Origin: a virus | IMG/VR virus record: IMGVR_UViG_3300025671_000055 | Coordinates: 1-64,000 of that record | DNA: 64,000 nucleotides | Strand: one strand, 5' to 3' | Notes under the pieces: generated by a model | What the model was told of the DNA's origin: nothing | Database searches by the model: none | What the model saw: the letters and a program-made list of their open reading frames with translations, nothing else | Shown: one piece after another, positions 1-64,000 of the stretch | Numbering within the stretch: position 1 is the first letter of the stretch | How the letters are laid out: every line of letters begins with the position of its first letter | Position numbers and translations under genes: made by a program

Positions 1-46
1 ACATTATTTGAAGTCCTTCAAATAGATCATCTTTTTCTTCACTCAT
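1..46 (-). CDS. Start of the gene downstream of portal (partial)
   Basis: An ATG at 46 on the minus strand opens a frame (MSEEKDDLFEGLQIM) that runs off the left edge of the window. It follows the portal gene in the same direction after about 90 bases. In crAss-like phages the genes after portal lead to the major capsid protein, so this is probably a head-assembly gene, but only 15 residues are visible and no function can be assigned. Confidence 0.55.
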   Translation of the reverse strand, partial: MSEEKDDLFEGLQIM

Positions 47-136
47 AATTGCTGTCTTTATTTGGTTACAATATTAAAATTATTTTTATAATTAAACTCG
101 ATTATATTTATAGCTTTGTTCTATAGTGCTATAGCT
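47..136. other. Short AT-rich gap between portal and next gene
   Basis: Ninety AT-rich bases follow the portal stop. They contain a CTATAG-CA-CTATAG inverted repeat close to the stop codon and no clear terminator. A promoter or processing site for the next head gene could lie here, but no motif is convincing. Confidence 0.3.
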
Positions 137-2587
137 TTATTTGTTTTTGATTGCTTTAGTTCTTTGCTTTTCTAGCTTCATTTTTTCTTTAGCAATTTCT
201 TCTTTAGCTTGATTACTTCGAATAGTCTCGTCTAATTTAGCTTGATCTAGTTGTGTTTTTTGATCATTCCTTTTCTCTTCAACTTCTGTTCGTCGTAAAT
301 CTAATTCGTCAGCAATACCGTTACCGTCAGAATCTAATAAACCTGATTCTGTACGATAATTATTATTAGCTTCTCTCATAGCTGCTATTTGTATATCTGC
401 TTGAATCTTTTCTCTCTTAACAGCTATATCATCATCATGCTTCTTAATTTCGAATTCTCTTTCAGCTTCTGCTTGTTGTGCTTGAGCTTGTTGCATTTCT
501 TGTTGTTGTTGCATTTGTTGCTCTTGCATTTTATTATTTTCTTCTCTAATTCTTTCTGCAGAATTTTGAAGTTTTTTAGCAATATCTTGTACAGAGTCAG
601 ATTGCGATATAGCTACTAAATCCGAAATAGTTGCTTGACCATTTTGAATAGCTGCTTGAGATAACGCTCTAATGTCGTTATACAATTGCGTATCATTGCT
701 AGAATTAGAAAGATGTAAATCATACTCTGTAGAGGCAAACTCATCGAAATGAGTAATAAATTGCTGACTAAGGTCATCAAGTAAGAATTGCCCTTTTTGA
801 GGATTAGTTTTATATGCATATTTACAACATTCTAAAAATTTAGTTAATGCTCTTTTTCTAAAGTTTTGGTCTATAGCAAACCATTTTTCTGTAATGTGAG
901 ATGTCTGTGCAACTTCTCTTTCAACATTGCCTACTGCTTCTCTATTTTGTATTTGTCCTTCCCGTGCTCCAGAAACACCAGCTAGCTTGCCTAGTGTATT
1001 TTCTATGTCGACTAGTAAATTAGTATACATGCCTATTGCATTAGGATCTCCTATATTAACTTGTTGCGCAGTAAGCTGATTAAATTGTCCTGCAGACTTA
1101 CCTTGGGCAGGGCCTTTAAGGATTTCATTAGTAGGATCTAACCAAGCAAACTTATTTACAGTTACGTATCTCATCCACTCTTTTGGATCCCATCCTGAGG
1201 GTACAAGTGCAGAGTTAATAGCAGTAAAGGACCCCTTATACGTGGCAATTTCGAGCTCTCTTTTGTAGTAAGCTATGTCATAAGAATAAGCGAGAGGTTT
1301 CATAACGTCCATAAGAGATTGGACTTTATAATCGTTTGTGGAATTAACAGAGCCAATATATGGTGGGGTCCCTTTAGATTTATTTACTAATGATTTGCTA
1401 GCAAATGGTACAGGACGCATTACTGTGTAAATGTGGTCAGCTATCTTAGTTCCTTCTAACCATTCGTTTACCCATATCCATTTTACTTTTTCTCCAAGTT
1501 CTTTATTGGGTCTGTAGTCTTCAGGAACCCAATCTTTTTGCTCCACACCTTCTTCATCAAAATAAGTTAGCTCTCCAATCTTACGTCTAGAACGCCAACA
1601 TACTTTCATAACCCTTACATTGCCGTATGTATCAAATGCACCTGCAAAAGTTCTAACACCTGCTTCATTAGGATGAAATATATCTAATGCTCCAGCTTCT
1701 CCATAGAAATCAAATATTGATATATCTCTATTTAAGCCAACACCTCCACCACCATCCATAGCAGTGTCTACTTTTCCTTTTTCTAGGAAGTCTATATCTT
1801 TTGGTTTAAGAGTATCCCAATAATCATCGATTACTTGGCCTACAGATTTGTATCCGTATTCTACAATAATATCTGCATCTTCAATATACATAGAGCTGCC
1901 GCCAAGAGTATATAAGTTCATTGGATTTACTCGTCGCATTACAGGTTCTCCTCCTAATACACCGCAATATACTATTTCTTCACCTGCTGTAAGTAAGTCT
2001 TCAAATGTTCTTAAGAATTCAAAATCAAAGTTTTGTTCTTTGTATTCTTTTTTTAAGATTTTATTAGCTACGATTTCACTTATATCTTGGAACTCGTAAT
2101 TTTTATATCTTTCAAGATTTTGTAATCTTTTTTGTATTTCTTCTTCGGAAATAGATTCCATCTGGATGATTCCCATCATCTCTTGTTTAATCTGTTCCAT
2201 TAAAATTTGCTCTTTTCTAGAAATACCTTCTTGATCGCCTGAAGAAATATAAGCTTTAAACTCTTTCTTACGCTTTGCGTATTCTCCTAATAATAAATTA
2301 ATTTTTGTGTTTTCAATACCGATGTGTTGAAAAGTCGCAGGCAGTGAATCGAGATCTAAATTATCAGGATTAATAAATTTTTCAAAATCTCTAGGAGAGA
2401 TTACATTAGAACGTAGATTATAATTAATACGTTTATTTCTAAAACTGTTTCTAAGATTGACATCAGATGTTAAAAGATGTTCTGCGAAGTCTATATTCTT
2501 TTTATACCACTTATCTGTCTTTTGTGTATCAGATAATTTTTGTCGTGGAAAATTTATATAACCTTGATTATCTAGAGCGTCGGCCAT
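137..2587 (-). CDS. Portal protein
   Basis: This 816-residue protein is assigned as the portal, the dodecameric ring at the capsid vertex through which DNA is packed and ejected. The call rests on size, on its place directly downstream of the large terminase, and on portal-like central stretches recalled from crAss-like phages (around GVSGAREGQIQNREAVGNVE, after a long mixed alpha/beta region). The last 160 residues are a Gln/Glu/Lys-rich coiled coil (EQQMQQQQEMQQAQAQQAEA), as expected for a barrel or scaffold-contacting tail. It starts 29 bases after the terminase stop, so the two are probably co-transcribed. No catalytic motif is expected. Confidence comes mainly from synteny. Confidence 0.82.
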   Translation of the reverse strand: MADALDNQGYINFPRQKLSDTQKTDKWYKKNIDFAEHLLTSDVNLRNSFRNKRINYNLRSNVISPRDFEKFINPDNLDLDSLPATFQHIGIENTKINLLLGEYAKRKKEFKAYISSGDQEGISRKEQILMEQIKQEMMGIIQMESISEEEIQKRLQNLERYKNYEFQDISEIVANKILKKEYKEQNFDFEFLRTFEDLLTAGEEIVYCGVLGGEPVMRRVNPMNLYTLGGSSMYIEDADIIVEYGYKSVGQVIDDYWDTLKPKDIDFLEKGKVDTAMDGGGGVGLNRDISIFDFYGEAGALDIFHPNEAGVRTFAGAFDTYGNVRVMKVCWRSRRKIGELTYFDEEGVEQKDWVPEDYRPNKELGEKVKWIWVNEWLEGTKIADHIYTVMRPVPFASKSLVNKSKGTPPYIGSVNSTNDYKVQSLMDVMKPLAYSYDIAYYKRELEIATYKGSFTAINSALVPSGWDPKEWMRYVTVNKFAWLDPTNEILKGPAQGKSAGQFNQLTAQQVNIGDPNAIGMYTNLLVDIENTLGKLAGVSGAREGQIQNREAVGNVEREVAQTSHITEKWFAIDQNFRKRALTKFLECCKYAYKTNPQKGQFLLDDLSQQFITHFDEFASTEYDLHLSNSSNDTQLYNDIRALSQAAIQNGQATISDLVAISQSDSVQDIAKKLQNSAERIREENNKMQEQQMQQQQEMQQAQAQQAEAEREFEIKKHDDDIAVKREKIQADIQIAAMREANNNYRTESGLLDSDGNGIADELDLRRTEVEEKRNDQKTQLDQAKLDETIRSNQAKEEIAKEKMKLEKQRTKAIKNK

Positions 2588-2616
2588 AATAATAATTATT
2601 TTCTATTTTTACAAAT

Positions 2617-4788
2617 CTATGAATAAAAATTTGAATCTATAGTTCCAGTAGGTTTCTTTTTTAAAACGCCCATCTGAGAAAAATAATCATTATCTAGAAA
2701 TGTTTTAACTTCTTCTACACGTTTTTCTGTCTGTTTATACATAGTAGAATCTAACCACATAAGCATTATTAACGCAGATACTCTATCAAAGTTGCCTTGT
2801 GGGTTCCACATAACTAGCTCTGTTAAAAGTGCAGGAGAATATATAGTTTCGTAAATTTTAGTTTCTGAATTAATCGACGTAGTTTCTTGTAACCAAGACT
2901 TAACCATATTACGTCCTTCTGAGTTAACAGTTGCTGATGCGTTAATTCCTTTAGATGTGTTACCAGTTTGTTTATATGTATCAGAAGACCGCAATTGATA
3001 AGGCGTGTCTGCAAGTAAATATGTGCACTTATGGCGATCAAAGTAATTAAATAAACCGATAAGGTTTTTCTCATACATACCTATAGCGTTATAATATAAC
3101 AGAAGTTTTCTACAGATTTCATAAAAATCTTTTGCTTCAGAAGTTCTACCTGTATATTCTGCTACAAGTTGTCTTGTTAATCTATTCATTATAAATATAG
3201 ACGGAAGAGAGTCAGTAGTAGACTTATCTTTATCTACAACGTCTATTCCTGCTATGTATACATTTCTAGGAACTACGCCCTCATCATTTTTTTGAGGCTT
3301 TACCCATATTTCTACGCATCCTCGCTTATCGTCATTACGTTGCAATGGGAATTTTCTTATTGGTTTTAGATCCTGAATGGTACTAAACTCTACTTCGTTT
3401 CTATCGTTAAATGATAATATACCTTTAAAACTTGCATCTTGGAACTTAGCATATTTACCTCCTTCAACTTCTGCTAGCTGCTCTTTTAATTGTAGTGTTG
3501 GGAAAAATGCTCCTTCTAAAATTAAGAAAGCTTCCGACGGCAACATCGGTCCGTTAATTATTTCAGTTTGGTATACTGTTGGATCAGGAGACTTTTTAGC
3601 TACGTCTCTTTTACTTTCTATAAATACTCTAGACAGCTCTTCATTAGTAATAAGGTTAGGGCCTTTTTTAAATTCATTGAGTGTTAGAGAGTATGGTACA
3701 AAGTATCCTATAGTTCCTCTATTTTCAAATATGTCCTCAAACTCTACGCAATTGTAATCATGAGGATTTCTAAATATAGTTTCTGCGTATAGTGCAGCTT
3801 TTCCAGATACTAATCCTCCTGTCCCTAGGGCCCATATTACAAGATTCTTTTTTGCTTTAGATGCTTGTGTTGCTTCAATTGCTCCCCAAGATTCTTTTAT
3901 ATTATACATGAAACCAACCTCATCTAGTGCTACTAAGTTAGGCCGTGTTCCGTTAGCTGCTAGCGGGTTATCTTTAAATGTACGATGTCGCATCACAGAG
4001 CCTGTTCTTGTAGTTGCTTCTCTGTTAGCCATAAAAGAACCTGTGTGAGATATTGATAGTGGCGACGGATAATATTCGTCTCCTAGTTGAAAATCTCCCG
4101 CTAATAAATCTAATGCAGTTGTAACTTTTTTCATAAGAGGTATCGAATACTTAGTATCAATAGCCCCAATAATTGTATCAGATGCTAAAAAGTTTTTAGT
4201 TTTCTTTCTAGCTAAATAATCGTTATAATCTGTAGCCCCATCAAATAAAAAATTATGGTTGGCTATCCCCGATGTCGAATAACTCTTACCAGATCCCCGT
4301 GCCTGGATACTTATAAAGTGTTTTGCAGAATTTTTATACAGAGGCTTTCCTAGATTCTTACCGTGGTTCTTTCTAAGATATTCTCGTGCAGGTACGTATT
4401 CTAGTTTCTTTAATTCTTCTTTAGTTATACGTTGTAGCTTAAGAGCTAATTCTTTTTCAGGACCGTATTTACGATCACATGTATATTTCTTGTCATTAGT
4501 AAAGCCTGAGAATCCTCGGCATTCTTCGTAGATTAAAAATAGTTCCCAATCTATATCACGTAAGAACGGTAAGCCAAATGCTTGCGATACAGATGAATCA
4601 TCTTCAAATTGTATGTTATGGAAATTTATGTAATAGTATAGCGGCCCAGGCATCCATTTGCCTTGTTGCCAATATCCTTCTATACATTTACGTTTTTCTT
4701 CTTTCCAAAATGAAAGTCTCTCATAATGTTCTAGTATAGGATGGAATTGTGGTATCTCATCTAATCTAAAGTTCTTATTGTTTATCAT
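2617..4788 (-). CDS. terL: Terminase large subunit
   Basis: This 723-residue packaging motor has an N-terminal ATPase and a C-terminal RNase H-like nuclease. The Walker A-type loop is ARGSGKS at residues 163-169 and the Walker B is LVALDE at 285-290, with the catalytic Glu at 290. The nuclease domain begins near 510 with YIAGIDVVDKD (first acidic residue D516), followed by LLADTPY near 608 and a late Asp in the DRVSALIML stretch near 680. The length fits crAss-like terminases. Its start overlaps the end of the upstream zinc-protein gene by 14 bases. It cuts concatemers and drives DNA through the portal encoded just downstream. Confidence 0.95.
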   Translation of the reverse strand: MINNKNFRLDEIPQFHPILEHYERLSFWKEEKRKCIEGYWQQGKWMPGPLYYYINFHNIQFEDDSSVSQAFGLPFLRDIDWELFLIYEECRGFSGFTNDKKYTCDRKYGPEKELALKLQRITKEELKKLEYVPAREYLRKNHGKNLGKPLYKNSAKHFISIQARGSGKSYSTSGIANHNFLFDGATDYNDYLARKKTKNFLASDTIIGAIDTKYSIPLMKKVTTALDLLAGDFQLGDEYYPSPLSISHTGSFMANREATTRTGSVMRHRTFKDNPLAANGTRPNLVALDEVGFMYNIKESWGAIEATQASKAKKNLVIWALGTGGLVSGKAALYAETIFRNPHDYNCVEFEDIFENRGTIGYFVPYSLTLNEFKKGPNLITNEELSRVFIESKRDVAKKSPDPTVYQTEIINGPMLPSEAFLILEGAFFPTLQLKEQLAEVEGGKYAKFQDASFKGILSFNDRNEVEFSTIQDLKPIRKFPLQRNDDKRGCVEIWVKPQKNDEGVVPRNVYIAGIDVVDKDKSTTDSLPSIFIMNRLTRQLVAEYTGRTSEAKDFYEICRKLLLYYNAIGMYEKNLIGLFNYFDRHKCTYLLADTPYQLRSSDTYKQTGNTSKGINASATVNSEGRNMVKSWLQETTSINSETKIYETIYSPALLTELVMWNPQGNFDRVSALIMLMWLDSTMYKQTEKRVEEVKTFLDNDYFSQMGVLKKKPTGTIDSNFYS

Positions 4789-5029
4789 TTAATGCTGGCC
4801 ATTTATCTATTGGACAAGAAGATTCTAATGAGCGTGTTTTAAATTTTAAAGAACATCCACAGATTGAACAACAAGAAGAAATAAGAGCTGCACAGTTTGT
4901 AGACTTATGTTCACAGTCTGAGCAGATAGTATTTCTAGCCTCAGCTACTTCTTCTATAAATTCATTTTTTAATATCAGGTTTTTAATTCCTGATAATATT
5001 TTTTGTTTATTTTCCCAAATGTTATCCAT
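4775..5029 (-). CDS. Cys-rich zinc-binding protein
   Basis: An 84-residue protein with a helical N-terminal half and a Cys-rich C-terminal half (CSDCEH, then CCSICGC, then SCPIDKWP). The spacing suggests one or two zinc ribbons. It sits directly upstream of the large terminase, overlapping its start by 14 bases, and two bases downstream of the 178-residue gene. Location suggests a packaging accessory or late regulator, but nothing in the sequence proves it. Confidence 0.75.
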   Translation of the reverse strand: MDNIWENKQKILSGIKNLILKNEFIEEVAEARNTICSDCEHKSTNCAALISSCCSICGCSLKFKTRSLESSCPIDKWPALNDKQ

Positions 5030-5031
5030 AA

Positions 5032-5568
5032 CTATATTTCTCCTGATTCAGTTAAAGATACTATATTCTTTCCTTTCTTGGTTATTTTTTCTTCTTCGTA
5101 ATCTTTTTTAATCTTTTTATAATCATCAAATAACTTAGCTGTATTAGCCAACATAGTATCTATTTCTTTTAAAATTTTTGTGTCGACTTCTGCTATATGT
5201 TGTACATCTAAAGCTTGTTTGTATAGTTTCTTTAGTGACTTATCTCTCATCGTCATTATTTCGTTCCAATTAACTAATGCTCGCTCTGCATCTGAAAGGA
5301 CCATAGATTTGTATAAGTCTACTACGTCAGTCACATCTTCCCATTTAAATTTGGGATCTTTAAGAAAATCTTTTTTAATTATATCTAACTTATCAGGTAT
5401 ATTAAAAAACTTTGATTCAGGATTGTGTGCAAAGTCAATAGCCCACATTAATCGTGAGCTATTAGATTTAGACTTAGATTTATCTTTTGTATATATTTCA
5501 TTAAACTCTTTAATGATTTTTAACTCAGGATACATGTCCCAGAAATTATTTTCGTATAGTGCTTTCAT
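5032..5568 (-). CDS. Helical protein, candidate small terminase subunit
   Basis: A 178-residue, highly charged, helix-rich protein. The C-terminal third (about residues 115-165) looks like a coiled coil (KILKEIDTMLANTAKLFDDY), followed by a short basic tail. It lies just upstream of the zinc protein and terminase in the same operon, where many phages keep the DNA-recognising small terminase subunit. That role is inferred from position and helical oligomer-like character only; no recognisable helix-turn-helix is seen. Its start overlaps the upstream 65-residue gene by 23 bases. Confidence 0.7.
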   Translation of the reverse strand: MKALYENNFWDMYPELKIIKEFNEIYTKDKSKSKSNSSRLMWAIDFAHNPESKFFNIPDKLDIIKKDFLKDPKFKWEDVTDVVDLYKSMVLSDAERALVNWNEIMTMRDKSLKKLYKQALDVQHIAEVDTKILKEIDTMLANTAKLFDDYKKIKKDYEEEKITKKGKNIVSLTESGEI

Positions 5569-5743
5569 AATTTAATTTCTTAAGCTTTTCCCACATCTCG
5601 TTATAAGGAACTTCAGAATGATATTCTCTACTTCCTAAAATTATAATAGAACTTCCATTATGATGTTTAGCTAATGCATCTATTTTATAGAAAGTCACTA
5701 ACATTAATTTATTGTCTACAACTACTTCAAGTGTTAGATTCAT
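5546..5743 (-). CDS. Small unknown protein
   Basis: A 65-residue protein, not recognised. It opens with alternating hydrophobic residues typical of beta strands (LTLEVVVDNKLMLVTFY) and ends in a basic helix. It overlaps its upstream neighbour, the IHF-like gene, by 17 bases and the downstream gene by 23, so it belongs to the terminase operon and is probably translated by coupling. Confidence 0.65.
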   Translation of the reverse strand: MNLTLEVVVDNKLMLVTFYKIDALAKHHNGSSIIILGSREYHSEVPYNEMWEKLKKLNYESTIRK

Positions 5744-5987
5744 TTTGTTTCTTTTTTATGCAATAGTTTGCATGATTTATTTTTCTTTTATTAGGAACAA
5801 ACTTTCCAAAGTTATCTATGTGTATTATAGGAAACTTGTTCTCATCAAATAATCCTTCTGTCTTATGATCGCTACTAATTACCTCTGATATTTTAGAACC
5901 TAATAAGTTCCATATTTCTTCTGCCTGGGAAACTTTTATACCGTGAGCAGCTGCTATCTTTTTTAAAATCTCTTTTTGTTTATTCAT
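5727..5987 (-). CDS. IHF/HU-like nucleoid protein
   Basis: An 86-residue protein with the layout of the HU/IHF DNA-bending family: two N-terminal helices (KKIAAAHGIKVSQAEEIWNLLGSKI), then a beta arm with IIHIDNFGKFVPNKRK, the counterpart of the family's '(I)PGFGTF..' strand. crAss-like phages carry IHF-like genes near the packaging genes (recalled). The ATG at 5987 is chosen over an upstream one at 6011 because it gives the natural start MNKQKEI and an ATGAATAA overlap with the preceding stop. It may assist DNA packaging or promoter architecture. Confidence 0.75.
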   Translation of the reverse strand: MNKQKEILKKIAAAHGIKVSQAEEIWNLLGSKISEVISSDHKTEGLFDENKFPIIHIDNFGKFVPNKRKINHANYCIKKKQNESNT

Positions 5988-6510
5988 CAGGGATCTCGAT
6001 AGTAAAATCAAATTCTTGTTCTTCCACTACAGGTGCTTTAGAAGCATCATGTTTATATTCTTTAGGAGGCTTTACCTCTTCTTTCTTTTCTTTTTCTTTA
6101 ATAACAGGCTTTTCTTCTTTAGGAGGATTAGCAGTCATAACTAAATTCACTTCAATTCGATAGCCATCAGTATCAGGTTTATATCTCAGCTCAGGATGTA
6201 ATATGTTTTTATCGTCTATTAACGGCTTATTAAACATAGTCTTCTTTCTAAGCTTAGATATGATTACATTAAATTGTTTTTCAGCAATGCCTAAATCTTC
6301 TCTGATCTCTTTACGTACATCAGTAGACAAAATAAACTTAGCTCGTTTCTCTTCAGGCAGTGCTTCGTATTCGTTATTTAAACTTATCAGTTCAGCTAAT
6401 ACATCTCGCTCCTGGGGAGTAAGTCCAAGCATAAAATTCATAAACGCCAATATCTGACGATATATAATTTTATTATTTGTCGGTAATGATAGGACCTTTC
6501 GTTGCTTCAT
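5980..6510 (-). CDS. Winged-helix-like protein with charged tail
   Basis: About 176 residues from ATG 6510; 6546 and 6441 are alternative starts. The first two thirds resemble a helix-turn-helix or winged-helix fold (LTPQERDVLAELISLNN, then IREDLGIAEKQFNVIISKLRKK). The last third is a Lys/Glu/Pro-rich linker ending in an acidic tail (EFDFTIEIPDE). It overlaps the IHF-like gene by 8 bases. A DNA-binding regulator or packaging accessory is plausible; the family is not recognised. Confidence 0.7.
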   Translation of the reverse strand: MKQRKVLSLPTNNKIIYRQILAFMNFMLGLTPQERDVLAELISLNNEYEALPEEKRAKFILSTDVRKEIREDLGIAEKQFNVIISKLRKKTMFNKPLIDDKNILHPELRYKPDTDGYRIEVNLVMTANPPKEEKPVIKEKEKKEEVKPPKEYKHDASKAPVVEEQEFDFTIEIPDE

Positions 6511-6874
6511 GAATAATTGTTTTCTGCATTTCTTTATCAGTAGCAAGCATCTTAGCTACTTCATACCAAGTAATAAGCGCTCCCTGTGTAAGAGTAGCAA
6601 GTACTTCTATAATTGCATGGTACTCCATAGTCTTTGCATCTATGTTATTTGGTCTAGGTAATCTAAACTGTTGTACAGTTCTTTCACCGTGACCGAGTTC
6701 AGCAACTATGATGTCTACATGCCATGCTTTAAATATATGTTTTTCTTCTTTTATTTCTTCAGGATATGACTTATACTTAAACGTAAGTCCTGAAGCTGTA
6801 GATTTTTCTGATGCTACTACAAAAGCTGTAGCTAATAATTCTTTAGCTACTTTTAATTTCTCTGCTGTCTTCAT
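6473..6874 (-). CDS. Unknown 133-residue protein
   Basis: Not recognised. The N-terminus is a helix, the middle (YKSYPEEIKEEKHIFKAWHVDIIVAELGHGERTVQQFRLP) looks like a small beta sheet, and the last 50 residues are helical. It overlaps both neighbours (32 bases with the 65-residue gene upstream, 38 with the winged-helix gene if 6510 is its start), indicating coupled translation within the left operon. Confidence 0.7.
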   Translation of the reverse strand: MKTAEKLKVAKELLATAFVVASEKSTASGLTFKYKSYPEEIKEEKHIFKAWHVDIIVAELGHGERTVQQFRLPRPNNIDAKTMEYHAIIEVLATLTQGALITWYEVAKMLATDKEMQKTIIHEATKGPIITDK

Positions 6875-7040
6875 TGTTTATTAAATAACATTTCATTATT
6901 ACTTTGTCAGGGCCTAAGAATAATTTAGAATAAAAGAATTTATTCTGCTGTCTACAATAATCCTTAAATCTATCTTCTAAGACCCGTGACTTTTCTAATA
7001 TTTCTCCCAGATCCTCTGACCTTAATTCTCCAATTTCCAT
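6843..7040 (-). CDS. Small unknown protein
   Basis: A 65-residue protein with an acidic N-terminal helix and a hydrophobic strand near residues 38-55. The start codon shares one base with the stop of the upstream helix-turn-helix gene (TAATG), so translation is probably coupled. No function recognised. Confidence 0.6.
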   Translation of the reverse strand: MEIGELRSEDLGEILEKSRVLEDRFKDYCRQQNKFFYSKLFLGPDKVIMKCYLINNEDSREIKSS

Positions 7041-7306
7041 CAGTAATCCTCTTTTAATTCATCTGATAATGTGTATTTGCCTCTTGATATCTTAACTAGC
7101 AGTTTTCTTTCAGTCAATGAGCTTAACATCTTTTCAAGAGCAGCTCTAGAGATATTCAACTCGTCACAGATCTCTTGTTTGTTTACACCGTCACTGTACC
7201 AAACCTCATTAGGCATTTGTCGTATTATATAGAATAATGCATGGAAACTTCTGTCTTTAGACTTTAGAAGAATACTGTCATTAGTATCTAGGCTAACACA
7301 TATCAT
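7040..7306 (-). CDS. Winged helix-turn-helix DNA-binding protein
   Basis: An 88-residue protein made almost entirely of a winged-helix domain: KQEICDELNISRAALEKMLSSLTERKLLVKISRGKYTLSDEL is a classic helix-turn-recognition helix followed by a beta wing (residues about 43-85). It is probably a transcriptional regulator of this operon or of the divergent early promoters. A TATATTTG box ends only 4 bases before its ATG, implying a leaderless or nearly leaderless transcript. Confidence 0.75.
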   Translation of the reverse strand: MICVSLDTNDSILLKSKDRSFHALFYIIRQMPNEVWYSDGVNKQEICDELNISRAALEKMLSSLTERKLLVKISRGKYTLSDELKEDY

Positions 7307-7310
7307 AACG

Positions 7311-7318
7311 CAAATATA
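7311..7318 (-). promoter_or_regulatory. Bacteroidota-type -7 box (TATATTTG)
   Basis: On the minus strand TATATTTG matches the Bacteroidota sigma-A -7 consensus TAnnTTTG, followed by CGTT and the ATG at 7306. No good -33 TTG at the usual 19-21 base distance is seen. The same box-N4-ATG arrangement occurs at the next gene upstream. Confidence 0.5.
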
Positions 7319-7363
7319 ATAATTTTATAATAACTTGTACAATATTATTAATTATTATAATAT

Positions 7364-7879
7364 TTATATAAAAGGATGAAATACATTAAATACTTCTTTA
7401 TCGATGGTTTTTCTTTTTCTAGCTATGTATGGGTTTAACATGTAGATTACTCTAACCTCATCTCTAATTTTTCCTTTAAGCTGATAGATTACTCCTACTT
7501 TCATAAGCTTACTAAGTAACTTTAGAAACATAGCCTTAGAACTATAGTTTAAAAACTTCTGTAGTGACTTATTGCTATGAGGCTGTGAGCCATTCCACAC
7601 TATATTTAGAGGCGTTTTAAGATCTGTAGCCATCATAAGCATAGAATTAATCTCTGTACGTGATAACTCATTAGATAAATACTTAACTGTTTTAGCATCT
7701 AGTACAATATAATCGTCAGAAGTAATGACTACCATCTCTCCTTCTTCTGTTATATTAACTGACATCTTATCTTTACCAAGTTCTGATGATAATAATTCAC
7801 CAGTCTCTGCGTTTACATACTTACCCACATCAAACTGTTGTTTCTTAGTACTGCGCTTCTTAATTATTCTGTTTCCCAT
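7364..7879 (-). CDS. Winged-helix protein, RepL-like or regulator
   Basis: A 171-residue protein. The basic N-terminus (MGNRIIKKRSTKKQQFDVGKY) and beta-rich first third are followed by a helical, winged-helix-like region (SNKSLQKFLNYSSKAMFLKLLSKLMKVGVIYQLKG) and YMLNPYIARKRK. This recalls the RepL family of plasmid and phage replication initiators, where a 'NP' segment follows the wing. That link is by memory only; a repressor is equally possible. It lies next to the TAGTAC array in the divergent region, the obvious candidate binding site. Confidence 0.65.
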   Translation of the reverse strand: MGNRIIKKRSTKKQQFDVGKYVNAETGELLSSELGKDKMSVNITEEGEMVVITSDDYIVLDAKTVKYLSNELSRTEINSMLMMATDLKTPLNIVWNGSQPHSNKSLQKFLNYSSKAMFLKLLSKLMKVGVIYQLKGKIRDEVRVIYMLNPYIARKRKTIDKEVFNVFHPFI

Positions 7880-7883
7880 AATA

Positions 7884-7891
7884 CAAAGATA
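7884..7891 (-). promoter_or_regulatory. Bacteroidota-type -7 box (TATCTTTG)
   Basis: TATCTTTG on the minus strand is a perfect TAnnTTTG match, four bases upstream of the ATG at 7879, so the mRNA would start at or within a few bases of the start codon. The TAGTAC array begins about 20 bases upstream, where an activator or repressor of this promoter would bind. Confidence 0.55.
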
Positions 7892-7912
7892 TTATAAATA
7901 TATTACAATAAC

Positions 7913-7971
7913 TAGTACAAAAGTACTATTTTTAGTACCTATAGGGCGTTTTAGGTACTATTTTTAGTACC
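7913..7971. promoter_or_regulatory. Array of five TAGTAC half-sites (operator or iterons)
   Basis: TAGTAC half-sites lie at 7913 (+), 7923 (-), 7933 (+), 7955 (-) and 7965 (+). Neighbours are spaced exactly 10 bases, with one 22-base step, so all face nearly the same side of the helix. The inner ones form two copies of the palindrome GTACTATTTTTAGTACC, 32 bases apart. The array lies between divergent operons. It is most likely an operator or a set of initiator iterons for the DNA-binding protein at 7364-7879 or the one at 7040-7306. Confidence 0.65.
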
Positions 7972-8189
7972 ACCCTAAATCCTCTGTGTGTCAGTAGTAG
8001 TCTAGTCTATAGCCTGATATTTTATTTTTTACACTTATTCTTATTTGGTAGTCTTTTTCTAATTGGTGAATATACCCCCCGTATTTTTATATGAGCTATA
8101 AAATTTTGTAAGAGTGGTAACTAGCACAGTCAACGACCTGGGTTGAAAGTGAGCGGGGGCAAACCATTCCCTACGTTCAATTTTCAATT
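7972..8189. promoter_or_regulatory. Divergent control region and early leader
   Basis: This stretch lacks any ORF and must carry the early rightward promoter(s). It includes a run of six C at about 8078-8083. A potentially folded leader just before the gene at 8190 contains GTTGAAAGTG about 40 bases upstream of TTCAATTTTCAATT. No perfect TAnnTTTG box was found on the plus strand. Early transcription may therefore depend on the injected phage polymerase, whose promoter sequence is unknown (inference). Confidence 0.4.
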
Positions 8190-8456
8190 ATGGCAAAAGC
8201 TAAAAAAGCAAAGATTAAATTCCAACGTTTTGTTGAATCCTCTAAGGGCACGCGAATGTTGATGTTCTCTAAAGTCACGGGAGATGAAGTCGTGGCTTCT
8301 CAATGTCTAACGGGATTCGAGTTCGTCTTGGACGGTGTTACTCAAGCGAAAGCTGAGCAGTACGGCAAGTCCAAGGAGGATTGGAGCGACGAGTTGGACA
8401 TCATCCCACAGGAGTACGATGGTCGTGTCGTGGGCAAGGTGGTGCGTATCAAATGA
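8190..8456 (+). CDS. Unknown basic early protein with unusual codon use
   Basis: An 88-residue protein, first gene of the rightward early region. The N-terminus is strongly basic (MAKAKKAKIKF) and the rest looks like a small beta barrel with an acidic stretch (SKEDWSDELDIIPQEYDG). It is not recognised. Codon use differs sharply from the surroundings: G- and C-ending codons dominate, giving roughly balanced base composition where neighbours are strongly AT-rich. This points to very high expression or recent acquisition. A terminator hairpin follows at once, so it is a single-gene transcript unit. Confidence 0.75.
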   Translation: MAKAKKAKIKFQRFVESSKGTRMLMFSKVTGDEVVASQCLTGFEFVLDGVTQAKAEQYGKSKEDWSDELDIIPQEYDGRVVGKVVRIK

Positions 8457-8468
8457 TGCGTACCACAC

Positions 8469-8498
8469 GAGTGTTAGTTATCTGACACTCTTTTCTCT
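8469..8498 (+). terminator. Rho-independent terminator
   Basis: GAGTGT (8469-8474) pairs with ACACTC (8485-8490) and is followed by TTTTCTCTTT. It ends the 88-residue gene's transcript. Confidence 0.7.
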
Positions 8499-8503
8499 TT
8501 CTG

Positions 8504-8580
8504 TCTTCATCATAATAGTAAGGATCTTCACGCAGGTGATAGCGCTGTGAACATCTAGAATGGATCTATTATGATGAAGA
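8504..8580 (+). ncRNA. Structured RNA with 15-bp closing stem
   Basis: Bases 8504-8518 are perfectly complementary to 8566-8580 (15 bp). Inside, TTCAC (8527-8531) pairs with GTGAA (8547-8551), extended by GAT/ATC across a C-C mismatch. No coding frame crosses it. It is either a small stable phage RNA or a processing or protein-binding element. Strand is assumed from neighbouring genes. Confidence 0.5.
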
Positions 8581-8623
8581 AATAATCTTTTAGTTTAATA
8601 ATAACATAATTACTTATAACATT

Positions 8624-8692
8624 ATGTATCAGTTAGTCATTATTGATGGAGTTCTAACGGAGTTAGACAACATCGCCAACCCTAATGCTTAA
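8624..8692 (+). CDS. Possible 22-residue peptide
   Basis: ATG to TAA encodes MYQLVIIDGVLTELDNIANP plus two residues. It lies between structured RNA elements. The spacing and AT-rich leader resemble the other small genes here, but no homology or coding signature supports it strongly. Part of it overlaps a hairpin with a GGA triloop (8653-8667). Confidence 0.3.
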   Translation: MYQLVIIDGVLTELDNIANPNA

Positions 8693-8700
8693 AGCATTGA

Positions 8701-8737
8701 TGAGCCATAGCGATTTATATTGTTATGGCTCAATTTT
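8701..8737 (+). terminator. Rho-independent terminator
   Basis: TGAGCCATA (8701-8709) pairs with TATGGCTCA (8724-8732), followed by ATTTTAT. A short palindrome AATGCTT-A-AAGCATT (8684-8698) lies just before it. Confidence 0.65.
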
Positions 8738-8807
8738 ATAATTACCTGTAGTATCATAAGAATAGGGTCTAAAATCAGGAGACAATGCTATCTTATGTTT
8801 CGCTTTT

Positions 8808-8904
8808 GGCAATGAGCGACAAGTTAGGCATACTAAATATAGCTTCGGCTTTAGTATGTAGTATCCTATTGGTGGAGCTGACTAACCTAATCATTGCCTT
8901 TTTT
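8808..8904 (+). ncRNA. Structured RNA with UUCG hairpin and terminator
   Basis: The closing stem GGCAATGA (8808-8815) pairs with TCATTGCC (8891-8898), directly followed by six T. Inside, GTTAG (8823-8827) pairs with CTAAC (8882-8886). CATACTAA (8829-8836) pairs with TTAGTATG (8851-8858) and is capped by AGC-TTCG-GCT, a UUCG tetraloop hairpin. Nested stems, a very stable tetraloop and a terminal U-run are hallmarks of a small RNA that ends in its own terminator. It is not a recognised family. Confidence 0.6.
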
Positions 8905-8929
8905 ATTTTATAACTTAATACATATTATT

Positions 8930-9160
8930 ATGACTGTTTTCAATACAATAAAAAAAGCTGAACACTACGTTGATTATAAAAACAAAAGTAAAGGTGTTCG
9001 TAATCATAATTGGTTCAGCGGATATATGTGGCAATATCTTGAGTATAAAATTGATTATGATAATAAACGTGTCATTAAAATGGGCGGATCTGATGGTTGT
9101 GGTTGTGGATGTGATATGTATACTTTTCATTATCGTGAAGTAGTTGGTAGAATTAAATAA
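8930..9160 (+). CDS. Cys-rich small early protein
   Basis: A 76-residue protein starting at the ATG at 8930; an in-frame earlier start at 8894 falls inside the preceding RNA hairpin and is rejected. The mid-region is aromatic (NWFSGYMWQYLEYKIDYDNKR) and is followed by GGSDGCGCGCDMYTFHYREV. The CGCGC cluster plus a nearby His suggests metal binding. Family not recognised. Confidence 0.65.
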   Translation: MTVFNTIKKAEHYVDYKNKSKGVRNHNWFSGYMWQYLEYKIDYDNKRVIKMGGSDGCGCGCDMYTFHYREVVGRIK

Positions 9161-9170
9161 ATTAATAATT

Positions 9171-9287
9171 ATGAAAAAGATTGTAGTAACACAACAAGAA
9201 ATTCAAGAGGCTTGCAAAAAGCAAGTCTATCGTGATAAGTCTAAGTACTATCGCAAGAAGAAGCATAAAAATGGCAGTACCACATAG
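9171..9287 (+). CDS. Small basic protein overlapping a tRNA-like gene
   Basis: A 38-residue ORF (MKKIVVTQQEIQEACKKQ, then a Lys/Arg/Tyr-rich tail). Its last 15 bases coincide with the 5' acceptor strand of the tRNA-like gene at 9273, so tRNA processing would cut its mRNA before the stop. It starts 10 bases after the preceding stop. The very basic tail fits nucleic-acid binding; function unknown. Confidence 0.5.
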   Translation: MKKIVVTQQEIQEACKKQVYRDKSKYYRKKKHKNGSTT

Positions 9288-9344
9288 GAATGATAGCTCT
9301 TATGATGGGTCTGGAATGTATAGGTTCGAATCCTATTACTGCCA
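9273..9344 (+). tRNA. tRNA-like gene, degenerate anticodon arm
   Basis: The acceptor stem GGCAGTA/TACTGCC (7 bp) and a perfect T-arm ATAGG-TTCGAAT-CCTAT are unmistakable. The rest is poor. The D-arm is reduced (CAT-AGGA-ATG), base 8 is not U, and the best anticodon stem (9295-9299 with 9307-9311) has one mismatch and two wobbles. That fold puts ATG in the loop TTATGAT and leaves an 8-base variable loop. CCA is not encoded. It could be a functional but divergent tRNA, a decaying one, or a tRNA-like processing signal. Confidence 0.55.
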
Positions 9345-9374
9345 CTAAATCATTTACTGCTGAATGGTAAATGT

Positions 9375-9513
9375 ATAGTACACAAGAATGTTAAGAATTG
9401 AATTTCTTGTATCAATAGATCTGTAAATTAAGAAGCACACTCTATACTTATTTAATTAAGAATGATATCGACTCCAGATGAGCATGAATTCCTGGATAGT
9501 TCTTGTGTACTAT
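9375..9513 (+). ncRNA. Structured RNA with 14-bp closing stem
   Basis: Bases 9375-9388 pair perfectly with 9500-9513 (14 bp, core AGTACACAAGAA/TTCTTGTGTACT). The interior holds smaller stems, including CCAG near 9474 with CTGG near 9492, and no ORF. It lies immediately after the tRNA-like gene, preceded by a CATTTAC...GTAAATG hairpin. Family not recognised. Confidence 0.5.
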
Positions 9514-9546
9514 TAAACTGTAATTATAAATTAAAAATCATATATT

Positions 9547-9978
9547 ATGAACATTTTAAATCGAAAGTTTACATTAAGCATAACAACTTTTCCTATTATA
9601 GGATTAGCAATTGGAAGAACTTCTTATAAAAAAGTAGATTCTACAAGAAAAGCAATTAAAACTACAACGTTTTTACTACACATTATATGTTTTAGTATAG
9701 AACTTAGTTCTAAAAAACTTATTGCTAGACAAGAAAACGAATTTATTCCTAAAAAGAAAACAAAGAAAAAGACATTTATAGCTAAATTGATAGCTATGAT
9801 TACTTTATTTTGCGGTCTTATGGCAGGAACAGCTTTGTATGAAGCTGCTAGACCTAGTACCGATATTTATGGAGCAAATGCTTTGATAATGGTATCAGTA
9901 TTATTTACAACATTGTTTATAGTATTAGGAATATCTTATCTTTCTATGGATCCAAATGAAAAGTATAAATATGTTTAG
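9547..9978 (+). CDS. Multi-pass membrane protein
   Basis: A 143-residue protein with hydrophobic segments at about residues 10-23, 41-53, 78-97 and 110-132, separated by Lys-rich loops (KKKTKKKT near 70-77). The pattern fits an inner-membrane protein with three or four passes. As an early phage product it might block superinfection or alter host transport; nothing in the sequence decides this. The next small membrane gene starts within its last codons. Confidence 0.7.
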   Translation: MNILNRKFTLSITTFPIIGLAIGRTSYKKVDSTRKAIKTTTFLLHIICFSIELSSKKLIARQENEFIPKKKTKKKTFIAKLIAMITLFCGLMAGTALYEAARPSTDIYGANALIMVSVLFTTLFIVLGISYLSMDPNEKYKYV

Positions 9979-10084
9979 AAAAGAACATAGGTTAGAGTAT
10001 ATAGTGGGAAGCATTTATTTGCTCCTTGTTATACTCTTAGCGAATGACCTGTATGTATTAAATAAAATACTAAATCTATTTTAA
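9971..10084 (+). CDS. Small single-pass membrane protein
   Basis: A 37-residue ORF whose ATG overlaps the upstream stop (ATGTTTAG). A basic N-terminus (MFRKEHRLEY) precedes one transmembrane helix (IVGSIYLLLVILLA) and a short tail. Coupling to the multi-pass protein suggests the two act together. Too short for family assignment. Confidence 0.5.
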   Translation: MFRKEHRLEYIVGSIYLLLVILLANDLYVLNKILNLF

Positions 10085-10086
10085 AT

Positions 10087-10200
10087 CTAACTTCCGAGTT
10101 AGGCTCTGTAAAGTCAGGGGTATTAAGCAGACAAACAAGGTATGGTGTCATCATCGCATGAATAAAACCTACTAAGACATCTAGCGCACCTTGTTATTTT
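10087..10200 (+). ncRNA. Structured intergenic RNA
   Basis: A CTAAC-TTCCGA-GTTAG hairpin (10087-10102) is followed by a larger element closed by AACAAGGT (10134-10141) and ACCTTGTT (10188-10195), with TGTC/GACA pairing inside and ATTTTATTT after it. It could be a small RNA with its own terminator or a leader for the gene at 10220. Confidence 0.4.
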
Positions 10201-10219
10201 ATTTATTTAAATCAAAATT

Positions 10220-10480
10220 ATGTTATTAAAATTAATCTTTACCCATTTATTGGGTCTAGGTATAGTCACGCCTATGAATGAGAAAAATGATGACCGCGAT
10301 TTGTATTATCTTTATGTAATAAAAGATAAAACAGCTGAAGTATTTGTCTATGAACATTGCTACGAAGAAGAAATATTATATTATATTCAAACTAATGGAA
10401 ACTTCCAGTATAATGAATGTTTTAGATTAGTAGATAATGAAGTTGTAGATGACTGTAGAATAGTAGCTAATACTGAATGA
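10220..10480 (+). CDS. Unknown acidic early protein
   Basis: An 86-residue protein. Residues 1-17 are hydrophobic (LLKLIFTHLLGLGIVT) and could be an uncleaved anchor. The rest is acidic with several Tyr and Cys (YEHCYEEEILYYIQTNGNFQYNE in segments). Its stop overlaps the start of the next gene by ATGA, so it is probably co-expressed with the secreted peptidase-like protein. Confidence 0.6.
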   Translation: MLLKLIFTHLLGLGIVTPMNEKNDDRDLYYLYVIKDKTAEVFVYEHCYEEEILYYIQTNGNFQYNECFRLVDNEVVDDCRIVANTE

Positions 10481-11106
10481 TTATGAAAAATATATTGCTT
10501 ATAGTAATGATGGGAATAGGATTGATATCTTATTCCCAATCTTCCATTGATTGGGGAGAATACGAAAAATCAAAAATCAGTAAAGTATGTGCAAATGCTA
10601 AATGGCAGACTACACAAAATGTAACTTATGATGGAAGCTATAGAATTATAGATTATCCTTGGGGAGATGTTCCTGAGAATATTGGTGTATGTACTGATGT
10701 AATTATTAGAGCTTTTAGAGCTGTTGGTATAGATTTACAAGAACACGTACATAAATCTGTAGTTAAAAATCATAAATATTATTATCCTAAACCTAAACCA
10801 GGATATGGATTGAAACCTGATGCTAATATTGATCACAGACGTGTAAAAATATTACATAAATATTTTAAATTACATTTTCCTGAAGCTGAATTAGGACTAT
10901 ATGACACTTGGATGCCAGGTGATGTAATAATTTGGCAGGATTGGCATATTGGTATACTAATTGACGAAAAGGTTGAAGATACTGATAGATATTATTGTGT
11001 TCACAATATGGGATTAGGACCTGTTAAAGAAGATTTATATTACGATGTAATTGTTCCTAGTGAATATAATATAAAAGTGTTTAGAGTTTTAAAATTTTAT
11101 TTATGA
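10477..11106 (+). CDS. Secreted DUF1287-type cysteine-peptidase-like protein
   Basis: A 209-residue protein with a signal peptide (about residues 1-20, ending SYSQ) and then a DUF1287-like domain. DYPWGDVPENIGVCTDVIIR carries the presumed catalytic Cys. NIDHRRVKILHKYFK is the family's characteristic mid-segment. PGDVIIWQDWHIGILID carries the His, and VHNMGLG follows. DUF1287 is recalled as related to the NlpC/P60 cysteine peptidases, so export to the periplasm and action on cell-wall peptides are likely. It lies in the early region rather than with the lysin, which points to envelope modification or superinfection control (inference). Confidence 0.8.
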   Translation: MIMKNILLIVMMGIGLISYSQSSIDWGEYEKSKISKVCANAKWQTTQNVTYDGSYRIIDYPWGDVPENIGVCTDVIIRAFRAVGIDLQEHVHKSVVKNHKYYYPKPKPGYGLKPDANIDHRRVKILHKYFKLHFPEAELGLYDTWMPGDVIIWQDWHIGILIDEKVEDTDRYYCVHNMGLGPVKEDLYYDVIVPSEYNIKVFRVLKFYL

Positions 11107-11231
11107 TTGAAGAGAGAAGTTATTTGTATACGTACTATAGAAATGGAGAAGAATTTGTAACTACTAATAGAGATGTAGCTTACATTAGAACGGATGAGCC
11201 TGATAATATTACTGCTCGTCTTATTGTTTAA
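11103..11231 (+). CDS. Small acidic protein
   Basis: A 42-residue ORF starting in the stop of the previous gene (ATGA overlap). It reads MIEERSYLYTYYRNGEEF and continues with VTTNRDVAYIRTDEP, with a beta-strand-like pattern. The coupling suggests it is expressed with the secreted DUF1287-like protein. No recognisable family. Confidence 0.5.
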   Translation: MIEERSYLYTYYRNGEEFVTTNRDVAYIRTDEPDNITARLIV

Positions 11232-11247
11232 TTTAAATTTTCGAAAA

Positions 11248-11415
11248 ATGAAAAATTTAGTTATGAAAAATCCAGCAGTTGTTGTTATTAGCTGGTTTGC
11301 AATTATATTTATAGTTGCAAGTTTATTGACATCGTGTGGTACAGGATATGTAACATGTGATGCATACGGTGACTCTGGGGAGAGTGTCACAGTATTGGAA
11401 GATGATAACGTTTAA
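11248..11415 (+). CDS. Small lipoprotein
   Basis: 55 residues from the ATG at 11248. A longer upstream frame is rejected because it overlaps the preceding gene and lacks a signal-like start. A hydrophobic stretch ends in LLTSC, a lipobox with the lipid-modified Cys, followed by a short acidic domain (GTGYVTCDAYGDSGESVTVLE). It is expected to be anchored in the host membrane. A strong terminator follows. Confidence 0.7.
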   Translation: MKNLVMKNPAVVVISWFAIIFIVASLLTSCGTGYVTCDAYGDSGESVTVLEDDNV

Positions 11416-11444
11416 TTTATTATCTTAGTACTTATAGTACAGAA

Positions 11445-11475
11445 AGACCTAGGAGTAAAATCCTAGGTCTTATTT
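11445..11475 (+). terminator. Strong rho-independent terminator
   Basis: AGACCTAGGA (11445-11454) pairs perfectly with TCCTAGGTCT (11461-11470), with a 6-base loop and TATTT after it. It ends the envelope-protein cluster (10220-11415). Confidence 0.8.
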
Positions 11476-11489
11476 AAAAACTTGATACT

Positions 11490-11738
11490 ATGTTGATATA
11501 TCAATATAAAATAACAGCAGTATTAGACGACTCCCACGTAATAATAGTAAATCTATTTACAGAATCGGATATGGAAAATAATATCCTAGAAAAAGAAAAC
11601 TATATGATGAATCTATTAGACGAAGGTCTAATACCTGAAGAAATCGAATTTGAAAAAGTTGGAACCTTTGATAGTTCCAGTAAATATTTCCAGTTAGCAT
11701 GCCAAGGAATAATGCGTGCTGTTGAATACCCTAACTAA
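11490..11738 (+). CDS. Unknown small acidic protein
   Basis: An 82-residue protein. An N-terminal strand pattern (IYQYKITAVLDDSHVIIVNLF) leads into a Glu-rich helix and a short C-terminal helix with one Cys. It starts shortly after the strong terminator, so it needs its own promoter. Not recognised. Confidence 0.6.
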   Translation: MLIYQYKITAVLDDSHVIIVNLFTESDMENNILEKENYMMNLLDEGLIPEEIEFEKVGTFDSSSKYFQLACQGIMRAVEYPN

Positions 11739-11766
11739 ATTTTTAAGTTTAAAGTTGAGGTAGGTA

Positions 11767-11857
11767 AGCCAAGTAGTTTAACGGTAAAACATATACACAA
11801 AAAATGGTAAATAAAGTTTTGTTGTATAAATTTTAGGTTCGAGTCCTAATTTGGCTT
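11767..11857 (+). tRNA. tRNA gene with extended anticodon arm
   Basis: The acceptor AGCCAAG (11767-11773) pairs with TTTGGCT (11850-11856). The D-arm GTTT-AACGGTA-AAAC is perfect with GG in the loop, and the T-arm TTAGG-TTCGAGT-CCTAA is perfect. The anticodon stem TATAC (11792-11796)/GTATA (11824-11828) does not close a 7-base loop. A further 6-bp helix ACAAAA/TTTTGT is stacked on it across one bulged T, with a 14-base loop (11803-11816). There are 27 bases where 7 are normal, and no U33 is in place. CCA is not encoded. It is either a tRNA carrying a 20-base insert or a tRNA-like RNA without decoding function. Confidence 0.65.
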
Positions 11858-11868
11858 CGATATACTTG

Positions 11869-12000
11869 AAAGACCATACATTGAATTGAGTCTTTAGTAT
11901 AACATTTTAATAAGCTATTGCTATTAGCATCGTCAAAAAAATAATAGTAGGCAATTGTATAAGTATGTGTGAACTTATACTCTTATGGACTTTATAAGTC
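11869..12000 (+). other. Hairpin-rich intergenic region
   Basis: Downstream of the tRNA-like gene are AAAGAC/GTCTTT (11869-11895), GTATAAGT/ACTTATAC (11957-11964 with 11973-11980) and GACTT/AAGTC (11988-12000). GTGTG in the second loop could pair with CACAC just downstream. There is no ORF. It may be an RNA leader for the gene at 12055 or a processed small RNA. Confidence 0.4.
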
Positions 12001-12054
12001 TGATCTAAAACACACAAAAATCTATATTTATTAATTATTAAAAACTATCCAAAA

Positions 12055-12570
12055 ATGGACAAGATTGTTTTAGAAAGCGCCAGAGGCGTAAGAAATGGAA
12101 AAGTACAATTAACTTTTTCTCAAATTGTTAACACAGGAGTTGCTCCTAAAAATGTACTAGGTTTACTTAATGCATCAGATGACAGATTTAACCAACAAAA
12201 ACCAAGATATGCTTGGGTTACTGGTCAAAAGTCTGATATCGAAAAGCAGTTTGGTATTAGCCTAGAAGGATTAAGTGAGGGTGATACATTGGAAATAGGT
12301 CAAGTTGATCCTCGTTTAGCAGCTCACCCTGATGTAGCTCTTAATATTCAAATTACAGAGTCTACTGAAGGTTCAGAATATGATGTGGCTAACTTTGAAA
12401 CTCGTGCAAAACGAGCTGGAAAAGATGGTGACTTCATTATGTTTGACGGAATGTATATTTATGTAACGTCAAGTGTAGTTGCTGGTGAACCACAACACAA
12501 AGTTTATTCGGAAACTACTCGTAAAGCACCAAGTGCGGGTGCTGCAATTGCAGATGCACTTAACGGGTAA
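12055..12570 (+). CDS. Unknown early protein, own transcript unit
   Basis: A 171-residue protein, larger than its neighbours and ended by a strong terminator. It starts MDKIVLESARGVRNGKVQL and is rich in short strands (FIMFDGMYIYVTSSVV), with an acidic centre and an alanine-rich end. It is probably soluble and abundant, judging by the isolated transcript. Not recognised; a nucleic-acid-binding or inhibitor protein is possible. Confidence 0.7.
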   Translation: MDKIVLESARGVRNGKVQLTFSQIVNTGVAPKNVLGLLNASDDRFNQQKPRYAWVTGQKSDIEKQFGISLEGLSEGDTLEIGQVDPRLAAHPDVALNIQITESTEGSEYDVANFETRAKRAGKDGDFIMFDGMYIYVTSSVVAGEPQHKVYSETTRKAPSAGAAIADALNG

Positions 12571-12594
12571 TAGCCTATAAACTATTTATTGGAC

Positions 12595-12629
12595 AAAGAC
12601 AGAGTTCTCAGGAGCTCTGTCTTTTTTTG
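12595..12629 (+). terminator. Strong rho-independent terminator
   Basis: AAAGACAGAG (12595-12604) pairs with CTCTGTCTTT (12615-12624) and runs into a T-tract. It ends the 171-residue gene's transcript. Confidence 0.8.
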
Positions 12630-12646
12630 TTTTAAGTAAAAAATTT
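12626..12646. repeat. 21-base sequence shared with 32630-32650
   Basis: The sequence TTTGTTTTAAG followed by TAAAAAATTT occurs here and again at 32630-32650, identical over 21 bases. Here it lies just upstream of a plus-strand gene; the second copy lies upstream of a minus-strand gene, so its orientation relative to transcription differs. A protein-binding or promoter role is possible but unproven. Confidence 0.45.
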
Positions 12647-12653
12647 AACCTTA

Positions 12654-12851
12654 ATGTTTATGAATAAGAATAATAAAACCTCTCAAAAAATTGCTAATGA
12701 TATTATCACAGATTTAGCAGATATAGCAGAAATAATAGATGAAATCCAAGCTGAAATGGATAAAAATAAAGCTGATTTATATGATAAAATAAATCAAGTT
12801 GATGAAGAACCAGATTATGAATGGCTAAGTGATGTAGCAAGAGGTAGATAA
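12654..12851 (+). CDS. Small acidic helical protein
   Basis: 65 residues from ATG 12654 (or 63 from 12660). Mostly one long amphipathic helix (IANDIITDLADIAEIIDEIQ), likely to form a coiled coil, with an acidic end (EEPDYEW). First gene of a tightly packed run of small genes up to 15310. Not recognised. Confidence 0.55.
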   Translation: MFMNKNNKTSQKIANDIITDLADIAEIIDEIQAEMDKNKADLYDKINQVDEEPDYEWLSDVARGR

Positions 12852-12852
12852 T

Positions 12853-13068
12853 ATGGCAAGATATGAATATAAGTGTTCAGAATGTGAAGAAATAGAAGTG
12901 TTCGATGAACATCCTAAAGCTCTTACAGAATGTATAGAGTGTAATGGAGAATTAAGATTACTATCTGTAGATAGTAGTTATCAATGGGAGTGCTCCGAAT
13001 GTGGAGCTCCCGTTGATAAGATGAACGAAGTATGTAGTAATAACTGTTTTAAAGCAATGATGAGATGA
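12853..13068 (+). CDS. Double zinc-ribbon protein
   Basis: A 71-residue protein. The N-terminal half (YEYKCSECEEIEVF, then LTECIECNGELRLL) is a zinc ribbon of the FmdB type with two CxxC knuckles. The C-terminal half (WECSECGAPVDKMNEVCSNNC) carries a second Cys cluster. It probably binds two zinc ions and nucleic acid or protein. It ends in an ATGA overlap with the next gene. Confidence 0.7.
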   Translation: MARYEYKCSECEEIEVFDEHPKALTECIECNGELRLLSVDSSYQWECSECGAPVDKMNEVCSNNCFKAMMR

Positions 13069-13316
13069 AAATAACAGATTTAAAAGTAGAAAAAATAGTA
13101 ATACAAGCTCACATAAATACTTTAGTGAGCTATTACGAAAAAAGATTACCTGAAATAGAACAGGAATATGAAAAAGCAACAAAAGAAGGAGCATCAATAG
13201 CTGCTTCTATAGGTAGTTTAGCAGGTTCTTATAAAGCTTGTAGTGAAGCTATGTTAATAGAATTAAAAGAAATTAAACAAAGATTAGAAAAACTAAATAA
13301 AGATGAAGTCGGATAA
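13065..13316 (+). CDS. Small coiled-coil protein
   Basis: An 83-residue protein, helical throughout (EKIVIQAHINTLVSYYEKRL; then EIKQRLEKLNKD), with a glycine/alanine break at SIAASIGSLAGSYK. It overlaps both neighbours (4 and 14 bases). No function recognised. Confidence 0.6.
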   Translation: MKITDLKVEKIVIQAHINTLVSYYEKRLPEIEQEYEKATKEGASIAASIGSLAGSYKACSEAMLIELKEIKQRLEKLNKDEVG

Positions 13317-13752
13317 TTATAAATTAGAAGATATTATTAAAGAATTTCAAAAAATAAATACTTCTTCACGTTTACGTGAATTAGTAGATAAAAGATCTTA
13401 CTTAATAGCATTAATGTATTTTAAATTCGGATTAAAAGAAGAAAAAATAGCTAGTAAAGTAAATATTAGTCGTGCTAAAGTACAATATAATAAGCATTTA
13501 CCTGCAAAATATAAAGGTCAGCCTGATTATATGTATAATATAGAAAGTCTTGCATTAAAATATCCTTTTGAATTTCCTCCTTATAAAGTAAAAAAGAAGA
13601 AAAGAAATGGAGATTTTGTTAAAGTAAGATTTACTAATGATCAAAGAAATAAATTAGTAGAAATTCGTAAAGAATTAGAACATACTGATGTAGCTATAAC
13701 AATCAGATATTTAATAAGAAAAGCATTAAAAGATAAGATATGGGAAAAATGA
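13303..13752 (+). CDS. DNA-binding protein with HTH and ribbon-helix-helix-like parts
   Basis: A 149-residue basic protein. Residues about 30-65 (LIALMYFKFGLKEEKIASKVNISRAKVQY in two helices) look like a helix-turn-helix. Residues about 107-142 (VKVRFTNDQRNKLVEIRKEL, ending AITIRYLIRKAL) follow the strand-helix-helix pattern of ribbon-helix-helix proteins. A basic Lys/Arg linker joins them. It is a candidate early regulator and overlaps the next gene by 13 bases. Confidence 0.6.
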   Translation: MKSDNYKLEDIIKEFQKINTSSRLRELVDKRSYLIALMYFKFGLKEEKIASKVNISRAKVQYNKHLPAKYKGQPDYMYNIESLALKYPFEFPPYKVKKKKRNGDFVKVRFTNDQRNKLVEIRKELEHTDVAITIRYLIRKALKDKIWEK

Positions 13753-13982
13753 AAGATTTGCATATAGATATATGTAACGCAAATAATGGGGAAATACCTA
13801 AAAATTTAACTTTAGATGATGCTGTATTAATGCGTAAATGGAATATATATAACTGGGAAGATTTTCAAGAAAAATGTAAAGAATATTCTTGTATGGGAGA
13901 TTTTGTTATAGAACAATATTTTGAAAAGTTTGATGTATATGAAGATTTGAGATCTTCAAAAGATGAGTTAGATAAATTTTAA
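13740..13982 (+). CDS. Small unknown protein
   Basis: 80 residues from 13740, or 77 from the ATG at 13749, which makes an ATGA overlap with the preceding stop and is the more likely start. Acidic, with mixed helices and two Cys. The stop is followed within a few bases by a leader that is duplicated 112 bases downstream. Not recognised. Confidence 0.55.
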   Translation: MGKMKDLHIDICNANNGEIPKNLTLDDAVLMRKWNIYNWEDFQEKCKEYSCMGDFVIEQYFEKFDVYEDLRSSKDELDKF

Positions 13983-14000
13983 ACCAAAACGAAGATGAGT
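13978..14000 (+). repeat. Duplicated gene leader, copy 1
   Basis: TTTAAACCAAAAC, then G, then AAGATGAGT forms the leader and first codons of the 39-residue gene. The same 23 bases with one change recur at 14090-14112 in front of the next gene. Confidence 0.7.
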
Positions 14001-14114
14001 AAAGAAGAATTAATAGAGTGGATTTATAATCTACCACTACAAACTTTAACTGATGAGTTAAAAGATGATATTGTAGAAAAGATTGATGATTTAAACCAAA
14101 ACAAAGATGAGTGA
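13995..14114 (+). CDS. Small acidic 39-residue protein
   Basis: The ORF reads MSKEELIEWIYNLPLQTLTD followed by an acidic helix ending NQNKDE. It fits the overlap style of the cluster: its stop lies within the next gene's first codons. The leader is shared with that gene, suggesting the two arose or were joined by recombination. Function unknown. Confidence 0.5.
   Translation: MSKEELIEWIYNLPLQTLTDELKDDIVEKIDDLNQNKDE
14090..14112 (+). repeat. Duplicated gene leader, copy 2
   Basis: Second copy of the leader at 13978-14000, differing only by A for G in the middle. It lies at the end of the 39-residue ORF and supplies the ATG of the gene at 14107. Confidence 0.7.
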
Positions 14115-14298
14115 AGCGTATGAAAACTCCTATAAGTTATTGATGGGAGAAACAACGTATGATGAATTAGGTAGAGATGGGCCGTTCTTGTTACCAAAGA
14201 ACCATGAAGATCCTTTAGTTACACTGGAGTATTTTATAGATATAGAAGACTATGAAAAGTGTAGTAATATCAGAAATAAAATAAAAGAGAATGAATAA
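14107..14298 (+). CDS. Small unknown protein
   Basis: A 63-residue acidic protein (MSEAYENSYKLLMGETTYDE, then a Pro-containing loop and a C-terminal helix). Its start is the duplicated leader sequence, and its end overlaps the lipoprotein gene by 8 bases (ATGAATAA). Not recognised. Confidence 0.55.
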   Translation: MSEAYENSYKLLMGETTYDELGRDGPFLLPKNHEDPLVTLEYFIDIEDYEKCSNIRNKIKENE

Positions 14299-14539
14299 AT
14301 TATTATTAGTAGCACTCTTATTAGTAGGGTGTGGAGAGAAAGGAAGATTAGAGCAGCATGAAAAAGATTGGTCAAATGCAAAACCTCTCAAGGTAGAAAG
14401 GTACATAGATGAATCAAATTACCATGAAGCAAAAGTAAGTACGTTTATAATAGATGACCATAAGATTATTGTATATCATAGTAGTTATGGTGGTAGATTA
14501 GTAGCAATACCCTTAAATAAAACAGAAATAAAAGAATAA
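14291..14539 (+). CDS. Small lipoprotein
   Basis: An 82-residue protein with a short signal sequence ending in the lipobox LLVGC (MNKLLLVALLLVGC), followed by a small basic-acidic domain with beta strands (VSTFIIDDHKIIVYHSSYGG). It should be exported and lipid-anchored. This is the second lipoprotein of the early region, supporting an envelope-modifying module. Confidence 0.7.
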   Translation: MNKLLLVALLLVGCGEKGRLEQHEKDWSNAKPLKVERYIDESNYHEAKVSTFIIDDHKIIVYHSSYGGRLVAIPLNKTEIKE

Positions 14540-14542
14540 ATT

Positions 14543-14674
14543 ATGAAAAGAAGAATTAAACATGAACTCCACTGGAATTGGAGAAGAATTAAACTTTATG
14601 GAATATTTGCATGGGTTTTTTATGGATTAATGATTTTACGTTTAGTAGAAATAATTTTTAAGTTAGGCTTATGA
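14543..14674 (+). CDS. Small single-pass membrane protein
   Basis: A 43-residue ORF: a basic N-terminus (MKRRIKHELHWNWRRIK), then one transmembrane helix (LYGIFAWVFYGLMILRLVEII). It begins 3 bases after the lipoprotein stop and ends in an ATGA overlap with the next gene. Unknown role. Confidence 0.5.
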   Translation: MKRRIKHELHWNWRRIKLYGIFAWVFYGLMILRLVEIIFKLGL

Positions 14675-14874
14675 GTGAAGATTTAAATAAACACAGACAG
14701 GTAAAAAGTGTAGATAGTAATCAACATGATTATGATCGTATAAAAGAAACTATAATGGAAAATAAGTTTACTCTCTGTCATTTAGGAGAATCAGTAATGG
14801 AATTACATGAAAAATATCCTAATGATACAGAGTTTGGTAAACAAGTTAGACAATTAATACTTTTAAAAAAATGA
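14671..14874 (+). CDS. Small unknown protein
   Basis: A 67-residue, mostly helical protein (MSEDLNKHRQVKSVDSNQHD and onward). It starts within the previous stop and overlaps the next start by ATGA. Not recognised. Confidence 0.55.
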   Translation: MSEDLNKHRQVKSVDSNQHDYDRIKETIMENKFTLCHLGESVMELHEKYPNDTEFGKQVRQLILLKK

Positions 14875-15116
14875 GTAGACACGTAATAGAAAAAAGCGAT
14901 CAAGTTATAGCATATGGCTTTGATCATGCAGAAGGGTATTTCTTTCAATTAATGGATATAGACCCGAAAACAAATGAAGTAGAAGAATATGTTATTGATG
15001 AATCCAGTTTATTAACCAAAATGAGCAATGGAAAGATGCTTGAGCTTATGACTAAGTATAACTTGCCCAAATCTCATATACAAGCTGTAGCAATGGATTT
15101 ACCAATTGAACAATAA
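14871..15116 (+). CDS. Small unknown protein
   Basis: An 81-residue protein with an N-terminal strand region (HVIEKSDQVIAYGFDHAEGY) and a C-terminal helical half. It looks soluble and globular. Coupled to the upstream gene by an ATGA overlap. Not recognised. Confidence 0.6.
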   Translation: MSRHVIEKSDQVIAYGFDHAEGYFFQLMDIDPKTNEVEEYVIDESSLLTKMSNGKMLELMTKYNLPKSHIQAVAMDLPIEQ

Positions 15117-15127
15117 ACCTTAAAATT

Positions 15128-15310
15128 ATGATAACATTATTAATAATATCGTGGCTATATATAGGAATATATGGCTATATTTACTGGATAAGTAAGCGTA
15201 ATAGATACTACCATAAAAGATGGAGAACAAGAGAAGTAAATGCTATCCCAATGATGGCAATATTCGGGCCTCTATGCTTTGCAGTAGGCTATATTTTATA
15301 TAATGAATAG
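15128..15310 (+). CDS. Small two-pass membrane protein
   Basis: A 60-residue protein with two hydrophobic helices (about 2-20 and 40-57) around a strongly basic loop (SKRNRYYHKRWRTRE). Last of the small early genes before the replication block. Holin-like geometry is conceivable, but it lies far from the lysin gene, so no lysis role is claimed. Confidence 0.6.
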   Translation: MITLLIISWLYIGIYGYIYWISKRNRYYHKRWRTREVNAIPMMAIFGPLCFAVGYILYNE

Positions 15311-15324
15311 ACAATTTATTGTCT
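15309..15324 (+). terminator. Weak terminator-like hairpin
   Basis: AGACAAT and ATTGTCT pair around two T, overlapping the stop codon of the membrane protein. No strong T-run follows, so it may only stabilise the mRNA end. Confidence 0.4.
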
Positions 15325-15347
15325 GATTTAAGTTAACCTTATAATTT

Positions 15348-17357
15348 ATGATATATTTAGTAAGCAATCAGCAGAGTATGTTTAACTCTGCTGGTTATTC
15401 TATGTCTTCTATAGAGGAGTCACTAGAATATTTAGAAACATTAGACATAATCGGTTTTGACACCGAGACTATGGGTATGGATCCTTATACCTGTGAGCTG
15501 TTATCTATGCAGCTAGGCGATAATGACAAACAATATGTAATCGATTGTACTACTATTGACCCTAAAGAATATAAGGATATTCTTGAGAAGAAAGAACTAA
15601 TAATGCATAATGCTAAGTTTGACTTAAGATTTTTGTATTATCATGGAATAGTTCCGAAGAAAGTATATGATAGTTTTCTTGTAGAAAGAATATTATTTAC
15701 TGGTATAGATACAGTAAGAAAATCTCTTGATGCAGTGACTTATAAATACTGTAAAATAGAGCTTGATAAAACTGTACGAGGTTATATACACAAAGAAGGA
15801 CTGAGCTCTAGAGTAATAAAATATGCAGCTGACGACGTAAAATATCTCCACGAGATAAGACGAAAGCAAATAGTAGCCCTAGAAGAGAAAGGGCTAAAAA
15901 GAACAGCAAGTTTAGACAATGAGTTTGTGAAAGTACTAGCTTATATAGAATTCTGTGGCTTTTATATGAATCCTGAAGATTGGCAAAACAAGTGTAATCA
16001 AGATTATAGCGATCTTATGGAAATAACAAGAAAGCTTAATCTATTTATACTAGAGAATCCTGAGACATATAGTGGCTTTATAGACTCACAGCTTGATTTA
16101 TTTCAAGACGGTGTTAAGTGTAATATAAACTGGTCTTCGTCTCAACAAGTTATACCTTTTATGCAATCTCTTGGTGTAGATACTAAGATTAAAGATAAAA
16201 AGTCAGGCTTGATGAAAGATTCTGTAGATAAGAAAGTTCTTGTTAAGCAAAAAGATAAACATCCTATTATTAGTACTTATTTAGAATACACTGAAAAACA
16301 TAAAGTTGTAAGTACATATGGTGAAAATTGGTTTAATTATATAAATCCTATAACAGGAAGAATACATTCTAATTTTACACAAATAATGAATACGGGTCGT
16401 TTATCTTCTGGTCAAAAAGCTAATAAAAAATACAATCTTCCTCAAATGCCTAATATGCAAAATATACCTTCTGATACAAGAACAAGAAGTTGTTTTCAAT
16501 CAGAGAAAGGTAATACATTAATAGTTAGTGACTATAGTGGTCAAGAGCAAATAGTATTAGCTAATAAATCTAAAGATACGGACTTATTAAATTTCTATGC
16601 TCAAGGCTTAGGTGATATGCATTCATTTGTAGCATCTAAGATATTTCCTGAGCTAGCTGATTTAGCTCTTAATGATATTAAAAGTGATCATAAAGAGAAA
16701 AGACAGATAGCAAAAGGTGCAGGCTTTGCAATTAACTATGGTGGTACAGGTATAACTATATCTCAAAATCTTAACATCTCTATGACTAGAGGCGAAGAAG
16801 TATATAAAGCATATTTTAAAGCTTTTCCTGGTCTTGCTAATTATTTTAAGCAAGAAAAGACTAAAGCATTAAAATCAGGTTATATACAATTTAATGAGGT
16901 AAGTGGTCGTAAGTGCTATATACCATTCTTTGAAGACTTTCAAAGATTAACTGCTGAGATAGAAGAAGATCCAGAGTTCTGGTCGGATTATAGAGACCAT
17001 AAAGCAAGAAACACTGAGAAATTTAAAGAATATTATAAACCAAAAGTACGTCAATATTTTATTAAGAAAGGTGATATAGAAAGAATGTCACTTAATTATC
17101 CTATTCAAGGTTCATCTGCAGATATCACTAAACTAGCAGGTATATATTTCTTTAGGTATCTAGAAGAAAATGATTTAGTATTTAAAGTTAAAATGCCTAA
17201 TGTAGTTCATGACGAGTGGGTTGTAGAATGCAGTGAGGATATCAAGAATGAGATAAGTAAAGTACTTCAAGTATGTATGGAAAAAGCAGGTGATGTTTTC
17301 TGTAAAACAGTAAAACTAAAAGCTGAACCTGAAATAACAAAATATTGGCAACATTAA
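15348..17357 (+). CDS. DNA polymerase, family A, with 3'-5' exonuclease
   Basis: A 669-residue replicative polymerase. The proofreading domain shows FDTET at 37-41 (exo I), NAKFDLRF at 88-95 (exo II) and YAADDVKYL near 159-167 (exo III). The polymerase domain has motif A SDYSGQE at 394-400, motif B RQIAKGAGFAINYGG at 452-466, and motif C HDE at 621-623. All catalytic acidic residues are present. There is no 5' nuclease domain, as in other phage pol A proteins. It opens the replication block and ends in a large RNA stem that includes its stop codon. Confidence 0.96.
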   Translation: MIYLVSNQQSMFNSAGYSMSSIEESLEYLETLDIIGFDTETMGMDPYTCELLSMQLGDNDKQYVIDCTTIDPKEYKDILEKKELIMHNAKFDLRFLYYHGIVPKKVYDSFLVERILFTGIDTVRKSLDAVTYKYCKIELDKTVRGYIHKEGLSSRVIKYAADDVKYLHEIRRKQIVALEEKGLKRTASLDNEFVKVLAYIEFCGFYMNPEDWQNKCNQDYSDLMEITRKLNLFILENPETYSGFIDSQLDLFQDGVKCNINWSSSQQVIPFMQSLGVDTKIKDKKSGLMKDSVDKKVLVKQKDKHPIISTYLEYTEKHKVVSTYGENWFNYINPITGRIHSNFTQIMNTGRLSSGQKANKKYNLPQMPNMQNIPSDTRTRSCFQSEKGNTLIVSDYSGQEQIVLANKSKDTDLLNFYAQGLGDMHSFVASKIFPELADLALNDIKSDHKEKRQIAKGAGFAINYGGTGITISQNLNISMTRGEEVYKAYFKAFPGLANYFKQEKTKALKSGYIQFNEVSGRKCYIPFFEDFQRLTAEIEEDPEFWSDYRDHKARNTEKFKEYYKPKVRQYFIKKGDIERMSLNYPIQGSSADITKLAGIYFFRYLEENDLVFKVKMPNVVHDEWVVECSEDIKNEISKVLQVCMEKAGDVFCKTVKLKAEPEITKYWQH

Positions 17358-17513
17358 TAATACCCAATGTCACTAATGTACATAGTTCTGGATTAGGTTG
17401 GCGAAAGCTAGAAAATGTTGGTGAAAATATCCGTAAAAATAATCGATCCTAGTACCTCAAATATCTGAAATATAGTTGGCGGGGCATAAAGTTAAGACAT
17501 TGGGATATTATTA
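17355..17513 (+). ncRNA. Large structured RNA with 17-bp closing stem
   Basis: Bases 17355-17371 pair with 17496-17513, 17 bp with a single bulged A at 17505; the stem includes the polymerase stop codon. The interior has a GC-GAAA-GC tetraloop hairpin (17401-17408) and three copies of GTTGG(C/T)G at 17397, 17417 and 17475. No ORF crosses it. It could be a stable RNA cut out of the polymerase-helicase mRNA or a control element between the two genes. Family not recognised. Confidence 0.6.
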
Positions 17514-17531
17514 AAAATTAAAAACAATTAA

Positions 17532-18782
17532 ATGACAAGAACAGAAAGACAAATAGAAGTACTAAAAAAATGGCGAGCGAATAACTTTAGAGGTATATTC
17601 CAAGCTGCTACAGGCTTCGGTAAAACCTATACTGCTATTATGGCTATTAAAGGTATGGTAGATAGAGCAGGTATAGAATCCTGTCTAGTTGTTGTGCCTA
17701 CTATTACATTAAAAGCACAATGGGAAGCAGAACTAGCTAAAAATAAAGTAAAGTTTGCCGATGTGTTAGTAATTAATACTGCTATAAAGCAACCTCGTAA
17801 CTATGACATGTTAGTTTTAGACGAATGTCATAGATATGCTGCTGATAGTTTCAAAAGAATATTTGAAGTAGCAGATTGTGAGTATGTATTAGGTCTAACA
17901 GCAACTTTAGAACGTGAAGACGGACTTCATGATATTATTCTAGATTATCTAGAAGTAATTGATGAAGTTACTGTAGATGATTGCTTAGAAGCAGGATGGA
18001 TAGCACCGTATACTGTGTACAATGTAGCTGTGCCTTTGCCTAAAGATGAGCAAGAATCATATGATAAAGCTAATAATACTTTTAAGCATTTTGCTGCAGT
18101 TTTAGGATTTGGTGGAGATGCATTTAGAAAAGCACAACAGCATCTTAAAAGCGGTACTAGTGAACAGAAAGGTAAAGCGGCTCAATATTATGCATCTATG
18201 AGAAAGCGTAAGACTATATGTTTAAATAATAGCAATAAAGCGCAAGCTACTCATGATATTATCCAAGCTGTAGGTAAACGTAACGGCCTTATATTTAGTG
18301 GCACTGTGGAATTTGCAGAATTGTTGCAAGAAAAGCTTGGTGATATATGTATGAGCTTTCACAGCAAAATAACCAAGAAACAACAGAAAGACATAGTAGC
18401 AAGGTTCAAAGACAAACGCACCAAGGTGCGATATATCAGCAGTGTACAAGCACTAAACGAGGGTTTCAACGTTCCTGATTGTTCGCTAGCAATTATAGCT
18501 GGTTCTAATTCTACTAAACGTACTTTTATACAGCAATTAGGTAGAGTTGTCCGTATGCAACCTGATAAAGAAGCAATCATTGTAAACCTTTATTCTCCTG
18601 GGACTCAAGAAGAAGTTTGGATGAAAAAAAGGTTAGGTGATATAGATAAAAATAAGGTAATTATTTGTAACTTAGAAGACTTTTTAAATCAGTTAAATTA
18701 TGGAAATATCGATGAATCTGGAGTTGCTCCAGCGGTCATCCCTGACTCCGAATCAGCTAGTTCTACTACAACTTCTGTATAA
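17532..18782 (+). CDS. SF2 DNA helicase (DEAD/DEAH-type, XPB/UvsW-like)
   Basis: A 416-residue superfamily 2 helicase. Motif I is TGFGKT (27-32), motif II DECH (97-100), motif III GLTATLERED (about 126-135) and motif VI QQLGRVVRM (about 337-345). The short single-ATPase core without extra domains resembles UvsW/XPB-like phage helicases that unwind forks or recombination intermediates. The last 25 or so residues are low-complexity (SESASSTTTSV) and lie in the region shared with the next gene, suggesting that tail is dictated by the overlapping frame. Confidence 0.92.
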   Translation: MTRTERQIEVLKKWRANNFRGIFQAATGFGKTYTAIMAIKGMVDRAGIESCLVVVPTITLKAQWEAELAKNKVKFADVLVINTAIKQPRNYDMLVLDECHRYAADSFKRIFEVADCEYVLGLTATLEREDGLHDIILDYLEVIDEVTVDDCLEAGWIAPYTVYNVAVPLPKDEQESYDKANNTFKHFAAVLGFGGDAFRKAQQHLKSGTSEQKGKAAQYYASMRKRKTICLNNSNKAQATHDIIQAVGKRNGLIFSGTVEFAELLQEKLGDICMSFHSKITKKQQKDIVARFKDKRTKVRYISSVQALNEGFNVPDCSLAIIAGSNSTKRTFIQQLGRVVRMQPDKEAIIVNLYSPGTQEEVWMKKRLGDIDKNKVIICNLEDFLNQLNYGNIDESGVAPAVIPDSESASSTTTSV

Positions 18783-19260
18783 TAAAGACTATACTAATAT
18801 TGAGAAAATTTTCGGTAAAGATCAAGCAATTGATATAAGAGAATCCTTAAAAGATACCCCATATATATTATCCCAAGGGGGTTTATTTATGGATACGATT
18901 ATTTCTACAGACAAGATTGAAAAATTGTTTGGAATACGTGGAGATCAAATTAACTTTTGGGAATTTTATCAATGTTATCCTGTAAGAGTAGGAACCAGAG
19001 TGTTACGTGCCTCTGGTTCCATTGCTCAAGTTGCTAAGAAACATGAAAAGAAATATCTTGCTAGAGTCAAAAGAATTGCTCAACATGAATTAGCAATTAA
19101 AGCAACTGAAGCTTTTATAGCTCAACAAAAAAGAGCTAATAAACTTCAATACTTGCCTAACATGGAAACTGTTCTTAACAATTCTATGTGGGAACAATGG
19201 GAAGTCTTTATACAACCTGAAGGAGTGGAAGAACAAGATTGGAATTCGGATCAAATTTAA
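18700..19260 (+). CDS. Unknown protein overlapping the helicase end
   Basis: A 186-residue protein starting 83 bases inside the helicase gene in another frame. The first 30 residues look like genuine protein (SLTPNQLVLLQLLYNKDYTN), so the long overlap is probably real. The middle contains a helical segment with EKKYLARVKRIAQHELAIKA. Position directly before the DnaB-like ATPase suggests a replisome accessory such as a loader. That is inference; no ATPase motif is present. Confidence 0.65.
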   Translation: MEISMNLELLQRSSLTPNQLVLLQLLYNKDYTNIEKIFGKDQAIDIRESLKDTPYILSQGGLFMDTIISTDKIEKLFGIRGDQINFWEFYQCYPVRVGTRVLRASGSIAQVAKKHEKKYLARVKRIAQHELAIKATEAFIAQQKRANKLQYLPNMETVLNNSMWEQWEVFIQPEGVEEQDWNSDQI

Positions 19261-19267
19261 ATATTAT

Positions 19268-20341
19268 ATGACAGCAAAAATTAAGTATTGGGATAAACTA
19301 AAAGAATCAATAGAACGTGGTAAGAGAGGATTAAATACAGGTATACCTTTTCAAGGGTTTACAACCTTAAGTAATCATATAAAAAATATACAGCCAGGTA
19401 GATACGATTTAGTTTTCGCAGGTACAAGTGTCGGTAAAACGTCATTTGTAAATTCAACTTATGTTTATGGCGCTATAGATTTTTTGCAATCAAACCCTGG
19501 GTACATCCATGACATAGAGATTATATATTATTCTCTAGAGATACCTCCGCCTCATCAGATAGCAAAACATATTGCTAATCTTATGTGGCGTGAACACGGA
19601 GTATTGACTAATTTAAATGAAATACTAAGTTTAGGTGGAGAAACACTACGTCCTGAAGTAGCAGAGCTAATACCACAATACGAAGATAGAATGAGACAAA
19701 TACAAGATAAGTATTTGCACTATCGTAGTACACTTAGTCCAGAGTTTTTGTATAAAGATCTTATGGATTATGCAGAAAAACGTGGTAAAGTTATTAGAGA
19801 TAACAATAAGCTTATTGTAGGCTATGAACCTAATAATCCTGGTTTAATTACTCTTGTAGTAATAGATCATATAGGTTTAATAAACTACAATAATTATAGC
19901 TCTCTAAAAGAAGCTATCGACAAAGCATCTAGAACTCTAGTGTTCTTTAGAAATATGTTCAACTTTAGTCCTGTGGTTATATCACAGATTAATCGTTCAT
20001 CAGAAGCTATGGACCGTAGAGAAAGAGATAATTGGATGCCTATGTTAAGTGACATCAAAAACACTGGTAATGTCTCAGAGGATGCTAATACTGTAATAGG
20101 TTTAGCAAGTCCGTTTTATTATGGTGTAGATAAGTGTCTCGGATTTGACATAACAAAATACAAAAATCGTTATAGACTAGCTAAGATTTGTAAGAACCGT
20201 GACGGTGATGTAAATCTACTAGCAAGCTTCCTATTTGTAGGCGAGATAGGTGCTTATTATCAATTACCAAAAGCTAATGAAGTTTATGGTAAGCCTGAAG
20301 AACTTAAGAAAGTTCACGATTATTATTCTAAATTAAATTAA
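19268..20341 (+). CDS. dnaB: DnaB-like replicative helicase (RecA-fold core)
   Basis: A 357-residue hexameric-helicase-type ATPase. Walker A is GTSVGKTS (52-59). Walker B is in LITLVVIDHIGLIN (about 193-206). The region INRSSEAMDRRERDNWMPMLSD matches the DnaB/RadA motif H3 'QlnR' with downstream 'L.dl..sg', followed by an Arg-finger-like stretch. The N-terminal primase-binding domain of bacterial DnaB is absent. Together with the primase at 22833 it forms the phage primosome. Confidence 0.88.
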   Translation: MTAKIKYWDKLKESIERGKRGLNTGIPFQGFTTLSNHIKNIQPGRYDLVFAGTSVGKTSFVNSTYVYGAIDFLQSNPGYIHDIEIIYYSLEIPPPHQIAKHIANLMWREHGVLTNLNEILSLGGETLRPEVAELIPQYEDRMRQIQDKYLHYRSTLSPEFLYKDLMDYAEKRGKVIRDNNKLIVGYEPNNPGLITLVVIDHIGLINYNNYSSLKEAIDKASRTLVFFRNMFNFSPVVISQINRSSEAMDRRERDNWMPMLSDIKNTGNVSEDANTVIGLASPFYYGVDKCLGFDITKYKNRYRLAKICKNRDGDVNLLASFLFVGEIGAYYQLPKANEVYGKPEELKKVHDYYSKLN

Positions 20342-20347
20342 TCAATT

Positions 20348-20803
20348 ATGCCAATTGTAAAAAAAGAAAAAGGAAGCATTAGTAAAGCTTTCGAAGAAGG
20401 TAAAATACTTCTATTAGTTAACAATATTAATTGTTCAAAAGAACCAGCTGAAGAAGAAAGGCCTGAGTTATCTAAAAAGTTGTATGAAAAGTTTGAAATT
20501 ATAGAAGAAGTGCATAAAGCATTTCCTCTACCAGCTTTATATAAACTAGGAGATTATTCTGTTGCTAATATAGCACAGTCGGCTAGTGTATTAAACTTTT
20601 ATACATCTTTAAAAAATAATGAATTTGAGTATTCTGCTTTAAAGTCTTGTCTTAAAAAATTATCTATGGAAGGCTTAAGCAATGGTCACTATATAGAGCT
20701 TGCTTTTTGTAAGAAAAATATAGGAGATGCTGAATGGAAAACAGTAGAGCAAATTCTACATTTTCAAGAGCAGTTATTAGTAACTGTGTATGATAAAATT
20801 TAA
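20348..20803 (+). CDS. Unknown replication-block protein
   Basis: A 151-residue, mainly helical protein with several Cys, starting 6 bases after the DnaB-like gene. It contains AFPLPALYKLGDYSVANIAQ and a C-terminal helix. Operon position makes it a candidate helicase partner; the sequence gives no family. Confidence 0.6.
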   Translation: MPIVKKEKGSISKAFEEGKILLLVNNINCSKEPAEEERPELSKKLYEKFEIIEEVHKAFPLPALYKLGDYSVANIAQSASVLNFYTSLKNNEFEYSALKSCLKKLSMEGLSNGHYIELAFCKKNIGDAEWKTVEQILHFQEQLLVTVYDKI

Positions 20804-20871
20804 TCTAATATTAACCCTTTAAAAACAGAAAAACGTATGAAATAAATTAAGCAATTTTAACTCTCTATCCC

Positions 20872-20903
20872 TTGTAAATACAGGGAAAAATGACTATATT
20901 TAC
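20872..20903 (+). promoter_or_regulatory. Candidate promoter for the Sak4-SSB operon
   Basis: TTG (20872-20874), 20 bases, then TATATTTA (20895-20902) matches the Bacteroidota -33/-7 spacing with one mismatch in TAnnTTTG. TGTAAA and TTTACA bracket the region as an inverted repeat, a possible operator. It lies in the largest gap of the replication block (20804-20935). Confidence 0.45.
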
Positions 20904-20935
20904 ATAGTAGTAATTAATCAAAAAACAATAACTTT

Positions 20936-21610
20936 ATGGCACAATTAGTGTTCCTGGTTGGTAAATCAGGTATGGGTAAATCTACCTCATTACGTAAGCT
21001 AAATCCCGAAGAAACTGTAATAATTAACACCGATCAAAAGGCGTTACCTTTTAAACAGTTTAGCAAAAATTATAATGAGGAAAAGCGTAATTATCGCAAA
21101 ACGTCTGACATTAGTATAGTATTAGCTACTTTGAAAAAAGTAAACGAACTAAAAAATGTTAAGACGGTAGTTATCGACACTTGGTCTCGTATTATGACTG
21201 ATACAGTTATGAGTCAAAAATTTAGATCCGAGAAAGGTTTCGATAAATGGTCAAAAATGGCTGCTAACCAATATGACCTAATCAATTTTATTAATGACTC
21301 TATGCGTGATGATATCATAGTATATCTTATGGCGCATCCTGAAACACATTATGATGAATCAGGTTTTGCATCTGAACGTATTGGAGTTCAAGGTAAAATG
21401 TTAGAAAGATTTGTTCCTGAGTCTTTTAGCACTATAGTTCTGTACACAGAGATTATTAAATCTCCTGGCAAGCCTAACAGGCATATATTTAGAACTGTAT
21501 CATCAGGTTCCGACACTTGTAAAACACCTCTCGAAATGTTTGAAAACGATGAGATCGACAACGATCTCACTGTCGTTAACAATGCAATAAGAGAGTATTA
21601 TTCAATTTAA
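20936..21610 (+). CDS. RecA-fold ATPase, Sak4-like recombinase
   Basis: A 224-residue single-domain ATPase. Walker A is GKSGMGKS (9-16), and the Walker B strand ends VVIDTWSRIM (about 80-89). The mid-region DIIVYLMAHPETHYDESGF, and the overall length, match the AAA_24/Sak4 group of phage single-strand annealing or RecA-like proteins. It is followed by the SSB-like gene, a pairing common for Sak4 systems. It likely supports recombination-dependent replication. Confidence 0.75.
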   Translation: MAQLVFLVGKSGMGKSTSLRKLNPEETVIINTDQKALPFKQFSKNYNEEKRNYRKTSDISIVLATLKKVNELKNVKTVVIDTWSRIMTDTVMSQKFRSEKGFDKWSKMAANQYDLINFINDSMRDDIIVYLMAHPETHYDESGFASERIGVQGKMLERFVPESFSTIVLYTEIIKSPGKPNRHIFRTVSSGSDTCKTPLEMFENDEIDNDLTVVNNAIREYYSI

Positions 21611-21633
21611 TTTTTAATTTATAAACAACAGAA

Positions 21634-22158
21634 ATGGAAAATTTCGTATGGGATGCTGTGCCCTCACAAAGACAGCGAAAAGTAGAAAAGTATGATTATC
21701 CTGTAATGACTATGGCAGCATTGTCAAAGCCTGGTGCAGGTAGAAAGTTTAGCTTTAATAAAGCTGCACAAGAATTACTAAATATTCAAGGAGAAGATAG
21801 AATTTCTTTTGGCTTTAATGCTGATAGAACTATTGTAGCTGTTCGTAAAGCAGACGGAGATGCAGGTTTTAAATTAACTAAAACTTGTACTCTTAGTGAT
21901 AAGAAAACTTTTGAATTTATTTCTAAAATATTAAAATTATCTAATAATGTAGAAAATGAATTTAAAATTGTTTCTGATATTCCTGGCCTTAATACTTTAG
22001 TATTAATAAAAGAAGAAGCTTCTATAGAAAATTATCAAGAAAACAATTCTTCTACTGAAGAAATTTTAGATGATTCTACAGGTAATGTAAATTATCCAAC
22101 TGTAGAAGAAGGATTAGAATTAACTCCTTCTGAAGATGTAAGTAATAATCAATGGTAA
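21634..22158 (+). CDS. Unknown protein between Sak4 and SSB
   Basis: A 174-residue protein. The first 120 residues look globular with strands (ISFGFNADRTIVAVRKADGD). The last 50 are a disordered acidic tail ending SNNQW. The acidic tail with terminal aromatic resembles SSB-type interaction tails, so it may bind DNA or replisome partners. Not recognised. Confidence 0.6.
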   Translation: MENFVWDAVPSQRQRKVEKYDYPVMTMAALSKPGAGRKFSFNKAAQELLNIQGEDRISFGFNADRTIVAVRKADGDAGFKLTKTCTLSDKKTFEFISKILKLSNNVENEFKIVSDIPGLNTLVLIKEEASIENYQENNSSTEEILDDSTGNVNYPTVEEGLELTPSEDVSNNQW

Positions 22159-22177
22159 TAATTTTTAAAAACAATTT

Positions 22178-22780
22178 ATGTACGATTTAAATGACAGCGG
22201 TTTTGATGCCGCAACTGGAGGAAATGCCGTAATATTTAACGGTGGTGTAGCAGGTTTAGTAAACGATGTTAAAATGTCTGTTTACAAAAAGAAACCAGAT
22301 GATAAGGAAAACGCTCCTGATTATAAAATCACTTTTACAGATGATAATGGTGGCGAGTGTTCTACTTCATATTGGTATGTTACTAAAGACACACAGTATA
22401 GTACTGTGGATGAACAAGTAAAAAAGCAAGGTAAATCTATGAAGCACATTATACACGCTGTATATGGTGCTGACCATCAGATTGGCTTTAAGGCTAATAA
22501 CCCTAAAGAATTGCTTGACCAAGCTATGAAGTATATTAAAGACGGACTAGCTAATGCTGGTAAGTTTAGAGTTTTCGCTACTTATGGTACTGTAAATGCT
22601 CCTAAACAATATATTCAGCCTCGTAGCTGGGTTCCATTTGTAGAATCTATGAGTGTTGATGTAAATCAAACACGTTTAAAACTAGCCGTCAGCATCGACG
22701 CTATGGATAGAATAGTGAAAGATGAAGTAGAAGTTGCAACTGCTAAAGCAGATGAGCTTCTAGAAGGCGACGACTGGTAG
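22178..22780 (+). CDS. Single-stranded DNA-binding protein (SSB-like)
   Basis: A 200-residue protein with a beta-rich core (AVIFNGGVAGLVNDVKMSVYKK onward) and an acidic C-terminus ending LLEGDDW, the classical SSB/gp32-type tail that recruits partner proteins. Together with its place after the Sak4-like ATPase, this supports an SSB role. The OB-fold cannot be confirmed by eye. A terminator follows immediately. Confidence 0.65.
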   Translation: MYDLNDSGFDAATGGNAVIFNGGVAGLVNDVKMSVYKKKPDDKENAPDYKITFTDDNGGECSTSYWYVTKDTQYSTVDEQVKKQGKSMKHIIHAVYGADHQIGFKANNPKELLDQAMKYIKDGLANAGKFRVFATYGTVNAPKQYIQPRSWVPFVESMSVDVNQTRLKLAVSIDAMDRIVKDEVEVATAKADELLEGDDW

Positions 22781-22800
22781 ACTATCTAAACTATAAAAAC

Positions 22801-22830
22801 AGAGAGGGTGTAAAAGCCCTCTCTTTTTTA
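22801..22830 (+). terminator. Rho-independent terminator
   Basis: AGAGAGGG (22801-22808) pairs with CCCTCTCT (22817-22824), followed by T5-6. The primase gene starts just after it. Confidence 0.8.
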
Positions 22831-22832
22831 TT

Positions 22833-23834
22833 ATGGAAAACATAGATTTAAATTCAATAATATTTAATGATCTTATTACAAGAGATGATATCTTAAAACA
22901 TGTTACGCAAGAACAGATATATAGTTTTTATATGGGAGAAAAAATAGATAGACTTGGTGTTTATCATTCACCTCTTCGTGAAGACAATATTCCTTCTTTT
23001 GCGTTATTTTTTCATCAAGCAAATAGAGATATACTAATGTTTAAAGATTTTGCTACAAGTGATTGTGGTGATTTTATCATGTTAGTTAGAAAATTATTTA
23101 GTTTAAATTATTATGAAGCGCTAGAAAAAGTAGCATATGATATGGGGTTATCTAACTTTAATGTCAATGCTGTAAAACAGAATGTAGAATATACAAGGAT
23201 AACACGTAAAGAATCTGTAGAATTAGGAATAAAGAAAAGACCTTGGTTAACAATAGATAAAAAATATTGGCAATCATTTGGTATTAAAAAAGCTACGTTA
23301 GAAAAGTTTAATGTGTTTCCTATTAGCCATGTATTTTATAATGACAATGCTGTTAAAACTGCTAATCATGCTTATGCATATGTCGAGCACAAAGACGGTA
23401 AAGTTACTTATAAGATATATCAACCATTTGAGAATAAACTTAAAAAATGGATTAACAATGCTAATTATTCTGTACACCAAGGTTATAGGCAATTGCCTAA
23501 ATCAGGTGAGCTGTTAGTAATTACTAAGTCTTTAAAAGATGTCATGAGCCTCCATGATGTAGTAGGTGTTCCTGCTATAGGCTTACAATCAGAATCTGTT
23601 ATGATGAAAGATTCTGTAATGGACGAATATAAATCTAGATTTAAAAAAGTTGTATGTCTCTTTGACAACGACGACGCAGGTATGAAACTCGCTAAAGAGT
23701 TTTCTAAAAGATATGATGTGCCTAGTTTCATTGTATTGCCTTTAGGTGGATCTAAAGATTTCAGTGACTTAGTAAAAAATACTACTAAAGAATTTAGTGT
23801 AGAACATTTTAATAAAAAATTAGAAAAATTATGA
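22833..23834 (+). CDS. DnaG-like primase
   Basis: A 333-residue primase. Residues about 40-60 (YHSPLREDNIPSFALFF) correspond to the CHC2 zinc domain, but the zinc Cys residues are missing and only the His remains. The TOPRIM region starts at ELLVITKSLKDVMSL (226-240). VCLFDNDDAGMKLA at 274-287 gives the metal-binding DND. There is no helicase-binding domain. It makes RNA primers together with the DnaB-like helicase. It ends overlapping the next ATG by 4 bases. Confidence 0.9.
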   Translation: MENIDLNSIIFNDLITRDDILKHVTQEQIYSFYMGEKIDRLGVYHSPLREDNIPSFALFFHQANRDILMFKDFATSDCGDFIMLVRKLFSLNYYEALEKVAYDMGLSNFNVNAVKQNVEYTRITRKESVELGIKKRPWLTIDKKYWQSFGIKKATLEKFNVFPISHVFYNDNAVKTANHAYAYVEHKDGKVTYKIYQPFENKLKKWINNANYSVHQGYRQLPKSGELLVITKSLKDVMSLHDVVGVPAIGLQSESVMMKDSVMDEYKSRFKKVVCLFDNDDAGMKLAKEFSKRYDVPSFIVLPLGGSKDFSDLVKNTTKEFSVEHFNKKLEKL

Positions 23835-25075
23835 CAAAACATGAATCTCTAAGTAAAATTAGCAAGAAGCTAATGTTAGAAGAACCGTTCTACGGTTTCT
23901 ATCTATTATCATTAAATAAAATATGGGATGTGCGAGTAGGCACAGCTGGTGTTTGTAAGAATGGAATCAACTATCAATTGATGATAAGCGAACCTTTTTG
24001 GGATACTCTAAGTGAGGACCATAAAACAGGTTTACTTAAACATGAATTATTACATATTGCTTTTGGCCATCTATTGACTTTTACTAAGTTCTCTGATAAA
24101 AAACTTGCTAACATAGCAATGGATATGGAAATCAATCAATATATAGATGAAAATCGATTGCCTGAAGGAGGTATAAATATCAATGATTATGGTGATCTTA
24201 ATCTAAGAAGAAAAGCTGGTACTCAATATTATTATGAAGAGTTAGAAAAAGCTCAAAAGAAGAAAAAAGAACAAGGTAGTAGTGGAGATAGTAATATGGA
24301 TAAACTTTTAGATGGTCTAGATCAAAGTCAAGAAGTTGTATTAATTGGACCAGCAGATAGTGATGACGGAGAAGGAGGATTAGGTTCAAAAAAAGAAGTT
24401 AAAATTCCTAAACATGATTGGGAAGAATTTGAAAACTTGCCTGAAGCAGAAAAACAATTGATAGATATGCAACTCCAACGTGTGTTGGAACAATGTAAAA
24501 AACAAACTGAAAAGAAACAAGGACATGTTCCTGGTGAGATGAAAGGTTTGATTAAGATTCAGGAAATAATTCCTCCTAAATTTAATTGGAAGAATTATCT
24601 CCGACGATTTACTGGCATTAGCACTAAAATATTTACTAAGAAAATTCGTAGAAAAGAAAACGTTAAGTTTCCTGATATGCCTGGTATGAAAGTTAAAATG
24701 AAACAAAAACTTTTATTAGCCATAGACACATCTGGATCTGTACGTGATCATGAAGTAAAAGAGTTTATGAATGAAATGCACCATATATATAAAACTGGTG
24801 TAGATATAACTCTTGTACAATGTGATACTTATATACGAGATGTTAGTGAATATACTGGTACCTATGAACTAAAGATACACGGACGCGGTGGTACTGACTT
24901 TACACCTGTAATAAAATATTTTAATGAGAATACTAGTTATACTAGTCTTATATATTTTACAGATGGTGAGGCACATACACACGTAAATCCTAGAGCTAGA
25001 GTTTTATGGGTTCACTCGGAAGAATCAGAAATTAATGAAGACCTACCTGGTCTTAAGATAAAATTAGAATTATAA
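23831..25075 (+). CDS. Metallopeptidase-like VWA protein (DUF2201-type)
   Basis: A 414-residue protein. The N-terminal zincin-like domain has HELLHIAFGH (71-80), an HExxH zinc site. A Glu/Lys-rich linker (about 140-215) follows. The C-terminal domain starts LLLAIDTSGS (about 295-304), a MIDAS-type DxSxS of the von Willebrand A fold. This is the layout recalled for DUF2201 proteins, which pair with MoxR ATPases, and the next gene is such an ATPase. The pair probably remodels a protein complex; the target is unknown. Confidence 0.85.
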   Translation: MTKHESLSKISKKLMLEEPFYGFYLLSLNKIWDVRVGTAGVCKNGINYQLMISEPFWDTLSEDHKTGLLKHELLHIAFGHLLTFTKFSDKKLANIAMDMEINQYIDENRLPEGGININDYGDLNLRRKAGTQYYYEELEKAQKKKKEQGSSGDSNMDKLLDGLDQSQEVVLIGPADSDDGEGGLGSKKEVKIPKHDWEEFENLPEAEKQLIDMQLQRVLEQCKKQTEKKQGHVPGEMKGLIKIQEIIPPKFNWKNYLRRFTGISTKIFTKKIRRKENVKFPDMPGMKVKMKQKLLLAIDTSGSVRDHEVKEFMNEMHHIYKTGVDITLVQCDTYIRDVSEYTGTYELKIHGRGGTDFTPVIKYFNENTSYTSLIYFTDGEAHTHVNPRARVLWVHSEESEINEDLPGLKIKLEL

Positions 25076-25087
25076 AATTAAATACTA

Positions 25088-26257
25088 ATGAATCAATTAC
25101 AATTAAACGTAGATGAATTAAAAGGATTCATCAAACATATGGTAAGCAATAACCAACATATACAGGAAGACGGTAAAGTTCCTGTTGCTGTAAATATTGA
25201 AGGTGAAGCTGGCCTTGGTAAAACTTCTGCTATTATGCAGTTAGGCAGTGAGCTTGACATGCAAGTAGTAAAGCTAAACTTAGCACAGCTAGAAGAGTTA
25301 GGCGATTTAGTAGGTTTTCCTGTTAAAGAATTCCAAGTTAAAAATAACGAGGGTAAGTCTTTATGGATTACTGAGCAAGAAATTGATACTGCTAACAAGA
25401 AAGGCTATAAAGTTGTAGATAAAAGAATGTCTCATGCTGCACCTGAATGGATTCAGGGTCGTGGTGAAGGCGGTTTCTTAGTTCTAGATGACTATACTCG
25501 TGCTGATCATAGATTTATGCAAGCTTGTATGGAATTGATAGATAAACAAGAATATGTTAGCTGGCGACTTCCTAGAAACTGGCATGTTATCTTAACTACT
25601 AATCCTGACAATGGTGATTATAATGTTACTAGTCTAGATAATGCGCAGAAAACTCGTTTCATATCTGTTGAGACTAAGTTTGATGCTAATGTATGGGCAC
25701 GGTGGGCAGAGAATATGAGAATAGATGGTCGTTGTATTAATTTCTTATTAATGCATCCTGAAATAATAACTCAAGAAATTAATCCTAGGTCTATTACTAC
25801 ATTCTTTAATTCTATTAGTTCTATTAAAGACTTTAGTAAAGAATTACCCCTTATACAAATGGTAGGCGAAGGTTCTATTGGTCCAGAAGCAGCAAGTTTA
25901 TTTGTTATGTTTATTAATAATCAGCTAGATAAGATTCTTACTCCTCAAGAATTAATTCAAAAAGATGAGAAAGAGTTATTAGAAGCTCTTGATGATTGTG
26001 TCGGAGTTAATGATACATATCGTGCTGACATAGCAAGTGTCTTGGCTACTAGATTAATTAATTATTGTTTGCGTACTGCTTCTGAAGGACATGTTCCTGA
26101 ATCAATGATTAATAGATTAATTAAGCTTACGACTAAATTCAACACTTTTACTGAAGATTTAAAATATTATATAGTAAAAGAATTATTAGGCGGTCATAAA
26201 GCTAAGTTTTCTAAGATGATGCTAGATCAAAATGTTTTACAAATGAGTACTAAATAA
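25088..26257 (+). CDS. MoxR-type AAA+ ATPase
   Basis: A 389-residue AAA+ protein. Walker A is GEAGLGKTS (39-47). Walker B is in GGFLVLDDYTRAD (about 127-139), with the second acidic residue being Asp rather than the usual Glu. A sensor-1-like HVILTTNPDN follows near 160-169. MoxR ATPases act with VWA-domain partners, exactly the gene upstream, 12 bases away. It likely functions as a chaperone or remodeller. Confidence 0.88.
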   Translation: MNQLQLNVDELKGFIKHMVSNNQHIQEDGKVPVAVNIEGEAGLGKTSAIMQLGSELDMQVVKLNLAQLEELGDLVGFPVKEFQVKNNEGKSLWITEQEIDTANKKGYKVVDKRMSHAAPEWIQGRGEGGFLVLDDYTRADHRFMQACMELIDKQEYVSWRLPRNWHVILTTNPDNGDYNVTSLDNAQKTRFISVETKFDANVWARWAENMRIDGRCINFLLMHPEIITQEINPRSITTFFNSISSIKDFSKELPLIQMVGEGSIGPEAASLFVMFINNQLDKILTPQELIQKDEKELLEALDDCVGVNDTYRADIASVLATRLINYCLRTASEGHVPESMINRLIKLTTKFNTFTEDLKYYIVKELLGGHKAKFSKMMLDQNVLQMSTK

Positions 26258-26263
26258 AAAAAA

Positions 26264-27445
26264 ATGACAAAAAAAATATTAGATTTATCAGATTGTTTTG
26301 ATTCAAATATGGATCATAGATCAGGAGAAGTAGATTATCTCTACTATAGTAGCAGACATAGCTATGTGTATATTTATGACAAAGAAGTATTAAGTAATGT
26401 TACAGATTCTATATCAAAAAATAGTTATACTCCAAATATTGGAGATGTTCTTTATATTGGTGCAGGTGCTAATGTTCCTAGAGTAAAATTAAAAAATCTT
26501 TTACTAGATAATGCTTCTAAAACTACTAATAAGTTTAAAGATGCTACTCATATATTTGTAGATCCAAGTCTCGGTAAATTAAGAGATTATGAGTGGAAAT
26601 ATCATGTTACTAAAGAACAAGTTGTGACTTTTGTAACTCAAGCTGAAGTTCATAATTATATAGACATAAAAGAACGAGATGAATTATTAAAACTTTTAGA
26701 GCCATATAAAGATGAAGACAATATAATCGTTAATTCTTATATATCTAGAATGATTAGTAATAGACCTAGTGGATTATATGGAGGTGTTCCTGTATCTAAA
26801 AATGTACATACATATCGAAGTTATAGTTATTATTTTATTAAAGAAGATTACGTAGAGTTATATGAATATATTTTAAATAATCTCGATAAAGTATATAATT
26901 ATACAGAATTGCTCCCTCATATTAACGGTGAAGAAACTATTACTATGGATGAAAATGTATATAAGCAAGTTCATAATATGTTTAATAGTGATGATACTGA
27001 TAATCATGTACTAGCTATGGAGATTATGGCTAATTGTAATTATAAAGAATCTATGATGTATCTTTTGTTGTTACTAAATGATTGGACCCATCAAATAGAT
27101 AAAAATCCTACTAAAAGACATGTTAATTTTAAATCTTTCTTAGGTTATTTTAATATGACTCCTAGTAATTTCTATTTAGACCACAATTCAATAATTAGTA
27201 TGCTACTTGATAGAAAAGTTTTAACTGTAGATATGTTGGATTATATTCTTAATAAATATAAAGACCAATTTGTATATCATAATGATCATTTTAAAGTTCA
27301 GAATATTACTCTAAGTCCTGAGATAGCTGAAGCATTAAATATAGATTATGTGAGAGAAATTACTCCTAGATATACAGTTAAAGAAGTAGAAATAAAAGAT
27401 GAAGTAGAAACCGAAATACCTGACGAATTTCGTTGGATTGAATAA
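26264..27445 (+). CDS. Unknown 393-residue protein, MoxR-VWA operon
   Basis: An acidic protein, 6 bases after the MoxR gene. The first 110 residues have strand-rich character with many Tyr (DYLYYSSRHSYVYIYDKEVL). The rest is helical and contains a stretch (about residues 240-330) that could be a helical repeat. The tail is acidic. No motif is recognised. Gene order suggests it is the substrate or adaptor of the MoxR-VWA pair. Confidence 0.65.
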   Translation: MTKKILDLSDCFDSNMDHRSGEVDYLYYSSRHSYVYIYDKEVLSNVTDSISKNSYTPNIGDVLYIGAGANVPRVKLKNLLLDNASKTTNKFKDATHIFVDPSLGKLRDYEWKYHVTKEQVVTFVTQAEVHNYIDIKERDELLKLLEPYKDEDNIIVNSYISRMISNRPSGLYGGVPVSKNVHTYRSYSYYFIKEDYVELYEYILNNLDKVYNYTELLPHINGEETITMDENVYKQVHNMFNSDDTDNHVLAMEIMANCNYKESMMYLLLLLNDWTHQIDKNPTKRHVNFKSFLGYFNMTPSNFYLDHNSIISMLLDRKVLTVDMLDYILNKYKDQFVYHNDHFKVQNITLSPEIAEALNIDYVREITPRYTVKEVEIKDEVETEIPDEFRWIE

Positions 27446-27457
27446 AAACAAAACGCT

Positions 27458-27955
27458 ATGGTAAGTGAGATTAAATTAGAATTTCCTGAATTCATAACTC
27501 ATATACCTGTTAGTAAGAAAAACTGGGTCAAGATTGGTTATAATAAGATTCATGCATCTGTGCACTATACAACTAGGGCAGCTCTTGTAGCTGCCATGCA
27601 CGGATATATTGAAAAACATATACCAGACAATCTAAGTATTGACACCCCCGTAGAAACAAAACTAACAGTATATGCGCCTATAAATTATGGAGTTATGAAA
27701 ATGATAAAAGATAAAGAAACAGGAAAAAGAAAGACGAGTTGGAAACCAGCAGCCGATGATTACAAACCTAATTGGGATATAGGCAACCTAGCTCTCATAT
27801 GGATTAAATGTCTAGATGATGTGTTAATAAAGAAAGGTATATTACCTGATGACACTGTAGAATTCTTAAGACGTACTCAATATGAGTTTGTGCCTGTTAG
27901 AAATTTGAAGAACAGAAAATTAGTTTATAAAATTAAATCAATTAAAAGAAGATGA
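27458..27955 (+). CDS. RusA-like Holliday junction resolvase
   Basis: A 165-residue protein. The segment PNWDIGNLALIWIKCLDDVLIKKG (split at residues 105-127) and LPDDTVEF (129-136) match the RusA pattern of spaced Asp residues: WD(I)GNL, LDD, then DD. It resolves branched DNA during recombination and before packaging. Its end overlaps the nuclease gene by 4 bases (ATGA). Confidence 0.8.
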   Translation: MVSEIKLEFPEFITHIPVSKKNWVKIGYNKIHASVHYTTRAALVAAMHGYIEKHIPDNLSIDTPVETKLTVYAPINYGVMKMIKDKETGKRKTSWKPAADDYKPNWDIGNLALIWIKCLDDVLIKKGILPDDTVEFLRRTQYEFVPVRNLKNRKLVYKIKSIKRR

Positions 27956-28971
27956 TCGATTACCAAACAATAAGTGCTCTTAATCAAAGCACTCTAAAAA
28001 AGATTTTGATTAGTCCACAAGAATATATTAAAGCTAAAGAAAGACAGCTAGCAAAAGATGAATCTACTGAGCAGCATTTTGTCTTTGGTTCTTTAGTAGA
28101 CTCATTGCTTACAGAGACTAAACAAGATTTTGATAACAAGTATGCTGTGATTCCTGATACAACAGGAGTTACTGACACAATTAGTAGAATAGTGCAAGGT
28201 GTGTATCAAGATAGAGTAGCTACTGGGCTAGAAATTTTAGATCTAGAAGAATACTATGATGATATATTACAACATTGTCAATATGAGAATTATCAAAGTA
28301 ATTGGAAAGAAGAGACTAGAGTTAATAAAATCATAGCTCAAGGTTCTAAATATTTTGAAATTCTTAAAGAGACAGATGGTAAAACTATTGTTACTGAGAC
28401 TGACTATGCTAAAGCAGTTAATTGTGTTATGGCACTTCGATCAGACAAATTTACTGGACCTTATTGTCAAAAGAAATCTAGCGACGATCATATTGAAATC
28501 ATAGATAAACATGTTGTACAATTTAAGTATAGCGGTCTAGAATTCAAAGGTGAAATAGATAGAATTATTGTTGATCATAAAAATCAAACAATAACTCCAA
28601 TTGACTTTAAGACTACAGGTAAATCTGTTCTTAATTTTGAAAATAGTTTCTGGCATTTTAGGTATGATTTTCAAGCAGCTGTTTATGACTTAGGTTTGCA
28701 TTTAGACAAATCTGAAAGATTGCAAAAATATTACCAAAACGGTTATTCTATAAATAGATTTCTATATATTGTTGTAGAAACACATTTAAATAATAATCCT
28801 ATGGTATTTGAAATTACTAAAACTGTACTCGAAGTTGGCATCAAAGGCAACAAAGAGTATGAAGGTTTTAATAAAGCAATCGAAAGGTATAAATATGCTA
28901 CAGAAAATGATGCTTGGGATTACCCAATGGAATATTATAAACAAGGTAAAAATGTAATAAGCGTAGAGTAA
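27952..28971 (+). CDS. PD-(D/E)xK exonuclease
   Basis: A 339-residue nuclease. The catalytic core is GEIDRIIVDH (E201, D203) followed by TPIDFKTTG (about 219-227), the (E/D)-x-K signature of RecB/exonuclease VIII-like enzymes. FQAAVYDLGL around 243-252 matches the family's 'Q...Y' element. The N-terminus (LNQSTLKKILISPQEYIKAK) is the usual start of phage PDDEXK-1-like proteins. It probably acts with the Sak4-like ATPase in recombination or degrades host DNA. Confidence 0.85.
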   Translation: MIDYQTISALNQSTLKKILISPQEYIKAKERQLAKDESTEQHFVFGSLVDSLLTETKQDFDNKYAVIPDTTGVTDTISRIVQGVYQDRVATGLEILDLEEYYDDILQHCQYENYQSNWKEETRVNKIIAQGSKYFEILKETDGKTIVTETDYAKAVNCVMALRSDKFTGPYCQKKSSDDHIEIIDKHVVQFKYSGLEFKGEIDRIIVDHKNQTITPIDFKTTGKSVLNFENSFWHFRYDFQAAVYDLGLHLDKSERLQKYYQNGYSINRFLYIVVETHLNNNPMVFEITKTVLEVGIKGNKEYEGFNKAIERYKYATENDAWDYPMEYYKQGKNVISVE

Positions 28972-28973
28972 TT

Positions 28974-29582
28974 ATGAAGTATACAAAAACTGCAACTTTT
29001 TTGTTCCCTCTTCTAAACGTACCAAAGTCTTTGTTTGATTGTCATATTACAGATAGCTGGGGTCGACTTAAACATAAGTCTCGATTCTTAAATGCTTTTC
29101 TAGCTAATACTACAATTAGTAAATACAAAGAAGAAAATTATATACACGTATTAGTAAGAGGTTATAGAGATACAGATTTTGAAAAATTTCATAGTACTAT
29201 TCAAGCTTTTCCAAACTTTATAGACGAGTATGATATTAAAGAATGCACTGTGTTTATCTTTAGTATACCTACTGATTATCAACGTGATTTTGATTTATTA
29301 ATTAACGGTAAGTATTCAGAGATAACAGCCAATAGTAAGAAGCTAATTCTAGCTAATCACTATTTTTCTGGTAAGTCTTATACATTACCGTTAATATTAA
29401 ACAAAGCAATTGTTTTAAAAGAAAGTTGGGAAGAGCGCTTAAGTAACCCTACTTCTCCTGCATATTTATATGATCAAGAAGTATGGCCTATTATTAACTG
29501 CGCTAAAGAAATCTTAACAAATGAAGTAATTTCTAATTATACACAAAAAAACAAACTAACCCCGACGGGAGACTTCTTTTAG
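28974..29582 (+). CDS. Unknown 202-residue protein
   Basis: Not recognised. It begins MKYTKTATFLFPLLNVPKSL and has alternating strands and helices typical of a globular enzyme-sized domain (FSIPTDYQRDFDLLINGKYS). It starts 2 bases after the nuclease stop. Its own stop codon lies inside a strong hairpin. Similar-sized unknowns follow the nuclease in other phages, but no function is claimed. Confidence 0.65.
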   Translation: MKYTKTATFLFPLLNVPKSLFDCHITDSWGRLKHKSRFLNAFLANTTISKYKEENYIHVLVRGYRDTDFEKFHSTIQAFPNFIDEYDIKECTVFIFSIPTDYQRDFDLLINGKYSEITANSKKLILANHYFSGKSYTLPLILNKAIVLKESWEERLSNPTSPAYLYDQEVWPIINCAKEILTNEVISNYTQKNKLTPTGDFF

Positions 29583-29598
29583 TCTCCCATAGTGGTTA
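29557..29598 (+). other. Hairpin enclosing a stop codon
   Basis: GGGAGACT (29567-29574) pairs with AGTCTCCC (29581-29588), with an outer TAACC/GGTTA stem (29557-29561 with 29594-29598). The TAG stop of the upstream gene is at the loop-stem junction. No T-run follows, so it may protect the 3' end or mark processing. Confidence 0.5.
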
Positions 29599-29624
29599 TG
29601 CAGTTTAGATTATATTAATCTGAT

Positions 29625-29656
29625 GGGGCTCTAGAAATAGGGCCCTTTTTATTTTT
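29625..29656 (+). terminator. Rho-independent terminator
   Basis: GGGCTCTA (29626-29633) pairs with TAGGGCCC (29638-29645, one wobble and one mismatch) and leads into TTTTTATTTTT. It separates the replication genes from the radical SAM gene. Confidence 0.7.
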
Positions 29657-29662
29657 AATCCT

Positions 29663-30526
29663 ATGACAAAACTTATAAAGAAAATTAATAGAAAATCTAT
29701 GTTGATTAGACCTTCTGGTAGATCAACAGATTTTATTTCACCTAGCTTCGGCTATGGCTGCTTGTATGATTGCAGCTATTGCTACATGAAGCGTCATAAA
29801 CCAAAAGGTTTAGACATTGCAGAAAATATAGAAGATATATTAACTGTTGTAAATAATCATGCATATTTTACACCTGTCGATAAACCTAATCAAACACATC
29901 CTGTGTTGACTACTTATGACATCAGCTGTAACGAAGACTTCGCTCTGCATGCTAAGTTCTATGATTGGCAAAAGATATTTGAATTCTTTAAGAACCATCC
30001 TTTGGCTATGGGTTCATTCGCTACTAAATATGTTAATCCTGACTTTATTAGTTATGATCCTAATAAGAAGATTAGAATTAGATATAGTCTTATGCCTCAA
30101 CATATGAGCGATAAACATGAGCCTAATACATCTAAGATACTTGACAGGATTAAAGCTGTTGACGCATTTATAGATGCAGGTTATGAGGTACATCTTAATT
30201 TTAGTCCCGTGATTGTATACAAAGGTTGGCGTAAAGATTATAAAGAATTGTTTGAGATGGTAAATGAGTATATCGATTACAAGGACGAAGTACTCGCAGA
30301 AGTTATCTTTCTTACTCATAATAAAAAGAAACATTTGGCTAATCTTAAGAATCACGCTGAAGCAGAAAAAGATTTATGGATTCCCGAAATTCAGCAAAAT
30401 AAAATATCGCAATATGGTGGCGAAAATCTAAGATATGAGTTATCTTTAAAGAAGAAATTCATAGAACAATTTACTGCTATCCACGACAGTATAATTCCTT
30501 GGAATAAAATTAGGTACATCTTTTAA
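29663..30526 (+). CDS. Radical SAM protein, spore photoproduct lyase-like
   Basis: A 287-residue protein. FGYGCLYDCSYCYMKRH places Cys at 33, 37 and 40, the CxxxCxxC motif that holds the [4Fe-4S] cluster of radical SAM enzymes. The preceding SPSFGYGC and the arrangement of later segments (YEVHLNFSPVIVYKGWRKDY) recall the SPL family of DNA-photolesion repair enzymes. The gene sits alone between two terminators at the end of the replication block. A repair role on phage DNA is plausible; the substrate cannot be read from the sequence. Confidence 0.82.
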   Translation: MTKLIKKINRKSMLIRPSGRSTDFISPSFGYGCLYDCSYCYMKRHKPKGLDIAENIEDILTVVNNHAYFTPVDKPNQTHPVLTTYDISCNEDFALHAKFYDWQKIFEFFKNHPLAMGSFATKYVNPDFISYDPNKKIRIRYSLMPQHMSDKHEPNTSKILDRIKAVDAFIDAGYEVHLNFSPVIVYKGWRKDYKELFEMVNEYIDYKDEVLAEVIFLTHNKKKHLANLKNHAEAEKDLWIPEIQQNKISQYGGENLRYELSLKKKFIEQFTAIHDSIIPWNKIRYIF

Positions 30527-30539
30527 AATTAAAAAACTC

Positions 30540-30830
30540 ATGACAGAAAACAGGAACGTTGAAGACACAAACATTGATTTCGTAATTAAAGGAGAAAACC
30601 ATGAAAAGGATTTTAATCTAGAACAGTTTTATAACAGCAAAAATAAACAGATTGCTGCTAAAGACGTTAATGCTGAAATTCAAAGATTAAAAAGTACTCT
30701 TACTGGTAATCTTCTAGATGATGCAGAAATCCAACAACAAATTTATGCGTTAAAATTAATTCTTAATCCTCAGATAGCATTTAAACCTGAGTTAGATCAA
30801 GATGATGATTGCTTATATTGTGGATCATAA
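30540..30830 (+). CDS. Unknown protein with C-terminal CxxC
   Basis: A 96-residue acidic, helical protein ending DQDDDCLYCGS, a lone CxxC that could bind metal or be redox-active. It follows the radical SAM gene by 13 bases and may be its small partner, though this rests only on position. A bidirectional terminator follows. Confidence 0.6.
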   Translation: MTENRNVEDTNIDFVIKGENHEKDFNLEQFYNSKNKQIAAKDVNAEIQRLKSTLTGNLLDDAEIQQQIYALKLILNPQIAFKPELDQDDDCLYCGS

Positions 30831-30833
30831 AAG

Positions 30834-30862
30834 AAGGGGACTAATATGTCCCCCTTTTTTTA
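30834..30862. terminator. Bidirectional terminator between convergent blocks
   Basis: GGGGAC (30836-30841) and GTCCCC (30848-30853), flanked by A-rich and T-rich sides, serve the plus-strand replication block and the converging minus-strand late block, whose last stop codon is at 30860. Confidence 0.75.
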
Positions 30863-31705
30863 TTTGTGTTTGTAGTGAATCTTTCCTCGGTAGATCACGA
30901 AGCCTTTCTGAGATTCTTTGACTTCTTGTCCCGATAAGTTGTAGTAATTAAAAGATTCTGGTTTGCGATAAACATACACAGGATACCAAGATTGTGTAGT
31001 GCCGTCTATATCGGTTTCTTTAAGTTGATAGTAAGTAGTATTATATAAGATACTATTATCTATATATTCATATTCTTGCAAGCTTGTAGAAAAACCTGCA
31101 GCTGGTATATGAGCTATCTTATTCCAATTTGAAGTATCCATTGCTCTATATAACGAAAAATAATCAGAATTGTTTTCAGATGCTGTGGACCAAGTTAACT
31201 TTGTTCCGTCGTCTAATAACTCTGCTTTAAAATCTAAAAGTTCTACAGGCAATGGAGTTACGTTTAATATGTCAAAGAAATCTACATGTGCGTATTTATT
31301 CTTAAGACCTCCGTTACCGTACGTAAGTAAATCAAATGTTATACGAGTAACAGTATTAGGAATGGTAAGCTGATAAAGGCCGTTAAGATTAGTAATGTCA
31401 TAGAAAGACCAAGCACCATCGAAAAGGTAGAGTCTAAACTCATCCCCGTTACGGATAGAACACTCCTGATACCAGAGTATATCCACTTGTCCATACGAAG
31501 TAAGATCGTATATAGGCGATTCAAAAATGTACCAAGTATCTGTGACATAAGTCCCACTAATATTATAACACAAAGAGCCACTATGCGAACCAGTATTACC
31601 GCCAGGGCTAGTCCACTCACCAGGCTGATCAAAGCTATCAAACGGTTCTGATATTTGGCCATAAGCTGTAAATGTAGATAATAATATAATTAATAACAAC
31701 CTCAT
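30860..31705 (-). CDS. Secreted protein with T9SS-like C-terminal region
   Basis: A 281-residue protein. It has a signal peptide (about 1-17, MRLLLIILLSTFTAYGQ), then a jelly-roll or MAM-like domain (about 18-148) of the type found in Bacteroidota surface proteins. LPVELLDFKAELLDDGTKLT begins a fibronectin-like domain (about 151-235) that in Bacteroidota usually precedes sorting domains. The final 45 residues (YYNLSGQEVKESQKGFVIYR, then GKIHYKHK) resemble a type A T9SS sorting domain. The phage may use host type IX secretion to put it on or outside the cell. It starts with an ATGA overlap at the metallophosphoesterase stop, so it belongs to the late operon. Confidence 0.8.
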   Translation of the reverse strand: MRLLLIILLSTFTAYGQISEPFDSFDQPGEWTSPGGNTGSHSGSLCYNISGTYVTDTWYIFESPIYDLTSYGQVDILWYQECSIRNGDEFRLYLFDGAWSFYDITNLNGLYQLTIPNTVTRITFDLLTYGNGGLKNKYAHVDFFDILNVTPLPVELLDFKAELLDDGTKLTWSTASENNSDYFSLYRAMDTSNWNKIAHIPAAGFSTSLQEYEYIDNSILYNTTYYQLKETDIDGTTQSWYPVYVYRKPESFNYYNLSGQEVKESQKGFVIYRGKIHYKHK

Positions 31706-32592
31706 AATGGAAATTTACATGAATCTACTTGTCTGTCGTGTCTATCTACATTCTCTGCTCTAATTCTTTTATAATCTATAGTAAGAATTCTACCTCCTGT
31801 AGGTTTAACTGGAGCTCCTCTTTCTACATGCCACCCCTTGCTACCTGCTCCATATTCCTCTTTGTACGTGCCTGTGAGCATCATGTGAAGTTGTTTTTGA
31901 CAATGTCTATATACACTAGATCCTTGGACACAAACATCTCTTACATCATTCCTAGCTGCATTCTCATGTATATGACCCATAGTAAATACATCAAAGTCTT
32001 CATACATTTCTAACGCCCTAGTTAAATTAAGTGCTCCTTTAGTAACTACACCGCCTCCACCTGATCCGTGGAAATATTTTATCTTAATAGCTCTTGTAGA
32101 GTCTCTACCATTTTCTTTTTTTCTAAGAGCTTGATTTATAATAAACCATCCACCATATCCTCCTGTCATTACATTGGTGTTATTCTTAAGATTAAGCATC
32201 TTAACAAATCTAGCTAATATGTCTGTTTCTTGCCATTTGATAATGGCAGTTTCATGATTTCCATAGCCTATTACTGTAAGAAGATGTGCATAAGGACTCC
32301 ACCATTCTACAGCTGTCTCTACTATTGAATCTAAGTATTTAGCATTATTGTGTTCAGGGCGTATATCAGATTTGTTTCTTCTGTTATCTCCTCTACCTTG
32401 CATTAAACAAAAGAAATCCCCATTAACCATAATAGGGATTGAGTTGTCTAAGCAAAAGTCTAAATCATTTTTTAAAAGTTTCCAATCACATTTAGGATTA
32501 TCCCAATGGATGTCTGATAACATAGCAATTTTTGCCCTAGTACCATCGAGTTTTAACTCATGGATATTATCAGCATGTTTAATAAGTTTCAT
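31702..32592 (-). CDS. Calcineurin-like metallophosphoesterase
   Basis: A 296-residue protein with all metal-binding motifs in order: DIH (D27, H29), VNGDFF (about 57-62), GYGNHE (about 109-114), a His in HGSGGGG and GHIHEN. It hydrolyses phosphoesters; the substrate could be nucleotides, RNA ends or DNA. It is the second-to-last gene of the late operon, after the giant cargo genes, so it may be late-expressed or packaged. A 60-base gap upstream contains the shared 21-base sequence. Confidence 0.88.
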   Translation of the reverse strand: MKLIKHADNIHELKLDGTRAKIAMLSDIHWDNPKCDWKLLKNDLDFCLDNSIPIMVNGDFFCLMQGRGDNRRNKSDIRPEHNNAKYLDSIVETAVEWWSPYAHLLTVIGYGNHETAIIKWQETDILARFVKMLNLKNNTNVMTGGYGGWFIINQALRKKENGRDSTRAIKIKYFHGSGGGGVVTKGALNLTRALEMYEDFDVFTMGHIHENAARNDVRDVCVQGSSVYRHCQKQLHMMLTGTYKEEYGAGSKGWHVERGAPVKPTGGRILTIDYKRIRAENVDRHDRQVDSCKFPL

Positions 32593-32629
32593 TGTGTTTT
32601 GTATTTATCGCGTCCCTAATATACGAAAC

Positions 32630-32650
32630 TTTGTTTTAAGTAAAAAATTT
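32630..32650. repeat. Second copy of the 21-base shared sequence
   Basis: Identical over 21 bases to 12626-12646. It lies in the gap between the 1,489-residue cargo gene and the metallophosphoesterase gene. Confidence 0.45.
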
Positions 32651-32652
32651 GC

Positions 32653-35600
32653 CTAGTTCCACCCATTATACATGTCTTGTTCATTTTCTAGCTCTTCTAT
32701 ACCTTGTAATAGAATCTCCTCTCTTTCTCCTTCTGTATAAGCATCCCAATTTCTAACAGGAGACGGTCCTAAAGTTTGCTTTAACCATTTTATAAGAGAG
32801 TATTGCTTTTCAGGGTCATTAGAAAGAACGTTAGCAAAGAATCCATCACCTACTAATTGCTTGTAGAATTTGTTTTTCTCTCCAGGATATTGAAATTCAT
32901 ATATATTTTTCCATCCAAAAGGTATTTTCTTTTGAGCCCATTTAGATCTTCTAGATTGCCCTTCGTAAGGTCCACTTTCAATTGCTGTACCATCAAATAA
33001 ATCTGTAAGGTCTGTCCAACCTTTAAGCATTTTTGTACCTACCACAGGCTCATCTATAAGGTCTGTAAGAGTTGCAGGACTCCAAGGAGCTGACTGTTCC
33101 ATTAATACCCTGTTCATGATTAATGAAGTAAATTGTATAACAAATTGATCTTCATCATCTTCGTCTGCAAACTTCTGTGCTAATCCTGCTAAGAACGAGA
33201 CTAGTATTGCAGCAAACATATCTATTACAGATTTTTTAACTCCTCTTCTTTGTGCTTTAGTCATTCCGTCATACACAGAATGTGCTGCCATAAGATCTCC
33301 TCCTTTCATAGCTTTAAAAACACTAGGAAGATATTGTCCAAAAAATGCTCTATAGTGTCCTATTTCTTCTTCACCTGTTATCCAACTTGTTTTTTGAGTC
33401 TGCATCTTAGCATCGATTAAGTTAACGAACCAACCACGGTGCATTAAAAGGAAGTCTCCTGCAGAAGTTCTTGCTAGCTTACCTTTATCAGTAGCTCCTA
33501 GTAAACCGTCTATATTATTACTAACATATTCTATCTTACCCTTTACTGCATTTAATAGTCCATCATTAATGTACTGTTTCATGCCTTTTTTTATCCTCAA
33601 TTGATTGTTAACAACTTCATAAGCATTGTATAGACTTTTTTCTCTAAGAGCTTCCCATTCTTTTTGTACAGATTTCTCATGGGCTTTGTCGGCTTTTCTA
33701 GATTTTCCGTATTCTATTCCTTTTTTAGTAGCTGTTTTTCTTAAGAATTGTTCTTTAGTAATAAAATTGCCATCGTATAATCTGTAGTTATCATATACTC
33801 CTAAAGAGATTCTAGATTTTAATCCGTAATCTCCTGTAGCATATGTAACATACATTAAATCTCCGCTAGCTAATTTTTTTGTTAACCTAGATTTATCTGT
33901 CTCATATAACATAGAATCTAAACTAACAACTCCCATATCCTGGTTAAGAAGATGCATCTTGCTACTTTGTTTATTAGACCCTATTTCTCCTATAACAGTT
34001 CCTATTTCTTTTAAGAATTCTATTCTTGACCAATTTTTACTTTCAGCAGTAATATATAAACCAGTAGAACCTTCTATAATAGAATCGATAGATCCTTTAA
34101 TGTAACCTGCTAAAGATGTAGGCACATTAAATGCAAGGTTATTGTTTCTAATATATGAAGCTATACCTGATGTTAGTTTTGTAATACTTACAGTTTTATT
34201 TGTGCCTGGTATAGTATACTCAGCAGTCTGCCTTTGTTGACCATAAACTAAACTGTCAATCATTTCTTTAACAGTAGCGTATTCCATACTTGCTTCAGAT
34301 GCTACCTTTTCTTTTATGTTTCCTCTTCTAACACTATAGTATTCTTTATCTTTTAAAGAAAATAGTATGTTGTTTACATCAGGAGAAATTTTTGTCATCT
34401 GATAAAAATTCTCTGCCATCTCTGCAAACATTACAAAAGCTCTTCCGAAATCAGTAGTTAATTTAGAAGGGTCATCTAATTCTCTTGTAAAGTAAATTGG
34501 AACTGTTTCTTTATCAAGTTCTCTTAACTCACCGAATTGAGTATCATCTTGTTCAATCATTACTCCTTCTCTAGCAACTTCTTTTATTCTAGTAAGAATA
34601 TTTCCGTCTGCTCTAAATAATCTATCTAAAGTACTCTTCATCATAGAAGGACGCATGTAAAGCAACTGATCCGTTTGAAATCCTGCAGGTAATTTTGCAA
34701 GAGCTTCTCTTTTTACTCTCATCAAAGTTTCATAATGAAGTCTGAATTTCTCATCTTTCATTAATTTTGCAAAATTCTTATTCTTATAACTATCGTTAGG
34801 AACTTGTTTATACTCTTGTCTGATATAATATCCTTGTTTTTTTTTCTCAGCTATATCACTTTCATTTACCCAAATAGGATCTCTATTTGAATTTCTAAGT
34901 TTCATTAATACTTGAGTAGTTAAATTGCCTTCTTCATTTATTATATCTTTTTTAGCATCTACTTTAATACTAACAGCATTTTTAATATACCAACCTTCCC
35001 ACATCTTAGCATATGCGGCAGCTTGTTCTGCTGTAAAGAAATTTTTATTTATTAAACTAGGATCTCCTTCTCCAGTTTCTGGGTCTACGTAACCTAATTT
35101 CTCAGCTACTTTTTTTCTAAACTTTTCTCTTTCTTTATAAAATTTAGAATAGTTATAATCTGCTACCATATAATGGGTAGGCTTATTGCCGTCCATCTCT
35201 ATGAGATCTTCTTGTTTATATTTACTTAAGAATAAAGTCTGGGAAGCTAATACATCTCTAGCAGTACTTACGGCAAATCTTTTAACATTATTATAAGCAT
35301 CATAAATAAATTTATGTACTGATCTAATAACAGCTGACTTAGCATTTTTAAAGTTACCTGTATAATATTTAAACCAATCAAAGAATTTTGTTTGCATAGC
35401 TTCAAAAGCACTCTCTTCATCAAAATCTTTATCTATAACTTCACCATCAGGTGTTCTATTTATTTCTCTAAACTTTTCTTTATTTTTTTCTAATCTTAAA
35501 GGTTTTAATCTGGTTCTAGATTTAGTTATTAAATCTCTTAAACTAGCTACTGCTTCCTCTATATCTGCTCCTTCTTCTCTAGTAACAGTAGATACTCTTA

Positions 35601-37122
35601 CATCTTCTATCAAAGTATTGATAAGAGAATTATAACTATCTAAGAATAGCTCATAATTATATAATGTTCGTCCACCTAAAGTAACGTCTCCTCTTTCTGC
35701 AGAATCTAATACTTTAAATATTTCATATACTTCTTCTTTAGAAGAGTAAATCCATTTAGTAATACCAGTATTATACCTAGCATTTTCAAGGTCTCTTTGT
35801 AGACCTTCTATCTCAGCTGTAACTGCAGCAATTGCTTTTTTACTTTTCTGACTTCTAGTATCTCTTTGAGCTTCTTTAAGTCTTTGTTTCTTCTTTAAAA
35901 GCTGCTGCTCTACTTTTTTAAGAAACTTTTCTTTTTCAGTCAGTTTCCTTTCATCGCTTCTTTTTTCTTTTTGATATTTAATATCATCTTTTGTAAAAGG
36001 TCTTTTGCCTTCGTGTTTCTTCAGCTGTTTATAGGACTCAAACTTTTCATATTTTCCTACTTGCTCTTGATTTAATATATCTCTAGCCAAAGGAATAACA
36101 ACATTTTCTATATCATTTCTACCTGCACTATCTATTCCTAGAGCCCAATCTAACCAGGCAGTAAAATCTTGCCATACTTTCTTAAGACTTTGCCAGAATC
36201 CTGATACATCTTCTTCAATAAATTGATCAGTCTGTTTAAACTGATTAACTATTTCAGCTGCTAATATCTTACCTAAAGCTTCTTTTCTAAAGTCTTCTTC
36301 ATTCTCATAGATATCTTTATACTCTTCTTTTACTTGTGCGTAAGTCTCAGTCTCTGTGACTTGTTCTAAAGCTTGTTTTATAGTAGTAGGACCTAAAATA
36401 TAATTAGCCTCCCCTTGGCTCATCAACTGCATCTCAATAGCAAAGTGAGCGACTTCTTCTGCAAGAGTATCTATCTTAGCTCCATCAGCAATAGCGATAA
36501 GAGAATTCATAAAGTCAGCAACTCCTAAAGCATTTTCTTCAAATCTATTAGGGAATTTTTCCATCACAGATTTTAAAGACTCTATAGCTACTCCATGTTT
36601 TCTTGCCCAAGCTCCTAATATTCTATCTAATTTAGCATTTGCTTTTTCAGTATTCTTAACACTCATTTGTCTAAACATACCGTTAGCATATGGTGAGTAG
36701 TAAGTATCTTCTTTCTGGGCTACATTAGCATTTTTATAACCTGCTATATAATAAGTGCCATCAAACTTTTCTTTAAGTCTCCAAGGCTGATCCCCTATTC
36801 TATCAGAAATTTGTCTAAGCTTAGTATTAATTCTTCTGACATCATTTTCTGATAAATCTTTTTGATATACTTCATTAAAGAATATATCACGAGCTTCTTT
36901 TATAACAGCTCTAGCTCTAGAAGGACCTCCTTGATATAATACTTGTTTTTCTTGAGTATTTTGTATAGAAGTTAGACCTATTTGTTCTATAGTAGGAAAA
37001 TCTTCTGTATTATTTTGTTCCATCCATATACCAACTTTAGCAGCTACTATAAGAGGATTTACTTCTGTATCTAGTAACAGCTGTTTAAATTCAGGATGAG
37101 ATTTATTTATACATTTACTCAT
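32653..37122 (-). CDS. Large virion cargo protein with zincin-like motif
   Basis: A 1,489-residue protein directly downstream of the giant polymerase; the stop and start share one base (TAATG). Residues 219-230 (TLAEEVAHFAIE) keep the EExxH core of a zincin-like helix, with the first His replaced by Glu. A charged coiled coil spans about 390-450. A hydrophobic stretch near 1340-1360 (VIDMFAAILVSFLAGLA) could insert in a membrane. In characterised crAss phage such giant proteins are packaged and ejected with the polymerase (established for the group, inferred here). No enzymatic activity can be assigned. Confidence 0.75.
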   Translation of the reverse strand: MSKCINKSHPEFKQLLLDTEVNPLIVAAKVGIWMEQNNTEDFPTIEQIGLTSIQNTQEKQVLYQGGPSRARAVIKEARDIFFNEVYQKDLSENDVRRINTKLRQISDRIGDQPWRLKEKFDGTYYIAGYKNANVAQKEDTYYSPYANGMFRQMSVKNTEKANAKLDRILGAWARKHGVAIESLKSVMEKFPNRFEENALGVADFMNSLIAIADGAKIDTLAEEVAHFAIEMQLMSQGEANYILGPTTIKQALEQVTETETYAQVKEEYKDIYENEEDFRKEALGKILAAEIVNQFKQTDQFIEEDVSGFWQSLKKVWQDFTAWLDWALGIDSAGRNDIENVVIPLARDILNQEQVGKYEKFESYKQLKKHEGKRPFTKDDIKYQKEKRSDERKLTEKEKFLKKVEQQLLKKKQRLKEAQRDTRSQKSKKAIAAVTAEIEGLQRDLENARYNTGITKWIYSSKEEVYEIFKVLDSAERGDVTLGGRTLYNYELFLDSYNSLINTLIEDVRVSTVTREEGADIEEAVASLRDLITKSRTRLKPLRLEKNKEKFREINRTPDGEVIDKDFDEESAFEAMQTKFFDWFKYYTGNFKNAKSAVIRSVHKFIYDAYNNVKRFAVSTARDVLASQTLFLSKYKQEDLIEMDGNKPTHYMVADYNYSKFYKEREKFRKKVAEKLGYVDPETGEGDPSLINKNFFTAEQAAAYAKMWEGWYIKNAVSIKVDAKKDIINEEGNLTTQVLMKLRNSNRDPIWVNESDIAEKKKQGYYIRQEYKQVPNDSYKNKNFAKLMKDEKFRLHYETLMRVKREALAKLPAGFQTDQLLYMRPSMMKSTLDRLFRADGNILTRIKEVAREGVMIEQDDTQFGELRELDKETVPIYFTRELDDPSKLTTDFGRAFVMFAEMAENFYQMTKISPDVNNILFSLKDKEYYSVRRGNIKEKVASEASMEYATVKEMIDSLVYGQQRQTAEYTIPGTNKTVSITKLTSGIASYIRNNNLAFNVPTSLAGYIKGSIDSIIEGSTGLYITAESKNWSRIEFLKEIGTVIGEIGSNKQSSKMHLLNQDMGVVSLDSMLYETDKSRLTKKLASGDLMYVTYATGDYGLKSRISLGVYDNYRLYDGNFITKEQFLRKTATKKGIEYGKSRKADKAHEKSVQKEWEALREKSLYNAYEVVNNQLRIKKGMKQYINDGLLNAVKGKIEYVSNNIDGLLGATDKGKLARTSAGDFLLMHRGWFVNLIDAKMQTQKTSWITGEEEIGHYRAFFGQYLPSVFKAMKGGDLMAAHSVYDGMTKAQRRGVKKSVIDMFAAILVSFLAGLAQKFADEDDEDQFVIQFTSLIMNRVLMEQSAPWSPATLTDLIDEPVVGTKMLKGWTDLTDLFDGTAIESGPYEGQSRRSKWAQKKIPFGWKNIYEFQYPGEKNKFYKQLVGDGFFANVLSNDPEKQYSLIKWLKQTLGPSPVRNWDAYTEGEREEILLQGIEELENEQDMYNGWN

Positions 37123-40100
37123 TAGTTACATTTTATAACATTATATTTTTCTTCAGGAGAAAGAGTGTCCCATTCTTGTTGAGTCATTATATCTCTAGTA
37201 GATGTACCGTTAGCAGTTTTTATTCCATAAAGATAATTAGTTATACTTGGACCATTTTGATATATCTCTTCTACTATATAATTTTGGTTATCTCTTAACC
37301 ATTTATCTCCTTCACTTATCTGTTCTCTTTCACGCTGTATCGTTTCTCTGTAATCCTTAGTTACATTTTCTACTATTGCGTTTATAAGTTCCATAGATTC
37401 TTCGTAAATTTCTTCTCCTCTACCTTTTTTAGGTACTTCATAAAATATCGAAGTTAACCAATCTATAAATTTTTGCCAAATACTTTTTGATTCTTGTGGA
37501 GCTCTTAAGCTTTTAACATGATTTGCAAAGTCAGGATTAGTAAAAATTTCTGCTACAAATTCAAATTCATCTGTAAAACCGTAAAGATCTTGCTTCGGAG
37601 ATTCACTCTTTTTATCTAAATTTTTTGCTTCCTTAAATAAATTTGTTAGCTCAGTATTCTTTTGTCTTAACTCTTTGTCTATAATATCTTGAGTAACTCT
37701 TTTACCATCTTTTACAGTAGTTTGTTTTCCTTTAACAACTAAATCAATAGTAAAAGCATGGGTTACTTCATGGAGGAAAGCATATAAATAAAATGCTCCA
37801 CTATCTACTTGTCGTATTGTTTCTTCATTTAAATATATTGTGTCATTATAGTAGAACATGTAAGTACCTCTACCTCTTGTTTGCTCTGCCCACTCTTCAT
37901 TATTTAAAAATTTAACTTCAAAATTAACTCTTCCTAGTTTAGTAACTAGCTGTGATATATTAGAGTCTTTTTCTAGATAAGGCCAAAAAGCTCTGAGTAC
38001 ATCTTGACTGCCTTTAATTTTTTCTGGATCAAAAAAGCTTCTATCAAAATTCACAGCTAATTGTTCCCAAGAAACACTATCATGATAATTGTCTACAAGC
38101 GTCTCTGAGATACCTGAAACCTTTAGCTTAAACATTTCGTAAAGTTCTTTAACCACTGGGTCATTTTCAGGAGTCTTATCTACAAACTTTTGCTCCATAT
38201 TCTTAGCATTGAATATTTGGAATTTCCCATTCTTAATCTCTGCTATAAACTCAGCATCTTTATACTGAAGTCTATACATTTCTGTATCGGTAGAAAGATC
38301 TACTGGAGCTGTTTTCTTTGTTAAATCTACTTTAGGTTTAATTGTACTCGGTACTTCTCCCTCTGCTGATTTAATATTTTGTGTGATTTCATTATCGACT
38401 GCTTGGTCTGCTAATCTTTGAGCTTCTGTTTTGCCGTCTTTTATAGTGTCTGGTGCAGGAGATACAGAGTTTTCTATTGCTCCTAATGCATTAAATTCTA
38501 AAGCGACATTACTAATCCCTAAATTAGGTACTCTATTATATTTATAAACAACAATTTCTTGGTTATTACTATTGTATTCTATAATTGTATCTGTTAATTT
38601 ATAGATAGAAGTTGCATAATGATTATTTATTTTAGTATCATATGCTTTTATATACGGTACAGGTTCGTCGAATCTGTCTCTAAGATTAGTTGTAGCATAA
38701 TTACCTATGACAACTAAATTGCCTTTTAAGTCTTTTATTATATTAGCATCTGCTTCGTAGAAAGTTGATGTAATTCTTCCTGTAGGAGTCAGGTAATTCC
38801 CAGCATCTTCTTCTGATAATGTTCTATCTATTTTAGCAGTAGGAATAAAATTATGACGATTAGAATAGTTACGAATAAATTGTTCTATAAATCTTCCATT
38901 ATACTCAGAATCATAATTCTCTACCATTAATCTTTTCTGAAGAAGTTCGTTCATAGTAAGCTGTCCTCCTCCATCTTGTATCATTAAGTCTGGTTGAGTA
39001 GACTGATACTCATTAGTAAAGAACATGACGGGAATAACATTAGCAAATGTATAAGGACCGAAATTAAATCCGTTAGCAAAGAACGAATACTTTATTAATT
39101 TTTTTGCTATCTCTCTAATTTCAGGATCAGGGTCTAATAACATTCTTTCCCAAGAATCTGATAATGCTTCTATATCTTCAGCAAACTTTCCTGTTTGATA
39201 GAATTGAATTCTGCTAATAGGAGAAGTTAAATCTGGACGTACTATATGAAGTTGGTCCATTAATGGTTTAAATGGAGAATTCTCAGGTAAGTTTCTTTTA
39301 AACGTTAAAAATTCTCCAGGGAATTTCTTTAATATATCGTCTATCTGATCGTGGTGGAAAAACTTAAATTCACTAGCAATGTAATTTAAATAGTTACTAT
39401 TAATTAATTGCGCTTCTTCTTCTCTTAAAACTCCTGTACCTTTAAACTCAGTAAACTTTTCTTTAATTAATCCTAAAGGAGAGAACTTAGTTTCTGTAGG
39501 ATTATTTTCATTTATATTACCAATAGTTGGAAACACCTTTTCGTAAATACCAATAGGCTTATATAAACCGTATGTTGTAAATGCGGGGCTTTGTTTTTGT
39601 TTAGGATTTTTATATAAGAAAATTTCTTCTAAACCTGATATTTTATTAGCTCCTCTTTGATTGTCTACTAATATTCTTGTTTGATTGTTTAAGAATACAT
39701 AGTCAGCTGCACCAGTAGATCCGTAAGCAGTAACAGAATCTGTTTTAGAAGCTCGTATTCCTCTAGATAATTCTTCTGCTATAGTATCTAATTCTTCAAA
39801 TAAAGCAAGTGCTGCTTTTTGGATAAAAGCATTTTTAACACCTTTCTTACCACTTAGAGTTTTTTCTAACATCTCAGTAGTTAAGTCTTTTATATTTACT
39901 GGTTTCACAGTAGTTCCACTAGGAATCTGTTCTTGAAGATTAGCTATAATCTCTTTCTTTATTTGAGAAACAAGATTTTGTTTACTCATAGACCCTTGTT
40001 CATTTTGAACTCTATTTGTTAGTTCTAATATTGCAGGCTGATTTAGTAAAGCAAACATAAAGGCTTCGTCGACACCAAGTCTATCTGCAAGTGCTACTAC

Positions 40101-43100
40101 ATTAGCAGTAAACATGTTGAAGTTTAAGAATGCTGAAATAGGTTCTTTCGCATTATCCACAACAGCTGCTAATTTAGTCGCAAGTATTCTTGAAATTCTT
40201 TTACCAGTTCTACTTCTAATTTGATTTAATGCTTGATAAGTTTGTTTATTAAATTCTAATTGGTCTACTAATTTAAGATTTGTATACTGAGCTTTAGCAT
40301 GGTGAGTATTATGATTCGCCATAATACCAATAAGATCGTTACCGTCCATGTTACGTCGGAATAACTCTAATTGAGTAGAAGGATAAGCAATGTTAAAGTC
40401 GGCATCATCATCTAGTTTATCTGCAGCTGCTAATAATTCTTTTCCTTTTAAATTAGCTTCTTTAGTTTTGCCTGCTTTTAATAATCTAATTCTAGCACCT
40501 GCATATTTTAAAGAATCAAAGTTACCTGGATTAATAATTGCAGCAGCAGTATTTCTATTTTCTAGAATAGACTTCATAATATTTATTTTCATATTATCTC
40601 TAGCTGCTCTAGTATTGTAACTTGATATATTTATGCCAAGATTTTTAGCATCAAGAAGTGCACTAGCTATTACATCAATAATTACATTTTTACCTTCTTC
40701 TGCTTCTTGAAGCGCTATACTTTTTTCAACAAGCTCTTCGTCCCATTCTTGTCCATTTAAAATATTATAAAAAGAATCGATTGTTTCTTGAAGTTCTTTT
40801 TTTAGAGCTTTAGCATCTTCAGTATTTAATTGTTTAGACTTTTTTAATTCTCTTTCACTTTCTCTAATTTCTCTTTTAATATCTGAAAGGCTACGATTTT
40901 TATCTTTTGTGGCTAGAGCTACTTCTTGTATTGAAGTTTCTACTCTTTTTAAAAACTCTTCTCTTTCTTTTTCATTTTTTATAGTATCCTCTGCAAATTT
41001 TTTAATTAATATTTTATTTCTATAAATATTTTCAGCAAGATCATTTGCTTGTTCTTGGTTATCTATAGTACTGTAGTATTGAGTTATTTTGGGAATATTA
41101 TCTATAACTCTAAAATGTTTAGATAAGAAATACAATTTATCAATATCGAAGTCAAGACCTGCAATAGTAGTTACTTCAGGAGGCATTATAATAGTATTAG
41201 CCATAGACGGAGGAGTAAATCCTATAATTCTAATATTAAACATAGAGTATTTATCTTCCGTCGGAATCCTGTTAGCTATAATTTCTAATAGCTCAGAAGC
41301 ATACATGTTTATGTATTCAAAGTCAACTTCTCCGTCTTTAGTAGGAAAAAATTTCTTTGATGTATGAGGCATTAATACTTCCCAAATAATTTTACCATCT
41401 TCAATTTTTAATTTAGGATGGTATCTTTCTCCTACAAGATCTGCATCTTCTTCTCTTTGAAGAGTACTTACACCGTAAGAAGGCGTGTTAATTACCCCTC
41501 CCCCTTTAATTTTTTGTTTAACTACATTGTTTTTAAAGATAGAATGCAAAAGAGTTTCTGTTTGATATAAAATTCTAGGATGGAATAAAGGCAAAGCTGT
41601 AGTAATTGTTTTTTTTGATCCTAATGATGCATCATTAACAGTGACTTCTACTGGAGAAATAGCTTGAAGATATTGGTCTCCCATATTTCTTTCAACAGCA
41701 TGTTCTCTTAATAAAGGAATCAGCTTTACATAATTAAGAGTACCGTCAGGATTTACCATATCTTTTTCTAATGACTCGAAAGATTCTTTTAAGTCGTCGA
41801 AAATAATATCTTGATATAATGAAACTACTTCATATCCTTTTAATGAAGTTCTAGTATCGCCTATAAATAAATCATAATCCTGGTCCATTGCTATATCACC
41901 AGTAATAAGAGTTCTTAGCTGTGATCCAAAATTACTTCTTTCATCAATATGGTGAGCAGGAGTTTCTTGCTGTTTTCTGTAATCAGATATATCTAAATTA
42001 AATACTTTAACACTATCATATCCTACAGAAGGTATGTAGCTTCCGTCAGCTTGCTTTTCATAGTGAGTAAACCTACTATCTTTTCCATTTGTTATTCCTC
42101 CTACTTTAACAGCTGATTCAAAAAGAGCTACTTCATATGCGCCTCTTTCCATATCTTCATATATTGCAGCAAGTTTAGGATAAACTAGATTACCTTGCTT
42201 ATCTTTTTTAAGAGCAAAAGATTTAGTAAGTACTGTTTCAGAGTTCTTAATCTGCATAGGAACTCTTACACCATCAACATACATTTGTGTAAATGTAAAT
42301 GGTTTTAATGGAGATGCAGGAGGATCTATAATTCTTAAATCTTCTATAGTTTCTTTTCCTTTTTTAATTCTATCATAGGCTTTATCATGGGCTTCTCCCC
42401 ACTCTCCTAAACCTTTTAATATTTTTTTACGGAAATCTAAAGATACAAAAGTACCACCATCTGATTCATTATTTTGATCTCCTACTTTTTTAGCATTAGC
42501 CTTTTCTTTCCACATTATTTTCAATGCTTCTTTTTCTACAGGAGTCATATTAGACTTATCAATAATATCATTGATATGTTTTAGATTTTCTTTAGAGGTA
42601 GGAACCATCGAGTCTTCTAAAATAATAGCGCTATAACTTCCTGTTAAAGTAGTGTATGTACCAGGACTAAAGATTTGCTTAAAACGTTTTTGATAATCTG
42701 TAGTACCTTTATAAAAACTAGGATCTCCTGCAAATAAAACATTTGTTTGAGCATTATAATAAAAAGTATTCATAAGGTAATCTATAAATACTTCGTTTTG
42801 TGCTTGAGTAGTTTCTAGACTTTTGTCTAAAATATTAGGATTAAATGTCATTAATCCTTCTGCTGTTTTTCCTTCAACAATTCCTGATTCTTTATATTTA
42901 AGATATTGTTGTCTAAAGAAAGTATCTTTTTCTAAATTAAACTCAAAGAATTTTTGAATTTCTTTTTTAATACCTTGTTTAGTTTTAAGATTTTTAGCAG
43001 GAACTTTATTTAAAAAAGTAAGTAATTGAAAGTTCTTTCCTCTTTTTACATAGTTCTTATTTAATAATAATGGATGAGGAACAGCATCTTTATTTTCTTT

Positions 43101-46100
43101 CTTTTCTTTTTTATACTGTTCTTCCAAGCCTTTGATAAACTTCATTCTTTCCATTTCTGCGATAGCAGTATCTGTAAGTTTATCTATAATTTCATCTTTA
43201 CTAAGTCTCTTTACTTTTAAATAATGGGCAGTAGGAGAGTTTGAAGGTATACCTAATTTAATACCCACATTACCTTGTTGGTATTCTCTTTTACCTCTTC
43301 TATAATATAAACCAAAAGAAGTTGCTTCTAATTCTATATCAGACATCTTACCATAAGTAACAGCTTTGTTTTGTCCTTTTCTAGTAAGTCCGTCTAATAT
43401 AATAGATTTAAGATTATTTCTTAAACCGTCGTCATTTTTTAAATCTTGTAAGAAAGGCAAGTTACTTACTAATAAATCATTTCCTGCTACATTATCTATA
43501 AGCTTCTGAAGACTATCTTCATCTTTAACTTCTTCTAACATTTTATTAATCTGTCCTGAAAGAATAATGTTATACTTAGTTTTACCTCCTATACCTCTAA
43601 AACTAGAAACTAATTCGGTGTCTAGTGCAGGCTCTATAGCTTCTGCTAATTGTTGTACTAAACTTTTTCCTGAAGCTTTACTTTTTCCGTACTGAATATC
43701 TGTTTCAGGAGTTAGTTTAGTAAATGGATTAACTCTTGCTTTTGCGTCTCTTTTATATTTAGGAGTCTTAACTGTTCTTTTCTTTCCGTCTTCGCCAACA
43801 ACAGTTCGACTTTCCATCGCTGTTCTATCTGTTCCAACTAGTTTTTTACCTACCTCTTGGAGAACACGTAATAGATTTCCAATCTTTCCTCTTTTATATA
43901 AGAATTTTGCTCCTCCACTATTATAGATTTTATCTAATTGTTCAGGAGTTAAGAAAAGATTTACAGTAGCTAAGTGATCAGAAAGTAGTTTAAAGAATTT
44001 TCCGTTTTCAAAAAAGTCTACACTTTTTTCAGCTACTTTTTCATCAGCACTAACATCATTTTGTCTATATAAAAAATCTAATTTTAGTAAACCATCTAAG
44101 AAAGCTTTGGCTTTAGCTGCGTCTATATTATCTGTCCAAAGAGCATCTTGTTTACCTACTTTATATAATGAGTTAGTACTAGATAAGAAGTTAGCTATAA
44201 GATCTTCTGAAATAATATCTTTGATAGTTTTAGAGTTAGAACTAAATACTCTAAATTCTCCATTTACTTCATAGACACTTTCAAACTCTGCAAAGTTTTT
44301 ACTAGCAAAATTGGCAAAGAACAATGTTCTTAGTCTTGGATTCTGAGCAAATAAATCTATAACATCTTGTTTCCAAGGTTTATTTAGAGTAGCTAGTTTT
44401 GCGTCAAAGTTTTCTAAAGTATAACTATTAGCTACTTTAGATACTAAAGCAGCAAATACTACATTAGAATCTTCTACATCTTGAATACCAAAAGGAGAAA
44501 TTGCTTTTGAACCATCAGAATTATATTTAGGAATATTAGCAAAGAAACTAATAAGCTGTTGCTTCATTCCCTGCTTAGGATTTCTTTCAATACTATTTAT
44601 CTGTGCTACTCTATCTGGAGTATCTTCTCCTTCTTCAATAGCATTTATATAATCTTGTTCTGTAACTTGACCGTTAGTGCCTTCTTGAGGAGATCTACTC
44701 TCTGCTTCAAATCCTCCATAACTAATTTCAATACCTTCATTACTTTTTAAGAATCTATTAAACTGTTCTAATAAATCAGAAGACTTCATAAATTCTATTC
44801 TACCTTTTGGATTCTTCCTAACAATCTTTTGATTATTAGTTATGATTTTATAGAACTTACTAAAGTGATGAATTAAGTTTTTAAACTTAGCAACTTTTTT
44901 AGTATCTCCAGCTGCCTCTGCTTGTGCAAGAAGTTGTTTTGCGACTGCTATATCTCGAACAACATCAGTAATAGCATTACTAAATATAATATGAGGACCT
45001 GAGTTCTTAGACTTCTTACCTACTAAATTTATTATTTCAGGTACAGATAATTTATTTTCTGGGTCTAATTGTTGGCGGAATCCTTCAATGGCTTTTTTAA
45101 TCTTACTGTTAAAATATCTTAACGCCCATTTTTTCTCAACTGGATTTATATACTTTCTGTTAGGAGCAGTAGTTCTTACAGATTGTCCGATAGATTGTCT
45201 AATAGATCTTTTTAATACAGTGTTTTTAAATTTTATAGAATCCGCATACACTCCTAAGTTTATATTCTCAAATAAGTTATCTATGTTTAGAACTTTATTC
45301 TTTTTAAAGAAAACTCGTAACATTCTAGAAAGACCTTTAAAAAAAGCATTAGTCTCTTTAAAATTTTCTTTACCTGCTAATATATCTTTAGTTTTTTGTT
45401 GCCCCGTTCTTTTATCTTCAGGGACAGGTTGCTTGCTTACAGGCTTAAGCTTATCAACTTCTTGGCTTTGTTCATAAGCCATAAACTTATCTGCTAAGAA
45501 TTCTTCTAACTCAATAAAAGTAGGTCTAACATATTGAACTTCTTTAGTACCGTCTTCTAGAGTAACTTCTTTTCTTGTTAAAGGAATCTCTTCTTGATAC
45601 TTATAAAAGATCTCATTTAAGATTTTAACTCTTTGTTCTATAGGCAGAACTAAATTAAAAATAACATGAAATGCTTCGTGAGCTTCTGTTCCTGCTGGAG
45701 CTAACTCTGATATTAATACTGCAGCAGTAGTAAATAATCCATATAACTCATCTCCGTTTTTTAATGCTTGTTGCAGCATCTCAAAAGATTCTTTAGGAAG
45801 GTAGTGGCGTAAAGAATCAAAATCTTTAATGACTCTAACAGTGCCTTTCTTTCCTGACTGTCTTTTAAAAGACTCTCCTAATATTCTTTTAAGAGTTTCT
45901 AATCCTTGTTCTCTAGCTTTCTTAGCATCTTCTTTAGCAAGTTCAGGGTCCATCTTAGGGCCCATTTTTGTTTTAAGATTACTATCTCCAAAAGGATCTC
46001 CTATTATATCATCGCTAGAAGATACATCAGTATCTATATCGTCACCAGTCTCTGATTCTGAATCAAGAAGAGTACTTTCATTACTTCTAGTTTCTTCCAT

Positions 46101-47465
46101 TGCTGCTACACCTGCAGAGATGCCTTGTTCTTCTGCAGCTTTTATTATATCATCAAGATCTTGTGCAGATAATTCTTGGTCAGAGTCTATAATCTCTTCT
46201 CTTGTCGGAGCTCTTTCACCTGGCTCTTCTTTTTTTACTGGTTCTCCTTTTTGTTGTTTCTTTCCTTCTTCTGTAGCTTGTGCTGAAAGAAGTGCTAACT
46301 CTTCATCAAACTCAAATTCAAAATCATCGGGAGGTATTTGATCATCAAAGTATTCTGCTTCGTCTTTCTTAGTACTAGTTTGATTAGGATTAGGCTCATA
46401 AGCTTCGTTAGATGTAGGACCAAATTCCTCATTGAAATTTTTCTCATCACTTTTATCAAAGTCTAATACTTGCTGCTCATAAGCTTTTTTCTCAGACTCA
46501 CTTAATTGATAAGTTTCTAAAAAGAAAGAACTTGAATGAAAGAAGTTACCGTCTTCATGAAATAAGTCAGTAGTAATAGCTCCGCTTTCTGCAACTTGTT
46601 GATTATAGTTTCCTTCGTTGATTCTAGCAAAATCTATTTTTCTAATTCTTTTTCCTAAAAAATCAATAGCTGCATCTATTTGATCTCCTGGAATTTTTAT
46701 TTCTTGAGGGACAATTACTTCTCCTTCTACTTCTGTCCACTTAAATTCGAAATAAGAATCTTTTTTAGTATTGCCTCTTTTGTATTCAATATTAAATCTA
46801 TAAGTAATATCTTCAAGAACTTCTCTAATTTTTTTGATATCATCAATATTAGTAGCTTCTTGTAATTCTTTTAGTTTAGTTTTTACAGTGTCAAAATCAT
46901 TTGTATCTGCTATCTTATGGGTAAATAACTTAACAGGATATAAACCATATGCAGAAGGAACTAACATGTAAACATATCCAGGTTCTAAACTTTCACTGAG
47001 ATTTACTTTAGAGTTTTCTAGTTTTTCTCTTAATGCTTTTGCTTTTTCTGACCCCGCTCTCCCTGTATGAATAGTACTCATGACTGTATCTCCTTGTCCA
47101 TCTTGTCCAATGTTAACACGATCAATAGTTTTAATAACTAATAGTAGTTCATTATTTTTATCGCCTCTAGCATCAGCTGCTTTTTTTAATAAAACAGCAG
47201 GATTATTTTTTAAAGGCTCTCCATTGTTTTGTGGATCTGTACCAACATTAAGATTTCTTTGAATCTTTCTTTTAATTCTAACTCTTACAGGAGCTTGCTG
47301 TACAGTTTCTTTAGGTTTGTTGATTATTTTAGTTTCATCTAACTGAAACTCTTTTAGAGAAATCGCTTCACCTCTTAATAGCTGATCTAATAAACCATTA
47401 TTAAGAATAGATTTAAACTCTTCCTCACTTCGCCAATTACCGTCGTACCAATACTTACAAGCCAT
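37122..47465 (-). CDS. Giant virion RNA polymerase with two zincin domains
   Basis: 3,447 residues. GLDFDIDKLYF places DFDID at 2105-2109, the DxDxD metal-binding motif of the two-barrel RNA polymerases of crAss-like phages (phi14:2 gp66/YonO type). An N-terminal zincin-like domain has HEAFH at 596-600 with a downstream EEFLADKF, giving a third ligand. A second has HEVTH at 3232-3236 followed by FEFVAEIF. Residues about 370-470 are an acidic, disordered linker. It is expected to be packaged in the virion and injected to transcribe early genes. The zincin parts may process the polyprotein. The length is very large even for this family and suggests fusion of units that are separate elsewhere. 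Confidence 0.85.
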   Translation of the reverse strand: MACKYWYDGNWRSEEEFKSILNNGLLDQLLRGEAISLKEFQLDETKIINKPKETVQQAPVRVRIKRKIQRNLNVGTDPQNNGEPLKNNPAVLLKKAADARGDKNNELLLVIKTIDRVNIGQDGQGDTVMSTIHTGRAGSEKAKALREKLENSKVNLSESLEPGYVYMLVPSAYGLYPVKLFTHKIADTNDFDTVKTKLKELQEATNIDDIKKIREVLEDITYRFNIEYKRGNTKKDSYFEFKWTEVEGEVIVPQEIKIPGDQIDAAIDFLGKRIRKIDFARINEGNYNQQVAESGAITTDLFHEDGNFFHSSSFFLETYQLSESEKKAYEQQVLDFDKSDEKNFNEEFGPTSNEAYEPNPNQTSTKKDEAEYFDDQIPPDDFEFEFDEELALLSAQATEEGKKQQKGEPVKKEEPGERAPTREEIIDSDQELSAQDLDDIIKAAEEQGISAGVAAMEETRSNESTLLDSESETGDDIDTDVSSSDDIIGDPFGDSNLKTKMGPKMDPELAKEDAKKAREQGLETLKRILGESFKRQSGKKGTVRVIKDFDSLRHYLPKESFEMLQQALKNGDELYGLFTTAAVLISELAPAGTEAHEAFHVIFNLVLPIEQRVKILNEIFYKYQEEIPLTRKEVTLEDGTKEVQYVRPTFIELEEFLADKFMAYEQSQEVDKLKPVSKQPVPEDKRTGQQKTKDILAGKENFKETNAFFKGLSRMLRVFFKKNKVLNIDNLFENINLGVYADSIKFKNTVLKRSIRQSIGQSVRTTAPNRKYINPVEKKWALRYFNSKIKKAIEGFRQQLDPENKLSVPEIINLVGKKSKNSGPHIIFSNAITDVVRDIAVAKQLLAQAEAAGDTKKVAKFKNLIHHFSKFYKIITNNQKIVRKNPKGRIEFMKSSDLLEQFNRFLKSNEGIEISYGGFEAESRSPQEGTNGQVTEQDYINAIEEGEDTPDRVAQINSIERNPKQGMKQQLISFFANIPKYNSDGSKAISPFGIQDVEDSNVVFAALVSKVANSYTLENFDAKLATLNKPWKQDVIDLFAQNPRLRTLFFANFASKNFAEFESVYEVNGEFRVFSSNSKTIKDIISEDLIANFLSSTNSLYKVGKQDALWTDNIDAAKAKAFLDGLLKLDFLYRQNDVSADEKVAEKSVDFFENGKFFKLLSDHLATVNLFLTPEQLDKIYNSGGAKFLYKRGKIGNLLRVLQEVGKKLVGTDRTAMESRTVVGEDGKKRTVKTPKYKRDAKARVNPFTKLTPETDIQYGKSKASGKSLVQQLAEAIEPALDTELVSSFRGIGGKTKYNIILSGQINKMLEEVKDEDSLQKLIDNVAGNDLLVSNLPFLQDLKNDDGLRNNLKSIILDGLTRKGQNKAVTYGKMSDIELEATSFGLYYRRGKREYQQGNVGIKLGIPSNSPTAHYLKVKRLSKDEIIDKLTDTAIAEMERMKFIKGLEEQYKKEKKENKDAVPHPLLLNKNYVKRGKNFQLLTFLNKVPAKNLKTKQGIKKEIQKFFEFNLEKDTFFRQQYLKYKESGIVEGKTAEGLMTFNPNILDKSLETTQAQNEVFIDYLMNTFYYNAQTNVLFAGDPSFYKGTTDYQKRFKQIFSPGTYTTLTGSYSAIILEDSMVPTSKENLKHINDIIDKSNMTPVEKEALKIMWKEKANAKKVGDQNNESDGGTFVSLDFRKKILKGLGEWGEAHDKAYDRIKKGKETIEDLRIIDPPASPLKPFTFTQMYVDGVRVPMQIKNSETVLTKSFALKKDKQGNLVYPKLAAIYEDMERGAYEVALFESAVKVGGITNGKDSRFTHYEKQADGSYIPSVGYDSVKVFNLDISDYRKQQETPAHHIDERSNFGSQLRTLITGDIAMDQDYDLFIGDTRTSLKGYEVVSLYQDIIFDDLKESFESLEKDMVNPDGTLNYVKLIPLLREHAVERNMGDQYLQAISPVEVTVNDASLGSKKTITTALPLFHPRILYQTETLLHSIFKNNVVKQKIKGGGVINTPSYGVSTLQREEDADLVGERYHPKLKIEDGKIIWEVLMPHTSKKFFPTKDGEVDFEYINMYASELLEIIANRIPTEDKYSMFNIRIIGFTPPSMANTIIMPPEVTTIAGLDFDIDKLYFLSKHFRVIDNIPKITQYYSTIDNQEQANDLAENIYRNKILIKKFAEDTIKNEKEREEFLKRVETSIQEVALATKDKNRSLSDIKREIRESERELKKSKQLNTEDAKALKKELQETIDSFYNILNGQEWDEELVEKSIALQEAEEGKNVIIDVIASALLDAKNLGINISSYNTRAARDNMKINIMKSILENRNTAAAIINPGNFDSLKYAGARIRLLKAGKTKEANLKGKELLAAADKLDDDADFNIAYPSTQLELFRRNMDGNDLIGIMANHNTHHAKAQYTNLKLVDQLEFNKQTYQALNQIRSRTGKRISRILATKLAAVVDNAKEPISAFLNFNMFTANVVALADRLGVDEAFMFALLNQPAILELTNRVQNEQGSMSKQNLVSQIKKEIIANLQEQIPSGTTVKPVNIKDLTTEMLEKTLSGKKGVKNAFIQKAALALFEELDTIAEELSRGIRASKTDSVTAYGSTGAADYVFLNNQTRILVDNQRGANKISGLEEIFLYKNPKQKQSPAFTTYGLYKPIGIYEKVFPTIGNINENNPTETKFSPLGLIKEKFTEFKGTGVLREEEAQLINSNYLNYIASEFKFFHHDQIDDILKKFPGEFLTFKRNLPENSPFKPLMDQLHIVRPDLTSPISRIQFYQTGKFAEDIEALSDSWERMLLDPDPEIREIAKKLIKYSFFANGFNFGPYTFANVIPVMFFTNEYQSTQPDLMIQDGGGQLTMNELLQKRLMVENYDSEYNGRFIEQFIRNYSNRHNFIPTAKIDRTLSEEDAGNYLTPTGRITSTFYEADANIIKDLKGNLVVIGNYATTNLRDRFDEPVPYIKAYDTKINNHYATSIYKLTDTIIEYNSNNQEIVVYKYNRVPNLGISNVALEFNALGAIENSVSPAPDTIKDGKTEAQRLADQAVDNEITQNIKSAEGEVPSTIKPKVDLTKKTAPVDLSTDTEMYRLQYKDAEFIAEIKNGKFQIFNAKNMEQKFVDKTPENDPVVKELYEMFKLKVSGISETLVDNYHDSVSWEQLAVNFDRSFFDPEKIKGSQDVLRAFWPYLEKDSNISQLVTKLGRVNFEVKFLNNEEWAEQTRGRGTYMFYYNDTIYLNEETIRQVDSGAFYLYAFLHEVTHAFTIDLVVKGKQTTVKDGKRVTQDIIDKELRQKNTELTNLFKEAKNLDKKSESPKQDLYGFTDEFEFVAEIFTNPDFANHVKSLRAPQESKSIWQKFIDWLTSIFYEVPKKGRGEEIYEESMELINAIVENVTKDYRETIQREREQISEGDKWLRDNQNYIVEEIYQNGPSITNYLYGIKTANGTSTRDIMTQQEWDTLSPEEKYNVIKCN

Positions 47466-47479
47466 GAATTAAAATTTAT

Positions 47480-47487
47480 CAAAGTTA
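47480..47487 (-). promoter_or_regulatory. Candidate internal late promoter box (TAACTTTG)
   Basis: TAACTTTG on the minus strand fits TAnnTTTG, 14 bases before the giant polymerase start. The surrounding sequence (AAAAAT, two bases, GTAACTTT, then ATAAA and ATTT) is nearly repeated before the 1,128-residue gene. No -33 box is clear. Confidence 0.45.
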
Positions 47488-47497
47488 CGGATTTTTA

Positions 47498-50400
47498 CTA
47501 ACATTGTTTTTCTCCTATATAGTTATTGCCGTCTAAGATATCAACGTACCCTTCACCGAATCTATTACTAAGCTGTTCAATTATATCATCGAAATTTTCT
47601 TCTATTACTTTTTCTCTAGCAGTCTGTTCTACTTCTGTTTCTGGCGAAGTAGTTTTTATTAGTTTACTATCTTCTAATGTACCTGTTTTTGAAATTCTTA
47701 CTATTCCTCCTTCATCAGGAAATAAAATTTCTACTTGATCAAATCTAACACCGTTTGGATCTACAATAATATTAACTATTGTTCCTTTTCCAAATTTTGG
47801 ATGTATAATATTATCACCTTTTTTAAGTGTATCAAGTAATCCTAAATCAGATGCTATATCTACTGTAGTAGTTTGTTCTTGTTTGAAATATAATCCTTGT
47901 TTTATAGCCTCATCTACAACAGCTCGTCCTAAAGGAGAAGAATAATTTCCTACTACTTTACCTGTTTCTAGATTAATTACTTCACCTTCCCCAAAAACTA
48001 AATCTACATTAGTAGAATATTTAACTCCTTTATACTCAACAATAATAGGAGGCAGATCTTTCTGTTCTACGTACTTTGATGTAGTAGTTTCTTTAGTTTC
48101 TGTTTTAAAAGCAACAGTAGCTTGATATCCTTCATAAGATTCTATAGAGTCTTTAGTTGTTGATGATATAAATCCTCCGTCAGTTTCTTTTGTAGAATTA
48201 TATAAAGCCTCTCTTAAACCTTTTACACTAGGGTTTCTAGAAGTTGTTTGAAGTCTTCCTATAAAAGTATCTCCATGATATACATTAATACCGATGTTAT
48301 CAGCATCATATACACTTTTATCTCCGTAAGAATTTCCGTTCTCATCTAACTCAGTAGCAAATTTAAATTCAGCTGTCTCTTCGTATTTTTCTAAATCTTC
48401 ATTATTTAACCAATCAGGGCTATTAACTTTCTTCATGTCGTACCCATCTATTTCTGTTTGAGTAGTTGGTCTACCTTGACTATCTTCCCAAGGATAAGGT
48501 TTACCTGTTTGTGGATTTATTGGCGTTTTTATTAATTTGCCGTCTTCGTCAAATCTTAATTGCTTTTCGTTAATAGTAGGAATGTTACCACTAGTAGATT
48601 GTTCGACAGCTTCTTCGAACATGTCATCAATAGTAAAAGCTTCTTTCTTCTCGTCTTTAAACTCTGATGTACTTTGTACAGGTTCAGGAGTTACGTTTTC
48701 TTTCTTTGAATTAGCAAAGTTAGTATTACGTTTAGAAATCTCTGAAACTATATCTTCATAGTTATTTAGAATAGTATTGAATGCATTTAAAAAACTAGTT
48801 TTAAAATCCTCGTTATCTTTAAAGTTATCTATATTATCTAATGAGTAATCTAATCCATTAGGAAGCTCGTCTCGGCTTTCCATAACTTCAAAAATATGTT
48901 CTACTAGATTAGCATTCTTTCCATCTTTTAATGCCTCAACTACTTCTTCATATGGAGCAGTTTCTGGGTCAGATAATTTTGATTTTACAGTATTTAATTG
49001 GCTTATAACATTTTCAGAATGAGCAGGAACATCTTTTCCAAAAAGTTCTCTATAAGAATCAAGATTTGTTTTTACACTAGAACCATCTTGTTTTTTATTG
49101 ACAGCTTCTTCTGCTCGTTTTTTTATGCCATCTATAAGCTCTTCAGCAAATTGTTTTTCAAAATCTTCTTTTAATTTAAACCAGGTATTGGCTCCTTTAT
49201 TTGTAAAGAGAGTAGAATAGATTTCAGAAACTTTAGCTTGCTTAGTTTTAATTTGAAATATATCTTTAACAATACCTTCTATTTCAGATTTATTAAAGTT
49301 ATATGATTCAAAATTATCTTCTTTTATTTGACCTAAGATCTCTTTAATAAAACTATCTAGTTTTTTCTTGCCTTCTTCTTGTGCAAAATAAATTACGTCT
49401 CCTTTTTCTACAGCTGCTAGTACTTCTCTATAATTTTCATCTTTATATAAAACATCTAGATTACTATTAGGAGCTAATTCATTTAGTTTTTCTCTTAGTT
49501 CTTTTTCTCTTTCTTTTAGATTGTCTCTACTAGATAATAAATAAACAGCTTGTTTTTTAAGAGCGTTTTGTTTATTTCTTATAAAGTTTGCTTTTGCTCG
49601 CATATAATCCTGCTGATCCATTTCGAGCTCAGGATTCTTACTTGGGTCAAGTTCTTCTAATTGATCTAATCCTTTATAATTTTTAAGAAAGAATTTATCT
49701 ATCCAGGTTTTTCTATCACTAGCTATAGAATCAAATGTATCTTGATTCTTAACAATTGTGTCAACTCTTTTACGAAGAGTTTCTAAATTCTTCTTTTTAG
49801 TTTCTTCTGTAAATTGAAGAGCTTCATCTTTGTGAGCAAACTGTTCGTTAAACTCTTCTAGAGACATATTCTCTAAAGCATCTATATCCTGGTACACTGT
49901 GTCCAGAATTCCATTGCTCATTCTGTTTTCTACAAAATTAAATAGCTCATCAAATTCTGCGTTCTTATATCCAAAGACATCTCCTTTAGCTAGAGCAAGA
50001 TCTTTATCTTCTTGTATACTAACAGATTTTCTAAAAGCATCGAAATTATTTTTAAGGACTTCATTCATTTGAATTCCTTCATTATAATTTTTTATAGCAG
50101 CTTCTACTTCAGAAATCTTTTCTGATACTTCTCCTACTGCTTCATAAAAACCCCCGCTCCATCCAAGACCCATCTTACCACTTGCTTTAGGTTTTACCAT
50201 AGGAATCCCTAAGAATCCCATTAAAAATCCTAAACTCATGGAATCAATTCCTTCTATAGATGTAGCATACTTTCTAGAAGCACTTGCCATAGCTTGTATA
50301 AAGCCTATAGAAGAGTCTCTAGCGCTTTTAGTATAAGGAGAAGCCCAATAGTCTGAATATCCTTTTTCTATAACACCTTGAGAAAATTCTTCAAATCCTT

Positions 50401-51877
50401 CAGTAATACCTACTTTTAATGAAGGCATTGCATATTTAAATAAGAATTTTTCTAATTTAGTTGCACTTGCAAATTCTGAAACTAATTTTCCTGTAGCATC
50501 TCTAGTTGTTCCATAAAGGACTCCGCTTCTAGATAAAATCTTTTGATTGTTTCTAAAACCTGATCCAAATATTTTAGGGAACTGAATCATATAACTAGCA
50601 CCTACTAATGGAATATTAGTAAGGAATGCTGCCGTACCTGCATTCTTAGAATTATGTTGCATCATTGCTAGTTCTCCTCTAGGAATTTTTCTAGCAATAG
50701 TTTCAATGATTTCTTCTTCTGAGATTTCTAGATTACCAAACTCATCTGTATTTTGGCGAACAAGTTCTTTATATTCCTCAAACAATTGAGGATCGTTCTT
50801 TATATATCCGTATTTAGATTGTAATAAAGTACTGTCTTGAGTGTCTTTACCAATCATTGCTGATTCATAAGCAGCTGATCGATACATAGTTCCTATAGTA
50901 CCCATACCTTTTTGTAAAGCATCGGTAGCTTTTACTATCTTTCTCATAGACTGTATGTCGTCTAATTTTTCTAAACCTCTAATAGCTCTGTAAGCTTTAG
51001 AAAATTTTTCTGTACCAATAGCGCCTGCACGAGCTATCGTTCTAGTGGGCCTTCCCATGGCTCCTTTTAATCCTACTTTTCCTAAAAGTATTTCTGCACC
51101 CACTGCCCCCATAACAAAAGAGACTGTGGGAACAATATCGTCGTTAATAGATTTAAAAGGATGATCAGCTATTCTAGAAAAGAAAGTTTGTTTATCTCTG
51201 TTTTTAGCATAATCGTATCCTCCGTAGATTACAAGACGTTGGTCTATGTATTCTTGGTTTTTATTAAACCACTCGCCTACATCATTATCAAAAACTTTAG
51301 TTCTATCCCAATTCCATAATGCTGATCCTACTCCATATATAGGTGCTAAAATATTTGCTCCTATATTATTTAATGTAGAACCTGCTAATTTACCAGAAGT
51401 AGTTCCCAATGATTCCCAAAAACCTTGATTTTCATCTAAATCATCTACAAACTTTTTTAATTGTTTGTAATAATTGTTTTGTCTAAATGCAGCATAATCT
51501 CCTATCTCTCTATTAAATGTTATACCATAAGTATCAGGATCTAGTAGCCTAGTCATTTTACTGCCGTGCTGTCTAATATATTCTGCACGCTCATTAGGAT
51601 CAGGAATTGCTTTAGCTAAATCAACAGAAGTAAATAATTCTTTAGCAGCGGGATCTACCATAAAGTTAGTTCCCTTAATAGTATCATTAGTTACTCCGTT
51701 AATACCTGCATTTGCTAGATTATTTATAAAATCTTGTTGCTCTTTTCTAGGCTGTATATAAGCATCAGAAGATTGTATTTTTTCTTCTGCAGATTGTAGT
51801 ATGGGATTTATTTGAGGTTCTCCATCAGGATTACTAGTATCCATCCCTTTAAGATTGAGTTCTTTCTCGTCTGCCAT
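47498..51877 (-). CDS. Large virion cargo protein with Tudor-like C-terminal domain
   Basis: 1,459 residues, encoded just upstream of the giant polymerase. The first third contains glycine/alanine-rich hydrophobic stretches (VPTVSFVMGAVGAEILLG; FLTNIPLVGASYMIQF) that may contact membranes during ejection. The middle is long helical and charged. Near the C-terminus, residues about 1352-1397 (KKGDNIIHPKFGKGTIVNII, then VEILFPDEGGIVRIS) match the small Tudor/KOW-like barrel at the end of UvrD/PcrA helicases, which in PcrA binds RNA polymerase. It is probably an injected protein that may contact the polymerase (inference). Confidence 0.75.
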   Translation of the reverse strand: MADEKELNLKGMDTSNPDGEPQINPILQSAEEKIQSSDAYIQPRKEQQDFINNLANAGINGVTNDTIKGTNFMVDPAAKELFTSVDLAKAIPDPNERAEYIRQHGSKMTRLLDPDTYGITFNREIGDYAAFRQNNYYKQLKKFVDDLDENQGFWESLGTTSGKLAGSTLNNIGANILAPIYGVGSALWNWDRTKVFDNDVGEWFNKNQEYIDQRLVIYGGYDYAKNRDKQTFFSRIADHPFKSINDDIVPTVSFVMGAVGAEILLGKVGLKGAMGRPTRTIARAGAIGTEKFSKAYRAIRGLEKLDDIQSMRKIVKATDALQKGMGTIGTMYRSAAYESAMIGKDTQDSTLLQSKYGYIKNDPQLFEEYKELVRQNTDEFGNLEISEEEIIETIARKIPRGELAMMQHNSKNAGTAAFLTNIPLVGASYMIQFPKIFGSGFRNNQKILSRSGVLYGTTRDATGKLVSEFASATKLEKFLFKYAMPSLKVGITEGFEEFSQGVIEKGYSDYWASPYTKSARDSSIGFIQAMASASRKYATSIEGIDSMSLGFLMGFLGIPMVKPKASGKMGLGWSGGFYEAVGEVSEKISEVEAAIKNYNEGIQMNEVLKNNFDAFRKSVSIQEDKDLALAKGDVFGYKNAEFDELFNFVENRMSNGILDTVYQDIDALENMSLEEFNEQFAHKDEALQFTEETKKKNLETLRKRVDTIVKNQDTFDSIASDRKTWIDKFFLKNYKGLDQLEELDPSKNPELEMDQQDYMRAKANFIRNKQNALKKQAVYLLSSRDNLKEREKELREKLNELAPNSNLDVLYKDENYREVLAAVEKGDVIYFAQEEGKKKLDSFIKEILGQIKEDNFESYNFNKSEIEGIVKDIFQIKTKQAKVSEIYSTLFTNKGANTWFKLKEDFEKQFAEELIDGIKKRAEEAVNKKQDGSSVKTNLDSYRELFGKDVPAHSENVISQLNTVKSKLSDPETAPYEEVVEALKDGKNANLVEHIFEVMESRDELPNGLDYSLDNIDNFKDNEDFKTSFLNAFNTILNNYEDIVSEISKRNTNFANSKKENVTPEPVQSTSEFKDEKKEAFTIDDMFEEAVEQSTSGNIPTINEKQLRFDEDGKLIKTPINPQTGKPYPWEDSQGRPTTQTEIDGYDMKKVNSPDWLNNEDLEKYEETAEFKFATELDENGNSYGDKSVYDADNIGINVYHGDTFIGRLQTTSRNPSVKGLREALYNSTKETDGGFISSTTKDSIESYEGYQATVAFKTETKETTTSKYVEQKDLPPIIVEYKGVKYSTNVDLVFGEGEVINLETGKVVGNYSSPLGRAVVDEAIKQGLYFKQEQTTTVDIASDLGLLDTLKKGDNIIHPKFGKGTIVNIIVDPNGVRFDQVEILFPDEGGIVRISKTGTLEDSKLIKTTSPETEVEQTAREKVIEENFDDIIEQLSNRFGEGYVDILDGNNYIGEKQC

Positions 51878-54800
51878 TATTTAATAATATTTTGCATTCT
51901 TCTAGGATCTCTATATACATCAGAGTCTACCATAAATGCTAATACTAAAGGTTGTCTTCTTCCTCCTTTAGCAGTGTATGTTAAATTTAAATCTGCACCT
52001 GTTCCAAAAGTTAAATCTAATTTTGCTAAAGCAGTAGGAAGATTTACTTGATTACTTATTGTAAGGGCAGGTAATTCATCAGTAGAGATAATATTATCGT
52101 AATTATTTGCGTCTCTAATTACTTCTGTATATTGAACTAGAATTTCTTTATCAGCTGTTGTTTGGAAAGTAGCTTGATATTCTTTTTGTACTTCTCTTCC
52201 TTGCGCGTCAGTATAAGGAGGGCTTTGTGCTGGCTTAGTTGCTCCTTGACTTATCGAAGACTCTATTCCATTATTTGCTCTATACTGAAGAGTATTAGCA
52301 AATTGATTATATTCTCTAGCTGCTTTAGGATTAGAAGCCATATAGAAAGGAGCGTAGTTAGCTCTTTGTTTTTCTATGAATTCTATTCTATTATCAGGAT
52401 TAGCAATAGCATTAGCGCTTTCTATATAATCTACAAAGTTTTCTGTTACTGTTTCTATAGGCTTATAATCTAATCCTTCTGAACTTAAATATAAAACTTC
52501 AGGATTATTTTTTTGCATTGCTTCTAATTCCTGCTTACTGAATTTTACTCTAACGTCTTCGCCAGCTTCATATGCTTCAAGTCGTTTTTGAGTTGTTTCA
52601 GCTAAAGGTTGGATTCCTTTATCTATATAAGATTGCCAATCTTTTAAATTTTGATTTTGATCGGTTAATGCTGATTTTCTATAGAATGCCATAATAACAT
52701 TACCATTTTGGTCTACTCCTGCAAATCTAGGAGTATCTGTACGATATGCATCTAAAGTATAAGAATGCTTAAGACCTCCTGGGTCCATTGCAATAGATTG
52801 TCTTGTAGAAGGATCCCATATTACTCTAGAATTTCTACTACCTCTTGCTACCATTCCGTCGTCTACTAAAGCTTTAAATTGCCCACTAGAGAATTTATCA
52901 GCGCCTTTGTCTACAATTATTTGAGGAATCTGATAGAATTGCTCGCTTCCTAAAGTTTTAGATTTTCTATACTCTTTATAAATTTTATTCAATAGTAGTT
53001 CACCAGGGGAAAAAACATTGTCGACCATATCAAGTGCACTGTCCATTTCTCCGTCAATAGCATTAAGTCTTTCAAAAATTCTTTGTCTCTCAGCCTTTAC
53101 TTCTTCAGGAATATTCTCATAACCTTCTTCTTGTTGATCCATTCTGCCGCTTACATAAAGTTCTAATTGTTCTTGTTCTGCTTCAGTTAACTCGCTAGTT
53201 TCTTTTCCCATAAACTGTCTAGCAGCCTCGTCCATAAGATCTTTAAATTCGTTATCTAGATTTTTTACTAGTTCATTTTTTTCTTGTTTTCTAGTTCCTA
53301 TTAAAGAATTTAATTCTTTATCTAAGAATTTAGGACTACTTACAGTATTAGCTTCGAAGTCTTCTTTTAATTTAGTTATGTCTTTTATAATATCTTCATC
53401 AGAAAGATTAAGATCTCCTGCTTGGTCTTTTATAATTTGAACTAGCTCTTCTTCTGATTTATCATTTATATATTCTGTTACTAAGAAATCAAGGTCTTTT
53501 AATTGTCCTACTTTAGAATAAGTAGCTTGATATTTTTCTTTTCTAGCGTCTTTAATTTTAGCTTCTAATTCTGCTTCTTGTTCTTCTGTTAAAGTTGGGT
53601 CTAATAATTCAACTTTATAAGCATTAATATCATCTGTTAAAGTAGCTATTCTTTGATCGTACATTTGCTCAAAACCAAGAGTAGTCTTAGACAATGCTTC
53701 GTTTTCTGCATGAACAGTTAATATATAATCACTTGTTTGGGCATAGCTTACTGTTCCATCTCCTGTAGTATATTTAGAAACTCCACCTACAAATGGAGTA
53801 AGCACATCTACATTTTTTTGATACATTGCACCTATACTAGAAGAAGGCTCTATCTCTACTACTTTTTCATAAGTTTCTCCATCAGCTCCTGTAGCGCTTA
53901 TAGTATACTCAACTGGTTCAAGTTGTATATTTTCTTCTGCGTTAAAAGGAGAAGTACCTCCTGCTAAAGGAGTTTCTTTCATAACATTGACAGGATTTAA
54001 CTGTGTAGCAATATCTCCTACTTCATTTGCTTCTTTTATTTTAGTAGATTTCCTACCACTACCAGAGGAGCTAATCGCTCCCTCATTAATAAAGTCTACA
54101 ATGTCAGCGCCTGCTAATGCTATCTTATCAAAGTATCCTAACTTATCTGCTACATAAATACCTGCAGCTTCTTGTTCTATAGCTTCAACATCATTGTTTT
54201 CTAACATAGTTTGGATGTCAGCCATTTTTTCTTCTGCTTCGGCTTGTATTTCTTTAGCTTTAGCTATATCCTCAGATGTAGCATTTGGATTAGCTATTAC
54301 TTTAGTAACTTGATCGTGGAGCTCTTCTAATTCAGGAAGAGATTCGATTAAAACATTTCTAGAAAATTGATAAGGGTCTTTATCTTCAGTTAATCCTTGA
54401 AGAGCTGCTTTCTTAGTTCTATCGTTTAATTCGAAAAACTTCATCTGAGCATCTTCTTGTTTCCAATTTTTAAATCTTTCTCCTGTTGTAATAAAGTTTC
54501 TAATAGACCTAGCAGCATCTTCTTTTGTCCTATATTTAGTTAGTTGCTGTCTTATCTCTCCAGCATCTACAGCACTATTTATCCCCATAATAGCATTTAC
54601 TTGTTGGTCTTCTTCCATAGCTGCTATCTTAAGAACTAAGTCTTCTATTTCTTTTTCTCTGTTTTCTGATTTAGGAGTAAAGTTTCCAGTACTATAATTA
54701 CCTGTAGTAGGATCGTAATTAGTTCCTGAGAATTTATTTCTAACATAATAATCCCAGGTTTCAAAGTCATCTTGAGTTATTTCTCTTTTTTCTAACTTCT

Positions 54801-55158
54801 TCTGCATTAATGCATAATTCTTCTGATAATTATTATAGTTTTGCTTCATTCCTGCAAACTCAGGATTAGTATTAAACCATTCGTTTAAATCTTGAAGCTG
54901 TTGAGTAGCTACTCTATAGTTACCTGATCGAGTTAAATTTTGAGAAAGTTCTTGAGTTTTTGCATCTAAATCTGCCAATAACTTTTTAGCTCTTTCATCG
55001 TCTTGACTCATACGTGATAAAGCGTACTTAGTTTTATCTATTTCAGATTTAGTTACATCAAACTTTTCTTTCATTTTAGACAAAGGCTCCGCAAAGGCTT
55101 CTAATCCAAGAGGCTTATATTCTGTAGTAAATGGAGTAGATAAAGGCGTTAAAGGCAT
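51877..55158 (-). CDS. Large helical virion cargo protein
   Basis: 1,093 residues, mostly helical and strongly acidic (long Glu/Lys/Gln stretches, e.g. EELVQIIKDQAGDLNLSDED), with a beta-rich part near the C-terminus. No catalytic motif is seen. TAATG overlaps join it to both neighbours, so it is co-translated with the cargo set. By synteny with crAss001 it is likely part of the ejected cargo or the capsid core. Confidence 0.7.
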   Translation of the reverse strand: MPLTPLSTPFTTEYKPLGLEAFAEPLSKMKEKFDVTKSEIDKTKYALSRMSQDDERAKKLLADLDAKTQELSQNLTRSGNYRVATQQLQDLNEWFNTNPEFAGMKQNYNNYQKNYALMQKKLEKREITQDDFETWDYYVRNKFSGTNYDPTTGNYSTGNFTPKSENREKEIEDLVLKIAAMEEDQQVNAIMGINSAVDAGEIRQQLTKYRTKEDAARSIRNFITTGERFKNWKQEDAQMKFFELNDRTKKAALQGLTEDKDPYQFSRNVLIESLPELEELHDQVTKVIANPNATSEDIAKAKEIQAEAEEKMADIQTMLENNDVEAIEQEAAGIYVADKLGYFDKIALAGADIVDFINEGAISSSGSGRKSTKIKEANEVGDIATQLNPVNVMKETPLAGGTSPFNAEENIQLEPVEYTISATGADGETYEKVVEIEPSSSIGAMYQKNVDVLTPFVGGVSKYTTGDGTVSYAQTSDYILTVHAENEALSKTTLGFEQMYDQRIATLTDDINAYKVELLDPTLTEEQEAELEAKIKDARKEKYQATYSKVGQLKDLDFLVTEYINDKSEEELVQIIKDQAGDLNLSDEDIIKDITKLKEDFEANTVSSPKFLDKELNSLIGTRKQEKNELVKNLDNEFKDLMDEAARQFMGKETSELTEAEQEQLELYVSGRMDQQEEGYENIPEEVKAERQRIFERLNAIDGEMDSALDMVDNVFSPGELLLNKIYKEYRKSKTLGSEQFYQIPQIIVDKGADKFSSGQFKALVDDGMVARGSRNSRVIWDPSTRQSIAMDPGGLKHSYTLDAYRTDTPRFAGVDQNGNVIMAFYRKSALTDQNQNLKDWQSYIDKGIQPLAETTQKRLEAYEAGEDVRVKFSKQELEAMQKNNPEVLYLSSEGLDYKPIETVTENFVDYIESANAIANPDNRIEFIEKQRANYAPFYMASNPKAAREYNQFANTLQYRANNGIESSISQGATKPAQSPPYTDAQGREVQKEYQATFQTTADKEILVQYTEVIRDANNYDNIISTDELPALTISNQVNLPTALAKLDLTFGTGADLNLTYTAKGGRRQPLVLAFMVDSDVYRDPRRMQNIIK

Positions 55159-58100
55159 TACTTTTTCTTTTTATTTTTATTTCTATTCTTTAACATCTCT
55201 GCAAATTGATCTGCTAAAGTTTTATATTCTACTGAACCAATGCCTTCACCTGCCATTGTAGCATAGTAAGCTGCTAATTCATTTGCTTGATTTGCTTCTA
55301 CCATTTGTTTAGTTTGTTCAGCAGATGCTTGTAAAGATTTTCTTTTAGCTTCATCAAAAGTAAGCATCAATTGTTTCTTTATTCTCTCAAGCTTTTGCTT
55401 TTCTGCTTTATTCAATTTCTCTGCTTCAAATTGTAGTTTAGCATTAATAGTGTCTACTTGCTGAATAGCTTGTGCTTCTAATTGAGCTCCTTTTTGCGCA
55501 GCTACTTGTAAATTACCTGGGTTTCTTCCAAACTTTCTTAAGTCTTTTCTTAAACCTGCAGTAGATCTTCTAATAGCATTAACAGATTCTGTGTAATCTA
55601 ATTTAGGAGCCTTAGTGGCTACAAACTCAGGTTCATATTTAGGATCGTATTTAGAAAATAATCCTGAATATAAGTTAGCTGCAATAGGCAATGCTTTAGC
55701 TGCAGCTTGCATAGGAGTTTCTTTAAATTTAAAATCTCTATTAACATCTTCTTGATCGACATCTACATTTATTTCATTCTCTCCTTGAAAGAAATCTGCA
55801 ATACTTGTAGGTTGCATATTATATGCATAATTAAAAGGTAATGTTGCTTGAGCAGGAGAACCAAATTGATTAGCAGGCATTAATGGTAGAGGCTCTATAT
55901 TCATAGGATCAGTTGGATTAGTTAAACTTCCTCCCATTGGTTTTTGAGCAGCTTCTATTGCTTCATCGCTTGGGTAATCTTTATCTCCTGGTTTAGCAGG
56001 ACGATAATTTTTTCCCATTCTTTCTTTCTTAGCTCGTATATTAGCCCAAAGACCTCCGCCATTTTTAAGATAGTTAGATCCCATACGACCTCCTGTTCCA
56101 AAAGGTAATTCTGGAGCTCCCATATCTATATCTGCCCAATTACCATACCCCATACCTTCACCAACTAGTCCTGTAGTGTCTGTTACAGTATCCGTTATAG
56201 CATCAGGAGCAACTTCAGTAACAGTTGCTGCAGTATCTGCTGCTTCTCCAGGATTTATAAATTGACTTGCCATTCCTGCAGTTTGATTCCATACATTTTG
56301 AAATGTTTGAGCATTTTGTAAAGATTCATCATTTGCTCTAGCTTCCATTGCAGCTTTAACTTTTTTATGATCAGGATGATTTTTGTCAGCAAGAATTGCT
56401 TGTTTTTTTGCCATCTCTGCTTCTTTATCTTTTTTTGTTGCCTGATCTCCTATAGTTTGTATAAATTGTTCTGCACCAGGTACAAAAGTTCCTGCTGCTC
56501 CAGAACCTGCATCAAAAGCAGCGTCTTTTAAAGTATATGCAGTATCAGTAGCTTTTGCTTCTCCTGCTCCTTTTAAAACATTTGCTCCTGCTTCTGCAAC
56601 AGGAGCTACAATTTGTCCTACTACAGGAATATATTTAGCAAAATCTGCAGCAGTATCTAAAATAGTTCCTGCAGTTTGCATACCTGCTCCATATTTATGT
56701 TGAACACCTGGTACGCTCATACGACCTCCGTAAGCATGCATCTTACCTCCACATCCGTAACATAATTTTCCTCCTCCTCTTCTCATTTGATCTTCTCCAA
56801 ATCTACCTACCCATTTACTTTTATCTGGTACTCCAAGAAAAAGATTACTTAAAGCTCTAAGATTATTTCCTTGTGCATCTTGTGTTGCTCTAGGGTGTTT
56901 TACAGCAAAACGCATATTACCACTATTTCTTATTCTATCGTTTTTTGGTCTAAACACATTAAGAGCTCTATTCATATGTGTATATCTACGACCTGCTGTA
57001 TTTGGTTTTTGTCTAAAAGCTTTTATATTTTCTCGTTTGTCTACGAAATCATCTTTTACTTTTCCTACAAAATCTTTAAATTTTCTTGTACGTTCTTTAT
57101 CAGGAAATTCTCCAATTCCTGTTCCGCCACCATAAGCAGGATCTGTGCTAGTACCAACAGCTCCTAAATTACTTATCATATTTTGACGAATATCTTGCAT
57201 TATTCTATCATCTTCAAAACCTGCTTCTTCTGTCCAAGATAAATGAGGACTAAAATTTTGAATAGCGCTGCCTGTATCTCTAGTTTTTATAGTTGAAGTA
57301 AATCCTGTTTCTTGTCCTGGACATGGAGGTAATGGAGGATCTCCACAAGGATTTGGATTTGCATTCATCATACCTGCATTAGCCATGTTCATTCCCATAA
57401 AACCTCCTGGTGCATATGAACGTGACATATAACCTCCGCCTCCAAAAGAACTTTTTCCGTCTCCTAAATATCCACCTAACTTTTCAGCTTCTGGCCATTC
57501 ATCTTTACGAGTTGGACGATAAGGTTGCGGTGAATCCCACCATTTTAGATAGTCTTTAAATAAAGATTTTTCTCCTGCTAATGGTTCTCCTGTTACTAAA
57601 GCAGTTGGATTATCAAATGCTAAATCTATATCATTTAACCTTTCTACATGATCTTTATAAGGTCCTTCATATATTTTTTGTCTTCTAGCTTCTTCTTCAG
57701 TCATAGGATATACTGGTCTTTTATAACCTAAACCAATGCTGTGTCTAGGATAAGGTCCTCCTAAATTACCTCCGTTATCATAATTTTTTACATACTCTTG
57801 TGCAGCTGCATCAGACATATGAGATTTTGCTCTAGATAATAATACTGATTTAGGTATCTTACCTCCGCTTCTCATCATACCTTCTTGTTGGCCCATAGCC
57901 ATATCTTGTTGCTGCTGCATCATAGCCATTTCTTCTGGAGATGGTTGTCCTTGTTCCGCCATCATTTGTTGTTCCATCATAGCTTGCTCATCCATAGGAG
58001 CTTCTTGCATTTGTCCTCCCATTGCTGGATCACCTTGAGATTGTCCTTGTCCCATCATAGCAGGAAGAACAGTAGGGTCTAATGCATCTATTTCTGCTAG

Positions 58101-58544
58101 TCTTTCTTCTATTTCTTTTTGCTTGAAAGCTTCTTGAGCTTCCATAAGATTCATTAAGTCTGCATCGTTAGCAGCTTCTTCTATTTTATCTCCTTCTCTT
58201 CTAGATTTTTTACGTCCAGCTAGTTTAGAAGCGTCTGCAAAAGTTTTACCTACCATCTTTGAATTAAGGTTAAAAGCTTTTGCTAATTCTTTATCTATTT
58301 TAAGAGTATCAGAAAAAATATAATTCTCAGCATTGAATTTAGTTTCTCCCTCTTCTACTAGATTCATTTGCCCTTGTTCATTCATACCTTGAGGAATTCC
58401 GCCTAAACCATTTTCTTCATGGCGGCCTCCTTCGTTAAATTCTGTTAACTGATTCATAGCGCCTCCATTACTCATACGTTTGCCGTATCTCATATTTACA
58501 CTGGAGGGAAATGCAGAATATGAATTAGGAATTCTTTTTTTCAT
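55158..58544 (-). CDS. Virion cargo protein rich in GG motifs
   Basis: 1,128 residues. Residues 37-80 (FNEGGRHEENGLGGIPQGMN, then NLVEEGETKFNAENYIFSDT) form a segment recalled from crAss-like cargo proteins. Short NGG/RGG elements recur at 26, 39, 226, 257, 368, 380, 589, 598, 606, 817 and 828. Residues about 610-700 are a glycine/alanine-rich, membrane-active-looking region. Residues 980-1128 are a long basic coiled coil ending KNKKKK. A Met/Gln-rich stretch lies at 160-225. It is probably packaged and ejected. The GG motifs could be processing or assembly tags. Confidence 0.78.
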   Translation of the reverse strand: MKKRIPNSYSAFPSSVNMRYGKRMSNGGAMNQLTEFNEGGRHEENGLGGIPQGMNEQGQMNLVEEGETKFNAENYIFSDTLKIDKELAKAFNLNSKMVGKTFADASKLAGRKKSRREGDKIEEAANDADLMNLMEAQEAFKQKEIEERLAEIDALDPTVLPAMMGQGQSQGDPAMGGQMQEAPMDEQAMMEQQMMAEQGQPSPEEMAMMQQQQDMAMGQQEGMMRSGGKIPKSVLLSRAKSHMSDAAAQEYVKNYDNGGNLGGPYPRHSIGLGYKRPVYPMTEEEARRQKIYEGPYKDHVERLNDIDLAFDNPTALVTGEPLAGEKSLFKDYLKWWDSPQPYRPTRKDEWPEAEKLGGYLGDGKSSFGGGGYMSRSYAPGGFMGMNMANAGMMNANPNPCGDPPLPPCPGQETGFTSTIKTRDTGSAIQNFSPHLSWTEEAGFEDDRIMQDIRQNMISNLGAVGTSTDPAYGGGTGIGEFPDKERTRKFKDFVGKVKDDFVDKRENIKAFRQKPNTAGRRYTHMNRALNVFRPKNDRIRNSGNMRFAVKHPRATQDAQGNNLRALSNLFLGVPDKSKWVGRFGEDQMRRGGGKLCYGCGGKMHAYGGRMSVPGVQHKYGAGMQTAGTILDTAADFAKYIPVVGQIVAPVAEAGANVLKGAGEAKATDTAYTLKDAAFDAGSGAAGTFVPGAEQFIQTIGDQATKKDKEAEMAKKQAILADKNHPDHKKVKAAMEARANDESLQNAQTFQNVWNQTAGMASQFINPGEAADTAATVTEVAPDAITDTVTDTTGLVGEGMGYGNWADIDMGAPELPFGTGGRMGSNYLKNGGGLWANIRAKKERMGKNYRPAKPGDKDYPSDEAIEAAQKPMGGSLTNPTDPMNIEPLPLMPANQFGSPAQATLPFNYAYNMQPTSIADFFQGENEINVDVDQEDVNRDFKFKETPMQAAAKALPIAANLYSGLFSKYDPKYEPEFVATKAPKLDYTESVNAIRRSTAGLRKDLRKFGRNPGNLQVAAQKGAQLEAQAIQQVDTINAKLQFEAEKLNKAEKQKLERIKKQLMLTFDEAKRKSLQASAEQTKQMVEANQANELAAYYATMAGEGIGSVEYKTLADQFAEMLKNRNKNKKKK

Positions 58545-58560
58545 TTTTCTTAAATTTTTA

Positions 58561-58568
58561 TAAAGTTA
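58561..58568 (-). promoter_or_regulatory. Candidate internal late promoter box (TAACTTTA)
   Basis: TAACTTTA (one base off TAnnTTTG) lies 16 bases before the 1,128-residue gene. Its context AAAAAT-AA-GTAACTTT-ATAAA resembles the one before the polymerase gene at 47480. Confidence 0.4.
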
Positions 58569-58593
58569 CTTATTTTTAAAATAATTTACTATA

Positions 58594-60660
58594 TTATCGG
58601 TTTCTGAATAATTTTCTTTTTGTTTTAGCAGGCTCAGTATTAATTAACTTTGTAGGTCCTACAAAAGATAATTGTCCAGGTTTTTGTAATTCAAGTCTCT
58701 GAGGAAGATTAGCTTTTTTATAAGCTTCATATTGTTTTATTGGTGAGCTATCTTCTTCTAAACTTTTTAATTCTTCTTGTAATTTAGGTAAATTTCTTAA
58801 ATACCTAAAAGCTGTCGATTGTTCAGGATCATATGTCCAAGGTCCTCGTTTTACTCCTTTATACCATTCAGAAGCATACCCTGCTTGAAAGTCATCATAG
58901 TTTTCCTGTTCTTCAGGAGTTATAGCAATTACATTATGATAAGTGCCTCCTGTAGGATAACCCATTCTCATCATGTCTCCTGGTTGTAGTTTAGCATCTT
59001 CTCCTAAATTTTCTATAGGATATAATCCCATACCTGCTAAGACATCAGGATTATCTACTGTACGGCTTCCTGTTATAACTCTCCAAGGATCTCCTGCTTG
59101 TACTCCTCTATAATCTTGAGCAGCAGTTGCTCCTGCTTTACGACCAATTGCACAAGCAACTCCTTGACAAGAGTAAGGTATCATAGGTTCGCCTGTCTCT
59201 GGGTCGTTTAATTTATGGAACCAAGAAGTTTCATCAGCCATAAAAGGTATACCTAAATACTCGTAATCTTCTTCATAAGGAGTTCCTGGCTCGCTTCTTT
59301 CTCTTGCAATCTCTGCCATTTTTTGTTGAACACCTGTTACGTATTCTTCTTCTTGAACGACTTTTTCTTGTTTTGCTCGTAAGAGATCTTGGTAATTAAT
59401 AGCTGATTCTTTTAGTTTTTCTCCTTCTTCTGGAGAAAGACCCATGTAATAATTTTCCATCATTTGCTCAAAAAGACCTGGTATAGGACGTATAGGCCCT
59501 ATGGGTCCTCCGTTACTCTTTTTTAAACTAGGATACTTGCTATAAACTGCTTGTTTTATACCTGAAGGATTAGGAGCATGGTGTGCTAGCTTTAACGCTG
59601 ATCGCCCTCTTTCAATTGTATTAATAGGATAACTACCAGCTGGTGCTCCACCTGACGGTCCTGCAAAAGACTTTACATTAGGATATTTACCTACATTAGA
59701 ACCTCCTGCTCTTTTCTTAGAAGCCCCAAATAGTTGCCCTTGACCGAACATAGACCCTTGTCCAAATGTAGGAGTATTAGAACTAGTCACAGGAGTAGCT
59801 AAATATTTTTCTAACTGTGCTTGTCGTTTTAATGCGGTTGCTTGTTTTTCTGCTTCTGCTTCTGCTTGTTCTTCACTAGGAACAAAAGTTTTAGCATCTG
59901 CTACATTATTTTCAGAAATGTAATTTCTTTTAATTGAAGTTGTATCTATATCTCCAAAAAGATCTTTAGGTTTAACTTGTTTAGAAGCAGCCATTTGTGA
60001 CATAAAGGGATACATATTTCCTGTAGGAGTTTGACTAGCTGTTTCGTATTGTTGTAGTTCTTTTACGTAATCCTCTCCTGCATCATAAGCATCTTGTTCT
60101 TTTATCCAACCATTTATATTTTCCTGATTGCCTCCTCTTTTTAACCTAGGTCTAATAGTAGACTTAACCATTTTACTTAGTTTGCTTACATAATTAGCAT
60201 CTTCTGCATAACCTGCAGCTTTAACTCTTGCAAAATGTTCTTCGGCATTTTTAGCTTTTAATACTCCTGCCTTTGCATATCTAGGATTTACATCAGGTAA
60301 AAAAAATTCTACTTGAGCTTTAATACCTTCAAGAGGAGTTTTAAATTTTCTATAATGATATGTTTTACCTGTAAAAGGATCATTTTCTACAGTTTCTATT
60401 TCTCCTTTCCAAGCTTTACCTGCAGTTAATCCTCCAAAGTTATTTGTTCTTTCTGCTAAAGGAGATGCTCCCCAATTACTTTCTAAAATAATTTGAGTAG
60501 TAATACCTTCTGCATTTAAATCCATTCCTTCAGGAATTCTTCCAGATTGTTTTAATCTTGCAATATGAGCAATTACTTCATTATAAACTAAAGCTAGTCT
60601 ATCATTTTTATCAAGACTACTTAATTTAGGAGGATCCGTTAAATTAGTATACTCAACCAT
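58594..60660 (-). CDS. Two-domain lysin: glucosaminidase plus CHAP-like
   Basis: A 688-residue virion enzyme. The N-terminal domain (about 20-165) is FlgJ-like glucosaminidase: TQIILESNWGASPLAERTNN gives catalytic Glu60, followed by FGGL and later YHYRKFKTP, which cuts glycan strands. The C-terminal domain (about 470-620) has YSCQGVACAIGRKAG with a candidate nucleophile Cys and GGTYHNVIAITP with a candidate His, as in CHAP or NlpC/P60 amidases. A disordered central part carries GG motifs (RGGN, AGGS, NGGP). Because it is encoded among virion proteins, it more likely opens the wall for DNA entry than lyses the cell at the end; both are possible. Confidence 0.85.
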   Translation of the reverse strand: MVEYTNLTDPPKLSSLDKNDRLALVYNEVIAHIARLKQSGRIPEGMDLNAEGITTQIILESNWGASPLAERTNNFGGLTAGKAWKGEIETVENDPFTGKTYHYRKFKTPLEGIKAQVEFFLPDVNPRYAKAGVLKAKNAEEHFARVKAAGYAEDANYVSKLSKMVKSTIRPRLKRGGNQENINGWIKEQDAYDAGEDYVKELQQYETASQTPTGNMYPFMSQMAASKQVKPKDLFGDIDTTSIKRNYISENNVADAKTFVPSEEQAEAEAEKQATALKRQAQLEKYLATPVTSSNTPTFGQGSMFGQGQLFGASKKRAGGSNVGKYPNVKSFAGPSGGAPAGSYPINTIERGRSALKLAHHAPNPSGIKQAVYSKYPSLKKSNGGPIGPIRPIPGLFEQMMENYYMGLSPEEGEKLKESAINYQDLLRAKQEKVVQEEEYVTGVQQKMAEIARERSEPGTPYEEDYEYLGIPFMADETSWFHKLNDPETGEPMIPYSCQGVACAIGRKAGATAAQDYRGVQAGDPWRVITGSRTVDNPDVLAGMGLYPIENLGEDAKLQPGDMMRMGYPTGGTYHNVIAITPEEQENYDDFQAGYASEWYKGVKRGPWTYDPEQSTAFRYLRNLPKLQEELKSLEEDSSPIKQYEAYKKANLPQRLELQKPGQLSFVGPTKLINTEPAKTKRKLFRNR

Positions 60661-60663
60661 ATC

Positions 60664-62538
60664 TTATTCATTTGTATCATTTAGTAAATCCCATCCAGAC
60701 ATAAAGACTCCTTTTCTCGCTGCTTCATATAATTTAGGATCAATATTTAATTCTTGATTTTGATCTTCATTTCTTATTCCTGATGCCTTAACAACTTTAG
60801 TTCCTTTTCCAAAAGGTTTAGCAAATCTTTGAGCTCCTGCATATATAGGTTCTACAGCTGCTTCTGTTTCTTTAGCTAATATTCTCCATTGTGCAGGTAA
60901 ATCTTTAACAGGATTATAATTTATATTAAATTGTTCTGTTCCTTTTGGAGCAGGGAAAGCTAATTTTGAAGGTAAAACGTATTCATGTCTAGAAGCAGGA
61001 GCACCTTTTAATGCATGTTGCATTCCAGGATTATTTGTATATAGAGGATCTTTCCAATAGCTATGAGGTTTATTTACTAAACTCCATATTTCTTCTCTAG
61101 TAGGAATTATTTTAGATTTTGATTTAATAGGATACTGTTTAATATAAGCTTGCATTGCAGGATTGTCTGCAGAGCTTATACTTCTGCCTATAGCTGTAGT
61201 ATAATCAAAAGGTATAGTCTTTCCGCTAGCAGCAGCTTTCTGCATTTCAGAAACATTATAAGGTTTTAAAGAAGCTTTAGTTCCTGTAACTTGTTTAAAT
61301 AAAGGACTTTCTTTGTAATACTTTATTAAATCAGGATTCTTAGTAGACATATACCATCTACCTTCAAGTGGATCAATAGTCCTTGGAGAAGTAGAAGGAA
61401 TATTTATTGCAGGCTTATCAAATCTATATAAAGTCTGACTTTTAAGCATGTCACTTATTTTAGCTTCTCCTTTCCTTACATTTTGAAGACCTGTTTTAAA
61501 GTCTTTAATTTGAGGAAGATTTTTAACAGCTCTAGCAGCGCCTGATCCTCTAGTTGCAAGCCATTTTGCTGCAGTAATACCAGTAGGCGCTCCTCCTAAT
61601 ATTGCAAATCCTGTATCTCCTACTGCTCCTGCAATGTTAGAAGCTGTAGGATTTTGGTAAGCTTTTCTTAAACTTTTTCTTGTATCGGAATCACTTCTAC
61701 CTAATTCACTTGCCATATGATGAGCTCCATAAAATTCTAAAGCTGTTAATGGTGTTAACCATGAGGGAGCTCCTGAAAACATAGGAGCAGTAAGCGCTGC
61801 TTTAGTAGCTGATCCAAGACCTGGTACAGAAAGAGATCCTGCTGCTGGAGCTAATGCAGCTGCTCCACCTAACATAGGAGCGGCAAGAGCAAATTTATTT
61901 ACCATACTTGTAAACTCGTCCCAATCTTTACCCCAGGCTTCTCTAGCTCCTTTTGCACTGTATACTGCATCGGGACCTCTACCTTTAGCCATGTAAGGAT
62001 CAAACTCTTTAGCAAAGTTATCATAGTATGTACGAAATCTATCTGTAGAAATTTTATCATTCTTTTGTAAAGAAAGAAGACTTTGATATCCTTGAGGTGT
62101 AAAAACATCTGCTAATTTTTTATCTCCCCAAGTATCAGGATAATGTTTCTGAAGATCTTGTAAAGCTATTTCTGCTTTTACATATCTTCCTTTCTCTTCT
62201 TCTAATAAATCTTTATAAGCTTGTACATTTTGTTTTAATCCCGATATTTCACTAGTAGGGTCTTGCTTTAAAAATATTCTTCCAAAGCCTCTGTCTTCAT
62301 AATATTTTTGAGCAGCTCTTTTTAATTGATCTAATTTTTGACGAAGAGTACCTTGTAATTTTCTAGATTCTGGTGCGCCATAAACAGTAGTTTCTGGTAA
62401 ATCAACTTGTTGTGTTCCATCAAGATTTAAATTACCTCCATTATCATGCGCTGTAGGAGGCGCATCAGTAGTATCTCTAAAGATTTTAGTGCCTTTAGAT
62501 TTATAATATATTGGAATATATGGATACCTTTTTGCCAT
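60664..62538 (-). CDS. Virion protein with hydrophobic core and ART-like region
   Basis: A 624-residue protein. The N-terminus has an NGG motif (HDNGGNLNLDG, about 32-42). A coiled coil spans 60-170. An alanine/glycine-rich hydrophobic region lies at about 215-330 (LGGAAALAPAAGS), likely membrane-active. The C-terminal region from about 365 (TLYRFDKP, then GRWYMSTKNPDLIKYYKESP) has a pattern reminiscent of ADP-ribosyltransferase-fold domains (conserved Arg, then an S-T strand). That is a weak resemblance. Coupled by TAATG to the muzzle-like gene; probably ejected with the cargo. Confidence 0.65.
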   Translation of the reverse strand: MAKRYPYIPIYYKSKGTKIFRDTTDAPPTAHDNGGNLNLDGTQQVDLPETTVYGAPESRKLQGTLRQKLDQLKRAAQKYYEDRGFGRIFLKQDPTSEISGLKQNVQAYKDLLEEEKGRYVKAEIALQDLQKHYPDTWGDKKLADVFTPQGYQSLLSLQKNDKISTDRFRTYYDNFAKEFDPYMAKGRGPDAVYSAKGAREAWGKDWDEFTSMVNKFALAAPMLGGAAALAPAAGSLSVPGLGSATKAALTAPMFSGAPSWLTPLTALEFYGAHHMASELGRSDSDTRKSLRKAYQNPTASNIAGAVGDTGFAILGGAPTGITAAKWLATRGSGAARAVKNLPQIKDFKTGLQNVRKGEAKISDMLKSQTLYRFDKPAINIPSTSPRTIDPLEGRWYMSTKNPDLIKYYKESPLFKQVTGTKASLKPYNVSEMQKAAASGKTIPFDYTTAIGRSISSADNPAMQAYIKQYPIKSKSKIIPTREEIWSLVNKPHSYWKDPLYTNNPGMQHALKGAPASRHEYVLPSKLAFPAPKGTEQFNINYNPVKDLPAQWRILAKETEAAVEPIYAGAQRFAKPFGKGTKVVKASGIRNEDQNQELNIDPKLYEAARKGVFMSGWDLLNDTNE

Positions 62539-64000
62539 TAGAATATTTGTGGGTCATAAAAAGAAACTAATCTATTCATAATTAGTTCTTTATTATAAGT
62601 ATTGTCGAAATATAAAGTTAATAAAAAATGTGTAGATCTAAACCTTCCTTTTTGACTAGTAGAATTAACATCTCTAGGAAGTTTAATTCTCCATTTATCA
62701 AAACGTCTTTTTATTCTTGTTAAAGATTCAGGAGTAGTTTCATAAATACTATCACTAGCTTGAGTTTCTGTAGTAATTTTAAATCCTGTAATAGTTTTAG
62801 TTCTATCTATTACTTTGTCATCGTCACGAACTATGCTATTGAATTCTAAGAATCTAAGAACTTTATTTATATCTGCTTTAGGATTAATAACTAGTGTAAG
62901 TTCACATCCTGTTTGAGTCCCGTAAAACTCTCCCCAGTTTCCTATGTTGTGGGCCCACACGCTCACGCCCGTGTCTAATGTTGTAGTTAATAAAGTATTA
63001 CCATTATTGATCCATATTTTAGGAGTTATAGATAATCTAGTAGAGAACGTTCCTGTAAGTTCGTCAAATACTATAGATTTAAAATCAAAAAGATCAGCTA
63101 ATGTAGAAGATAAAAATGTAAAAATAATTTCATCATTAATTTCATCTACTCCAATATGAGCTCCTCTTGATAGTATAGGATTATCTCCTCCATCTTCTTT
63201 TCTTTTAAATACTGCAGGACCTAACTCTTGTAAATAAGAATGCATTCCTTTTACTTCTGATAAAGGACTATTACTCATACCTGTTTTTGCTTGACCTAAT
63301 TGAAATATTTTTCTATGAATAGCATCAAAGAAATAAATACCTCTGTCAGTTACAGCTACCGCCCATTGGTGTATAGATCCATTTTCTTTAGAAAAATATT
63401 GATGTTTACCCCAACCTTGAGATATCCCTAATTCTGTAGGAACTCCATCATCTGTTGTAGTAACCGCTTCTCTATTGATAGCATAAACTCCTGTTGCTTG
63501 ATCTTGTAAGAAATAAACATTGTCTTTAAAGTTTACAATTTTATTTATAGGACCATGATCGTCTATATCATAAAAATCATTAATAGCAAACTTTGTCCAA
63601 GAATCTATATCTTCTCCATTTACTTTTACATCAGATAAAAAAGCTCGTACATCATTTGTTAATGAAGTATCAATTAAATTTTCAGGTAAAGTAAAAAATA
63701 ATACTTTTTTATTTATTGAGGAATATACTTCATTATAATTATACATTGTATATTGAGTTTCTCCTGGATTTAATAATCCATAATTTGAAAAACTATTATT
63801 ATCTTCTTGTCTATAATACTCACTTTCTACTTCACTTGTTGCTATTGCTATTTTAAATTTAACACCAGTAGTAGTATTAGCTCCGTGATGTAAGCTAGCA
63901 TTAACACAACTTTCTGTTACCAATAAATCTGTTCTTGTAAAAGGTTGTTCATATGTATTACTTGCTAAACCTGCATCATAAAATTCTGCATTAAATTCTA
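62538..64000 (-). CDS. Muzzle/stabilisation-like tail protein (partial)
   Basis: The frame stays open to the window edge. An internal TTG at 63923 is not the likely start, because the upstream codons read as protein (LASNTYEQPFTRTDLL). About 487 residues are visible. Repeated beta segments (NKIVNFKDNVYFLQDQATGV; DRGIYFFDAIHRKIFQL; IGVDEINDEIIFTFL) suggest a beta-propeller or needle-type protein like P22 gp10 or the crAss001 muzzle protein, which closes the tail. Position at the head of the cargo operon agrees. The 5' end lies beyond the window. Confidence 0.65.
   Translation of the reverse strand, partial: EFNAEFYDAGLASNTYEQPFTRTDLLVTESCVNASLHHGANTTTGVKFKIAIATSEVESEYYRQEDNNSFSNYGLLNPGETQYTMYNYNEVYSSINKKVLFFTLPENLIDTSLTNDVRAFLSDVKVNGEDIDSWTKFAINDFYDIDDHGPINKIVNFKDNVYFLQDQATGVYAINREAVTTTDDGVPTELGISQGWGKHQYFSKENGSIHQWAVAVTDRGIYFFDAIHRKIFQLGQAKTGMSNSPLSEVKGMHSYLQELGPAVFKRKEDGGDNPILSRGAHIGVDEINDEIIFTFLSSTLADLFDFKSIVFDELTGTFSTRLSITPKIWINNGNTLLTTTLDTGVSVWAHNIGNWGEFYGTQTGCELTLVINPKADINKVLRFLEFNSIVRDDDKVIDRTKTITGFKITTETQASDSIYETTPESLTRIKRRFDKWRIKLPRDVNSTSQKGRFRSTHFLLTLYFDNTYNKELIMNRLVSFYDPQIF

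Follow-up and report, generated by a model that had tools for sequence, protein, structure and literature searches.

A conserved structured RNA in intergenic gaps of phage genomes, probably a small RNA cut from a longer messenger

The window, that is the whole 64,000-nucleotide stretch of DNA analysed here, is part of a 67-kb record from an uncultured phage. Its + strand carries the replication genes and its - strand carries very long genes, the virion genes included. Among the replication genes, a family A DNA polymerase gene (15348-17357, + strand; PF00476, E 7e-63) is followed by a helicase gene (ResIII/Helicase_C; 17532-18782, + strand). The polymerase shares about 40% identity with its counterparts in crAss-like phages, a group that the gene order also fits and to which the window phage may belong. 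Between the polymerase stop codon (TAA, 17355-17357) and the helicase ATG at 17532 lies a gap of 174 nt, which ranks third among the listed + strand genes and is the longest in the polymerase-to-primase block, bearing out the initial annotation, which had called it unusually long. The replication block also contains a 506-nt stretch (27446-27951) with no listed open reading frame, the lists being restricted to frames of at least 180 amino acids.

The junction holds a structured element that we call RNA1 (17355-17513, + strand), corresponding to about 164 nt that are missing from relatives with an empty site. The RNA measures roughly 145-160 bases, with a core of about 125 nt, and is enclosed by a closing stem, P1. 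As initially described, P1 consists of 17 Watson-Crick pairs (TAATAATACCCAATGTC / GACATTGGGATATTATTA) with one bulged A (17505), and it contains the polymerase stop codon. Its inner part pairs a conserved 5' arm (CCCAATGTC, 17363-17371) with a conserved 3' arm (GACATTGGG, 17496-17504). Its outer part is an 8-bp extension of 17355-17362, which includes the stop codon, with 17506-17513, which the bulged A precedes. None of 5000 shuffles of the arms (30-nt flanks) matched the native pairing. Among the 31,909 positions at which the window could accommodate this geometry, 7 were equally good, the element itself being one of them. P1 is therefore not a chance product of the composition of its arms. 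We detected no promoter above chance level at the junction and no intrinsic terminator (a GC-rich stem followed by a U run), the sequence after the stem being A-rich; both results are expected of a passenger in a longer transcript. The window contains no second copy of RNA1, which occurs once per genome.

Three distinct RNA1 sequences are known to us, from the window and from two further contigs, L102 and L200. The L102 copy was located by an exact 26-base core pattern and scores 194 bits against the covariance model, of which it is one of the two sources. This model, built from the window and L102 sequences and then used to search phage records, recovered the copy on the 109-kb contig L200 (98.5 bits, E 2e-18). 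The L102 phage encodes a PolB polymerase, and the L102 and L200 phages are otherwise very different. In both, the RNA sits after a gene resembling spore photoproduct lyase, with a few nucleotides between the end of its 3' arm and a tRNA-Arg(UCU) gene; no tRNA gene adjoins the RNA in the window. All three copies are oriented like the genes around them.

These genomes have further features. The window has its own lyase-like radical SAM gene (29663-30526; PF20903, E 6e-25), a gene frequent in these phages. Directly after the tRNA-Arg gene, L102 (569-861) and L200 (1709-2000) share a second non-coding stretch of about 300 nt that is 91% identical between them and ends in AAGGGU...ACCCUU plus a T run. 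This stretch has no match in Rfam (searched with the L102 sequence) or in the phage collection, and it is missing from L222, where GTACTAATTTTTAAATTTAAATTATGAG takes its position. A 773-bp stretch is 88% identical between the window (14093-14865) and L102 (958-1715), which otherwise belong to distant phages. It adjoins the RNA cluster in L102 and is separated from RNA1 in the window by about 2.5 kb, and it suggests exchange between the two lineages.

Comparison of the three sequences separates the closing stem from the core. Relatives share the stem in the same register over its inner 9 bp only. The outer part, 8 bp that include the stop codon, is specific to the window phage and absent from the homologs. 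All nine inner pairs form in the window, L102 and L200 despite sequence change, and six of the nine have changed on both sides. The chance of 9 bp forming at a fixed register is 1.9e-4, and 19 of 5000 shuffles of the L102 arms pair as well as the native ones. Because the L102 and L200 stems are nearly the same, these data represent two independent closing stems rather than three. Identity between the window and L102 is 93.5% in the core but 39% in P1 (Fisher p 2e-7). Such a near-complete replacement of P1 around two nearly identical cores is odd. Selection for pairing alone accounts for part of it, as several of the changes are double transitions.

Inside P1, the core shows a small set of candidate helices. 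Hairpin P2 (17373-17385; CTA/TAG around the loop ATGTACA) contains one A-U to G-C change in L200 and one mismatch in L102. Arm P3 (17390-17449) joins GGATT (17390-17394) to GATCC (17445-17449), gives the alignment consensus GGATT/RRTCC and is kept through G-U changes; its interior is variable, and shorter in L200. The changes in P2 and P3 lend these two helices light support. Arm P4 (17456-17483; CTC/GGG and TCT/AGK) is weakly suggested, and one of its pairs is broken in the window by a T-T mismatch. The inner helices rest on few changes. The most conserved stretch, GAAATATAGKTGGCGGGGNNTAAAGTTAA (17467-17495), differs at three positions among the three members. The arms of RNA1 probably form a four-way junction. 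Through the palindrome UGUACA in its P2 loop, one RNA might pair with another; L102 has AAGUACA instead.

The initial annotation had also pointed to a GAAA-capped hairpin and to three GTTGG(C/T)G words (17397, 17417 and 17475). Both are present, and neither is conserved. The hairpin (17398-17411), in the variable part of P3, is identical in L102 and missing from L200. The first two GTTGG words are likewise missing from L200, and the third word reads GGTGGCG in L102 and L200. As the words are not kept among members, we regard them as incidental and reject a repeat array.

What upholds the proposal of a structured RNA is covariation across the three sequences, not folding energy. In their alignment, 97% of cells are paired and seven pairs have changed on both sides; neither figure was reached in any of 500 shuffles, and a one-column shift of the partner strand made the pairing collapse. 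The folding energy is unexceptional for the whole 159 nt (z -1.1; 29 of 200 shuffles as good) and for the element without its outer stem (z -0.3). The three members have no open reading frame in common; a 17-amino-acid frame that the window and L102 share is missing from L200, and we rejected it.

RNA1 matches no described RNA in the collections searched. Against the 4227 families of Rfam (ROOL, GOLLD, riboswitches, ribozymes, 6S and tmRNA included), the element in the window gave no match at the gathering thresholds or at E values up to 10, nor did the L102 element at E values up to 5. The covariance search of Crassvirales suggested earlier was run as part of a search of about 190 phage records, and it returned no further credible member in crAss001, its relatives or the other records. 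Weak matches fell inside the PolB gene of L201 and the RNA polymerase gene of crAss001; one of 18.5 bits in L205 lies between genes. None of these was counted, and neither were the remaining matches of 16-20 bits, which are within chance for so many records. When viral and bacterial genome contigs were scanned for sequence patterns, only chance matches came up beyond the known members (a pattern match in L213 does not match the model, and one in L294 lies inside a coding gene). Blast against annotated phages and plasmids gave short matches only, the best being 39 nt in an S. aureus plasmid that lacks the rest of the element. Literature searches turned up no account of an RNA of this kind in these phages.

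We compared the polymerase-helicase gap among some 80 relatives collected through polymerase and helicase searches. Three contigs (L001, L033 and L040) carry RNA1 in a gap of 177 nt, within a region identical to that of the window. In L009 and L085, the gap is 13 nt long (CAACATTAAAAAYAATTAAATG) and contains no RNA1; relative to them, the window insert is flanked by CAACATTAA and AAACAATTAAATG. Three others (L007, L046 and L084) have a gap of 64 nt with an unrelated stem-loop: a 51-nt insert (L007:8008-8071 for the gap) that forms GACACC/GGTGTC followed by TTATTT. L002-L005, L008 and L083 have a gap of 659 nt that contains a Mom-family DNA modification gene (PF25680), and phages further removed, L022 for example, have a gap of about 400 nt with a small gene. 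Across 1.7 kb of polymerase and helicase sequence, L009 diverges from the window by 2.7%, and L002 and L003 by 3.7-3.9%. The variability of the gap and the lack of the element in such close relatives point to recent insertion or loss at a place prone to take up cargo. Insertions also split the polymerase gene itself in L035, L036, L048, MT774389.1 and PP438436.1, the last of which carries a LAGLIDADG endonuclease gene in its insertion.

The second site tells a similar story. The place between the lyase and tRNA genes is empty in L215, L216, L222, L225, L226 and L237; in L215 and L216, whose lyase gene is 92% identical and whose tRNA is identical, a few bases separate the two genes. With close relatives showing empty sites at both places, RNA1 behaves as an element that is gained and lost. 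In L267, a Mom-family gene, judged by eye from the sequence, follows the lyase gene. Because the Mom-family gene occupies the same gaps elsewhere, both kinds of gap look like shared cargo sites.

The reading that we favor, with moderate confidence, is that RNA1 is a small non-coding RNA gene of phages that spreads between them, is excised from a polycistronic transcript and acts in trans. Its core, about 125 nt long and strongly conserved, is closed by a stem kept mainly as pairing; the RNA sits in intergenic gaps in the direction of transcription and would be made as part of the polycistronic transcript. An RNase III-like activity may then cut the closing stem and release the RNA. Where a tRNA follows almost directly, the 3' end could also arise by processing of the tRNA 5' end (RNase P); in the window copy, the stem could provide a route for both ends. 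The freed RNA would then act in trans. The sequences themselves show the structure and its conservation, the presence or absence of the RNA, its change of position and its constant orientation; from these features we infer transcription, excision and trans action. Excision is favored by the position of the RNA right against a tRNA gene in L102 and L200 and by the pairing-only stem. A small RNA of its own, probably cut from the mRNA, fits the conserved core, the pairing-only closure, the sense orientation, the tRNA adjacency in two of three copies and the lack of a promoter and terminator. The reading is limited by its basis of three distinct sequences with two independent stems, by the ordinary folding energy and by the rarity of the RNA.

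A cis-acting role would place the function in the messenger itself, with the structure separating translation of polymerase and helicase, or serving as a sensor or riboswitch for the timing of the downstream gene. The position exactly between two genes, the stop codon within the stem and the resemblance of a conserved core with a pairing-only stem to a riboswitch all suit this account, which we nevertheless consider unlikely. Phages that diverge by 2.7% and 3.9% do without RNA1, one of them having only the helicase leader AAAAATAATTAAATG and the other a Mom gene in the gap. RNA1 is followed by a tRNA gene rather than a helicase gene in L102 and L200, and it has neither an Rfam match nor a terminator. 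The earlier suggestion that the element blocks or times helicase expression is thus weakly supported: near-identical phages lack RNA1, the empty-gap relative keeps the same helicase leader, and the neighbors change among members.

Other accounts treat the element as mobile DNA or as debris. A non-autonomous, MITE-like element with the closing stem as its terminal inverted repeats would explain the clean presence and absence at two places and the inverted-repeat ends. Yet a transposase must recognize the ends, and here conservation is lowest at the ends (39%, compared with 93.5% for the core), with no clear target duplication and one copy per genome; we hold this to be quite improbable. That a mobile RNA core enters the loop of hairpins already present in gaps, each copy adopting a new closing stem, seems slightly less probable again: it would account for the nearly whole replacement of P1 between window and L102 around an almost unchanged core, and L007, L046 and L084 do carry an unrelated 51-nt stem-loop in the same gap, but we found no relative with the corresponding empty hairpin, and compensatory change under selection for pairing alone accounts for some of the replacement, most double changes being transitions on both sides. 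Least probable of all, in our judgment, is a functionless decaying insertion or chance inverted repeat. The rare and patchy occurrence and ordinary folding energy of RNA1 would suit it, but the core is 93.5% kept between phages with different polymerases, and the pairing of the stem is kept too.

The contrast in RNA1 of a near-frozen core with a replaced but still pairing stem suggests how a phage RNA may change place and stay folded. More boldly, and as a quite doubtful proposition, it could represent a new kind of mobile phage RNA, whose folded core moves between gaps, takes a new stem at each place and is expressed without a protein of its own. The near-identical phage pair with and without RNA1 makes its role testable.

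Several known RNAs offer points of comparison. Riboswitches also have a conserved core closed by a P1 stem in which mainly the pairing is kept; unlike them, RNA1 has no fixed downstream gene, no recognizable expression platform and no match to an Rfam class. In ribosomal RNA processing, a closing stem of variable sequence surrounds the conserved RNA and is cut by RNase III. The RNA1 stem differs in its length of 9-17 bp, short for RNase III, and its cleavage is a prediction. RNAs C and D of phage T4 are small stable RNAs that are transcribed and processed with the phage tRNAs in the tRNA cluster. RNA1 resembles them by description and, unlike them, occurs at differing genomic places. The ROOL and GOLLD RNAs of phages and prophages, which often lie near tRNA islands, are of unknown function (PMC12286853). 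Both are elaborate, and GOLLD members often exceed 800 nt. RNA1, at about 125-160 nt, is smaller and matches no Rfam family, whereas ROOL and GOLLD have Rfam models. Like them, it is a phage-borne structured non-coding RNA near tRNA genes (in L102 and L200), and as a small family absent from Rfam it joins the few phage RNAs of unknown function found in such surroundings.
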